Source: Clostridia bacterium
GTDB lineage: Bacteria; Bacillota; Clostridia; DSM-8532; SZUA-474
Assembly (NCBI GenBank): GCA_003251775.1
Contig: QKEK01000163.1
Coordinates: 1-50,996 of the forward strand
Reading direction: 5' to 3'
Length of the DNA: 50,996 bases
Position 1 is the stretch's first letter. Each line of letters starts with the position of its first letter. Positions 1 through 50,996 of this stretch are shown here, piece after piece. The translations under genes were made by a program, and so were the position numbers. The notes below the pieces were generated by a model. The model saw nothing but the letters and a program-made list of their open reading frames with translations, made no database searches and was not told where the DNA came from.

Positions 1-1
1 G

Positions 2-340
2 TGTGACAATCCTAGATATGCACTATACCAATCTAAATACGATATGACTCTTGCAAACAGGGCAAATGAAAGCAAAACAGAAACTGTAACTATAGCAGGA
101 AAATGCTGTGAATCCGGTGATTTGCTAGCGAAGGATATAGAAATGCAGGAAGCTCAACCAGGGGATATTTTAGCTGTTTTTGCAACTGGTGCATATAATT
201 ATTCTATGTCAAGTAACTACAATAGAATAGCAAGACCTCCGATTGTATTAGTTAAGGATGGTAAGGATAGGATTATCGTAAAACGAGAGGATTACAATGA
301 TATAATCCGTAATGATGTAATACCGGAGGACCTGAAATAG
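2..340 (+). CDS. lysA: Diaminopimelate decarboxylase, C-terminal part (truncated by window edge)
   Basis: Frame open from base 2: CDNPRYALYQSKYD...GKCCESGDLLAKD...; typical LysA C-terminal motif GxxCESGD and DNPRxALY. Confidence 0.85.
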   Translation, partial: CDNPRYALYQSKYDMTLANRANESKTETVTIAGKCCESGDLLAKDIEMQEAQPGDILAVFATGAYNYSMSSNYNRIARPPIVLVKDGKDRIIVKREDYNDIIRNDVIPEDLK

Positions 341-427
341 CGTCTTTAGAAACAAAATGCCTTGGAAACCGCTTACAGTGGTTATTTGTGTTGCAAAGCC
401 TTAAGCGAAGCGGCATGGGGAGTAAGA

Positions 428-476
428 GTTTAACGAACTTCAAATTTAATAGAAATTCTAATGAAGTTCGTTAAAT
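428..476. terminator. Bidirectional hairpin between convergent lysA and tgl
   Basis: Perfect 14-bp stem TTTAACGAACTTCA (429-442) / TGAAGTTCGTTAAA (462-475) between convergent genes. Confidence 0.6.
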
Positions 477-490
477 TGCCAAGACAGGCT

Positions 491-1243
491 CTAATCACTT
501 GATAAAGAATATAGTCTTTTGAAATTAGGACGCGTTGCTGATTCAAGTAAATAGGCAGATTCATTAGCATCTTCAAATCTATAACGATTAAGGGTATCAA
601 CGATCTCCTCTGCTGTATTAATCCCCAGTCCGTGGCCATAATATGTTCCATCTCCAAGGTCTATAGTATTTTCTCCCTGCCACTCAGGAACAAGCGGGTC
701 TACATCTGGGTTTTTAAAATATCTGCAATCACCAGGAAGAAAGTCTTTAATATATCTATATTGTTGAATACCAATCTTATAGTCTAAATGCTGCCAATCC
801 ATTAGGTAGATATCAGTAAATAATTCATTGTAACGTTTTTCTGTAAATACCTCTAACAAGGCTAGATAATATACAACAACCATAGCTGTTGCACACTCAG
901 TTCCATACTCTGAGCTGTTAGTTATAATATCACTAATAGCTACTGTAGGCAACACATTCTTTTTAAGTAAAAAGCCTCCTTCACCAGTCCTTTCCCAGTA
1001 ATTGGTATTGCAAGTTGATTTTCTGAAAATCTTGAATGAAAAATTACTGCTATTTAATCTTCGTGAGGCAGTAATAATACTATTTCTTAAGTCAGCCTCA
1101 AAGAAGAGCTGGTTCATTGATGAATAATTATAAGCATGCTGACTATCTGTTAATATTCTAATTACCTTATACTGTATACTCTCAGGAGGATAGTTCATAG
1201 TTAAGGCTTCAATCGAGGTGTTGGTATTATTTATACTAATCAT
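491..1243 (-). CDS. tgl: Protein-glutamine gamma-glutamyltransferase (spore coat transglutaminase Tgl)
   Basis: 250 aa; ECATAMVVVYYLALLE, GDCRYFKNPDVDP, WQGENTIDLGDGTYYGHGLGI, SAYLLESATRP motifs resemble Bacillus Tgl. Confidence 0.85.
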   Translation of the reverse strand: MISINNTNTSIEALTMNYPPESIQYKVIRILTDSQHAYNYSSMNQLFFEADLRNSIITASRRLNSSNFSFKIFRKSTCNTNYWERTGEGGFLLKKNVLPTVAISDIITNSSEYGTECATAMVVVYYLALLEVFTEKRYNELFTDIYLMDWQHLDYKIGIQQYRYIKDFLPGDCRYFKNPDVDPLVPEWQGENTIDLGDGTYYGHGLGINTAEEIVDTLNRYRFEDANESAYLLESATRPNFKRLYSLSSD

Positions 1244-1253
1244 AGATAACCTC

Positions 1254-2273
1254 CTAAATTATATTCTTAACAGCTATATAAATTTGTTGTACCAACGGTA
1301 GCTTTATCCATACATTCCATTTGGACTTATCGCTTTTGTAAAGCCTGAATGAAAAATCAGAAAGAAGCTCTTTGTATTCCACTTTTAAATGACTAAAGCT
1401 ATCAAGAGTTTTCTGCTTTTCGTTGTCTAGCTTATTATGCAATTTTGAATTATTATCATAATACGTGCAAAAATACTTAGATTCATGAGAAACTTCGTAT
1501 GGTATAGGACTATTCGTCTGCTGGAAATACTCTCCTGTAAAACTAATAAATGACTTATTATCCTTTAACCATGTATTGATTTGCTGGTATTGATTTCTTA
1601 GAACTAATTCATCTATGTTAGGAATAAAACTTAATAGTTTTTTAGCTAGCTTTATATCCTCTTTACTATCTGACTGAATATATTTTGCAATTTGAATTAA
1701 TACTTCAGTATCCTTAGATTCAAAAAGAGCCCAAATAAGGTCATGGGTGTAATATCCATTCCTATTTCTGTTAAATATTATTTTAATAACGGTATTAAGA
1801 ATAGTTTTGTCTTTATAATACTTTATAAGAATAGAACAGACTCTATCCATAATCTCATCATAATCATCGTTTATCCCATCCTCCTGATGTCCTGTGTCGA
1901 AAATCCATTTAAGTGTTGAATAGCTCTGGGAGGTATAATCGTATAAGGCTTTTTTGGTATTTGTAATTTTACTATTAGTTATTATATTTATTATATTAAT
2001 AGCATCTTTATTTCGGTTATTCAATTTGTTGATAAGATTATGCTTTTTCAATTCTGGTAATAATACATATAGTGTCGCGAAATGAAGGCTTTCATCGTTT
2101 AGCTGATAAATAAGCTTTAAACCATTAATAGACATATTTTGGTTAAAATAATCCTTTAGCCTATCAGAGCCATCGTTAAGACGAATGTTGTCTAGGGAGT
2201 TCTCATTACTGAGATGTGAAATGTTCATAAATAAAGCACCACTTAAATCATAATCTAGTATCATATTATGCAA
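1254..2273 (-). CDS. Hypothetical protein, helical, upstream of tgl on the same strand
   Basis: 339-aa ORF, 10 bp upstream of tgl; no recognised family. Confidence 0.65.
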   Translation of the reverse strand: MHNMILDYDLSGALFMNISHLSNENSLDNIRLNDGSDRLKDYFNQNMSINGLKLIYQLNDESLHFATLYVLLPELKKHNLINKLNNRNKDAINIINIITNSKITNTKKALYDYTSQSYSTLKWIFDTGHQEDGINDDYDEIMDRVCSILIKYYKDKTILNTVIKIIFNRNRNGYYTHDLIWALFESKDTEVLIQIAKYIQSDSKEDIKLAKKLLSFIPNIDELVLRNQYQQINTWLKDNKSFISFTGEYFQQTNSPIPYEVSHESKYFCTYYDNNSKLHNKLDNEKQKTLDSFSHLKVEYKELLSDFSFRLYKSDKSKWNVWIKLPLVQQIYIAVKNII

Positions 2274-2484
2274 GTGGGGACTATATGCTTACAAAATAAG
2301 CTGTAATTTGTAAGGAAAGATTAAAGTTAAGTTACAAAGGTATAGGTTTTGGCTTAATGAGTGCTATTAATTTCTCTGTCTTGAATAGGGCTCTCTTTAA
2401 TGCTATAATGTTATTATTGTTTTGAAAACAAGTTTTGATAGTTTTTCGCTATATAAGAAGCGTTGACTAATTATTATGAAATAG

Positions 2485-2527
2485 AGGTTCTTAAGCTGTT
2501 GGCTAAATGTAATAGCGTCGGCAACTT
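2485..2527 (-). repeat. Structured intergenic repeat, copy E
   Basis: Reverse complement AAGTTGCCGACGCTATT...TAGCCAACAGCTTAAGAACCT matches copies A-D. Confidence 0.6.
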
Positions 2528-2553
2528 AGGGTTCATATTATGGGGTGTTTATT

Positions 2554-2910
2554 ATGACTTTATATGAAATTATAGAATTATTGGAGGCTGAGGCTTGTAC
2601 TGGTGTTGAGGGTTTAGGCATAAATATTGAATCAGCTTGTGGTTCGGATTTGATGAGCGATGTTATGGCATTTTCAAAAGAAAACGCTCTAATGTTGACT
2701 GGTCTTGTCAATATGCAGGTTATCAGAACAGCAGAAATGATGGATATGAAAGCAATTGCTTTTGTAAGAGGAAAAAAGCCAACAGAGGATATGATACGCT
2801 TGGCAAAGGAAAAGGATATTATTTTGATTTCCACTAAGCTCCCAATGTTTGCATCATGTGGCATATTATATGAAAAAGGAATGCGTGGAAGAGGGGCTGG
2901 AGAATGTTAA
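2554..2910 (+). CDS. DRTGG-domain-like protein
   Basis: ORF 2545-2910 with likely ATG at 2554; paralogous in layout to 4681-5025; typical companion of clostridial hydrogenase clusters. Confidence 0.65.
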   Translation: MTLYEIIELLEAEACTGVEGLGINIESACGSDLMSDVMAFSKENALMLTGLVNMQVIRTAEMMDMKAIAFVRGKKPTEDMIRLAKEKDIILISTKLPMFASCGILYEKGMRGRGAGEC

Positions 2911-3327
2911 CAGTGTTAGAAAGAGAGTACGATATATTAGCGGATGATTTTATAGCAGCGGGAGAGGCTTCAAGTAGCGTAAGAAAAATACTAAATCAGC
3001 TCGGGATTGATCCAAAGACGGTTAAAAGAGCTGCTATTGCAAATGTATGAGGCAGAGATTAATGCAGTTATCCATGGTAAGGGCGGAAAGGCATACGTTA
3101 GTATTGATAACGATAAGGTTATTATTAATATAGTAGATCAAGGGCCAGGTGTTGAAAACATAGAATTAGCAATGCAGGAAGGATATTCGACTGCTCCTGA
3201 TAGCATTAGAGCAATGGGCTTTGGTGCTGGTATGGGTCTACCGAATATAAAAAAGAATTCAGATGAATTCAATATAGAGAGTGAAAAAGGAAAAGGTACA
3301 AAGGTCACAATAACGGTTATTTTTTAG
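2904..3327 (+). pseudogene. Anti-sigma/RsbW-like ATP-binding protein, reading frame interrupted
   Basis: N-terminal part ATG 2904 to TGA 3048-3050 (MLTVLEREYDILADDFIAAGEASSSVRKILNQLGIDPKTVKRAAIANV*) continues in the +1 frame as MYEAEINAVIHGKGG...DQGPGVENIELAMQEGYSTAP...GAGMGLPNIKKNSDEF. Confidence 0.75.
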
Positions 3328-3378
3328 ATGTAAATTAAAACAATGCTTGTAAGTATTAAAAAAACAGGAGGAGTAATC

Positions 3379-4680
3379 ATGTATTTCCATTCTGTTACTT
3401 TAGATGAAAGTAAATGCAAAGGGTGTACAAACTGCATAAAAAGATGTCCTACAGAGGCAATAAGGGTAAGAGCAGGCAAGGCGAAAATTATAGATGAACG
3501 TTGCATTGATTGTGGTGAGTGTATTAAGGTTTGTCCATACCATGCAAAAAAGGCTATAACAGACAGCATGGATTTAATCACGCAATATAAGTTCAAGGTA
3601 GCCATACCTGCACCAACCTTTTATGGTCAGTTTTCAAGTAATTATAGTAGGGATCATATTCTTACAGCACTTAAGCTATGTGGTTTTGACATGATTTTTG
3701 AGGTAGCAAAGGCGGCACAGCTTGTAAGTCAGGCATCTAGGCAAATGATGAAGCATGGGAATTTACCAAAGCCAGTCATATCATCTGCTTGCCCAGCAAT
3801 AGTAAGGCTAATACAGGTTCGTTTTCCAAACCTTATAGACAATATTCTCAAGATAGAGTCTCCTATGGAAACAGCTGCAAAGATTGTTAAAGAGAATATA
3901 GCAAAAAAGAATAATATTTCTACTGAGGATATAGGTGTGTTTTTTATTTCTCCATGTGCCGCAAAGGTTACAAGTGTAAAGGCTCCATATGAAAGGGTTA
4001 AATCCTATGTTGATGGGGTAATAGCCATTAAGGATATTTTTCTTTGCGTATATAACAAGCTTCATTCAGGCATTGATGTAGAAAAGCTTTCACATTCCTC
4101 GTTTGAAGGAATTTCATGGGCAACTGTTGGGGGAGAAAGCTCAGGAGTGGGGACAGAAAGGGTTCTTTCTGTAGATGGTATCCATAACGTAATTAAGATA
4201 TTTGAAGAGATTGCAAATGATAATCTTGAGGGTATCGATTTCATAGAGGCGTTATCCTGTACTGGAGGATGCTTGGGAGGACCTCTTAATGTTAATAATC
4301 CATATATAGCCAAGACCAATATTTTGTCTCATATAAAAGCTGCAAAAGAGAAACAATTTATAAGTAAGGATTTTGAAGAAGATTATGGGGATTTGAAGTG
4401 GGAGACAAATGTAGAGTATAAGCCAGTTATGAAGCTTGACCAGAATAGGATGAAGGCTATAGAAAAGATGGAAACCATGGAAAAAATAATAGTGCAGTTA
4501 CCTGGACTTGATTGTGGTGCCTGCGGTGCTCCAAGCTGTCGAGCATTAGCTGAAGATATTGTAAGAGAGCAAGCAAATATTACAGACTGTATTATTAAAA
4601 TGAAAGAAAGGGTAAGTGATTTGGCAGAACAAATGGTTGAGCTAGAACGAGTTTTCAAGCCAAGTAAAAAGGTGGAATAA
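3379..4680 (+). CDS. [FeFe]-hydrogenase-domain protein with N-terminal 2x[4Fe-4S] and C-terminal Fe-S cluster domain; putative sensory (group C/D-like) hydrogenase
   Basis: CKGCTNCIKRCP / CIDCGECIKVCP ferredoxin motifs; SSACP, SPCAAK and SCTGGCLGG H-cluster motifs; C-terminal CGACGAPSCRALAEDI; good SD before ATG 3379. Confidence 0.8.
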   Translation: MYFHSVTLDESKCKGCTNCIKRCPTEAIRVRAGKAKIIDERCIDCGECIKVCPYHAKKAITDSMDLITQYKFKVAIPAPTFYGQFSSNYSRDHILTALKLCGFDMIFEVAKAAQLVSQASRQMMKHGNLPKPVISSACPAIVRLIQVRFPNLIDNILKIESPMETAAKIVKENIAKKNNISTEDIGVFFISPCAAKVTSVKAPYERVKSYVDGVIAIKDIFLCVYNKLHSGIDVEKLSHSSFEGISWATVGGESSGVGTERVLSVDGIHNVIKIFEEIANDNLEGIDFIEALSCTGGCLGGPLNVNNPYIAKTNILSHIKAAKEKQFISKDFEEDYGDLKWETNVEYKPVMKLDQNRMKAIEKMETMEKIIVQLPGLDCGACGAPSCRALAEDIVREQANITDCIIKMKERVSDLAEQMVELERVFKPSKKVE

Positions 4681-5025
4681 GTGAGGATAATAGAATTAAT
4701 TAATAAATTGGGACTAAGCTGCATAACATCAAATAGTGACCTTGAGAAAGTAGTTAAGGGTGTTTATATTTGTGATCTTTTGAGCTGGGTTATGGCAAAG
4801 GCTAAGAAGGATGACCTTTGGATTACTGTACTAACCAGCCTGAACATTGTTGCAGTTGCGTCTATGGTAGATGTAGCATGTGTTGTTATTCCAGAAGGCA
4901 TTCAGGTTGAGGAAGCAACAATAAAAAAAGCTGAACAGAACGATGTAATAATACTTAAATCTAATATGCCAGCTTATGAGATAGGGGTCTCTATAAGTAA
5001 GGTTTTGATTAAAGGAACTAGTTAA
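4681..5025 (+). CDS. DRTGG-domain-like protein
   Basis: 114 aa, GTG start directly after the hydrogenase stop; IIELINKLGL...VVIPEGIQVEEATIKKAEQNDVIILKSNMPAYE. Confidence 0.6.
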   Translation: MRIIELINKLGLSCITSNSDLEKVVKGVYICDLLSWVMAKAKKDDLWITVLTSLNIVAVASMVDVACVVIPEGIQVEEATIKKAEQNDVIILKSNMPAYEIGVSISKVLIKGTS

Positions 5026-5123
5026 GAATGAGTTATGTTATATAAAGAATTATATACTGAATTATTAGCTTGTTATGAAAAATTATACTTTAGTTGATAG
5101 AAAAGGTAAAGGAACTAGACAAA

Positions 5124-5837
5124 ATGATAAGAGCAACAATGGATTTGCATATACATTCATGCTTATCTCCTTGTGGAGATGTGGACATGACCCCAAACAA
5201 TATTGTTAATATGGCATGTCTAAAGGGACTTGATTTTATAGCTGTAACTGATCACAATACAGTAGAAAATGTAAGTGCAGTTGTAAAGTGTGCAAAGGAT
5301 AAGGGGTTAATTGTTATTCCTGGTATGGAGCTTGAGACTCAAGAGGAAATACATGTTCTATGTTATTTTAGAACACTAGAAAGAGCTATTGAATTTCAAA
5401 GCGTTGTATATGCATCATTACCTGATATAAATAATAGAAGTGAGATTTTTGGAAGACAGATGGTAATGAATGAAAAGGATGACTTGATCGGTGAAATAGA
5501 TCGAATGCTATTAACAGCTACAAGTATAAGTATAGATGATTTGGTTTATAGGATTAAGGAATATGATGGTGTAATAATACCTGCACATGTAGACAGAGAG
5601 TCATACAGTATGATTTCTAGCTTTGGTATGATACCTGAGGAGTATGGGTTTAAGTTTTTAGAGTTATCAAAAAGGGTTTCTATTAATGATTTTTTAGATA
5701 AAAATCCTTCGTTGAGCAAATATAGCTTTTTAAAATCGTCGGATGCACATTACTTATGGGATATCTTGGAGAGAACTTTTTCTCTCGATTTAGAAAATAA
5801 AAGTATTGATTCAATTTTTAGAAGGTTAAGTAATTAG
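5124..5837 (+). CDS. PHP-domain phosphoesterase-like protein
   Basis: MDLHIHSCLSPCGD...AVTDHNTVENV...PGMELETQEEIHVLCYF; PHP motifs DxHxH, DHN, E, H. Confidence 0.8.
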   Translation: MIRATMDLHIHSCLSPCGDVDMTPNNIVNMACLKGLDFIAVTDHNTVENVSAVVKCAKDKGLIVIPGMELETQEEIHVLCYFRTLERAIEFQSVVYASLPDINNRSEIFGRQMVMNEKDDLIGEIDRMLLTATSISIDDLVYRIKEYDGVIIPAHVDRESYSMISSFGMIPEEYGFKFLELSKRVSINDFLDKNPSLSKYSFLKSSDAHYLWDILERTFSLDLENKSIDSIFRRLSN

Positions 5838-5856
5838 AAGTAGCTATATTAGCATT

Positions 5857-5940
5857 ATGAATATAGGTAAGATTAAAAGTACGAATGTAGGTAAGATTAT
5901 AATTACGAATGTAGGTAAGATTATAATTACGAATATATGT
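5857..5940. repeat. 24-bp tandem repeat, ~3.5 copies (acgaatgtaggtaagattataatt)
   Basis: Direct reading: units at 5857, 5881, 5905 and partial 5929. Confidence 0.9.
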
Positions 5941-5976
5941 ATGTGCACAAGGATGTATATAAGGATGTGAGGAAAT

Positions 5977-6768
5977 ATGGAAAGTACCTGTAGCTCAGAA
6001 TCCCAAATATTTGAGGTTAATGCTATTGAACAGGTAATTAATAGGGATTACAAAAAGCTATATGGAATGGTTTATAGAATGACAGAAAGTCATCAAGATA
6101 CTGAAGATATTCTACAAAATGCATTTTTGAAAGTATATAAAAACATAGATAAATTTATGAATAAGTCAAGATTATCAACATGGATTTATAAAATAGTCAT
6201 TAATGAAAGCTGTAGACATATGAAGTCTTGGAAAAAGTTGCCTGTAGTTGCTATAGCAGAGGATAGGGGCATTACTGAAGAGGCTTTTTTTAATAGTCTT
6301 GAGTTTGTGCCAGACTTTAGTGAGAATCTTGTTATTGAAGAGTTACGAGAAAAATGTCTTCATGGTTTTTTAAGATGCATACCTAAAAAAATGCGTGTAT
6401 GCTTTTTGCTCAAAACCTGTTTAGAATTAAAGAACAAAGAGATTGCTGAGGTTATGAATATTACTACTGACAACGTTAAAGTTACATTATATCGTTCACG
6501 TAAGCGTCTAAAAGAAATGTTTGAGGATAGATGCAGTTTGATCGATCCATCAAAACCTTGTAAGTGCTATTTTTGGATAAAGTATATGAAGGATAATAAT
6601 CTGCCACTTCCAGAAGGTCACAGACAGATAAAAGCCGATGCTCTCAAAGAGGAACATTTTAGGAATCTTTCATTGCTTAAAAAAATTGATTATCTATATC
6701 ATGCAGAAGAAAGCATATCAAAAATAGAATTTATTAATAAACTAAAAAAAGTTATAGAAATTTTGTAA
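5977..6768 (+). CDS. ECF-type RNA polymerase sigma factor with C-terminal extension
   Basis: Sigma-2 (HQDTEDILQNAFLKVYKNIDKF, STWIYKIVINES) and sigma-4 (CLELKNKEIAEVMNITTDNVKVTLYRSRKRLKE) signatures; ~80 aa tail with PCKCYFWIKYM. Confidence 0.85.
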   Translation: MESTCSSESQIFEVNAIEQVINRDYKKLYGMVYRMTESHQDTEDILQNAFLKVYKNIDKFMNKSRLSTWIYKIVINESCRHMKSWKKLPVVAIAEDRGITEEAFFNSLEFVPDFSENLVIEELREKCLHGFLRCIPKKMRVCFLLKTCLELKNKEIAEVMNITTDNVKVTLYRSRKRLKEMFEDRCSLIDPSKPCKCYFWIKYMKDNNLPLPEGHRQIKADALKEEHFRNLSLLKKIDYLYHAEESISKIEFINKLKKVIEIL

Positions 6769-6867
6769 CCAATTTAGTATTAGTCGTGTCTAATGTATAT
6801 CAATGAATATTAAGCTCATTGAAAATAAAGAGCAATTTTTGCTGTTGTATTTTAGGAGGACATGATT

Positions 6868-7299
6868 ATGAAAAAGAAAATTGTAGCACCATGTGGCATC
6901 GACTGTTTTAATTGTGAGGTTTATGAGGATAATCTGACTGAAGAAGCAAAAACAGGAATTTCTGAAAGAACCAAAATACCAAAAGAAAAAATAAGCTGTA
7001 AAGGCTGTATAGACGGAAACCAATGTTCGTTTATTGAAATTCAAGGGAAAAAGTGTAAAACGTTAGAATGTATAAAGGATAAGGGGGTAGACTATTGTTT
7101 TCAATGCAATGATTTTCCTTGCTCATTTTTGATGCCTCTAGCTGATGGAGCATCAAAATTTCCTCAAAACATTAAATTGTACAATTTGTGTCAAATGAAA
7201 AAAATAGGCGTTGAGGCATGGAGCGAGCAAGCTAATGAAATCAGAAGGACTTATTTTACAAAGAAGATAAAGATTGGTGAAGGTGGAAGTGAAGAATGA
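6868..7299 (+). CDS. DUF3795-like Cys-rich protein
   Basis: CGIDCFNCEVYEDN...CKGCIDGNQC...CIKDKGVDYCFQCNDFPCSFL. Confidence 0.7.
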   Translation: MKKKIVAPCGIDCFNCEVYEDNLTEEAKTGISERTKIPKEKISCKGCIDGNQCSFIEIQGKKCKTLECIKDKGVDYCFQCNDFPCSFLMPLADGASKFPQNIKLYNLCQMKKIGVEAWSEQANEIRRTYFTKKIKIGEGGSEE

Positions 7300-7510
7300 A
7301 ATTAATTGCTATGCTTATTTTTATTGTTGAAGCTAACACTAAACTTAAATTAAAATAGTATTTTGTATACAATGCATAATATTATTAATCTAGCTGAATA
7401 TACGTAGTACTAGTACTTTTGATATATACATTTCAAAATATTAATTATTAACAATCTAAATTTTATGGTTGAAAAGTTATTTTAAAGATGCTATAATTTA
7501 CTGGAGGCAA

Positions 7511-7528
7511 TTGTTAATTGCTTAACAA
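7511..7528. promoter_or_regulatory. Rex (redox-sensing repressor) operator, site 1
   Basis: TTGTTAATTGCTTAACAA, exact match to Rex consensus TTGTTAANNNNTTAACAA. Confidence 0.85.
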
Positions 7529-7566
7529 ACTTGATGAGTTTGAACGTTTAATTTTTTTGTATAAGT

Positions 7567-7584
7567 TTGTTAATTGCTTAACAA
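7567..7584. promoter_or_regulatory. Rex operator, site 2
   Basis: TTGTTAATTGCTTAACAA, identical to site 1, 56 bp downstream, immediately after putative -10 TATAAG (7560-7565). Confidence 0.85.
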
Positions 7585-7650
7585 ACTATGTAGTTCTTAA
7601 AATCACCTGTATTTGCAGGTAGATAAATTATAGTTGGGAGGTCTTTATTT

Positions 7651-8151
7651 ATGGGGTGCAATTGCGGATGTGTCTGCGTTGACGCTAATGCGGAGAAGCT
7701 TAGTGAAGTTATTGAGAAGTATAAGAATACAGAAGGAGCACTTATTCCTGTTTTGCATGAAGCTCAGGAGATATATGGGTATTTACCTTTGTCTGTACAG
7801 AAGGCTGTTGCTGAAGGATTGGACATTTCCTTAGCAGAGGTCTACGGTGTGGTAACATTTTACACACAATTTTCTTTAAATCCCAAGGGAAAATACAAAA
7901 TTCAGGTTTGTTTGGGAACAGCTTGCTATGTTAAGGGTGCTGGAGATATCTATGATAAGCTAAAGGCAGCACTTAATCTAAATGATGGAGATTGTACTGA
8001 AGATGGCTTGTTTTCAGTAGAGGCTTGTAGATGTATTGGTGCATGTGGTTTGGCACCAGTAATAATGGTAAATGATGATGTTTTCGGCAGACTTACTGTT
8101 GATGACATAGACGGTATCATTAAGCAATACAAAGACAAGGAAATTGAATAG
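7651..8151 (+). CDS. hydC: NuoE-like [2Fe-2S] subunit of NAD-dependent [FeFe]-hydrogenase (HydC)
   Basis: VYGVVTFYTQFSLNPKGKYKIQVCLGTACYVKGA...CRCIGACGLAPVIMVND; NuoE/HydC signature. Confidence 0.9.
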   Translation: MGCNCGCVCVDANAEKLSEVIEKYKNTEGALIPVLHEAQEIYGYLPLSVQKAVAEGLDISLAEVYGVVTFYTQFSLNPKGKYKIQVCLGTACYVKGAGDIYDKLKAALNLNDGDCTEDGLFSVEACRCIGACGLAPVIMVNDDVFGRLTVDDIDGIIKQYKDKEIE

Positions 8152-8154
8152 GCT

Positions 8155-8721
8155 ATGAGAGATATATCTTTACATTTAATGGATATCATACAAAATTCTA
8201 TAACAGCAAATTCTAATAGAATAGTCACTACTATAAGTACAGATAATGAAAAAGATTTTTTGTATATATCTATAAAGGACAATGGAAAAGGTATGTCAAA
8301 GGAATTCTTAGAAAATGTTATTGATCCATTTACAACATCACGTACAACTCGTAAGGTTGGACTAGGTATACCTCTTTTTAAGGAGTCTGCCGAAAGAGCA
8401 GAGGGCTTTCTAAGTATTGAGTCAGAGCTAGGTAAGGGAACTCTAGTCTCTGTAAGCTATAAGATAAGCCATATTGACAGACTTCCATTAGGAGATATTG
8501 CACAAACCTTTAGTCAATTAGTAATGGCAAGTCCTGAAATTGAGTTTGAGCTAAAAATGAATAATGGATCAGATAGCATTCAAATAAATACTGTAGAAAT
8601 ACAGGATACTCTAGGAGAAGTACCTATAACAAATTTTGAGGTTATAGAGTGGATAAATAATTATATTACTGAATCAATAAAGTGTATATTTGGAGGTGTA
8701 TTAGATGAAATCCTTAGCTGA
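8155..8721 (+). CDS. Histidine-kinase-like ATPase (HATPase_c) protein
   Basis: IIQNSITANS, IKDNGKGMSKE, TTRKVGLGIPLFKE, ELGKGTLVSVSY. Confidence 0.8.
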   Translation: MRDISLHLMDIIQNSITANSNRIVTTISTDNEKDFLYISIKDNGKGMSKEFLENVIDPFTTSRTTRKVGLGIPLFKESAERAEGFLSIESELGKGTLVSVSYKISHIDRLPLGDIAQTFSQLVMASPEIEFELKMNNGSDSIQINTVEIQDTLGEVPITNFEVIEWINNYITESIKCIFGGVLDEILS

Positions 8722-9073
8722 ACTCGCAGCAATAAGAGAAAAGGCATTGAAAGAAATTAGTCTACGTCAGAGTAATGATGGATATAAAATTATTGTAGGT
8801 ATGGCTACTTGTGGTATAGCTGCTGGAGCAAGACCTGTAATGAATTCTTTTGTAGAAGAGCTTAAAAAAAGAAATCTGACAAATGCAACTGTATCTATGA
8901 CTGGTTGTGTAGGCGTATGCAGATTAGAGCCTATGGTTGAGGTTATTGCTCCAGATGGAGAAAAAACGACATATGTTAAGATGTCACCAGAAATGGTAGA
9001 AAAAATCGTAGTTGAACATATAGTTAATGGTAAACCAGTTAAAGAATATACAATTGGAAACGCAGATAACTAG
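8705..9073 (+). CDS. Thioredoxin-like (2Fe-2S) ferredoxin domain protein
   Basis: GMATCGIAAGARPVMNSFVEELKKR...MTGCVGVCRLEPMVEVIAPDGEKTTYVKM; overlaps upstream ORF. Confidence 0.8.
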   Translation: MKSLAELAAIREKALKEISLRQSNDGYKIIVGMATCGIAAGARPVMNSFVEELKKRNLTNATVSMTGCVGVCRLEPMVEVIAPDGEKTTYVKMSPEMVEKIVVEHIVNGKPVKEYTIGNADN

Positions 9074-9097
9074 TATTTGTAGATTGGAGGGGTTGAA

Positions 9098-10894
9098 ATG
9101 CAGATATACAGATCTCATATCTTAGTTTGTGGTGGTACTGGTTGTACTGCTTCAAAATCACTTGAGATTATAAGTGAGTTAGAGTCACACATAAATGCAA
9201 ATAGCTTACAAAACGAAGTTAAGGTTGTTAAAACAGGCTGTTTCGGACTTTGTGAAAAGGGTCCAATATTGGTTATTTATCCAGAGGGAGCAACATACGT
9301 AACAGTTGCACCTTCTGACGTAAAGGAGATTGTTGAGGAGCATCTTGTAAAAGGAAGAATAGTAAAGAGATTGTTACCAAAGGATGCTAAATTAGCAGAG
9401 GTTGTCACATCACTTGATAAGGTAGACTTCTTTGCAAGGCAGATGAGAATAGCACTTAGAAACTGTGGTGTTATTAATCCAGAGGTTATAGATGAATATA
9501 TAGCTTGTGATGGATATAAGGCTCTTGGTAAGGTGCTTACTGAAATGAAGCCTGCCGATGTTATAGCTGAGATAAAGAAGTCAGGTCTACGTGGACGTGG
9601 GGGCGGTGGTTTCCCAACTGGTGTTAAGTGGGAATTAGCTTCTAAGCCAGTAGCTGACCAAAAATATGTTTGCTGTAATGCTGACGAAGGAGACCCAGGT
9701 GCTTTTATGGACAGAAGTGTACTTGAAGGAGATCCACACTCTGTTATAGAAGCAATGGCAATTGCTGGTTATGCAATAGGTGCTAGTCAAGGATATATTT
9801 ATATAAGAGCTGAATACCCAATAGCAGTTGAAAGATTACAGATAGCAATTAAACAAGCAAAAGAATACGGTTTACTTGGCAAGAACATATTTGATTCAGA
9901 TTTCTCTTTTGACCTTGAGTTAAGACTTGGTGCTGGTGCATTTGTATGTGGTGAAGAAACTGCTCTTATGACTTCAATTGAAGGAAAAAGAGGAGAACCA
10001 AGACCAAGACCACCATTCCCTGCAAATGAAGGACTTTGGAGAAAGCCTACTGTACTTAACAACGTTGAAACCTATGCTAATATACCATCTATCATTAATA
10101 ATGGTGCGGACTGGTTTGCTAGTATTGGAACAGAAAAGAGTAAGGGCACCAAGGTATTTGCAATAGGTGGTAAAATAAATAACACTGGACTAGTAGAAAT
10201 ACCAATGGGTACAACCTTAAGAGAGGTTGTTTATGATATAGGTGGTGGTATACCTAACGGTAAGAAATTCAAGGCGGCTCAAACTGGTGGACCATCTGGT
10301 GGTTGTATACCAGCTCAGCTTATAGATACACCTATTGACTATGATACATTAATCCAGTTAGGCTCAATGATGGGATCAGGTGGTCTTATCGTAATGGATG
10401 AAGACAACTGTATGGTGGATATTGCAAAATTCTTCTTAGAGTTTACAGTAGATGAGTCATGTGGAAAATGTCCTCCTTGTAGAATTGGTACTAAGAGAAT
10501 GTACGAAATTCTTGAAAGGATTACTGAGGGTAAGGGTGAAGAGAGCGACATAGAAAAGCTTGAGATTTTAGCAAAGAATATCAAGGCATCTGCACTATGT
10601 GGTTTGGGTCAAACAGCACCTAATCCTATATTAAGTACATTAAAATACTTTAGGGATGAGTATGATGCACACATTAAGGACAAAAAATGTCCTGCTGGGG
10701 TATGTAAATCATTATTAAAGTTTGTTATAGATGCAGATAAGTGTAAGGGATGTAGCTTGTGTCAAAGAAAGTGTCCTACAAACGCTATTTCAGGTGAAAT
10801 TAAAAAGCCATATGTTATTGATCAGGACAAATGTATTAAATGTGGTGCTTGTATGGATGCTTGTAAATTCAAGGCTATAGAGAAAAAAGCTTAA
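9098..10894 (+). CDS. hydB: NuoF-like FMN subunit of NAD-dependent [FeFe]-hydrogenase (HydB)
   Basis: GLRGRGGGGFPTGVKWE, CNADEGDPGAFMDRS, GAGAYICGEETAL-like, ESCGKCPPCRIGTKRM, C-terminal 2x[4Fe-4S]. Confidence 0.93.
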   Translation: MQIYRSHILVCGGTGCTASKSLEIISELESHINANSLQNEVKVVKTGCFGLCEKGPILVIYPEGATYVTVAPSDVKEIVEEHLVKGRIVKRLLPKDAKLAEVVTSLDKVDFFARQMRIALRNCGVINPEVIDEYIACDGYKALGKVLTEMKPADVIAEIKKSGLRGRGGGGFPTGVKWELASKPVADQKYVCCNADEGDPGAFMDRSVLEGDPHSVIEAMAIAGYAIGASQGYIYIRAEYPIAVERLQIAIKQAKEYGLLGKNIFDSDFSFDLELRLGAGAFVCGEETALMTSIEGKRGEPRPRPPFPANEGLWRKPTVLNNVETYANIPSIINNGADWFASIGTEKSKGTKVFAIGGKINNTGLVEIPMGTTLREVVYDIGGGIPNGKKFKAAQTGGPSGGCIPAQLIDTPIDYDTLIQLGSMMGSGGLIVMDEDNCMVDIAKFFLEFTVDESCGKCPPCRIGTKRMYEILERITEGKGEESDIEKLEILAKNIKASALCGLGQTAPNPILSTLKYFRDEYDAHIKDKKCPAGVCKSLLKFVIDADKCKGCSLCQRKCPTNAISGEIKKPYVIDQDKCIKCGACMDACKFKAIEKKA

Positions 10895-10911
10895 GGAAGG
10901 AGTGGAGTATA

Positions 10912-12678
10912 ATGGCTGAAATGGTTACTTTAACGATAGATGGTATAGAAGTGAAGGCTCCAGTTGGTTCTACAGTATTAGATGCTGCAAAATCAGCGGG
11001 TATAAAAATACCTACACTATGTTTTCTTAAAGAAATTAATGAGATTGGTGCTTGTAGAATGTGTGTTGTTGATACTGGTGCTAGGAGTCTACAAGCAGCT
11101 TGTGTATACCCTGTTTCAGAGGGGTTAAAGGTGGTAACAAATTCTCCAGCAGTAAGAGAAGCACGTAAAGTTACCTTGGAGTTAATACTATCAAACCATG
11201 AAAGAAAGTGTCTTTCATGTGTGAGAAGTAATAATTGTGAATTGCAACAGCTAGCTAAGGACTTAAATATTGAAGATATAAGATTTGATGGTGAAACCTA
11301 TGATTTCTGTGTAGATGATGCGTCACCTTCAATTGTAAGAGACCCCAATAAATGCGTTCTTTGCAGACGTTGCGTAAGTATGTGTAAAAACATTCAAGGT
11401 GTAGCAGCTATTGAGACTATGGAAAGAGGCTTCAAGACTATTGTTTCTTCTCCGTTTAATATGTCACTAAATGATGTTCCTTGCGTAAATTGTGGTCAAT
11501 GTATTACTGTTTGCCCAGTTGGAGCACTAAAGGAAAAGGATGACACTCAGAAGGTTTGGGATGCTATTGCAAATAAGGAGCTACATGTAGTAGTACAGAC
11601 AGCACCTGCTGTAAGAGTAGCTATAGCTGAAGAATTTGGAAATCCTGTAGGCTCAAGAGCAACAGGAAAGATGGTAACAGCATTAAGAAAGCTTGGCTTT
11701 GATAAGGTTTTTGATACAGATACAGCTGCTGACTTAACCATTATGGAAGAGGGTACAGAGCTTCTAGGAAGAATTCAGAACGGCGGTAAGCTACCTGTAA
11801 TTACCTCATGTAGCCCTGGCTGGATTAAGTACTGTGAGCATAACTACCCAGAATTCTTAGAAAATTTATCTAGCTGTAAATCACCACAGAATATGTTTGG
11901 TGCAGTGCTAAAATCCTATTATGCAGATAAGATGGAAATTGACCCAAAGAAGATGTTTGTAGTATCTGTTATGCCATGTACAGCAAAGAAATTTGAGGTT
12001 CAAAGACCTGAATTAGGTACTGATTGTTATTCTGATGTTGATGTTTCTATTACTACCAGAGAGCTTGCAAGAATGATAAAGGAAGCTGGGATAGACTTTA
12101 ACAACTTAGAGGAAACACATTTTGATGATCCAATGGGTGATGCAACAGGAGCCGCAGTTATCTTCGGTGCAACAGGCGGTGTTATGGAAGCAGCACTTAG
12201 AACAGTTGCCGATATTCTTGATAATACTGACCATGCAGAGATTGAATATAAAGCAGTCAGAGGCGTTGAGGGAATTAAAGAGGCTGAGGTAGAAATGGGT
12301 GGCATGAAGGTTAAGGCTGCGGTTGCTCATGGTCTTGGAAATGCTAAGAAGCTGTTGGATAAGATTAAGGCAGGAGAAGCTGAGTATCATTTTGTAGAAA
12401 TCATGGCTTGTCCAGGTGGCTGTGTAAATGGTGGCGGTCAGCCAATACAGCCTGCAACAGTTAGAAATGAAGTTGATTTAAGAGCTGAGAGAGCAAAGGC
12501 TATTTATGTTGAGGATGAATCCTTACCAATAAGAAAGTCTCATAAAAATGAGAAGATGATGAAGCTTTACGAAGAATACTTTGAAAAGCCTGGCAGTCAC
12601 AAGGCTCATAAGTATCTTCATACTCACTATGTAGCAAGAGAAAACTATCCAGATGACTGTTCAGAAGGATGTTGCTAA
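10912..12678 (+). CDS. hydA: [FeFe]-hydrogenase catalytic subunit (HydA, NADH-linked/bifurcating type)
   Basis: N-terminal 2Fe-2S, HxxxC and 2x4Fe-4S domains; H-cluster motifs TSCSPGW, MPCTAKKFE, EIMACPGGCVNGGGQP. Confidence 0.93.
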   Translation: MAEMVTLTIDGIEVKAPVGSTVLDAAKSAGIKIPTLCFLKEINEIGACRMCVVDTGARSLQAACVYPVSEGLKVVTNSPAVREARKVTLELILSNHERKCLSCVRSNNCELQQLAKDLNIEDIRFDGETYDFCVDDASPSIVRDPNKCVLCRRCVSMCKNIQGVAAIETMERGFKTIVSSPFNMSLNDVPCVNCGQCITVCPVGALKEKDDTQKVWDAIANKELHVVVQTAPAVRVAIAEEFGNPVGSRATGKMVTALRKLGFDKVFDTDTAADLTIMEEGTELLGRIQNGGKLPVITSCSPGWIKYCEHNYPEFLENLSSCKSPQNMFGAVLKSYYADKMEIDPKKMFVVSVMPCTAKKFEVQRPELGTDCYSDVDVSITTRELARMIKEAGIDFNNLEETHFDDPMGDATGAAVIFGATGGVMEAALRTVADILDNTDHAEIEYKAVRGVEGIKEAEVEMGGMKVKAAVAHGLGNAKKLLDKIKAGEAEYHFVEIMACPGGCVNGGGQPIQPATVRNEVDLRAERAKAIYVEDESLPIRKSHKNEKMMKLYEEYFEKPGSHKAHKYLHTHYVARENYPDDCSEGCC

Positions 12679-12768
12679 GAGTTATATTACAATATAATTA
12701 TTAAAAATTGGAGTGAGTTTTATGTCTCCTCCTATAGGGACATTTTGTGAACCGTGGTAAGTTTGGTG

Positions 12769-12800
12769 AGGCAGACAGCAGATTAAGCTGTCTGCCTTTT
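12769..12800 (+). terminator. Rho-independent terminator after hydA
   Basis: AGGCAGACAGC-agattaa-GCTGTCTGCCTTTT. Confidence 0.85.
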
Positions 12801-12936
12801 CCGGTTTTCGGCTATTTTCTCGGCTTCTTCGGCGAAGGCTCAAATGACGCCGATGTCACGGTAGTGAATCTTTTATTTTGGATTTTTTAACTTTCAATTT
12901 GTACTATTTTTGTCTTTGCTTTAGGAACCAATATGT

Positions 12937-13278
12937 TCACATGTTGGGGACACGTTTAGAGTATAGCTCTGATTCTTTATCTTTTTGTACAAGTATAATC
13001 TTAAGCTCTTTATTTTCTTCCTCCAACTCATATATTCTTTGATTAGCTTTATTTATTTCTGTATACAAATTATCTATTTTATTATTTAAAGATTTAACAG
13101 TAGCTTCAAAAGCTCTACGTTGCTCAATAATAAATTCATTTAAGAACTTGTTCTGATTTTGCACCAAATGAAAAAATGGGGAAACTAAAATAAGAAAATA
13201 GGTATACAAATTTAAATATAAATGGTATACTGAAGTTGATAGCAAAATTATGAAGAGTGGATTACTTTTGTTTTCCAC
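12937..13278 (-). CDS. Hypothetical coiled-coil ORF, possibly a remnant
   Basis: 113-aa ORF; C-terminal EATVKSLNNKIDNLYTEINKANQRIYELEEENKELK coiled coil; no known family. Confidence 0.35.
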   Translation of the reverse strand: MENKSNPLFIILLSTSVYHLYLNLYTYFLILVSPFFHLVQNQNKFLNEFIIEQRRAFEATVKSLNNKIDNLYTEINKANQRIYELEEENKELKIILVQKDKESELYSKRVPNM

Positions 13279-13441
13279 TCTTTTGTTTTAAGAATAACAA
13301 AATTCTTACGTAAAATTTGTAGATATACATGGTAACGTGAGAAACGCAAGATTCTCATGATTAAACATGTGATATAAAATATGTGTGTAATTAAAGAATA
13401 TAATAAAAATTTGAATAATAAATTAACAGGAGGTGTTTTTT

Positions 13442-13954
13442 ATTAAGAAAAATGAACTACCAATAAATGATGAGATAAGAGATAGGGAAGTTCGAGTTAT
13501 AGATAGTGAGGGAGAGATGTTAGGAATTATGTCCTCTAAAGAAGCTCAGAAATTAGCTGGTATAAAAAATCTCGATCTTGTAAAAATAGTACCTAACGGA
13601 GTACCCCCAGTGTGCAAAATTATGGATTACGGCAAGTGTATGTTTGAGATGGCAAAAAAACAGAAAGAGGTTAGGAAGAAACAAAAGGTTGTCTCTCTTA
13701 AGGAAGTCAGGGTATCTGCTAAAATTGAGGATCATGATTTTGAGTTCAAGGTAAAAAGTGCACAAAAATTTTTACAAAGCGGAGATAAGGTAAAGGTAAG
13801 CATAAGGTTTAAAGGCAGAGAGATGAGATATACTATAGCAGGTAAAGAGGTACTAGATAAGTTTGCACAGGCAGTAAATGAGTTGGCTCAAGTTGAAAAG
13901 CCTGCGAAGCTAGAAGGTAAAAACATGATGATGATATTAAGCCCCAAAAAGTAA
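13442..13954 (+). CDS. infC: Translation initiation factor IF-3 (apparent AUU start)
   Basis: INDEIRDREVRVIDSEGEMLGIMSSKEA...VPPVCKIMDYGK...KVSIRFKGREM; AGGAGG 8 nt upstream of ATT at 13442, no in-frame ATG near. Confidence 0.88.
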   Translation: MKKNELPINDEIRDREVRVIDSEGEMLGIMSSKEAQKLAGIKNLDLVKIVPNGVPPVCKIMDYGKCMFEMAKKQKEVRKKQKVVSLKEVRVSAKIEDHDFEFKVKSAQKFLQSGDKVKVSIRFKGREMRYTIAGKEVLDKFAQAVNELAQVEKPAKLEGKNMMMILSPKK

Positions 13955-14223
13955 GAATAGTCAAGTTAAAAATGATATATAATATTATGTAGTAAGATAC
14001 TTAACTAACCTTTTGGAATTTAATATTTTAAAATAGAGATATGATGATTAAATAAAAAAATACAAATAAATACAATATATTGCTAAATCACAAATCAGTT
14101 TTATTAAGCTGGTTAGTCATTATATAAAAAACTGGATAAACTATTTCTCAAGAACTCTCTTAAATTTGTTGGAGTTTGAGGTTAGGAATTAAGTAATCCA
14201 AATAAATTAAGGGAGGTGTAAAT

Positions 14224-14409
14224 ATGGCTGATAAGGTGATTAGTTGCAGGGATTGCAACACTGAATTCATTTTCAATGAAAGCGAACAGGCTTTTTATAA
14301 AGAAAAGGGATTTGAAAACGAGCCTCAAAGATGTCCTGACTGCAGAAGAGCAAGAAAGCAGCAAAGGAACAATAATAGAGGCGGCGGATACGGAGGCAAT
14401 AGATGGTAA
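14224..14409 (+). CDS. Small zinc-ribbon protein with RG-rich tail
   Basis: SCRDCNTEFIFNESEQAFYKEKGFENEPQRCPDCRRARKQQRNNNRGGGYGGNRW. Confidence 0.85.
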   Translation: MADKVISCRDCNTEFIFNESEQAFYKEKGFENEPQRCPDCRRARKQQRNNNRGGGYGGNRW

Positions 14410-14410
14410 A

Positions 14411-14438
14411 AAGAGAGAGCGAAAGCTCTCTTTTTTTT
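14411..14438 (+). terminator. Rho-independent terminator after the zinc-ribbon gene
   Basis: GAGAGC-GAAA-GCTCTC followed by T8. Confidence 0.9.
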
Positions 14439-14630
14439 ACCATAAATGTGTAATTGCTTGACTGTGAAGTTTAGTGCTGGGGTTTGGTAGCAGAAACTAA
14501 TAGAAATTAAAATAAAGGGGAAGGGAAGTTGCGTGATACACCTTCAAATGTATAAATATTCTTATGTGTGTAATACTAGGTAGAGTATATTGTGTTGTCG
14601 TATAGATAATATTTGGTTGTGGGTGGTATC

Positions 14631-16211
14631 ATGTTCAAGTTTGTTAAGAATAAAATTAATGCAATTAAGTTATTTAGCAAGAATAATGAAGATAGCAATA
14701 AAGAAATTAAAGTTGATATAAAGCTAACTACTAATATCGATAAAAATATATCCATTATTAAAGAGATTATGGGGTTAAATAAAGATTTTATAATCAGAGA
14801 GTTTTTTCTAGGAGAACGGAAAAGTATAAGAATAGCTTTGTTCTATATAGACGGAATGGTAGAAAAAACTACTATTAATCAAAGCATACTAAAGCCTTTA
14901 ATGTATGATGTATGGATGATTAAGTCAGATATTAATCAAAATTTAAATACTATAGAAACCATAAAAAAAACAATAGTAAGCGTAGGAGACATTGAGCTTG
15001 AAAGCTCAATAAACCTACTTATTGAAAGTTGCCTTACAGGAAACACAGTAATGCTAGTAGATAAATATACAGAGGGTCTTGTTATAAGTACCGCAGCATG
15101 GGTCGCAAGGGCAATAGAAGAGCCCAAAACCGAAGTAGTAGTTCGTGGACCAAGAGAAGGCTTTACCGAGAATATAACATCTAATACAGTCCTTATTCGA
15201 CGCAAAATATGTGATCCTAACCTCATATTTGAAGCTATGAAAATAGGAGTAAGGACGAAAACAAAGGTAGCTATAGCTTACATAAATGGGATAGTAGATA
15301 AAAAGATAGTTGATGAAGTAAAACTAAGATTAGGAAGAATTAAAATAGATGCTGTGTTAGAATCAGGCTACATTGAACAATTAATAGAGGATGCCCCTTT
15401 TTCCTTATTTACTACAGTGGGAAATAGCGAAAAGCCTGATGTCGTTGCAGCAAAGATGTTGGAAGGGAGAGTTGCTATTATTACGGATGGAACTCCGATA
15501 GTATTAACCGTTCCGATGCTTTTTGGTGAGAGCTTCCATAGCTCAGAGGATTACTATTCAAGACCATATTATATGAGCTTCGTCAGGATAATACGATATT
15601 TATCGTTAATAATCAGCATTTTTGCACCATCAGTGTTTGTGGCATTAACTACATTTCATCAAGAGGTTATTCCAACCCCGCTTTTTTTTACAATGGCTGT
15701 TGCTAGAGAAGGAACCCCTTTCCCAGCTATGTTAGAGGCGTTTGTTATGATAGTAACCTTTGAAATATTAAGAGAAGCAGGGGTAAGACTACCAAGGCCT
15801 GTAGGACAAGCTATATCTATAGTGGGAGCATTAGTAATTGGAGAAGCTACAGTGCAGGCTGGTATTGTTTCTTCTCCAATGGTAATAGTAGTTGCATTAA
15901 CTGCAATAGCATCTTTTATCTCTGTTGTTCATGGCGACTCCGCAAGCATCTTAAGGTTAATTTTTATTATAATAGGAGGTATCCTAGGTGCCTACGGAAT
16001 TACAATAGGATTAATTTTTGTTTTGGTTCATCTAACCTCCTTAAGGTCATTTGGTATTCCATATTTTGCTCCTTTTGCTCCTTTTGTTGCTAGTGATTTA
16101 AAGGATAGCATAATACGAGCTCCTTTATGGTTAATGAATAGAAGGCCATATAGTTTGCGTCCAGAAAACTCTCAGAGAGAAAAAGCTAATAGCTTACCCC
16201 AGAAGCAATAA
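14631..16211 (+). CDS. Spore germination protein, GerA family
   Basis: ISIIKEIMG...FIREFFLG; RGPREGFTEN, TRTKVAIAYI, REGTPFPAMLEAF, RLPRPVGQAISIVGALVIGEATVQAG. Confidence 0.9.
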   Translation: MFKFVKNKINAIKLFSKNNEDSNKEIKVDIKLTTNIDKNISIIKEIMGLNKDFIIREFFLGERKSIRIALFYIDGMVEKTTINQSILKPLMYDVWMIKSDINQNLNTIETIKKTIVSVGDIELESSINLLIESCLTGNTVMLVDKYTEGLVISTAAWVARAIEEPKTEVVVRGPREGFTENITSNTVLIRRKICDPNLIFEAMKIGVRTKTKVAIAYINGIVDKKIVDEVKLRLGRIKIDAVLESGYIEQLIEDAPFSLFTTVGNSEKPDVVAAKMLEGRVAIITDGTPIVLTVPMLFGESFHSSEDYYSRPYYMSFVRIIRYLSLIISIFAPSVFVALTTFHQEVIPTPLFFTMAVAREGTPFPAMLEAFVMIVTFEILREAGVRLPRPVGQAISIVGALVIGEATVQAGIVSSPMVIVVALTAIASFISVVHGDSASILRLIFIIIGGILGAYGITIGLIFVLVHLTSLRSFGIPYFAPFAPFVASDLKDSIIRAPLWLMNRRPYSLRPENSQREKANSLPQKQ

Positions 16212-16231
16212 TATATTTGGTTGGTGATTTA

Positions 16232-17383
16232 ATGAAATATATACGTAAACCTATAAAGCTGTCGATTATACTGTTAGCCCTCTTTGTTCTTGCAGGATGC
16301 TGGAATAGTAATGAAATGAATGATTTAGCTATAGTAACTGCATTTGGTGTGGATACAGCAGAAAAACCTGATGAAATAAGCTTGATTGGTCAAATAATAA
16401 ATATACGAAATATTGCTACTGCTGAAAAGAGTGCAGCTGGAGGAGATGTCTTCTGGAATGTTGAAATTACAGGAGAAACTGTTTTTGATGCATTAAGAAA
16501 TCTTACCTTTATCAATAATAGAAAGGCGTTTGGACATCATTACCAGATTCTTGTTGTTGGAAAGGAAATAGCAGAAAAAGGGGTGATAAAGGACCTTGAG
16601 CATTTTGCTAGGGATCATGGCGACAGGAGAACTGTGTGGGTGGTAGTTGCTGACGGAAAGGCAAAGGATGTTTTGGATGTCAAGACAGAGCTAGAACCCA
16701 TAAACGGAAGATATATAGCACAGCTGGTTGAGGTAAGAACTGCAACATCAAAGGCTGTAGGTGTAACCTTTCAGAATTTTCTTCAAAGGTATATAAGTAA
16801 AACAACTAGTACTTTTGCCTCAATAGTGAGAGTAATTAAGAAAAATGGTGTGGAAAGCTTGGAGCTAAACGGAACGGCTGTTTTTAAGAAGGATAAGCTT
16901 GTAGGAGAATTAAATGGAAAAGAAACTAGGGGGCTTTTATTTGTAATTGATGATATTAAAAGTGGTATTATTGTAGTTGAACCAGAAAATCAGGGGAAGA
17001 CAAGCCTCGAAATTAATAAATCTGGCACTAAGGTGACTCCAAAGATAACAGATAACGGTGTTCAAATGGATATAGAGGTTAAGCTAAAAACATACTATGC
17101 AGGAGACACGGAGGATTTTTTTAATGTAACAAAAAAGGAGGATCGAGAGCTACTTCAGCTTTATGCAAATAAAGTAGTAAAGGAGGAAATAGAAGCTGCA
17201 ATTAAAAAGGCTAAAAGCCTGAATACAGATGTTTTTGGCTTTGGTGATGCTGTACACAGAAAATATCCTAAGCAATGGAAAGGGATGGAAAGTAATTGGG
17301 ATAGTATTTTCCCTGATATAAAGGTTAGTATTAAGGTAGAAACAAGTATTGATTCGTCGTTTAATATAACTGAATTGCCATAG
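16232..17383 (+). CDS. Spore germination lipoprotein, Ger(x)C family
   Basis: Lipobox LAGCWNSNEMNDLAIVTAFGVD; GerC layout. Confidence 0.9.
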   Translation: MKYIRKPIKLSIILLALFVLAGCWNSNEMNDLAIVTAFGVDTAEKPDEISLIGQIINIRNIATAEKSAAGGDVFWNVEITGETVFDALRNLTFINNRKAFGHHYQILVVGKEIAEKGVIKDLEHFARDHGDRRTVWVVVADGKAKDVLDVKTELEPINGRYIAQLVEVRTATSKAVGVTFQNFLQRYISKTTSTFASIVRVIKKNGVESLELNGTAVFKKDKLVGELNGKETRGLLFVIDDIKSGIIVVEPENQGKTSLEINKSGTKVTPKITDNGVQMDIEVKLKTYYAGDTEDFFNVTKKEDRELLQLYANKVVKEEIEAAIKKAKSLNTDVFGFGDAVHRKYPKQWKGMESNWDSIFPDIKVSIKVETSIDSSFNITELP

Positions 17384-17420
17384 AATAAAGGAATACAAAA
17401 AACAAGGAGGTAGGCTGTTT

Positions 17421-18524
17421 GTGGATATAGAAGACCAAAAAATATCTGGAGTACAATTAACCCAATTAATGATTTGTTTTATTTGTGGTTCAAACATACT
17501 ACTAACAGTATCTATGACTGTTGCCAAGCAAGATATATGGCTGGCAATATTGGGAGGAGTTGTAGAAAGTCTGGTCTTTGCTATTATTTATATTTTTATA
17601 ACTAAAAAATATCCAAATAAGACTCTAATAGAGATAAATGACTTGGTTTTTGGAAGTTTTTTAGGTAAGCTGGTTTCAACACTGTACATAATCTTCTTTT
17701 TTCTTCAGGGAAGTGCTTACTTAAGAATAATTACCAATTTTTTTAAAAGTCAGATTATGCCTGAAACACCCATGTTTGTACTTGCTTTAGCTTTGTTAAT
17801 AGTATGTGCCTATGCAGTAAATAAGGGGTTTGAGGTGATTTCAAGACTTAGTATGCTATTCTTAATTTTTCTTATGTTAGAAGTAGCTTTTGTTTTTGTT
17901 ACAGGCTATAGTGATATGAAGTTTAAGAATTTTCTCCCCATCTTTGATATTACTATGACTGACTTTATTAAGTCTGCTAATATTATTGGTACAACACATT
18001 TTGGAGAATTTGTAGTATTTTTAATGTTTTTTGCCCTCTTAAATAATACGAGCAAGGGGAAAAACTCCAATATAAAAATCTACATCATATCAATATTATC
18101 GGGAGGTGCAATTCTTATTGTAATCTCTGTAATCACAATTGCATTAATAGGAAATCTAGCTCCCATAGACAATTACCCTTATTTCCAAGCTATTCGAATT
18201 ATAAATGTACGAGACATTCTGACCAGATTTGAGATTATTACGTCAATTAATATTTTAGCAATGGTATTTTTTAAAATATGTGTTTACTTTTATGCTACTG
18301 TTTCAGGAATTAGAAAAATATTAAAATTAAGCTCACAAAGCTTTTTAGTACTTCCTATAGGCATTATAATGATAAATACAAGTCTTATGTTATTTAAAAA
18401 TCCCTTTGAAGTAACCCAGTTTGCTACTGAAATATTTCCTTTATATGGTTTGGTTTTTGAGGTGTTATTTCCTGTACTGATATTAGTAATTACTCAGATG
18501 AAAAAACTATTTGTTAATAGGTGA
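17421..18524 (+). CDS. Spore germination permease, GerB family
   Basis: ISGVQLTQLMICFICGSNILL; ~10 TM segments; GTG start after AGGAGG. Confidence 0.88.
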   Translation: MDIEDQKISGVQLTQLMICFICGSNILLTVSMTVAKQDIWLAILGGVVESLVFAIIYIFITKKYPNKTLIEINDLVFGSFLGKLVSTLYIIFFFLQGSAYLRIITNFFKSQIMPETPMFVLALALLIVCAYAVNKGFEVISRLSMLFLIFLMLEVAFVFVTGYSDMKFKNFLPIFDITMTDFIKSANIIGTTHFGEFVVFLMFFALLNNTSKGKNSNIKIYIISILSGGAILIVISVITIALIGNLAPIDNYPYFQAIRIINVRDILTRFEIITSINILAMVFFKICVYFYATVSGIRKILKLSSQSFLVLPIGIIMINTSLMLFKNPFEVTQFATEIFPLYGLVFEVLFPVLILVITQMKKLFVNR

Positions 18525-18613
18525 AAAATTTCTATTTACATAAGAACCTTTAAGCTTCTGTTTAGGCTACTATAGTATGAGTAAGAAATGAAAGATTAAA
18601 GAAGGTGTATAAA

Positions 18614-18814
18614 ATGATTATGTTAATAATTATATTTATTTTAATAGCTATAGTACAATATCCTAAGCTTATAAACACAGAGAGTAGAAGGGAAGTAATT
18701 ATTTTTACTGTGTTTTTAGTTTTTGCGTTTGTATTTAGTATACTACAAAAAATAGGGGTAGAAATACCTAGCCCCTACAGTGGTATTGAAAAGATTGTTA
18801 AGCTCTTTACCTAA
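18614..18814 (+). CDS. Small membrane protein
   Basis: Two hydrophobic segments; follows gerB. Confidence 0.5.
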   Translation: MIMLIIIFILIAIVQYPKLINTESRREVIIFTVFLVFAFVFSILQKIGVEIPSPYSGIEKIVKLFT

Positions 18815-18843
18815 TATTTTGTTAACTGTGCTTTGCTAGCTTA

Positions 18844-19722
18844 CTACGAAACTATAATAACCTGTCCTGTAATATAAGAAGAGCTTATATTAGAGGCAAG
18901 AAAAACAAACGCTGGTGCAACTTCAAATGGTTGGGCTGCTCTGCCCATTGGTCTGTCTGTTCCAAAATAAGCCGTTTCACATGCAGTCATATTTGCTGGT
19001 ACTAAGGGTGTCCATGTCATTCCTGGTGCTACACCGTTTACTCTTATCCCTCTATGTACCAGTGATTGTGCGAGTGACTTTGTAAAGACTAAGGCTGCTC
19101 CTTTACTTGAAGAGTAGTCAATATTATTCCCTGCACCCTCGAATGCTGTAACAGAGATATTGTTTATTATGGCTGCACCACTTCTCATATAAGGGAGAGA
19201 TGCCTTAACCATATAAAAGCTTGAATAGACATTAGTTCTGAAGATATCTTCCAATTGCTCCTGTGATATAGCTTCAATACTAGGTTGGTTGTATGACGCT
19301 CCAACATTGTTTACCAAAATGTCTATTTTACCAAATTCCTTCATGGTTTGTTCAACAACCTTGTTGCAATTAGCTTGATTTCTCACATCCGCTCTTATAG
19401 TTAAGCATTTGCGTCCGTGAGCGTTGACTCTTCTTTGGGTTTCAAGTGCGTCAGGGCTTTCATAATCGCTTAGATAAACGATACAGACATCAGCACCTTC
19501 CTTTGCAAAGGCTATTGCAACGGCTCTTCCTATTCCACTATCGCCTCCAGTGATTATAGCTACCTTGTTTTGAAGCTTATTGCTTCCTATATAATTCGGA
19601 TCTTCTGATACCGGAAGAGGAACCATTATGTATTCTATTCCAGGCTGCATGGGTTGATGCTGTGGTGGAAATCCCATATTGACTATCTTACATTTGAGGG
19701 GATTATAATTACAAGGATACAT
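18844..19722 (-). CDS. SDR family oxidoreductase (YhdF/GsiB-neighbour glucose-dehydrogenase-like type)
   Basis: KVAIITGGDSGIGRAVAIAFAKEGADV, DYSSSKGAALVFTKSLAQSL, VNGVAPGMTWTPL. Confidence 0.88.
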   Translation of the reverse strand: MYPCNYNPLKCKIVNMGFPPQHQPMQPGIEYIMVPLPVSEDPNYIGSNKLQNKVAIITGGDSGIGRAVAIAFAKEGADVCIVYLSDYESPDALETQRRVNAHGRKCLTIRADVRNQANCNKVVEQTMKEFGKIDILVNNVGASYNQPSIEAISQEQLEDIFRTNVYSSFYMVKASLPYMRSGAAIINNISVTAFEGAGNNIDYSSSKGAALVFTKSLAQSLVHRGIRVNGVAPGMTWTPLVPANMTACETAYFGTDRPMGRAAQPFEVAPAFVFLASNISSSYITGQVIIVS

Positions 19723-19996
19723 TTTATACCTCCTTTTATCTTAATTAATAATATCCTATCTTATTATATGAATAGTAAACATAAAAAGTTAATTTGAATA
19801 AAAAACATATTTCTTGCGTATTGTAATATTTTATGATAGAATATATTTCGAAACAAAAACCTTGTGTTATCAATTCTAAAACAGATTGCAGATAACATAG
19901 AAGTGTTGCTGTTTCACAATAAGACCGAGTGCTTGGTTTTTGGAAACTCCGACCAGCTACCCAGCTCTATGGTATTGATTAGAAAGGAGAATTATT

Positions 19997-20260
19997 ATGG
20001 CTTACGCAAACAAATCAGAGATTATAACTCAGTATCAGGTTAAAGAAGGAGATACTGGTTCACCTGAGGTTCAGGTTGCATTGCTGACTAGCAGAATCAA
20101 TCAATTAAACGAGCATCTAGAGCTTCATAAGAAGGATCACCATTCAAGAAGGGGACTTTTAAAAATGGTTGGTCATAGAAGAAATCTTTTGAATTACTTG
20201 ATGAAAACTGATATTGAAAGATATCGTACATTGATTGCAAAATTAGGCTTGAGAAAGTAA
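19997..20260 (+). CDS. rpsO: 30S ribosomal protein S15
   Basis: [42 protein letters not shown]. Confidence 0.95.
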
Positions 20261-20267
20261 TTTATAG

Positions 20268-20294
20268 AAAGAGCGGAGTTTTTCCGCTCTTTTT
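20268..20294 (+). terminator. Rho-independent terminator after rpsO
   Basis: AAAGAGCGGAgtttTTCCGCTCTTTTT. Confidence 0.85.
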
Positions 20295-20320
20295 AGTTCA
20301 TTACCATACTGTTCTGTTTG

Positions 20321-20346
20321 TTGCAATATTGCAATATTGCAATATT
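20321..20346. repeat. 8-bp tandem repeat (TTGCAATA)3
   Basis: ttgcaatattgcaatattgcaatatt read directly. Confidence 0.9.
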
Positions 20347-20450
20347 TGTTTATTTTTTTAGTCGGTATAAGTGAAATAAATAGTAATTTAAATTAAATGT
20401 TTTAAAAAACTATTTTTGTTCAGAATATATAATAATGATAAAGTATTGAT

Positions 20451-20532
20451 TGCAAATGAAGAATGCAAGAGTTCGGAAAAGAGGGAGTAGTATGCTACTC
20501 ATTGTTTTCTGTACTTTTGTGCCTCGTTTGCA
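20451..20532 (+). promoter_or_regulatory. Long imperfect hairpin in the pnp 5' leader
   Basis: TGCAAA...GAAAA...GAGTAG-TATG-CTACTC...TTTTC...TTTGCA nested complementarity just downstream of TATAAT (20428-20433). Confidence 0.65.
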
Positions 20533-20559
20533 GTTAAGGATTAGGAGGCGTAATTATTT

Positions 20560-22653
20560 ATGAAAAAAACATTTTCATTTGAGCTTGCTGGACGTAATCT
20601 AGTAATTGAGACAGGTCAACTTGCTCAGCTAGCCAATGGTGCTGTATTAGTCAGGTACGGGGACACTGTAGTTTTAAGTACTGCAACAGCATCTAGTAGT
20701 CCCAGAGAGGGGATAGACTTTTTTCCGCTAAGCGTAGACTATGAGGAAAAGCTTTACGCAGTAGGAAAAATTCCTGGTGGATTTATTAAAAGAGAGGGTA
20801 AGCCAACAGAAAAAGCAATACTAATCTCAAGGGTTATTGACAGACAAATGAGACCATTATTTCCTAAGGATTTGAGAAATGATGTTTGCTTAGTTAATAC
20901 TGTTATGTCTGTTGAACAGGATTGCTCACCTGAGGTAGCCTCTATGCTAGGAACATCAATAGCACTGGCTATTTCTGACATTCCATTTAACGGTCCAATA
21001 GCAGGCATTGTGCTTGGGTTAATAGATGGAGAGGTAGTTATAAACCCAGATGCTAAGCAAAGAAAAATGAGTGATATGTATGTAACATTATCAGCTACTA
21101 AAGAAAAAATTGTTATGATAGAGGCTGGAGCAAATCAGGTTCCTGACGAGGTTATGCTTGAGGCCATTAAAAAAGGTCATGAGGAAATAAAAAGGATTAT
21201 TGAATTTATAGAGTCTATAGTTAGTGAAATAGGAAAGCCTAAGTTTGCATATAATTCTTACGAGGTGCCAGAGGATATATTTAACACCGTTAAGGAATTT
21301 GCATATGAGGATATGAAGAAGGCCCTGATGACTGATGATAAGACCCAAAGAGATACAAATGTTTCTTTGGTTGCTGAGAAGGTACAGGAGCATTGCTCTG
21401 AGCTGTATCCTGATATGGGTGCAAAGGTGGCTGAGGCATTATATAAATTACAAAAAAAGGTAGTTAGAACACTAATTCTAGAAGAAGGAAAGAGAGTTGA
21501 CGGAAGAACACTAGCTGACATAAGACAGCTGTCAGCCGAGGTTGGATTATTACCAAGAACACATGGGTCAGGATTATTCCAGAGAGGTCAGACTCAGGTT
21601 CTTACAAACGTAACATTAGGACCTTTAGGTGAAGTTCAGATGCTGGATGGTCTGGATTTGGATGAGGATCAAAAAAGATATATGCATCACTATAATTTCC
21701 CCGCATACAGTGTTGGTGAAGCAAAATCCTCAAGAGGACCAGGTAGAAGAGAGATTGGTCATGGTGCATTGGCAGAAAGGGCACTTGAGCCTGTTATACC
21801 ATCTGCTGAAGAGTTCCCGTATGCAATTAGACTTGTGTCTGAGGTAATTATGTCTAACGGGTCTACCTCTCAAGGGAGTGTGTGTGCAAGTACTCTAGCC
21901 CTAATGGATGCTGGAGTACCTATAAAAGAGCCTGTTGCAGGTATTTCAGCTGGTTTGGTAACAGATGATGAAAATCCTGAAAGGTTTGTGACCTTCATGG
22001 ATATCCAAGGAATTGAGGATTTCTTTGGAGATATGGACTTTAAGGTTGCAGGAACTAAAAATGGTATTACTGCGATACAAGTAGATATTAAGGTTGATGG
22101 TTTGACTTATGAAATAATAAGACAAGCCTTTGAAATCACAAAGCGTGGAAGATATCAGATATTAGACGAAGCCATGCTTCCTGTAATAGCAGCTCCTAGA
22201 GAAAGCTTATCACCATATGCACCAAAGGTATTTACTACTGAAATTAATCCAGATAAAATCCGAGATGTTATTGGACCAGGTGGCAAAACGATAAACAAAA
22301 TTATAGCAGAAACAGGTGTAAAAATAGATATTGAGGATACAGGTAAGGTGTTGGTGTCAACCTCGGATCAAGCAGCAGGAGAAAAGGCAATAGCTATAAT
22401 TCATGGAATTGCCTGTGATCCAGAGCCAGGTCAAATTTTTACTGGTAAGGTTGTAAGGATAATGAATTTCGGTGCTTTCGTTGAGTTTGTTCCTGGAAAA
22501 GAGGGCTTAGTTCATATTTCCAAGCTGGACAACAAACGTGTAGATAAGGTCGAGGATGTAGTTAATATAGGAGATGAAATACTAGTTAAGGTGCTAGAGG
22601 TTGATAAGCAGGGTAGAATTAACCTCTCAAGAAAAGATGCTATAAATCCTTAA
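20560..22653 (+). CDS. pnp: Polyribonucleotide nucleotidyltransferase
   Basis: RNase PH domains, KH ([31 protein letters not shown]) and S1 domain; order rpsO-pnp. Confidence 0.96.
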
Positions 22654-22708
22654 TTAGAATGGTTTTAGTAAAAAATTAACAAAAAACAACATAAAACATA
22701 AACCACTT

Positions 22709-22742
22709 GAGCGATGACATTTTCAATGTTTATCGCTCTTTA
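22709..22742 (+). terminator. Terminator after pnp
   Basis: GAGCGAT...ATCGCTCTTT. Confidence 0.75.
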
Positions 22743-22866
22743 CATTTAATAAGCAAGTTAAAACCTTAAAAGAATTGTTAATTAAGTTATGTGTATGGTA
22801 TATATAGTATAATAGATATGACATTAGGTAAATAATAGGTACTATTATTGATATGGAGGTTTATTT

Positions 22867-24288
22867 ATGAAATTAAGAATATTATTTGTTTCAGCAGAGG
22901 TAGCACCATATGCAAAAACTGGTGGTTTGGCAGATGTAGCTGGTTCGTTACCGCAAGCATTGGTGAAAATGGGTCATGATGTTAAGGTAGTTATGCCCAG
23001 ATATAAGGCTATACATTCAGAAATGAAATATATAACTGATTTTCCCGTTGAGATGGACAATAAAAGGGAAACCTGTATATTAAGAGAAGCTGTTGATAGT
23101 AATGTGACTACTTTTTTCATTGATAGCTATCAGTATTTTGATAGATTGGGCTTGTATTGTCATTTTGATGATGGTGACAGATTCGCTTTCTTTTGTAAGG
23201 CTGTTTTAGAGATGCTTCCTAAAATAAATTTTAAGCCAGACATAATTCATTGTAACGACTGGCATACTGGTCCGATATGTATGATGCTTAGGGAAAAATA
23301 CAATCTATATCCATTCTACGAAGGAATAAAAACCATATTTACAATTCATAACTTAGAATATCAAGGTCATTTCTCTAGGAATATACTTAGATTATTGGAT
23401 GTACCTGAGTCAGTATTTGTTCCAGAAAAGGTTGAATTTTATGGTCAGTTTAACTACCTAAAGGCAGGGGTAGTATATGCAGATAAGATAAATACTGTTA
23501 GTGTAACGTATGCAGAGGAAATAAAAACTGCTGAATTTGGAGAGCGTCTTGATGGGCTAATGCGTGAAAGAGCTGCGGATTTGTCAGGTATTGTTAATGG
23601 AATAAGCTATGAGTATTGGAATCCACTCACAGATAAAGCTATATACAAGAACTATTCTGAAAAAAGTATAAAGGATAAATATATAAATAAATATGAGCTT
23701 CAAAAAGAATTGGGATTGAGAAAATCTGATGAGATGTTAATTTCTGTTGTTCACAGACTTACATCCCAAAAGGGGTTAGAGCTTGTTTTGAAAAGCTTTG
23801 ATAAAATTATGGCACAGGGAGTTCAATTCGTTTTATTAGGAGAGGGAGACCCATACTTGGAAAATGAATTTAAGAGAATGATGAAGCAGTACCCTGAGCA
23901 GGTAGCAGTAAGGATTGAATTTAGTGCTGATTTAGCACAAAAAATATATGCATCAGGAGATGTTTTTCTTATGCCTTCAACCTTTGAGCCGTGTGGATTA
24001 GGACAAATGATAAGCCTTAGATATGGAACTCTTCCCATAGTAAGAGCTACTGGCGGTTTAGCTGAGACTGTTAAAGATGCTGATGAGGATCAAGTAAACG
24101 GAACAGGTTTTGTTTTTAGTGAATATTCTGAAAAAGCTTTTTATAGTACATTATTACGAGCTATAAATATGTATTCAAATAAAATAAAATGGAATAAAAT
24201 AGTCAAAAATGCAATAAAAGAGGATTTTTCTTGGGATATATCTGCACAAAAATATGTTACTCTTTATAAGGAAGCATCAAAATCATGA
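22867..24288 (+). CDS. glgA: Glycogen synthase
   Basis: VSAEVAPYAKTGGLADVAGSLPQAL; CNDWHTG; FEPCGLGQM. Confidence 0.94.
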   Translation: MKLRILFVSAEVAPYAKTGGLADVAGSLPQALVKMGHDVKVVMPRYKAIHSEMKYITDFPVEMDNKRETCILREAVDSNVTTFFIDSYQYFDRLGLYCHFDDGDRFAFFCKAVLEMLPKINFKPDIIHCNDWHTGPICMMLREKYNLYPFYEGIKTIFTIHNLEYQGHFSRNILRLLDVPESVFVPEKVEFYGQFNYLKAGVVYADKINTVSVTYAEEIKTAEFGERLDGLMRERAADLSGIVNGISYEYWNPLTDKAIYKNYSEKSIKDKYINKYELQKELGLRKSDEMLISVVHRLTSQKGLELVLKSFDKIMAQGVQFVLLGEGDPYLENEFKRMMKQYPEQVAVRIEFSADLAQKIYASGDVFLMPSTFEPCGLGQMISLRYGTLPIVRATGGLAETVKDADEDQVNGTGFVFSEYSEKAFYSTLLRAINMYSNKIKWNKIVKNAIKEDFSWDISAQKYVTLYKEASKS

Positions 24289-24950
24289 GTATAAGCAAGC
24301 GAGAGAAAAAAGGCATAATTAGGGAAAGAGTCAAAAAAATAATAGAAGTATTTGATGAATCATATAAAGAAGCATGCTGCTCACTCAATTACAATAAGCC
24401 TCACGAGCTCTTAATAGCAACTCAGCTTGCAGCACAATGTACAGATGAGCGAGTTAATATAGTGACAAAGGAGCTATTTACAAAATATAGAACTGTACAG
24501 GATTTTGCCAATGCAAGCACGAAGGAACTAGAGGGAGATATTATGTCTACGGGCTTTTATAGAAATAAATCAAGAAATATAATTAAATGCTGTCAGATGC
24601 TAATAAATGAGTTTAATGGCGAAATTCCCGATAGCTTAGAAAATATTCTAAGGCTTTCGGGGGTGGGAAGAAAAACAGCAAATGTGGTTTTGGGTGAGAT
24701 TTATAGTATACCTGGTATTGTTATCGATACACATGCTAAAAGGCTGTCTCAAAGAATTGGGCTTACAAGAAATACAGATCCAGTTAAGATTGAATTTGAT
24801 TTAATGGACTTAGTGCCTAAGAGTAATTGGACAAGCTTTTCACATCAGCTAGTTTTTCATGGAAGGCAGGTTTGTAAAGCAAGAAAACCTAATTGCGAAG
24901 AATGTATGATAATAGACTATTGTAATTATAGCGAAAAAGTTATAAAATAA
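24285..24950 (+). CDS. nth: Endonuclease III
   Basis: ELLIATQLAAQCTDERVN; LRLSGVGRKTANVVLGE; CKARKPNCEECMIIDYC. Confidence 0.94.
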   Translation: MSISKREKKGIIRERVKKIIEVFDESYKEACCSLNYNKPHELLIATQLAAQCTDERVNIVTKELFTKYRTVQDFANASTKELEGDIMSTGFYRNKSRNIIKCCQMLINEFNGEIPDSLENILRLSGVGRKTANVVLGEIYSIPGIVIDTHAKRLSQRIGLTRNTDPVKIEFDLMDLVPKSNWTSFSHQLVFHGRQVCKARKPNCEECMIIDYCNYSEKVIK

Positions 24951-25018
24951 ATCATGTGTACAAAAACACAACATTGCAATAAGCTCATTGATAGGAATTT
25001 AATGTTTGGGGTGAAAAG

Positions 25019-27247
25019 ATGTCAGCTTCTATAGGTGCAGGTGAAAAAGACAAGGTAATTGAAGAAAAAAAGGTTATTCAACTTGAAGATAAGCTTAGGG
25101 ATGAGTTTATAATAACTCAAAAAATAATGAATGAAGAAGAGCTAATATTTGCCTTGGATATAGGTACTAGAAATGTAGTAGGAGTCGTTGGTATTCAGAA
25201 AGAAGTAGGATATGAGATAGTTGCAGCTGAGGTGATTGAGCATAAGCATAGAGCAATGCTCGATGGTCAGATTCACGACATTTCCCTTGTAACAAGTGTT
25301 GCAGCTCAGGTAAAAAAGAGGCTTGAGGATAAGCTTGGTATCGAGTTGAAAACTGTAGCTATAGCGGCAGCAGGTAGAGTACTTAAAACCTCTTCTGTAA
25401 CAGTAGATAGAGAAATACAAGAGGGCACAGAAATAGATAACAGAATGATAAACAGCCTTGAGATGGAGGGTATTCAAAAGGCACAATTACAACTAGATGA
25501 GGTAATTGCTGAGAGTGGAAAGAGGACAGATTTCTATTGTGTTGGTTATAGTGTAATCAACTATTATTTAAATGATTTACTTATTTCCTCATTATTGGGG
25601 CATAAAGGGTATAAAATTGGAGCAGAAATTCTTGCAACATTCCTTCCTCATATAGTAATTGACAGTTTATATACAGTTATGAATAAAATTGGTCTTGAAG
25701 TAGTGAGCTTAACCTTAGAACCAATAGCCGCAATAAATGTTACTATACCAAAGGACTTAAGATTACTAAATCTTGCACTTGTTGACATAGGTGCAGGAAC
25801 TTCTGACATAGCAATTACAAAGAGTGGAAGTGTTGTTGCCTATGCAATGGCTCCTGTAGCAGGGGATGAAATAACTGAAATTATAGCACAGCACTATCTT
25901 GTAGACTTCAATACAGCTGAGAAAATAAAAACCTCATTAACAGATAAGGTTGATAAAATCACCTTTTTAGATATATTAGATAATACTAATGAGATTTCAA
26001 AGGAAGAGGTTGTTGATGTCATAAGACCCGCGGTTACTAGCCTAGCTCAAACCATTTCAGATAAGATACTGGAGTATAATAAGAAGCCTCCTAATGCAGT
26101 TTTTTTAATCGGGGGAGGAAGCCAGACAATAGGCCTTTCAGAATTATTATCTGAGTTTTTGGGTTTGCCTAAGGAAAGAGTTGCCGTAAGAAATAAGAGC
26201 ATAATCAAAAACGTTGAATATGCTGGGGACAACCTGTCAGGACCAGAAGCTATAACACCGATAGGAATAATGGTTACAGCAGTTGCAAATATGGGTCACG
26301 ATTTCTTCTATGTTTTTGTTAATGGAATGAAGGTAAAGCTTTTTAATTCAAAAAAAATGACTGTTGCCGATGCCTTAATACTAGTTGGATACAATCCAAA
26401 ACAGCTTATCGGAAAATCGGGAAAAAGCATCAAATTTAGCCTAAACGGCAAAGAAAAGATTATAAAGGGTGGGATAGGTAAACCAGCTGAAATATTTGTT
26501 AATAATAAACTGGTTAGTCTAAACAGCTCAATTCAACCTGGCGATGAAATCATTATTAATGAGGCTGAGCCTGGTATGGATGCAAAACCGAGAGTCTTTG
26601 ATATAATTAACAAAAATAATGATTACAGCGTTGTACTAAATAATACAAAAGTGAATATTAAGCCAGAAGTATATGTAAATGGAAAAACAACAGCTTCAGA
26701 CTATGAGATTGAAGAAAATGATAACATAGAATTTAAAACATTAACAACCATCTCAGAGCTAGCAAATAAGTACGAAATAGATTTAGAGCTTTTTACTTTA
26801 TCGGTTAACGGTAATTTAGCTGAAAGGGATTATATATTAAAAAATGAAGATGTAGTTGAGTGTAAAATAACTAAAAGTGATAAAAAAACAGTTAAATCAG
26901 ATATAAAAGCAGACAGCCTTGAAGTAGCCAATAATGGTATAAATAAAGAAGTAAGTAAAGAAAATAGTATTAGTGGAAATAAGACAAGTAATGAGCAGGA
27001 TAATACTATTGGTAAATTAACAAGTATAAATGACAATAGTGGTTGCAGTGTTCCGGTAATAGTTAATGGTAATCAGGTTGTTCTTAAAAGCGAGAAAAAT
27101 AGCTATATTTTTGTAGATATTTTTAATTTTATTGACTTTGATTTGACAAAGCCAAAGGGTGCGATTATTACTAAGCTAAATGGACGACCAGCTGGCTTTA
27201 CAGAGCCGATTAAGATTAATGATAATATTGAAATTTATTGGGAATAG
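25019..27247 (+). CDS. FtsA-like actin-fold ATPase with a long C-terminal extension (putative beta-grasp-like modules)
   Basis: FALDIGTRNVVGVVG, LALVDIGAGTSDIAITKSG, VFLIGGGSQTIGLSELLSEFLGLP; C-terminal PGDEIIINE / ENDNIEFK / KINDNIEIYWE ends. Confidence 0.75.
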   Translation: MSASIGAGEKDKVIEEKKVIQLEDKLRDEFIITQKIMNEEELIFALDIGTRNVVGVVGIQKEVGYEIVAAEVIEHKHRAMLDGQIHDISLVTSVAAQVKKRLEDKLGIELKTVAIAAAGRVLKTSSVTVDREIQEGTEIDNRMINSLEMEGIQKAQLQLDEVIAESGKRTDFYCVGYSVINYYLNDLLISSLLGHKGYKIGAEILATFLPHIVIDSLYTVMNKIGLEVVSLTLEPIAAINVTIPKDLRLLNLALVDIGAGTSDIAITKSGSVVAYAMAPVAGDEITEIIAQHYLVDFNTAEKIKTSLTDKVDKITFLDILDNTNEISKEEVVDVIRPAVTSLAQTISDKILEYNKKPPNAVFLIGGGSQTIGLSELLSEFLGLPKERVAVRNKSIIKNVEYAGDNLSGPEAITPIGIMVTAVANMGHDFFYVFVNGMKVKLFNSKKMTVADALILVGYNPKQLIGKSGKSIKFSLNGKEKIIKGGIGKPAEIFVNNKLVSLNSSIQPGDEIIINEAEPGMDAKPRVFDIINKNNDYSVVLNNTKVNIKPEVYVNGKTTASDYEIEENDNIEFKTLTTISELANKYEIDLELFTLSVNGNLAERDYILKNEDVVECKITKSDKKTVKSDIKADSLEVANNGINKEVSKENSISGNKTSNEQDNTIGKLTSINDNSGCSVPVIVNGNQVVLKSEKNSYIFVDIFNFIDFDLTKPKGAIITKLNGRPAGFTEPIKINDNIEIYWE

Positions 27248-27290
27248 CAGATTGCCTGATATTTAATTTCAGGTTCAAGTGGAGGTTAAT

Positions 27291-29042
27291 TTGAACACAA
27301 AAAGAACAAGTAGAAGTATATATGAAAATCTTACAGAGAAGAGTCATTATAAAAACATAGGTGGGTTCCTAGACACTACTTCTAGAGCTACGTTTTACTT
27401 GATGACATTTTTAGTAGTAATTATAATTATATCAGAACTAGTTTTTATTAAGAAGATTTTTCAAAACAAGGTATCTTTATTCTACATTATTTTTATCGCT
27501 TTTAACGTATGCTATTTTACTACTGTATTTTTAATATCACAAACAAGAAAAATTAAATCTGATAGGCTAACACTACTTTTGCGGGTTATAGAAATGGTTT
27601 TCATTAGTCTAATTGCAATCCCAATCACACCATACTATTGGATAATAATGTATATATTAGTTATATTCCCAGTGTTTATTTCCTTGTTTAAATGGGGAGT
27701 AAAAATTGCTAATTATTTAATTATTTTAGCGTTTAGTATTAATTTTGTAATTAATCTAATAGTGCAAATCTTCTTTTCGAAGTATATTGAAATTGTATAT
27801 AATAATCTTTATATATTATGTATAAGTAATCTAGTTATATATATAGCCATATTTTCCTTTGTTAATTTGTGTAAGAATGTTTATGTTGCTATTGAAGAGA
27901 AGGATAAAGAAAATATAGAGCTTGTAAACGAAGTAAATGAGAAATATAGTTTGCTGGAAATTGCACAAAAAGAAATTAAGATGCAATATGAAAAAATAAA
28001 AGAGACAAATACAGAGCTAGAAGATTCAAACGATAAACTAACCAGTAGCATAGCAGAATTTTTTACCTTGCAACAAATTACTCAGGGGATTAGCTCAATC
28101 TTTGATATAAACGAATTATTAAAGTTTGTAAATGATGTTATATTAGGAGTAATGGGAGTTAATTACTCTACAATTCTTACTTATGATATTAAGAAGCAAA
28201 GGCTTATAGTACACACGACGAATGTTGTCAACAAAAATGAATTAGCGTTGTTAACTGATACCGTGAATTGTAGTATATTAAAGCAAATTCTGCTTAGTAA
28301 TGAGCCTCTGCTTGAAAATTTTGCTGATGAAAAGGAATTTCCTTTTATAAGCTCAAGACCAGTAAATTCAATTATATGTGTCCCATTATTTACGAAGTCT
28401 CAGAGGTATGGGCTTGTTTTGATTGAGCATACATATACAAATGCTTTTGACGAGGATAATGTAAGATTTATAAACACTATCGGTCAGCAGGTAAGTATAG
28501 CAATGGAGAACACTCAGTTATATCAGAAAATGACTGAGCTAGCAACTATTGATGGCTTGACTCAAATATATAACCGACTATATTTTCAGGAAAAGCTGAA
28601 AGAGGAATATGCTAAAGCAATGCAAAATAATTATGATATATCTGTTTTGATTTTTGATATAGACCACTTCAAACGCTTTAATGATACCTTTGGGCATATA
28701 TTTGGAGATGAAGTTCTTAAAACGTTGGCTAAGATTGTGAAGCCTTCATTAAGAAAAGATGATGTTTTTGCAAGATTTGGGGGAGAGGAATTTATAATTC
28801 TATTACCACGAACTTCATTAAAAAATGCTTATGAAAAGGCTGAAGAATTAAGGATGACCATATCTAAGTGCTTGGTAAAGGACAATTACGTAAGTGCGTC
28901 AGTAACAGTAAGTATTGGTGTTTCAAGCTTTCCTGAAACAGCTCAAAATGAAATGTCGTTACTTAAAACAGCAGATAACGCATTGTATAGTGCTAAGGAG
29001 GCTGGAAGAAACTGCGTAAAAGTGGCTGATAGTATAAGTTGA
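27291..29042 (+). CDS. Membrane-anchored GAF-GGDEF diguanylate cyclase
   Basis: ~6 TM N-terminus; DIDHFKRFNDTFGHIFGDEVL...DDVFARFGGEEFIILLP; TTG start after GGAGG. Confidence 0.88.
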   Translation: MNTKRTSRSIYENLTEKSHYKNIGGFLDTTSRATFYLMTFLVVIIIISELVFIKKIFQNKVSLFYIIFIAFNVCYFTTVFLISQTRKIKSDRLTLLLRVIEMVFISLIAIPITPYYWIIMYILVIFPVFISLFKWGVKIANYLIILAFSINFVINLIVQIFFSKYIEIVYNNLYILCISNLVIYIAIFSFVNLCKNVYVAIEEKDKENIELVNEVNEKYSLLEIAQKEIKMQYEKIKETNTELEDSNDKLTSSIAEFFTLQQITQGISSIFDINELLKFVNDVILGVMGVNYSTILTYDIKKQRLIVHTTNVVNKNELALLTDTVNCSILKQILLSNEPLLENFADEKEFPFISSRPVNSIICVPLFTKSQRYGLVLIEHTYTNAFDEDNVRFINTIGQQVSIAMENTQLYQKMTELATIDGLTQIYNRLYFQEKLKEEYAKAMQNNYDISVLIFDIDHFKRFNDTFGHIFGDEVLKTLAKIVKPSLRKDDVFARFGGEEFIILLPRTSLKNAYEKAEELRMTISKCLVKDNYVSASVTVSIGVSSFPETAQNEMSLLKTADNALYSAKEAGRNCVKVADSIS

Positions 29043-29132
29043 TATTTCTAATTCTATTTTAATCCTTTTTTTGATAATTTGTTTGTATAAACCTCTTGAC
29101 AAATTGCTTTTAGGGTGGTATTTTTAATTATA

Positions 29133-29159
29133 TTAGCACTCATCACATGAGAGTGCTAA
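29133..29159. promoter_or_regulatory. CIRCE element (HrcA operator)
   Basis: TTAGCACTC-N9-GAGTGCTAA, perfect match. Confidence 0.97.
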
Positions 29160-29276
29160 CAAATTAGATTATTACTAATATAAATAATGCTGTATAGTAA
29201 ATATTTTAGTAAATGTAATAGCAATTTGTACAACAAACCGTTAATGGCGATATTATATTGAAATGAGGTGAGTGTT

Positions 29277-30350
29277 ATGTTTTGGACTGAGGATTTATCA
29301 GCTAGAAAAAGGGAAATACTAAGAGCAATAATAGATGATTATATAAATACTGCTCAACCAGTTGGTTCAAGACTGCTTGCGAAAAAACACTCACTGGGCT
29401 TAAGCTCAGCTACTATAAGAAATGAAATGGCTGATTTAGAGGAGCTAGGATATATAGCTCAGCCCCATACCTCAGCTGGTAGGGTGCCATCTGACAAAGG
29501 CTACAGAGTCTATGTAGACCACTTGATGCAGCTGACTGAGATTTCAATTGAGGAAGCTAAGCTAATTAAGGATGAATTACAGGAGAAAATATTTGAATTA
29601 AATAAGCTTATTATGAAGGCTTCAAAATTAGTATCAAATATAACAGGATATACATCAATAGCTGTAACACCACAAATGAAAAAGATAATTATAAAAGCCG
29701 TACAGGTTGTACCTATTGAAAAGGGAAGAGCTCTTATAGTTTTGGTGGCAGAAGCTGGAGTAGTTCAAAATGATATTATTCAAATACCTCAAAATGTTGA
29801 GCCAGAAATGCTTATTAGAATTTCAAATATATTCAATGAAAAACTAGCTGGACTTAATTTAGAGCAGATAAACCTTCCTGTAATACAAGATATACAGCTA
29901 GAGCTGGATATAGGTGCAAAAAAGGAGCTAATATTGCCAGTATTGAACGGAATAGTGCGTTGTATTGAAAAAATGGATACCTCTGAGGTTTATATTAACG
30001 GTACTACTAACCTTTTAAATTATCCTGAATTTAATGACTTGATTCGAGCAAAGGAGTTACTAGAGGTTTTAGAGCAAACAGAGTCGCTTAAGGATATGCT
30101 AAAGAATGCGTTATCTAGTAAATCCTTAAGAGTAAAGATTGGTACAGAGAATGATAATGAAAGAATAAAGAATTGTAGCTTAATAACTGGTACTTATACA
30201 TTAGGAAATATGACTCAAGGCTCAATTAGTGTAATTGGACCAACACGAATGGATTATGGAAAGGTTATTACCTCAATGCAATATGTTAAAAGGCTAATAG
30301 ATAAAGAAATAGAAAAAATACTTACGGATATAAGAAAGGATGATAGTTAA
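29277..30350 (+). CDS. hrcA: Heat-inducible transcription repressor HrcA
   Basis: LSARKREILRAIIDDYINTAQPVGSRLL; LSSATIRNEMADLEELGYI; GRVPSDKGYRVYVD. Confidence 0.96.
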   Translation: MFWTEDLSARKREILRAIIDDYINTAQPVGSRLLAKKHSLGLSSATIRNEMADLEELGYIAQPHTSAGRVPSDKGYRVYVDHLMQLTEISIEEAKLIKDELQEKIFELNKLIMKASKLVSNITGYTSIAVTPQMKKIIIKAVQVVPIEKGRALIVLVAEAGVVQNDIIQIPQNVEPEMLIRISNIFNEKLAGLNLEQINLPVIQDIQLELDIGAKKELILPVLNGIVRCIEKMDTSEVYINGTTNLLNYPEFNDLIRAKELLEVLEQTESLKDMLKNALSSKSLRVKIGTENDNERIKNCSLITGTYTLGNMTQGSISVIGPTRMDYGKVITSMQYVKRLIDKEIEKILTDIRKDDS

Positions 30351-30351
30351 A

Positions 30352-31038
30352 ATGGTTAAAAAAAACATAAAGGAGAATACAAGGAACACTGATAGTCTAG
30401 ATATTGTTGAAGAAATGGACTTGGAAAACAATGTAACATCAAAGGAAACAGACAGTAATGAACAGGTAAAAAACGAGGAAGCTATAGAAGAGAAAGCAGT
30501 GCAAAATAATACTCAGAATAATAAAAATGATAGTAATGATAGTATTGAAGAAGAATTTTCTGTAGAGGACTTTATGAGTATAAAAAAGCAACTGGATGAA
30601 GAGAGTGCTAAAAACAAAGAGTATCTTGACCTTCTGCAAAGAAAGGCAGCTGAGTTTGATAATTACAGAAAAAGGACAATAAAGGAGAAAGAAAGCACAT
30701 ATGCCAACGCTATATGTGATACAATCTCTAAGCTAATACCGGTAGTTGATAATCTGGAGAGAGCATTACAGGTAGCAGAGAATGTTGAATCAAATGGTAA
30801 GGCACTTAAGGATGGAGTAACTCTAGTATATAAGCAGCTTCTAAATTCATTGGATGATTTAGATGTTAAGCCCATAGAAACAGAAGGTCAGTCATTTAAT
30901 CCAGAGTATCATAACGCAGTTATGCATATTGAGGATGATAGCTATGGTGAAAATGTGATTGTTGAGGAGTTTCAGAAGGGCTACATATATAAAGACGAAA
31001 TTGTTATTCGACATTCAATGGTAAAGGTTGCAAATTGA
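30352..31038 (+). CDS. grpE: Nucleotide exchange factor GrpE
   Basis: LLQRKAAEFDNYRKRT...LIPVVDNLERAL...NPEYHNAVMH...KGYIYKDEIVIRHSMVKVA. Confidence 0.95.
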   Translation: MVKKNIKENTRNTDSLDIVEEMDLENNVTSKETDSNEQVKNEEAIEEKAVQNNTQNNKNDSNDSIEEEFSVEDFMSIKKQLDEESAKNKEYLDLLQRKAAEFDNYRKRTIKEKESTYANAICDTISKLIPVVDNLERALQVAENVESNGKALKDGVTLVYKQLLNSLDDLDVKPIETEGQSFNPEYHNAVMHIEDDSYGENVIVEEFQKGYIYKDEIVIRHSMVKVAN

Positions 31039-31237
31039 TTTTTATTGATAAGCTTAACGCAGTTGAATGATAATGCTTTATATGGGAAGATTAAGTTTTG
31101 AAAGTATTGCCATTCACATTAGTAGCTGGTAGCAATAAATAAGTTAATTCTTTATTATCTATGCGTTTATAAATCGTGTGGGAATAAGATTAAAATAAAT
31201 AGTAAAATTCTTTCTTTGACTAAATAAATTTTGATAG

Positions 31238-33109
<1,872 letters not shown>

Positions 33110-33118
33110 TAGTTTATA

Positions 33119-33184
33119 GCTGTCGACCCTATCAAAGATAGCGTACAGGGTAAGAACCTTGTTGTTTATATAATAAAGGTTTTT
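33119..33184 (+). repeat. Structured intergenic repeat, copy A
   Basis: AGCTGTCGACCCTATCAAAGATAGCGTACAGGGTAAGAACCTTGTTGTTTATATAATAAAGGTTTTT. Confidence 0.65.
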
Positions 33185-33196
33185 GAAATTGATTGT

Positions 33197-33226
33197 GGGC
33201 CGGAATAGTCTTCCGGTCCTTTTTTT
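33197..33226 (+). terminator. Terminator/attenuator between dnaK and dnaJ
   Basis: GGGCCGGAA-tagtc-TTCCGGTCC + T7. Confidence 0.85.
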
Positions 33227-33315
33227 AAGTGTCCATAGTTGCACATTATTTATATTATGTTATAATTATAAAGTTGACTATTGGTCGATACTCAATCGGG
33301 GGTGTAAAGAAGCAG

Positions 33316-34449
33316 ATGTCATCAAAAAGAGATTATTATGAGATTTTAGGTGTGTCAAAATCGGCACAGGATAGTGAAATAAAAAAGGCATATAGAAAGC
33401 TGGCAAAGCAGTATCATCCAGACGTGAATCCAGGAAATAAGGAAGCTGAAGCAAAGTTCAAGGAAGCAAATGAAGCATATGAAGTATTAAGTGACTCACA
33501 GAAGCGTTCAACATATGATAGATTTGGGCATGAGGGTATGAATGGTGCTGGATTCGGCGGCTTTGGAGGAAGCGGTGGATTTGGCTTTGATTTTGGCGAT
33601 ATATTTGATTCATTTTTCGGAGGAACTGGATTTGGTACATCCTCCAGAAATAAAAATGGTCCTAGAAAAGGTTCTGATTTAAAGTATAGTATGGAAATAA
33701 CCTTTGAGGAAGCAGCATTTGGAGCTAAGAAAAGCTTTGCAGTAAACAAGCTTCAAAAATGTAGTAAATGTGATGGAAGTGGTGCAAAGGAAGGCTCAAA
33801 GCCTGTTACTTGTTCACAATGTAATGGTACAGGACAGGTACAGCACAAGCAAAATACACCATTTGGTCAATTTGTTAATGTATCTGCCTGTACAAAGTGT
33901 AACGGTGAAGGTAAAATAATAGACAATCCTTGCAATGAGTGTTCAGGGGCAGGTAGTGTTAGAAAGCGTATAAACATGGAAATTGATATACCGTCTGGGA
34001 TTGATGATGGTCAGACTATTTCAATGAGAGGTCAGGGAGAGCCTGGTAAAAAGGGAGGTCCAGATGGTGATCTTTATGTTACGGTTCATATAAAGCCTCA
34101 TGCGTTATTTCAAAGACAAGGATATGATGTTTTATGCGAAATACCTATCACCTTTACTCAGGCAGCACTAGGTGCCGAAATGGAGGTACCTACACTAGAT
34201 GGAAGAGTAAAATATGATATACCTGAGGGAACACAGACAGGGAGTGTTTTCAGGCTTAAAAACAGAGGAATAAAGCACTTGAGAAGCAATTCAAGAGGAG
34301 ATCAATTTGTTAAGGTTAATGTTGAGGTTCCTAAGAAGCTAAATTCAAAGCAAAAGGAAATACTAAAGCAATTCGCTGAAGTAAGTGGAGAAGATGGCTG
34401 TGAGCAAAGAAGAACATTTTTGGAAAAGGTGAAAGAGTTTTTTAATTAG
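33316..34449 (+). CDS. dnaJ: Chaperone DnaJ
   Basis: [34 protein letters not shown]; four CxxCxGxG-type repeats. Confidence 0.96.
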
Positions 34450-34463
34450 AATAAGGAGTCATC

Positions 34464-35396
34464 ATGAAATGGATTAAGGTTAGTATAACAACGACAGAAG
34501 AGGCTAGAGATGTTATATCTGATATATTAATTACTTGTGGGTCAAAGGGAGTAGAGATGCATGATCCACAAGAGTTTTTATCTCAGATAGAAGAGAATAA
34601 GGGGATTGATTTTGCAGATGATAATTTTATAAACCTAATAGGAAATGATGTTAAAATATCAGGCTATTATAATGAACTGGTAAATATTGAAGAGTTGATA
34701 CACATGATTAAAGAGAAGATGTCTGTTGCATCTGCTTATATGGATACAGGCAAAGTAAATATAGAAGTAAGCAATATTGATGATGCTGATTGGGAGAATG
34801 AATGGAAGGCTCACTATAAACCTTTTTATATAACTGATAACATACTAATTAAGCCAACTTGGGAAGATGTAAGTGCGTGCAAAGATGATATTATAATAGA
34901 GCTTGATCCAGGAATGGCTTTTGGTACTGGAATACACGAGACCACAAAGATGTGTTCTAAATACTTAAAAAGATTTGTCAAAAAGGGCGATCAGATTTTA
35001 GATATTGGGTGTGGTACTGGGATTTTATCTATAATTGCTGCTAAGCTGGGAGCTGAGCGTATAACTGCTTTAGATATAGATATTACTGCGGTTAAGGTTG
35101 CAAAAGAAAATGCTATACAGAATAAAGTTGATGATAAAGTGTGTACCTATAAAAGTGAGCTTAAGGAAATAATTCTAGAAAAATATGATATTATAGTGGC
35201 AAACATTATTGCAGATATTATAATAGATATTTCAGAGCTAGTAAGAAATTATCTTAAGGATAATGGAGTATTAATAACCTCTGGGATAATTAAGGATAGA
35301 AAGGACGATGTTCTAAATCATTATAGAGCTCTTGGTTATTCGGTAAGTATAATTGATGAGTTAGGGGAATGGGTGGCGATTTGTTTTAATGCCTAG
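34464..35396 (+). CDS. prmA: Ribosomal protein L11 methyltransferase
   Basis: DPGMAFGTGIHETTKMC; ILDIGCGTGILSIIAAKLGAE; IVANIIADII. Confidence 0.94.
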   Translation: MKWIKVSITTTEEARDVISDILITCGSKGVEMHDPQEFLSQIEENKGIDFADDNFINLIGNDVKISGYYNELVNIEELIHMIKEKMSVASAYMDTGKVNIEVSNIDDADWENEWKAHYKPFYITDNILIKPTWEDVSACKDDIIIELDPGMAFGTGIHETTKMCSKYLKRFVKKGDQILDIGCGTGILSIIAAKLGAERITALDIDITAVKVAKENAIQNKVDDKVCTYKSELKEIILEKYDIIVANIIADIIIDISELVRNYLKDNGVLITSGIIKDRKDDVLNHYRALGYSVSIIDELGEWVAICFNA

Positions 35397-36141
35397 GTTT
35401 TTTATTAATAGAGAACAGGTACAAGGAAATAAAATATATATTACTGGTAGTGATGTTAACCACATTAAAAATGTTTTAAGATATAGGGTTGGTGGTATAC
35501 TAAGTATATGCGACGATGTGCAAAATGAGTATACCTCTGAAATAGAGTTAATCTCAAATGAGAGGATAGTTCTACGAATATTAGGTATGGAAACTGAGAA
35601 AACTAACATGAATGATAATACCCATTTTACTTTATTTCAGAGCCTAATAAAATCAGATAAGATGGATTGGGTTGTTCAAAAAAGTGTTGAATTAGGTATT
35701 AATACAATTGTGCCGATTATTACTGATAGGACTATTATTAGGTTAGATGAAAAGACTGCTGAAAAAAAGGTAATAAGATGGCAAAAAATAGTGGAGGGTG
35801 CAGCTAAACAGAGTGGAAGAAACTCTATTCCTGATATTAAACCTCCAGAAAAGTTTGAAAATATCTTTAAATATAATAAGAAATTTGATAAAATAATATT
35901 ACCTTACGAAAATGAAGAAACTAATACAATTAAAGTTTTATTTAATAAATTTAAGAATGAGAATATAAGAAAAGTTGGTATAATAATAGGGCCTGAAGGT
36001 GGCTTTGCAGAGCAAGAGGTTCAAGTGGCAAGGCAAGCTGGTTGTGAGGTTATAAGTTTGGGGAGTAACATCTTAAGGTCTGAAACCGCCGCTTTATTCT
36101 CATTGTCAATACTTTTATATGAGTTGGGAGAAAATAGATAA
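35389..36141 (+). CDS. rsmE: 16S rRNA (uracil(1498)-N(3))-methyltransferase
   Basis: DVNHIKNVLRYRVGG; QSLIKSDKMDWVVQKSVELG; IGPEGGFAEQEV; LGSNILRSETAA. Confidence 0.94.
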   Translation: MPRFFINREQVQGNKIYITGSDVNHIKNVLRYRVGGILSICDDVQNEYTSEIELISNERIVLRILGMETEKTNMNDNTHFTLFQSLIKSDKMDWVVQKSVELGINTIVPIITDRTIIRLDEKTAEKKVIRWQKIVEGAAKQSGRNSIPDIKPPEKFENIFKYNKKFDKIILPYENEETNTIKVLFNKFKNENIRKVGIIIGPEGGFAEQEVQVARQAGCEVISLGSNILRSETAALFSLSILLYELGENR

Positions 36142-36515
36142 TGAAAGAACTAAAATTTGTTGTTGTTGATGATGCTGTATTTATGAGGACACTATTAAGA
36201 AGGATGCTTGAGGAGATACCTGAATACACAGTCCTTGGTGAAGGCGGGAATGGGATTGAAGCTATTGAACAGGCAAAAAAGCATAAGCCAGATATAATGA
36301 CTTTAGATATAACTATGCCCGATATGGACGGAATTCAAGCAGTTAAGGAAATTATGAAGGTTAGCCCTGAGACAAAAATTATTATGGTTTCAGCTATGGG
36401 GCAGCAGTCGATGGTTATTGAGGCAATTAAGCTTGGGGCTAAGGATTTTGTAGTAAAGCCTTTTGATAAGTCAAGGGTGTATCAAGCAATTAAGAATGTA
36501 ATGGCAACCGGATAA
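36141..36515 (+). CDS. CheY-like single-domain response regulator
   Basis: VVDDAVFMRTLLRRML...DIMTLDITMPDMDGIQA...MVSAMGQQ...GAKDFVVKPF. Confidence 0.9.
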   Translation: MKELKFVVVDDAVFMRTLLRRMLEEIPEYTVLGEGGNGIEAIEQAKKHKPDIMTLDITMPDMDGIQAVKEIMKVSPETKIIMVSAMGQQSMVIEAIKLGAKDFVVKPFDKSRVYQAIKNVMATG

Positions 36516-36592
36516 TTACTTTAATAAGACTGTGTATGAGCAAAAAATTGACAGCATAATTAATTGGATAATAATTCAGTCAGTTTAACATT

Positions 36593-36660
36593 AGGTTGTC
36601 TACGCTATCGGAGATAGCGGACAACTTAAGAACCTTTATTTTTGTACAATAAAAAGAACC
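36593..36660 (+). repeat. Structured intergenic repeat, copy B
   Basis: AGGTTGTCTACGCTATCGGAGATAGCGGACAACTTAAGAACCTTTATTTTTGTACAATAAAAAG. Confidence 0.65.
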
Positions 36661-36710
36661 TATAGATATGGATACCTTCCACAGGTAGTGTCCATATCTA
36701 TAGGTTCTTT
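36653..36710. terminator. Strong bidirectional terminator between convergent response regulator and secG
   Basis: Perfect 20-bp stem AAAGAACCTATAGATATGGA / TCCATATCTATAGGTTCTTT. Confidence 0.85.
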
Positions 36711-36750
36711 AGTTACTCATGTGTAATTACAAGATTAATTAATAAACTAT

Positions 36751-36996
36751 TTACTGCTTAAGCAAGACTTGAAGAACAAGTGATGTAATTAAGAATGCAA
36801 TAGCTACAAACGCAGTAATTTTACTAAGCAGAGCATCTATTGTTCTACCCTTATTTTTACCAAAAAATGTTTCAGCACCTCCTGCAATTGAACCACCTAA
36901 TCCAGCAGATTTACCTGATTGTAGCAGAACTATTGCAATTAAAGCTATAGCAATTAAAATATGAACAACGGTTAATACAATTTCTAATATATTCAT
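36751..36996 (-). CDS. secG: Preprotein translocase subunit SecG
   Basis: IALIAIVLLQSGKSAGLGGSIAGGAETFFGKNKGRTIDALLSKIT. Confidence 0.95.
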   Translation of the reverse strand: MNILEIVLTVVHILIAIALIAIVLLQSGKSAGLGGSIAGGAETFFGKNKGRTIDALLSKITAFVAIAFLITSLVLQVLLKQ

Positions 36997-37059
36997 TTAT
37001 TTTCAACCTCCTATTTGTAAGCTTTCATAGACAGCATATATTCTATCATATATCACCCA

Positions 37060-37119
37060 TATTGACAAGGAGTTTTACAAGCTTTTTCACAAAAAAGCTT
37101 GTAAAACTCCTTGTCAATA
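37060..37119. repeat. 28-bp perfect inverted repeat with 4-nt loop
   Basis: TATTGACAAGGAGTTTTACAAGCTTTTT-caca-AAAAAGCTTGTAAAACTCCTTGTCAATA. Confidence 0.95.
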
Positions 37120-37184
37120 GTATATAATGAACTGGATATTATTAATGTATTAAGCACATAAGTTTCACTTTTGAGGTAATTAGT

Positions 37185-37949
37185 ATGAATTTTAGACCGT
37201 GTATTGATATTCATAATGGAAGGGTCAAGCAAATAGTTGGCGGCTCGTTATCACAGGATTCAAGTAATATAATAGAAAATTTTGTATCTGATGAGGATGC
37301 TTCATTTTATGCAGAGCTTTTTAAAAAGGATAAATTATTTGGTGGGCATATAATAATGCTAGGACCCAATAATCAGGAACAAGCTTTAAAAGCCTTGAAG
37401 TCGTATCCAAATGGTATGCAGATTGGTGGAGGCATAACTTCTCAGAATGCGGCATTTTTTCTAGAAATGGGTGCTTCACATGTTGTTGTTACATCATATA
37501 TTTTTAAAGACGGAAGAATTGATTTTAATAATTTAGAGCAACTAGTATCTGAAGTTGGTAAAGAAAGACTAGTGTTAGATTTAAGTTGTAAGAAAAAGGA
37601 TGGCAATTACTACGTAATGACTGACAGATGGCAAAAGTTCACTGATTTTAAAGTAAATAAAGAGAATTTAAAATTCCTTTCTGGTTATTGTGATGAGTTT
37701 TTAGTTCATGCAGTGGACGTTGAAGGAAAGCGTAATGGTATACAGATGGATTTGGTTGAATTGTTGGGCTATGATTGTGGTATTACAGTTACATACGCTG
37801 GAGGAATAAACTCAATTGATGACATAGACATAATCAATGATTTAGGACAGAATAGGGTGAATTTTACAGTTGGAAGTGCGTTAGATATATTTGGTGGAAA
37901 CCTACGGTATACAGATATTGTAGAGTATTGTAGGTCAAAAGAAGGTTAG
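37185..37949 (+). CDS. hisA: Eukaryote-type HisA (phosphoribosylformimino-5-aminoimidazole carboxamide ribotide isomerase)
   Basis: CIDIHNGRVKQIVGGSL, HIIMLGPNNQEQALKAL, QIGGGI, VLDLSCKKKDGNYYVMTDRWQKFTD, DEFLVHAVDVEGKRNGI, FTVGSALDIFGGNL. Confidence 0.88.
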   Translation: MNFRPCIDIHNGRVKQIVGGSLSQDSSNIIENFVSDEDASFYAELFKKDKLFGGHIIMLGPNNQEQALKALKSYPNGMQIGGGITSQNAAFFLEMGASHVVVTSYIFKDGRIDFNNLEQLVSEVGKERLVLDLSCKKKDGNYYVMTDRWQKFTDFKVNKENLKFLSGYCDEFLVHAVDVEGKRNGIQMDLVELLGYDCGITVTYAGGINSIDDIDIINDLGQNRVNFTVGSALDIFGGNLRYTDIVEYCRSKEG

Positions 37950-38000
37950 AGTTTATTTATGGATATTAGCAAAGGAAGATATGTTAATTAATTATGAAAT

Positions 38001-38027
38001 ATCGCATCATAGTGTTTATGATGCGAT
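38001..38027 (+). terminator. Hairpin between hisA and the SNF2 module
   Basis: ATCGCATCAT-agtgttt-ATGATGCGAT. Confidence 0.5.
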
Positions 38028-38034
38028 TCGTTTG

Positions 38035-38043
38035 TGGTATAAT
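38035..38043 (+). promoter_or_regulatory. Putative extended -10 promoter of the SNF2 module
   Basis: TGGTATAAT, ~90 nt upstream of ATG 38136. Confidence 0.45.
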
Positions 38044-38135
38044 TAAATCAAATTCTTTTTCAATTAAGTATGGTATATATTCTTTTAGAATTTTCATTTA
38101 CTTAATTCAGAGTATTTATAAGGGTTTGGTGAGAG

Positions 38136-39932
38136 ATGGAGCAACCTCGGTTTACAAATGTAGATTTGATTAAAATACAAAACAGGAGCAATAATATAAA
38201 CATGTTAATGGATTTAGTTCCTGTCAACATGTCGTTTAAGGATGCCTTTGGAATTGAAGAGCTTCATATAAACAAGTCTATAAATAATTCTCCAGACCAG
38301 TTAAAACTAAGCCTGTTGGCACATACTCTTTCTGATATGAAGAGGATAGATAATATTTCTGCAATAGATTTGCTTGAGGGTAGAATTGAGCCATATCCCT
38401 ACCAATTATCAGTTGCATTAAATGTACTGAAGGATAAGTCTAGCATTGCTCTTCTAGCTGACGAAGTTGGTCTGGGTAAAACAATAGAGGTAGGAATTAT
38501 CCTCAAGGAGCATTTTATTAGGGGGAATATTAACACAGTATTAATAATAACACCTAAGGCATTGGTAAATCAATGGCAGGATGAAATGAGAGAGAAATTT
38601 GATGAGGAGTTTCTGACACCAGAGGATGATGAATTTAGTATATCTGGAAACAGAATTATCTTATCATACGATAAACTTGCTAGAAATGTAGAAAGCTTCT
38701 TATGTAGAAAATGGGACTTAGTGGTCGTAGATGAAGCTCACATGTTAATTAATTCTCAATCAAAAAGAAGAAAGGCAATAGCTATGCTAGATAGGAGATA
38801 TATCCTGCTTTGTACAGCTACTCCGCTTTGTAATAAATTGACTGATATCTACAGCTTAGTAGATATTTTGTACCCTGGTATATTAGGCACCGAAAGAGAG
38901 TTTAAGAAAAAGTATTTCAATGATAACACAGGGCGTGTTTGCAAGAGTGATATGCTATATGATTTAAGAAAAATTGTATCAAAGGTCATGATTAGAACCT
39001 TAAGGAATGAAAGTGGTGTACCTTTTCCACAAAGATTTGTGTATTCACTTCGTGTTAATGGAGAAAAGCAGGAATATGAGCTGTTTGAGACAGTTATTAA
39101 CTATTTAAAAAAATTATACAGTTCATCATTAAGTAATAGTAAAAATAGATTTGTAATTATGAAAGAGGTTATTGCTGTTCAACAATCCTTGTCTAGTAGT
39201 CCAAGAGCTTTGATAAAAAGTATGGAAAATAGGATAAACAGAGATTTAGAGGATACTGATGTAATAAAAGTAATAATAGATAAAGCAATGCAGATAAACA
39301 ATTATTCCAAGATTGAGGCTCTTATGGAAACGTTAACTAAATTGCATAATGAGCAGGCTGTTATATTTACCTTACGTTTAGAAACTGCTTATATGCTGGC
39401 AGATATGCTTAATGAAAACTTTATGCCTACAAGAGTGTATGAAGGGCGATTAAGTGGACACGAACGCTATAACCTTGTAAATGCTTTTAGAGAAGGTAAA
39501 GTAAAATATTTAGTAGCAACTGATGCAGCAGCAGAGGGCTTGAATTTACAAACAGCAAGTGTTGTTATTAATTATGATCTTCATTGGAATCCTATGAAGC
39601 TTGAGCAAAGGATAGGTAGAGTTCATAGGCGTGGTCAGAAAAAAGATGTAAGTGTATTTAATATTGTTATTAAGAATACGATAGATGATTATGTGCTTAA
39701 AATTCTCTTTGAAAAAATCGATCTTTTTAAAATGACTATTGGTGGAATTGAGGCTGTGCTTGCTGACAACAATGAAGATAAGAGTATAGAGGAAACTATT
39801 GTAGACATTTTGTTAAGAAATAATAGTAAGAGGGATGTTGAGGCTGAGTTAGCAAAGTTCGGCAATGATTTAGGGTATAGAAAGGAACAAAATGCTCTTT
39901 ACGAAGAATTTTCGCAGCTTATTTTAGATTGA
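38136..39932 (+). CDS. SNF2/RapA-like DEAH-box ATPase
   Basis: LADEVGLGKTIE, VVVDEAHML, LLCTATPL, VATDAAAEGLNLQTA, LEQRIGRVHRRGQ. Confidence 0.92.
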   Translation: MEQPRFTNVDLIKIQNRSNNINMLMDLVPVNMSFKDAFGIEELHINKSINNSPDQLKLSLLAHTLSDMKRIDNISAIDLLEGRIEPYPYQLSVALNVLKDKSSIALLADEVGLGKTIEVGIILKEHFIRGNINTVLIITPKALVNQWQDEMREKFDEEFLTPEDDEFSISGNRIILSYDKLARNVESFLCRKWDLVVVDEAHMLINSQSKRRKAIAMLDRRYILLCTATPLCNKLTDIYSLVDILYPGILGTEREFKKKYFNDNTGRVCKSDMLYDLRKIVSKVMIRTLRNESGVPFPQRFVYSLRVNGEKQEYELFETVINYLKKLYSSSLSNSKNRFVIMKEVIAVQQSLSSSPRALIKSMENRINRDLEDTDVIKVIIDKAMQINNYSKIEALMETLTKLHNEQAVIFTLRLETAYMLADMLNENFMPTRVYEGRLSGHERYNLVNAFREGKVKYLVATDAAAEGLNLQTASVVINYDLHWNPMKLEQRIGRVHRRGQKKDVSVFNIVIKNTIDDYVLKILFEKIDLFKMTIGGIEAVLADNNEDKSIEETIVDILLRNNSKRDVEAELAKFGNDLGYRKEQNALYEEFSQLILD

Positions 39933-39963
39933 GGTAAGGTTGAAAGAAAATTACCAATTAAAA

Positions 39964-40027
39964 TGATTTAAATAGACAAGGTAAAAATATTTGATTTAGA
40001 TAGAGAAGGTATAAATATATGATTTAC
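39964..40027. repeat. 28-bp imperfect tandem repeat, ~2.3 copies
   Basis: tgatttaaatagacaaggtaaaaatatt / tgatttagatagagaaggtataaatata / tgatttac. Confidence 0.8.
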
Positions 40028-40070
40028 TTTCAACCTAGATTTGTGCCCGAAGAAAGGGGTGGACATAAAA

Positions 40071-42089
40071 ATGAAGGCATATAAAACTACTCTTCATCAA
40101 TTTGTAGAAGAATTTTATAGAATAAAAGATGCTAAGCTTGATATTATTGACGAAAATTATTTTAATGTCTCTTTTTCTGACGGAAGGATTTTACGATATA
40201 CCTATAACCCTAAGATAGCTAACGTAAACAAGGAAGTTAAGCTGCTTGCAAAAGGGACAAAGGCTTTAAATGAGCTTATAGAAGAAGCTGCTGTAAAAGG
40301 AGCATATTCAAATGTTGATATTGAATATACAAAGCAGTCTGTAGCTGAAAGCTTTAAGGAAAAAAAGTGTTGTGGCTTGTGTCAGTACTCAAATTTATGT
40401 GAGAGCAAGGATACTTGCTGTGATTTTTGTCATTATTATCGTGATTGTAATACAAGGATCATTAATGCTGAGTTCAAAGAGCTAGGAATAATTACACAGC
40501 AAACGCCAATAAACGCCATATGCTTTATTTTCAAGGTTGAGATTAATAATGACTATTCATTGGGCGATGGGCTACATAAGCGTATTATGATAAATATTAA
40601 TATGGATACAGGAGAGGTCCTGCCAGAGCTTATTGTTAATGGATTAGAAACCCTACAGATGAGAGAAGATATAGAGCCAAAAGGTATTTCCGATAAAGAC
40701 TATTATTTATACTATAAACAGGCAAGGGACATAGTGCAAGAGATGGTAATTCCACAGATGGAGCTATTTAAGCATCAGATGCAAGAGCCTTTAATGGAGA
40801 AAATAGAGGCTATTATTGAAAAACATTATATTGAATATCTAGATACATATACAAAAACAAAACCTGAGGAATCCGATGAGATGCAAAGTCAAGCAGTTCG
40901 CTTGTGTGAAAGAGAGTTGCAAGGTTATGCAGTAAATGTTACATTTAATCTGGAAAATGTATTTATTTACAAGACAAATAAGGATATTAGAAACCTAATA
41001 TTTAGTTTTAAGAACAAAGAAATTAGTAAAAATGTAGAAATACAGGTGGAGCTTTTTTTACATAAGGTTAATATTAGCTGTACTCATTGCGGTATAGAAA
41101 TAGATAAGGGATATATATGTTCAAATGAGCATGTATTATGCACAAAGTGCTCTACAAAATGTGAGATATGTGAGACTGTTTTATGTGATTCATGCGGAGA
41201 TGAAGGAATATCATGTTCTACATGCGGGTCATTGGTTTGTCCTGAGTGTACAGTTATATGTGAAAAGTGTGGAATTGAGGTATGTAATGATCATGCATAT
41301 TCTTGCAGCGTTTGTGGAAAGAAGCTTTGTATAGACTGCTATGAGTTATGCACTGAATGTGCTACAGTATTATGTAGTGAGCATGTGAATAACTGTGAAA
41401 TCTGTGAAGTGCCTATCTGTGAAGATCATTTGTATAAATGTGAGGTATGTGGTAAAGGACATTGTATAGAACACGTGTTTAAATGTGAAATGTGCGAAAA
41501 TGATAAAGGCTACCGATGTCAAGAGCATATAGTAGAGTCAAGCTTTAGTGCAAAGCATTTTTGTGGTAATCATATAGGAACCTGTTCTATATGTAAAAGG
41601 GTATTAGGAAAAAATGAAATAAATCTCTGTTCTATATGCTCAACTAATATGTGTCCAGAGCATTCGTATAAAAGCTCTGGTTGTGGAAAGCATTATTGTA
41701 AGCAGCACATAATTCAGTGTGAAGCCTGTGGAAAGCTATATTGTAGCTGTACAGAGTTTGATGAATGTATAATATGTGGTCAGAGCTATTGTGAAGGCTG
41801 TGTAAATGAAAAGGGTATATGCAAAATATGTAATGCTCTAAAAGAAATAAAATCTGAAAACACTATATTGAAAAAAGCAAAAGAGTTAGATGAAAGGTTA
41901 AATAAGTATACAAGGTTTTATTTTAGCAAAAGTGACAACAGATTAGTTATATATGCTCATAAGCTTATGGAAGACTATGTGGTGGTTTTTGATATTAACG
42001 ATAGTATTATTTATAGTAAACGAATTTTAATTAATGAAAGGTTAAAGCTAAGTGTTTCTAAGTTGTTATCAAAAAAGGAGGAGGAGTAA
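40071..42089 (+). CDS. Large Cys/His-rich protein: N-terminal domain, CxxC cluster, then tandem 15-aa zinc-knuckle array
   Basis: ~670 aa; repeated CxxCx4Cxx[CH] from 41079 to 41831. Confidence 0.85.
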   Translation: MKAYKTTLHQFVEEFYRIKDAKLDIIDENYFNVSFSDGRILRYTYNPKIANVNKEVKLLAKGTKALNELIEEAAVKGAYSNVDIEYTKQSVAESFKEKKCCGLCQYSNLCESKDTCCDFCHYYRDCNTRIINAEFKELGIITQQTPINAICFIFKVEINNDYSLGDGLHKRIMININMDTGEVLPELIVNGLETLQMREDIEPKGISDKDYYLYYKQARDIVQEMVIPQMELFKHQMQEPLMEKIEAIIEKHYIEYLDTYTKTKPEESDEMQSQAVRLCERELQGYAVNVTFNLENVFIYKTNKDIRNLIFSFKNKEISKNVEIQVELFLHKVNISCTHCGIEIDKGYICSNEHVLCTKCSTKCEICETVLCDSCGDEGISCSTCGSLVCPECTVICEKCGIEVCNDHAYSCSVCGKKLCIDCYELCTECATVLCSEHVNNCEICEVPICEDHLYKCEVCGKGHCIEHVFKCEMCENDKGYRCQEHIVESSFSAKHFCGNHIGTCSICKRVLGKNEINLCSICSTNMCPEHSYKSSGCGKHYCKQHIIQCEACGKLYCSCTEFDECIICGQSYCEGCVNEKGICKICNALKEIKSENTILKKAKELDERLNKYTRFYFSKSDNRLVIYAHKLMEDYVVVFDINDSIIYSKRILINERLKLSVSKLLSKKEEE

Positions 42090-43094
42090 ATGAGAAGTTT
42101 GAGTCTTTATGATAAGCTTTTAGAAATTTACTCAACAAAAAACAATCCTGAAAAAGCAGATTTATTGAGGTGTGTTGAAGTTTTTTTGCACAAAAAATAT
42201 GACTCCAAAAAAATAGAAGCAATTGTTGAAGGAATGATAAAAAAGTACGATTTTGAAATGCTAGCACAAAAAAGAAGGAATAGAAATTTATTAGCTAGTT
42301 CATTAGATTCAATTATACTAAATAAGGTACGCGAATCATATACTAGTGATAAAGAAATTAATATTGAAACTCTTTCTGAAATGCATCTGAAAGCACTAGC
42401 TAAGATTGTACTTATAAATTTGGGGTATGAGCTTTTGTATATTCCTCCAATTAATAGTGGAACAGTTGATTTTGTAGTTTACCGAAGACTATATAAGCGT
42501 GCGGTTTTTGTGCTTAATTCTGCCAATGCTTTTGAAATTAGTAAAAAACAGATAGAGAATGCTAGAAGGCTATCAACTCATCTGAATTGTGAGCAGCTAA
42601 TGGTATTTACAAATACTGATTTTAGTCAGGAGGCGTATAAATACGCTGAGCACTACCAGATATATTTAATTAACGGAAGTAAATTCACAATATTGGTAAG
42701 AGATCTTGTGGAGAGTAATCAGGAAAAGGAAAAGAAACTACAAGTGAAAGAAAATGAATTGCTTGAGGATGATAAACTGTTTCTTGAGGCTGATATTAAG
42801 AATGTAAAGACAAAGGTTAGGGTTATGGATGTTACATTTATTCCTGACTATGAAAAAAACGAGCTGGTTTTTGAAGGTGTACTTTTAAATGCAGGTAAGC
42901 ATCCTGTAACAAGGTTGATGGTTAATATAAGGCTCTATGGGAGAGACAGAAGCTTTAGGGATCTGTCCTGTGAATTAGGAGATTTGGCAAACGGAAACGA
43001 AGCTGAATTTAAAATCCAATTTGATATTTCTACTGAGTATGAATGGAAGAATATATATAAGTACATGATTAAGCTGAGTTATAGGAATATATAA
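42090..43094 (+). CDS. Mrr-like restriction-endonuclease-fold protein (possibly inactive) with C-terminal FxLYD-like domain
   Basis: LSEMHLKALAKIVLINLGYELLYIPPINSGTVDFVVYRRLYKRAVFVLNSAN...QLMVFTNTDFSQEAYKYAEHYQIYLINGSKFTILV. Confidence 0.55.
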   Translation: MRSLSLYDKLLEIYSTKNNPEKADLLRCVEVFLHKKYDSKKIEAIVEGMIKKYDFEMLAQKRRNRNLLASSLDSIILNKVRESYTSDKEINIETLSEMHLKALAKIVLINLGYELLYIPPINSGTVDFVVYRRLYKRAVFVLNSANAFEISKKQIENARRLSTHLNCEQLMVFTNTDFSQEAYKYAEHYQIYLINGSKFTILVRDLVESNQEKEKKLQVKENELLEDDKLFLEADIKNVKTKVRVMDVTFIPDYEKNELVFEGVLLNAGKHPVTRLMVNIRLYGRDRSFRDLSCELGDLANGNEAEFKIQFDISTEYEWKNIYKYMIKLSYRNI

Positions 43095-43105
43095 CTAAGT
43101 AAATG

Positions 43106-43138
43106 TAATTATAATTATAATTATAATTATAATTATAA
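43106..43138. repeat. Hexanucleotide microsatellite (TAATTA)5.5
   Basis: taattataattataattataattataattataa. Confidence 0.9.
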
Positions 43139-43251
43139 ATAGATATACTTTAATGAGTTTCTAATTATATGTTAATGCTTAATTAAGTACAGTTTAATGT
43201 AGATATTTTATAATAAGCTTAAGATAAAAAATTATAAGAGAGGCGATTGTT

Positions 43252-43743
43252 ATGGATTATAAAACAAATCTTGAGCTTGTAGATGAATTAAGAAAGAGAA
43301 CAAATTGTAGCTATGAAGAGGCTAAGGCGTTACTTGAAAAGCACAATTACAATATTGTTGAAGCAGTAGTTGATTATGAGAGATCACACAATGTGAATAT
43401 ACCCCACGGTGGTTTTTATAATAATCAAAATAATTGTAGTGGCTTTCATTCAACAAAGGGTTTTATTAGAAAGTGGTATGAAAAGGGAAAGACAACTAGA
43501 TTTGTTATAGAGGATGACGAGAAGAAGACAGTTATTAATATATCAATGAATATTTTCATTTTATCAATATTACTAGCTTTTTACTTTGTATTAGGCGGTT
43601 TAATTCTAGCTGTTATGACTAAATGTAGAATTAGGATTAAAAAGGCTGAGGGTGATGACGTAAACATCGGCAAGGTGATTAATAATGTTACAAATACTGT
43701 TACAAACTCTGTAAAGAATACTATGGGTACAGAAACAAAATAA
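43252..43743 (+). CDS. DUF4342-like protein with N-terminal UBA-like region and one TM segment
   Basis: ELVDELRKRTNCSYEEAKALLEKHNYNIVEAVVDYERS...TRFVIEDDEKKTVINISMNIFILSILLAFYFVLGGL. Confidence 0.75.
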   Translation: MDYKTNLELVDELRKRTNCSYEEAKALLEKHNYNIVEAVVDYERSHNVNIPHGGFYNNQNNCSGFHSTKGFIRKWYEKGKTTRFVIEDDEKKTVINISMNIFILSILLAFYFVLGGLILAVMTKCRIRIKKAEGDDVNIGKVINNVTNTVTNSVKNTMGTETK

Positions 43744-43790
43744 TTATTTGATATGTAAAACATAGCTTTTGATTGAATACAATGTTAATT

Positions 43791-43828
43791 AAAAAGAATC
43801 CTTAGAGGTAACTAGGGGTTCTTTTTTG
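43791..43828 (+). terminator. Terminator after the DUF4342-like gene
   Basis: AAAAAGAATCC...GGGGTTCTTTTTT. Confidence 0.7.
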
Positions 43829-44045
43829 CAGTGCTTTGTATAGAATATAGTTAAGCATTTATTGAAATACTAACTGATAATCAAATTTTTTACATAAAAA
43901 ACGTGTTGTTAAATTATAGTTTGTAGAAAAGTGAGGAAACGGAAATTCATCATTAATTGCACCTTAATTACTACTATGTTATAATGGCTATGTCTAATTG
44001 TTGAACAATAAGATTCATACTTTCTATATATTTTGAGGTGTCGCA

Positions 44046-47000
44046 ATGGGTGAGTTTGTTCATTTGCATTTACATACAGAGTACAGCCTTTTGGATGGTG
44101 CAACCAGAATAAAGGAATTAATGTCATATATAAAAGAGTTAGGGATGGATAGTATAGCAATCACTGACCATGGGGTTATGTATGGGGTTGTTGATTTTTA
44201 TAAGGAGGCTAGAGCTAATGGCATAAAGCCTATCTTGGGATGTGAGATTTATACTGCTATGAGAACAAGGCATGATAAAGAGAACAAGCTGGATTCCGAG
44301 CAGGGGCATCTGGTGTTATTAGCAAAAAACAATTTGGGATATAAAAACCTGATGAAAATTGTTTCTATAGGCTTTGTTGAGGGGTTTTACTACAAGCCTA
44401 GAGTTGATTTCGAGACACTTGAAAAATACAGTGAGGGAATTATTGCATTAAGTGCATGTCTTGGTGGTCAGATACCTAGAGCAATTCTTCAGGGGAATTA
44501 TGAAAAAGCAAAAGAATATGCAAATAAGTATAAAAGCATTTTTGGCAAGGAAAACTTTTATTTAGAGCTACAGGATAATAAACTTGAGGAGCAAAGCCTG
44601 GTTAACCAAAAACTCATTAAGTTAAGTAATGAGTTGGATATTCCTCTTGTGGCAACAAATGATGTTCACTATTTACGTAAAGAGGATGCTAAGGCTCAAG
44701 AGGTTTTAATGTGTATTCAGACAGGAAAGACCATGGAAGATGAAGACAGGATGAGCTTCACATCAACTGAGTTCTACGTAAAATCTCCAGAGGAAATGAA
44801 GAAGGCATTCAAGAATCAAATTGAGGCTATCAATAATACCGTGAAGATTGCAAATATGTGCAATGTTGAGCTTGAATTCGGTAAACTACACTTACCAGAA
44901 TTTACAGTTCCAGTAGGGTATGAGCCGTATGCGTATTTAAGAGAGGTTTGTCTTACGGGCTTCAATAAGCATTATGCTAAACAGAATGACAAAAAGCAGC
45001 TATTAGAGAGACTTGAGTACGAGCTTTCTGTTATCAAGCAAATGGGGTATGTGGACTATTTTCTAATAGTATGGGATTTTATCAAATATGCCAAGGAGAA
45101 CGGGATAATGGTTGGCCCTGGAAGAGGGTCGGCAGCTGGTAGTATGGTTTCATATTGCTTAGGTATAACAAGTGTTGACCCCATTAAGTATAATCTGTTA
45201 TTTGAAAGGTTTTTAAACCCTGAGCGTATAAGCATGCCTGATATAGATATTGATTTTTGCTTTGAACGAAGGCAGGAGGTAATAGATTACGTTATTAACA
45301 AATATGGAGCAGATAGAGTAGCACAGATAATTACGTTTGGAACGATGGCTGCAAGAGCTGCTATTAGAGATGTTGGTAGAGCACTTGCAATACCTTATGC
45401 ACAAGTGGATATTATAGCAAAGATGATACCTATGCAAATTGGTATGACTATTAGTAAGGCACTCGAATTAAATCCAGAACTTAAAACTGCATGTGAGAAT
45501 GACGCAACAATTGGTGAACTGGTGGATATGGCAAAGCGTTTAGAAGGAATGCCAAGACATTCATCAACACATGCAGCTGGTGTGGTGATTTCAAAGGCAC
45601 CTGTTGTAGAGTATGTTCCATTACAAACTAATGAGGAGTGTATTACTACTCAATTTCCAATGACACTGCTGGAGGAATTAGGTCTTCTTAAAATGGATTT
45701 CCTAGGCTTAAGAACTCTTACAGTTATAAGAGATGCTTTACAATTTATAAAAGAAACCAAAGGAGTAAATGTAGATATTGAAAATTTGACATTGGATGAT
45801 GCCAATGTATATAAAATGATTGGGGAGGGGAAAACTGCTGGTATCTTTCAGCTTGAAAGTGGAGGTATGACTCAGTTTATGAAGGAGCTACAGCCGACAT
45901 CACTTGAGGATATAATCGCAGGTATTTCGCTCTATCGACCAGGTCCAATGGATCAGATACCCAGATATATCCGTAATAAGAATACTCCTGAACTTGTTAA
46001 ATGCCATCATCCATTGCTTGAGAATATACTTAGTGTAACATATGGATGTATGGTATATCAGGAACAGGTTATGCAGATAGTAAGGGATTTAGCGGGTTAC
46101 TCATTGGGCCGCTCTGACCTTGTAAGAAGAGCCATGTCAAAGAAAAAGAAAAGTGTAATGGAGGAAGAACGAAAGAATTTTATTTACGGAAATAAGGATG
46201 AAAAGGGTAATATTACTATTAAGGGTGCTTTGGCTAATGGGGTTGATGAAAGGGTTGCAAATATAATTTTTGATGAAATGATGGACTTTGCCAGCTATGC
46301 TTTTAACAAATCTCATGCTGCTGCATACGCAGTAATTGGATACCAAACAGCATGGCTTAAATGTTACTATCCAGTAGAATTCATGGCGGCATTGTTAAAT
46401 AGCTTTCTTGGAAGTAGTGAAAAGGTGTCGCAGTACGTTAATGATTGCAATACAATGGGAATTAAGGTGTTACCACCAGATATAAATGAAAGCAACGTGC
46501 GTTTTACTGTTGTCAAAGATAAAATAAGGTTTGGTCTTGCGGCTGTTAAAAACGTAGGGACTGTAGCAGTAGAACATATTATCTGTGAAAGGAATTCAGG
46601 AGGAGTATTTAAGGATTTTTCAAGCTTTTGTGAAAGGATATCTGGTAAAGATGTTAATAAAAAGTGCATAGAAAGCCTAATTCGATGCGGGGCGTTTGAT
46701 TCAATGGGAAATAATAGGGCTACATTGATAAACTCCTATGAAAAAATATTAGATGGTATTGCTCATGTAAGAAAAACTAAGATTGAAGGACAGATTTCAT
46801 TGTTTGACATGGGGATTTCCCAAAGTGTTGCAGAAATAAAAATGGAGTATAGAATTACACCTGAGTTTACTAATAAAGAGCTTCTTTCAATGGAAAAGGA
46901 GATGCTTGGGATATATATTTCTGGACATCCCTTAAGTGAATATAAGGAGTTAATAGATAAATATGTTAATGTTTTTACGACCGATTTGAGTCAAGCTACT

Positions 47001-47633
47001 GAGACTGAACAAGAGGGAGATGGGGTTATTCAGCAGAGTGTAGAGCTCAACACAAAAATAAGGGATGGTCAAGTTGCGATTGTTGCAGGAATAATAGCAG
47101 CAACTAAAACCATAACAACCAGAAAGAATAAGATGATGGCGTTCGTATCTTTAGAAGATTTATATGGACATATGGAAATAGTTGTGTTCCCTAATGTATA
47201 TGAAAGGTATAGAAGTTTGCTGGAACAGGACAGTGTTATTGCTGTTAGTGGAACTATTAGTGTACGAGAGGATGAACAGCCCAAGATTCTGTGTAACGCT
47301 ATAGTAGCACTGGAGGATATAAGGACTCTAAAGGAACAGCTGTCAAATGGTAAGCCGAATTTGGCTAAAACAAGCAATAGTACCCCCAAAAATGATATTA
47401 TGTTTAATAACCTTAAATGGATAAAGGTAAAGATAAACGATGAAGCTGACGGGCAAAGAATAAGTAGCTTGGATTCTTTCATAATTTCAAACAAAGGGCA
47501 GCTGCCTATTTTAGTATACATTGGAAGTGCCAAAAGGGTAAGCAAAAGAGAAATGATTACAATAGATAGTAGCCTGTACAAAGAGCTTAAAGCGATAATC
47601 GGAGATGATAACATAAAGCTGGAGTATAATTAG
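44046..47633 (+). CDS. dnaE: DNA polymerase III subunit alpha
   Basis: FVHLHLHTEYSLLDGA; GPGRGSAAGSMVSYCLGIT; PDIDIDFCFERR; FNKSHAAAYAVIGYQTAWLK. Confidence 0.97.
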   Translation: MGEFVHLHLHTEYSLLDGATRIKELMSYIKELGMDSIAITDHGVMYGVVDFYKEARANGIKPILGCEIYTAMRTRHDKENKLDSEQGHLVLLAKNNLGYKNLMKIVSIGFVEGFYYKPRVDFETLEKYSEGIIALSACLGGQIPRAILQGNYEKAKEYANKYKSIFGKENFYLELQDNKLEEQSLVNQKLIKLSNELDIPLVATNDVHYLRKEDAKAQEVLMCIQTGKTMEDEDRMSFTSTEFYVKSPEEMKKAFKNQIEAINNTVKIANMCNVELEFGKLHLPEFTVPVGYEPYAYLREVCLTGFNKHYAKQNDKKQLLERLEYELSVIKQMGYVDYFLIVWDFIKYAKENGIMVGPGRGSAAGSMVSYCLGITSVDPIKYNLLFERFLNPERISMPDIDIDFCFERRQEVIDYVINKYGADRVAQIITFGTMAARAAIRDVGRALAIPYAQVDIIAKMIPMQIGMTISKALELNPELKTACENDATIGELVDMAKRLEGMPRHSSTHAAGVVISKAPVVEYVPLQTNEECITTQFPMTLLEELGLLKMDFLGLRTLTVIRDALQFIKETKGVNVDIENLTLDDANVYKMIGEGKTAGIFQLESGGMTQFMKELQPTSLEDIIAGISLYRPGPMDQIPRYIRNKNTPELVKCHHPLLENILSVTYGCMVYQEQVMQIVRDLAGYSLGRSDLVRRAMSKKKKSVMEEERKNFIYGNKDEKGNITIKGALANGVDERVANIIFDEMMDFASYAFNKSHAAAYAVIGYQTAWLKCYYPVEFMAALLNSFLGSSEKVSQYVNDCNTMGIKVLPPDINESNVRFTVVKDKIRFGLAAVKNVGTVAVEHIICERNSGGVFKDFSSFCERISGKDVNKKCIESLIRCGAFDSMGNNRATLINSYEKILDGIAHVRKTKIEGQISLFDMGISQSVAEIKMEYRITPEFTNKELLSMEKEMLGIYISGHPLSEYKELIDKYVNVFTTDLSQATETEQEGDGVIQQSVELNTKIRDGQVAIVAGIIAATKTITTRKNKMMAFVSLEDLYGHMEIVVFPNVYERYRSLLEQDSVIAVSGTISVREDEQPKILCNAIVALEDIRTLKEQLSNGKPNLAKTSNSTPKNDIMFNNLKWIKVKINDEADGQRISSLDSFIISNKGQLPILVYIGSAKRVSKREMITIDSSLYKELKAIIGDDNIKLEYN

Positions 47634-47701
47634 AATTAATTAACAAATGGCTAAAATATACTGATATTGCTTTAGTTTAGAGAATTAACATAGTTATCTG
47701 C

Positions 47702-47740
47702 AAAGCTTTTGTTAAAAACCTGTTGTAAAAAAGCTTTTTA
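47702..47740 (+). terminator. Putative terminator after dnaE
   Basis: AAAGCTTTT...AAAAAAGCTTTTTA. Confidence 0.55.
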
Positions 47741-47818
47741 TACTATATCATAGAAGTTAGTAGATATACGGTTACATATGCTAAAGTAGTATATTAATAA
47801 TTTAAATGGGGTGTTTTT

Positions 47819-48358
47819 ATGGCTGGAGAAAAAAGATTTGGTACTTCACTATTTGGTTTTAAAAAATCCGATGTAAATGCTTACATTGAAAAGCTTGTAA
47901 TTGAAATGAATAAAAAAATAGAGGATAAAAATATTGAATTAAAGCACTTAAAAACACAGAATGAAGAGCTACAGGAGAAATATAACAAGTTATCATTAAA
48001 TGAGTCAGAGGTAAATTTGAATCGTAGCAAAATTGCAGACGTATTGATTACAGCTCAAGAAAAGGCTGAAAATCTAATAAAGGAAGCACAAGAAAAAGCA
48101 GTCAAGGAAAAAGAAAGATTAGATAGTATGCTTGAGAGTGAGAAGGAACGAATAGTTGATATAAAGAATGAGCTTGTTACACTTAAAAAGGAAGTAGCTT
48201 CAAAGCTAAAGATGTTTGATGAACAATTAACTGGAGTGATAGGTGACTTTGGAGATGAGAATATAGCTCTTCAAGAAGTAGCAGCTACTCAAGATATTTC
48301 TGAAGAAACAGTTCAGAATTCAGGAGTTCAAGAGGAAACTGATTTGCCACAAGCTTAA
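47819..48358 (+). CDS. DivIVA-domain coiled-coil protein
   Basis: FGTSLFGFKKSDVNAYIEKLVIEMNKKIEDKNIELKHLKTQNEELQEKYNKL. Confidence 0.75.
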   Translation: MAGEKRFGTSLFGFKKSDVNAYIEKLVIEMNKKIEDKNIELKHLKTQNEELQEKYNKLSLNESEVNLNRSKIADVLITAQEKAENLIKEAQEKAVKEKERLDSMLESEKERIVDIKNELVTLKKEVASKLKMFDEQLTGVIGDFGDENIALQEVAATQDISEETVQNSGVQEETDLPQA

Positions 48359-48405
48359 AAGCACTTTGAAAATTTAAGAAGAGTTAGATTGAGGAGAATA
48401 GAAGT

Positions 48406-48885
48406 ATGGAAGAATTATTAAATGTTTTAGAAAAAAATAGTAGACTTAATGAGGAGCAATTAGCAGTTATGCTAGATAAGTCTACTGACGAGATAAAGAG
48501 TCAAATAAGAGAGCTTGAGAATAGTAATACCATTTTAGGATATAGAACTCTTATCAACTGGGAAAAGACTTCAAAGGAATCGGTTACAGCGTTAATAGAG
48601 GTGAGGATTACACCACAAAGAGACTTGGGCTTTGACAAGGTTGCAGAGAGGATTTATCGCTTTCCACAGGTGAAGGCTTGCTATTTAATGTCAGGCGGAT
48701 TTGATTTAACTGTTGTTGTTGAGGGGAAGACAATGAAAGAGGTAGCTTTGTTTGTTTCTGAAAAGCTAGCTCCTATTGATGGGGTACTAAGTACAGCAAC
48801 TCATTTTATACTTAAAAAGTTTAAAGAATCAGGTGTTGTTTTTGAAAAGAAAGAGGATGATGACAGGGAGGCTTTAGTGCTATGA
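48406..48885 (+). CDS. Lrp/AsnC family transcriptional regulator
   Basis: HTH plus RAM domain: YRFPQVKACYLMSGGFDLTVVVEGKTMKEVALFVSEKLAPIDGVLSTATHFILKKFK. Confidence 0.88.
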   Translation: MEELLNVLEKNSRLNEEQLAVMLDKSTDEIKSQIRELENSNTILGYRTLINWEKTSKESVTALIEVRITPQRDLGFDKVAERIYRFPQVKACYLMSGGFDLTVVVEGKTMKEVALFVSEKLAPIDGVLSTATHFILKKFKESGVVFEKKEDDDREALVL

Positions 48886-50045
48886 ATGTAGCGGATATGG
48901 TTCTTCCCAAAATTAAGAATTTACCTCCATCAGGTATAAGAAAATATTTTGATTTATTAAGTGAAATGAAGGATGCTATCTCTTTGGGAGTAGGTGAACC
49001 AGATTTTGTAACGCCGTGGAGGGTTAGAGAAGAGGGTATATTTTCATTAGAAAAGGGACATACTCACTATTCTCCTAATGCTGGTTATATTGCTCTAAGA
49101 GAAGAAATTAGTAATTACTTAAATAGAAAGTACAATTTTAACTATAATCCAAGCGATCAAGTCCTAGTTACAGTAGGAGCTAGTGAGGGTATAGATTTGG
49201 CGTTAAGGGCTTTAGTTGGAGAGGGTGATGAGGTCATATTTCCTGAACCTAGCTTTGTTGCTTATATGGGATGTATAAAGGTAAGTGGTGCAAAACCCGT
49301 GGTTATTAACCTTAATGAACGGGAACAATTTAAGCTAACAGCGGAGCAATTGAGTAATGCCTTAACTGAAAGAACAAAGGTTGTAATACTACCTTTTCCA
49401 AATAATCCTACTGGTGCAGTGCTAGAAGAAAAAGACTTGCGAGAAATAGTTAATGTATTAAAGGATAAGGATGTAATTATCATTTCAGACGAGATATACT
49501 CTGAACTGACATATGGACAAAAGCATGTTTCCATCGCTTCATTTAAAGAGGTAGCGGATAAGACTATAGTTATTAACGGTTTTTCAAAGGCATTTGCAAT
49601 GACTGGTTGGAGATTAGGGTATGCTTGTGGGCATCCTGCTATAATTGATGCAATGAAGAAGATACATCAGTATGCAATAATGTGTGCACCAACTACAGCT
49701 CAATATGCTGCTATAGAAGCATTAAAGAGCTGTGATGAGGAAGTTAGTAATATGGTCAAGGAGTATAATAGGCGAAGAAGGGTTTTGGTTGATGCTTTAA
49801 ATAAAATGGGATTGGATTGCTTTGAACCCAAGGGTGCATTTTATGTATTTCCTTCAATTAAGAAAACTGGCTTATCTAGCGATGAGTTTTGTGAAAGGCT
49901 TTTGAAGGAATATAAGGTGTTAATGGTTCCAGGAGAAGCTTTTGGTGCTTGTGGAGCGGGATATGTTAGAGCTACCTACGCAAATTCCATGGAAAATATA
50001 TTAGAGGCACTAGAGAGGATAAAGAAATTTATTAATACATTATGA
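48882..50045 (+). CDS. Class I/II PLP-dependent aminotransferase
   Basis: SLGVGEPDFVTPW; LPFPNNPTGAVLEE; ISDEIYSELTYG; INGFSKAFAMTGWRLGYACG. Confidence 0.92.
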   Translation: MNVADMVLPKIKNLPPSGIRKYFDLLSEMKDAISLGVGEPDFVTPWRVREEGIFSLEKGHTHYSPNAGYIALREEISNYLNRKYNFNYNPSDQVLVTVGASEGIDLALRALVGEGDEVIFPEPSFVAYMGCIKVSGAKPVVINLNEREQFKLTAEQLSNALTERTKVVILPFPNNPTGAVLEEKDLREIVNVLKDKDVIIISDEIYSELTYGQKHVSIASFKEVADKTIVINGFSKAFAMTGWRLGYACGHPAIIDAMKKIHQYAIMCAPTTAQYAAIEALKSCDEEVSNMVKEYNRRRRVLVDALNKMGLDCFEPKGAFYVFPSIKKTGLSSDEFCERLLKEYKVLMVPGEAFGACGAGYVRATYANSMENILEALERIKKFINTL

Positions 50046-50056
50046 TAATAGACAAA

Positions 50057-50088
50057 AAAACAGCGGAGCTTTTCAGTTCCGCTGTTTT
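50057..50088 (+). terminator. Terminator after the aminotransferase
   Basis: AAAACAGCGGA-gcttttcagt-TCCGCTGTTTT. Confidence 0.85.
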
Positions 50089-50113
50089 AATAATAAATCA
50101 TGAGCTTAACGAA

Positions 50114-50159
50114 AGGTTCTTACGTTGTAAGCTATCTTGAATAGCGTCAACAACGTAAG
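50114..50159 (-). repeat. Structured intergenic repeat, copy C
   Basis: Reverse complement CTTACGTTGTTGACGCTATTCAAGATAGCTTACAACGTAAGAACCT. Confidence 0.65.
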
Positions 50160-50216
50160 GCTCGTAAACTCAATAGATGTACGTAACAAGAGCAGTATAA
50201 GCAATTTTCATAAATC

Positions 50217-50357
50217 TTAAAGTGTTACAAACTCGTCAACTATCATATAATCAAGTATAAGCTTGTCCAATGCTTGACTAACTCTAAGAATTTCATGAGA
50301 ATCGCCATCCTCTATAACTCTATATAACTCCTGACGTACAATTTCTAATTCCGACAT
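50217..50357 (-). CDS. Spo0E-like sporulation regulatory (aspartyl-phosphate phosphatase) protein, 46 aa
   Basis: MSELEIVRQELYRVIEDGDSHEILRVSQALDKLILDYMIVDEFVTL; SQxLDxLI signature; SD GGGGGAG upstream; below the ORF-track cutoff. Confidence 0.8.
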   Translation of the reverse strand: MSELEIVRQELYRVIEDGDSHEILRVSQALDKLILDYMIVDEFVTL

Positions 50358-50400
50358 TACAACTCCCCCCAAAAGTCATAATTGAAGAAGCAGGAACTCC

Positions 50401-50466
50401 AAGCTGTTAATGCTGTCAAAGACAACAAACTGCTTAAGACCCTTGTTGTTCTCACAATAAAAATCT
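50401..50466 (+). repeat. Structured intergenic repeat, copy D (diverged)
   Basis: AAGCTGTTAATGCTGTCAAAGACAACAAACTGCTTAAGACCCTTGTTGTTCTCACAATAAAAAT aligns with copy A. Confidence 0.55.
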
Positions 50467-50564
50467 TGATGAGAATCTAGTTTATTTATATATTCTTATT
50501 TTATCGCAAATTTGTTCTGGTGTCAATATATGGATTAAAATTTAATTAAAAAATAAATTTTAAT

Positions 50565-50846
50565 GGTAACAATTCGGACCTTTACTTTTTTAAAAAAGCT
50601 TTTAAGCACTTATGTGAAGCCTTGCTACATAAACCAATAAGTCTACAGATTCTAAATTGCAAATTGCCCTAAAAGGCAAGTGGTGTTCGCAAACTCCCTA
50701 ATGGTCAGACAAACGAACCACACTAAGCCTTTTAGGGCAATTAACAACTAGAAGCTGTACGACTTATTTTATATGCCTCAAGTCTTCACTTAAATGCTTA
50801 AAAGTAACAGTAAAAAAATATATAAACTTTAGTCTGAATAGTTACC
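50565..50846. mobile_element. MITE-like palindromic element (or highly structured ncRNA), ~282 bp
   Basis: Terminal repeats GGTAACAATTCGGAC / GTCTGAATAGTTACC; internal perfect 16-bp arms 50662-50677 / 50727-50742; additional nested complementary arms. Confidence 0.6.
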
Positions 50847-50909
50847 ACCTGTAGTTACTGTCCAGCAGGGAAGTATAAATTTTTTCCTAAAAATACCGAT
50901 ATATAAAAC

Positions 50910-50996
50910 ATGAGAAGAACAAATGGAAATATAATTCGCCATATAGAAGAATTAACGCTAGAGAATGAGCGATTACGAAAAGAGAATACACGGCTT
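50910..50996 (+). CDS. Start of an ORF running off the window (coiled-coil N-terminus; transposase-like possible)
   Basis: MRRTNGNIIRHIEELTLENERLRKENTRL... open to the window end. Confidence 0.3.
   Translation, partial: MRRTNGNIIRHIEELTLENERLRKENTRL

Follow-up and report, generated by a model that had tools for sequence, protein, structure and literature searches.

What might a SNF2 motor ATPase, a chain of zinc knuckles and an Mrr-like protein do together? Genes for three such proteins lie side by side in a contig of a Clostridia bacterium (QKEK01000163.1, assembly GCA_003251775.1); the whole stretch analysed, 50,996 nucleotides, is called the window here. A first, sequence-only reading had suggested that the trio senses or remodels DNA or RNA polymerase complexes, or acts in defence. 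The source genome consists of 326 contigs (3.4 Mb), and its gene content suggests a spore-forming, low-G+C clostridium. The arrangement is rare and apparently undescribed: a literature search, for which most subscription papers were outside reach, found neither a description of the trio nor an experiment on any array protein or on YqhG, the protein to which gene 2 is related (see below). YqhG, encoded beside the YqhH motor, is labelled as having 'unknown function'.

Organization of the locus

The three genes are co-directional on the plus strand and occupy positions 38136..39932 (gene 1, YqhH-like SNF2 motor ATPase, 598 aa), 40071..42089 (gene 2, 672 aa) and 42090..43094 (gene 3, 334 aa). These limits are those of the sequence-only reading except for the start of gene 2, which is likely shifted to ATG 40071. 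This codon is directly preceded by the Shine-Dalgarno-like sequence GGGGTGG, and is therefore a more likely start than the alternative TTG at 40041. The resulting gap between genes 1 and 2 is 138 bases long and holds 2.3 copies of a 28-base direct repeat (39963..40026, plus strand). The abutment described for genes 2 and 3 is exact, the stop codon TAA (42087-42089) being followed without spacer by ATG 42090.

A terminator-like hairpin of 12 pairs (38001..38027, plus strand) parts hisA from gene 1, suggesting that the trio is a unit of its own, although a single hairpin is weak evidence when two were found against 1.4 expected. The promoter attributed to the trio does not rise above chance: 23 promoter-like sites were found against 28.2 expected. 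Housekeeping genes (hisA-like, dnaE and others) surround the trio, and no mobile gene was seen adjoining it, as had been stated. A recent foreign origin was rejected, the G+C content of the three genes (0.32-0.33) being like that of the window (0.34). A downstream gene (43252-43743) encodes DUF4342 together with a stretch weakly resembling UBA. Nothing was found to link it to the trio, and a ubiquitin-like system, considered on account of this stretch, was rejected because no supporting gene was noticed nearby.

Relatives of the trio in bacteria and archaea

A homologue of gene 2 was detected in one of 98 other genomes (G046, 38% identity over the length) and in none of 32 further genomes belonging to its order. 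In a class sample of 391 genomes the only strong matches were the window genome and G046. A first scan of genome contigs gave no match; a second returned only the G046 locus again (DUMO01000063.1, a contig of a Clostridiaceae MAG). When the phylum was searched by profile (398 genomes), G416 came up as well (E 6.7e-45), followed by a tail of weak matches. The latter (G657, G634, G415, G586 and others) had no SNF2 match in the stretch examined and were discounted as Cys-rich proteins of other kinds. Absence in relatives was judged on a sample of mostly draft genomes. No match to gene 2 was found in viral contigs and phages.

Translated search of plasmids with gene 2 detected relatives in Haloferax lucentense, Halorhabdus tiamatea and Halocatena salina; the haloarchaeal sampling consisted of plasmid records. 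In all three plasmids the order is SNF2 gene, array gene, restriction endonuclease gene, as in the window, and the genes mostly overlap by a few bases. The recurrence of this order in the second clostridial genome and the three plasmids bears out the claim that genes 1-3 belong together. Both clostridial trios lie among housekeeping genes and not in a defence island, whereas the archaeal trios, on plasmids, have mixed neighbours. A core function, proposed from the location between hisA and dnaE, lost ground: the neighbours differ in G046, and gene 2 was not found in the 32 same-order genomes. In G416 no Mrr gene adjoins the pair; the third gene there encodes Helicase_C_3 and a weak Tfb2 match (L027 101-1708, minus strand).

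Some features of the haloarchaeal loci were recorded separately. The Haloferax array gene (L024 7302-11039, NZ_CP104744.1) is a Cys-rich frame of 1245 codons annotated only as small hypothetical proteins on the opposite strand. Two of the trios are flanked by proteins of unknown family (L024 4555-5391 and 12059-12952; L025 4645-5493 and 11728-12624), which look alike by eye and lie beside a DEAD/ResIII helicase of 950-980 residues; they perhaps belong to a larger haloarchaeal unit. Short haloarchaeal SNF2 plus YqhG-like pairs lacking the array, found on two plasmids (L123 and L124, 6001-12251), adjoin genes for an ATP-dependent DNA helicase and a PD-(D/E)XK family protein; the Haloglomus pair has a DUF499/HNH/DUF1156 cluster on its opposite side.

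Gene 1 encodes an intact SNF2 motor

Gene 1 matched SNF2-rel_dom (PF00176, E 1.2e-34) and Helicase_C (E 3.3e-27), and the motifs DEVGLGKT, VVVDEAH and QRIGRVHRRGQ confirm that, as first reported, all SNF2 motifs are kept. The protein has no room for an N-terminal or C-terminal domain of the RapA type. Its best curated family models include DrmD, DpdE, RapA, BrxHI and HmaA; the DrmD, DpdE and RapA scores are all well under the cut-offs. Membership was rejected for RapA (NF003426, 155.6 bits with a cut-off of 576), for Dpd (DpdE, 211.8 of 500 bits) and for DISARM (DrmD_b, 246.8 of 950 bits), and no drm gene was recognised among the examined neighbours. With such scores, membership of DISARM, which had been offered as an example, is not supported.

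Other trios aside, the kin of gene 1 are SNF2 proteins adjoining YqhG (PF11079) proteins; identity with a bacillar protein of this kind was 33% over 509 residues. A tree built from 44 SNF2 proteins joined the window protein to that of G046 with full support; the haloarchaeal proteins formed one clade and the YqhH-like proteins another, and YwqA-type proteins were far from gene 1. Because of long branches, the deep branches and the placement of a protein from G690 (see below) are uncertain. Its sequence places gene 1 among the SNF2 motors of the YqhH/RapA kind, with the motor intact.

Gene 2 opens with a YqhG domain probably related to the C-terminal part of RapA/BrxH-type motors

Gene 2 had no meaningful match in Pfam, NCBIfam or PADLOC, and the window protein alone did not match PF11079. 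The G416 protein exceeded the PF11079 cut-off (E 2e-11, residues 9-258). When a profile of eight YqhG proteins was compared with that of the gene 2 family, the two matched with 98.8% probability; the matched region, 271 columns long, stops immediately ahead of the array. The two clostridial gene 2 proteins alone gave a weak match (28.8%), so the link depends on intermediates. By the family profile, genes 1 and 2 belong with the YqhH-YqhG pairs, in which a SNF2 motor adjoins a YqhG-domain protein. Gene 2 consists of the YqhG domain (approximately aa 7-334, including a separate Cys cluster, aa 100-126), the array (approximately aa 337-587) and a small C-terminal domain (approximately aa 610-660). 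The sequence-only reading had seen an unusual Cys/His array, which stands and has a 15-residue period; the YqhG domain, which makes gene 2 more than an array, had been missed.

In a sample of 299 genomes, 28 were positive for PF11079, and a SNF2 gene adjoins yqhG in 27 of them; in the other (G568) the contig breaks off at the YqhG match. Homologues scattered without the helicase, which would have spoken against a module, were thus not the pattern encountered. The plain pairs are chromosomal and occur in about a tenth of the sampled Bacillota. PF11079 found no match in the window genome, whose other strong SNF2 protein belongs to a different type; the trio may therefore occupy the niche of the plain pair there.

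The connection with RapA was traced stepwise. The YqhG/gene 2 domain matched the C-termini of one-chain BrxH/RapA-like SNF2 proteins with about 96-97.5% probability, and the C-termini of one-chain SNF2 proteins (haloarchaeal, BREX-associated) matched those of E. coli-type RapA with 93-95%. Compared directly, the gene 2 family and RapA gave 0.6-1.8% with the first alignments and 18-53%, still weak, after addition of intermediates, the register being the same across the Spacer region; these values come from profiles of small alignments, enlarged after the first weak result. Unrelated controls stayed below 2%, except one overlap artefact at 9.6%. The best PDB matches of the gene 2 model in Foldseek were three RapA structures (E 1.5e-3 to 5.7e-3), only a lead given a largely low-confidence query: the AlphaFold prediction used two sequences, and the YqhG part was poorly modelled. 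In view of the profile links through one-chain SNF2 proteins, the best reading of the YqhG domain is as a C-terminal portion split off from this type of motor. As this domain opens gene 2, genes 1 and 2 are a variant of yqhH-yqhG and, by profile, a split RapA/BrxH-type motor.

The zinc-knuckle array varies in length

The array (41079..41831, plus strand) comprises about 15 CxxC-x4-CxxH/C knuckles, mostly in a 15-residue register (unit CxxC-x4-CxxH/C-x3). The gene 2 frame has 61 Cys; a spacing of 15 is shared by 30 Cys-Cys pairs and a spacing of 30 by 25 pairs, with single figures at most neighbouring spacings. AlphaFold modelled residues 390-590 (pLDDT about 70-91) as a repeat that combines short strands with a helical turn. 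The Cys/His pattern suggests that the array binds zinc. In the three genes to which it was applied, Tandem Repeats Finder detected no tandem array at the DNA level; the repeats therefore did not arise by recent duplication.

The related proteins form a ladder. At the bottom are plain YqhG without array and short haloarchaeal forms with at most one or two knuckles; a few knuckles are present in G572, G614, G471, G429 and G509, and the proteins of the window, G046 and G416 reach about 12-16 strict units. Halorhabdus (115 Cys) and Haloferax (150 Cys in frame), with clearly more units, are at the top. The length of the chain runs from about 15 to 40 or more repeats. Such wide variation in the length of the arm would suit a recognition or scaffold device.

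In one genome the parts appear to be fused. A single frame of G690 (L028, G690:C57, 2126-7519, minus strand; 1798 residues) encodes a SNF2 motor, a YqhG-like middle and a very long array of 15-residue repeats, in which most Cys, and with them most zinc ligands, are replaced by other residues (CEVTGKRV... units). It apparently joins motor, YqhG-like part and array in one chain, the middle being assigned by position and appearance. Array ends near-identical to that of G690 occur in G790 and G573.

Gene 3 has an Mrr fold, in most copies with an altered active site

Gene 3 scored 32.7 bits against Mrr_cat (PF04471; gathering score 21), in agreement with the resemblance first noticed. A helical N-terminal part precedes the Mrr-fold domain (aa 94-200) and a beta-rich C-terminal part (aa 232-333). 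The latter, an addition in the clostridial proteins, is seen in a low-confidence model (single-sequence AlphaFold, pLDDT 42) and has a weak FxLYD match below the cut-off (E 0.021).

The catalytic residues were judged by alignment with four reference Mrr proteins. All four, and Halocatena gene 3, have the Asp and the Q-x-K. In the window protein Asp127 is kept, and Q is replaced by F and K by L; likewise, the proteins of G046, Haloferax and Halorhabdus keep Asp and lack Q and K. GSGDxG is lost in the window and G046 proteins. In G046 a Lys lies one position off the catalytic column, so a shifted active site is possible. With Q-x-K kept only in Halocatena, the five trios have one probable nuclease and four probable pseudonucleases. 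The helicase-nuclease pair that had been envisaged would thus lack a working nuclease in the window genome, where genes 1 and 3 are probably a motor and a pseudonuclease.

Possible functions

Remodelling of DNA or RNA polymerase complexes, already proposed from the sequence, stands as the best guess, though we would put it somewhat below an even chance: genes 1 and 2 would be a split RapA-type remodeller of DNA-bound complexes, serving genome maintenance under stress. Gene 1 would be an ATP-driven translocase on double-stranded DNA, whose Spacer/C-terminal part is supplied as a separate protein by the first half of gene 2. The adjacency in 27 genomes and the one apparent fusion suggest that the two proteins form a complex. 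The zinc-knuckle chain would hold or read a partner, be it nucleic acid, RNA polymerase or some other protein, and the Mrr-fold protein of the window genome would most likely bind DNA or the complex without cutting. Travelling together on DNA, the three proteins would remodel or displace a complex that has stalled there, RNA polymerase being the most likely one. We infer the RapA-like action, the partner of the array and the non-cutting role of gene 3.

Bacillus relatives of the pair point, by analogy, to transcription or repair. HepA/YqhH is listed among RNA polymerase-interacting translocases, and deletion of hepA in B. subtilis has mild effects (PMC7385302). Sensitivity to UV is seen when yqhH is knocked out in B. 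thuringiensis (PMC10054049). Insertion of ICEBs1 into yqhG is tolerated (PMC3715440). Within the Spacer of RapA, Asp744 touches the beta' subunit of RNA polymerase at its zinc-binding domain (PMC8501970). It is odd, for a maintenance role, that the archaeal relatives are on plasmids. The apparently active Mrr of one relative (Halocatena), the lack of RapA's N-terminal domain and the weakness of the direct match to RapA also count against this reading.

A serious rival is defence against phages or plasmids, in which the motor would scan DNA, the array would sense the invader and the Mrr-fold protein would cut, or signal without cutting. The plasmid location of the archaeal trios, the active site kept by the Halocatena Mrr, the patchy distribution of gene 2, the presence of DrmD, DpdE, BrxHI and HmaA among the best models of gene 1, the one-chain relatives of the motor in BREX loci and the DUF499/DUF1156/HNH cluster beside a short archaeal pair agree with such a role. 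It is opposed by the housekeeping surroundings of both clostridial copies, the loss of Q-x-K in four of five gene 3 proteins, the chromosomal location of the plain pairs, and the lack of a meaningful PADLOC match for genes 2 or 3 and of any match in phages or viral contigs. We consider defence less likely than not, and rank remodelling above it after weighing the plasmid-borne archaeal copies and the one-chain BREX motors against the Bacillus leads.

The pair could also be an old housekeeping motor and gene 3 a decaying, functionless nuclease riding along. The loss of Q-x-K and GSGDxG in the window and G046 would fit decay; a full open frame that exactly abuts gene 2 in both clostridia, with 35% identity along its whole length, would not, and retention of the fold in four genomes after loss of Q-x-K suggests a non-catalytic role, making decay improbable. 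An E3-ligase-like or LIM-like protein-handling array unrelated to DNA is highly improbable, since its weak structural resemblance to LIM, RBR and uncharacterised giant-virus proteins and the UBA-like stretch downstream are offset by weak PDB scores, by the absence of any ubiquitin-like gene noticed nearby and by the tie of all closely related array proteins to a SNF2 motor.

A bolder reading, which we regard as rather unlikely, takes the trio as a new three-part DNA-surveillance system common to bacteria and archaea, with a split RapA-type motor, the length-variable zinc-knuckle chain as recognition arm, and an Mrr-fold protein that is a cutter in some lineages and a non-cutting reader in others.

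The resemblance of YqhG to the detached C-terminal part of RapA/BrxH-type motors offers a testable idea of the job of YqhG. The zinc arrays show that, in bacteria as well as in archaea, the YqhG part can acquire a long arm of repeats. Four of five gene 3 copies have lost Mrr catalytic residues, a hint that a nuclease fold can persist in a motor complex as a part that does not cut.

Comparison with known systems

The closest counterpart is yqhH-yqhG of Bacillus (HepA/YqhH and YqhG, PF11079), where, as in the window, a SNF2 motor of about 570-600 aa is followed by a YqhG protein; there YqhG is plain, without array, and there is no Mrr partner. E. coli RapA shares the ATPase core, and its Spacer/C-terminal part corresponds, through intermediates and in the same register, to the first half of gene 2. 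In contrast to the window proteins, RapA is one chain with an N-terminal domain, and has neither zinc array nor Mrr partner. The SNF2 cores of DrmD (DISARM), BrxHI and BrxHII (BREX) and DpdE (Dpd) are of the same broad group as gene 1, and BREX-associated SNF2 proteins carry a C-terminal domain homologous to the YqhG part of gene 2. Unlike the window pair, these proteins are single chains with other partner genes. DrmA-DrmB of DISARM provides an analogy only: there, too, the zinc-bearing C-terminal module of a helicase is a separate, adjacent gene (PMC12458937), but the helicase is of the YprA and not the RapA family, and the module is DUF1998 and not a knuckle array. Gene 3 resembles the type IV restriction endonuclease Mrr in its PF04471 match and in keeping D127, and departs from it in the window by the loss of Q-x-K and GSGDxG and by the additional N- and C-terminal parts.
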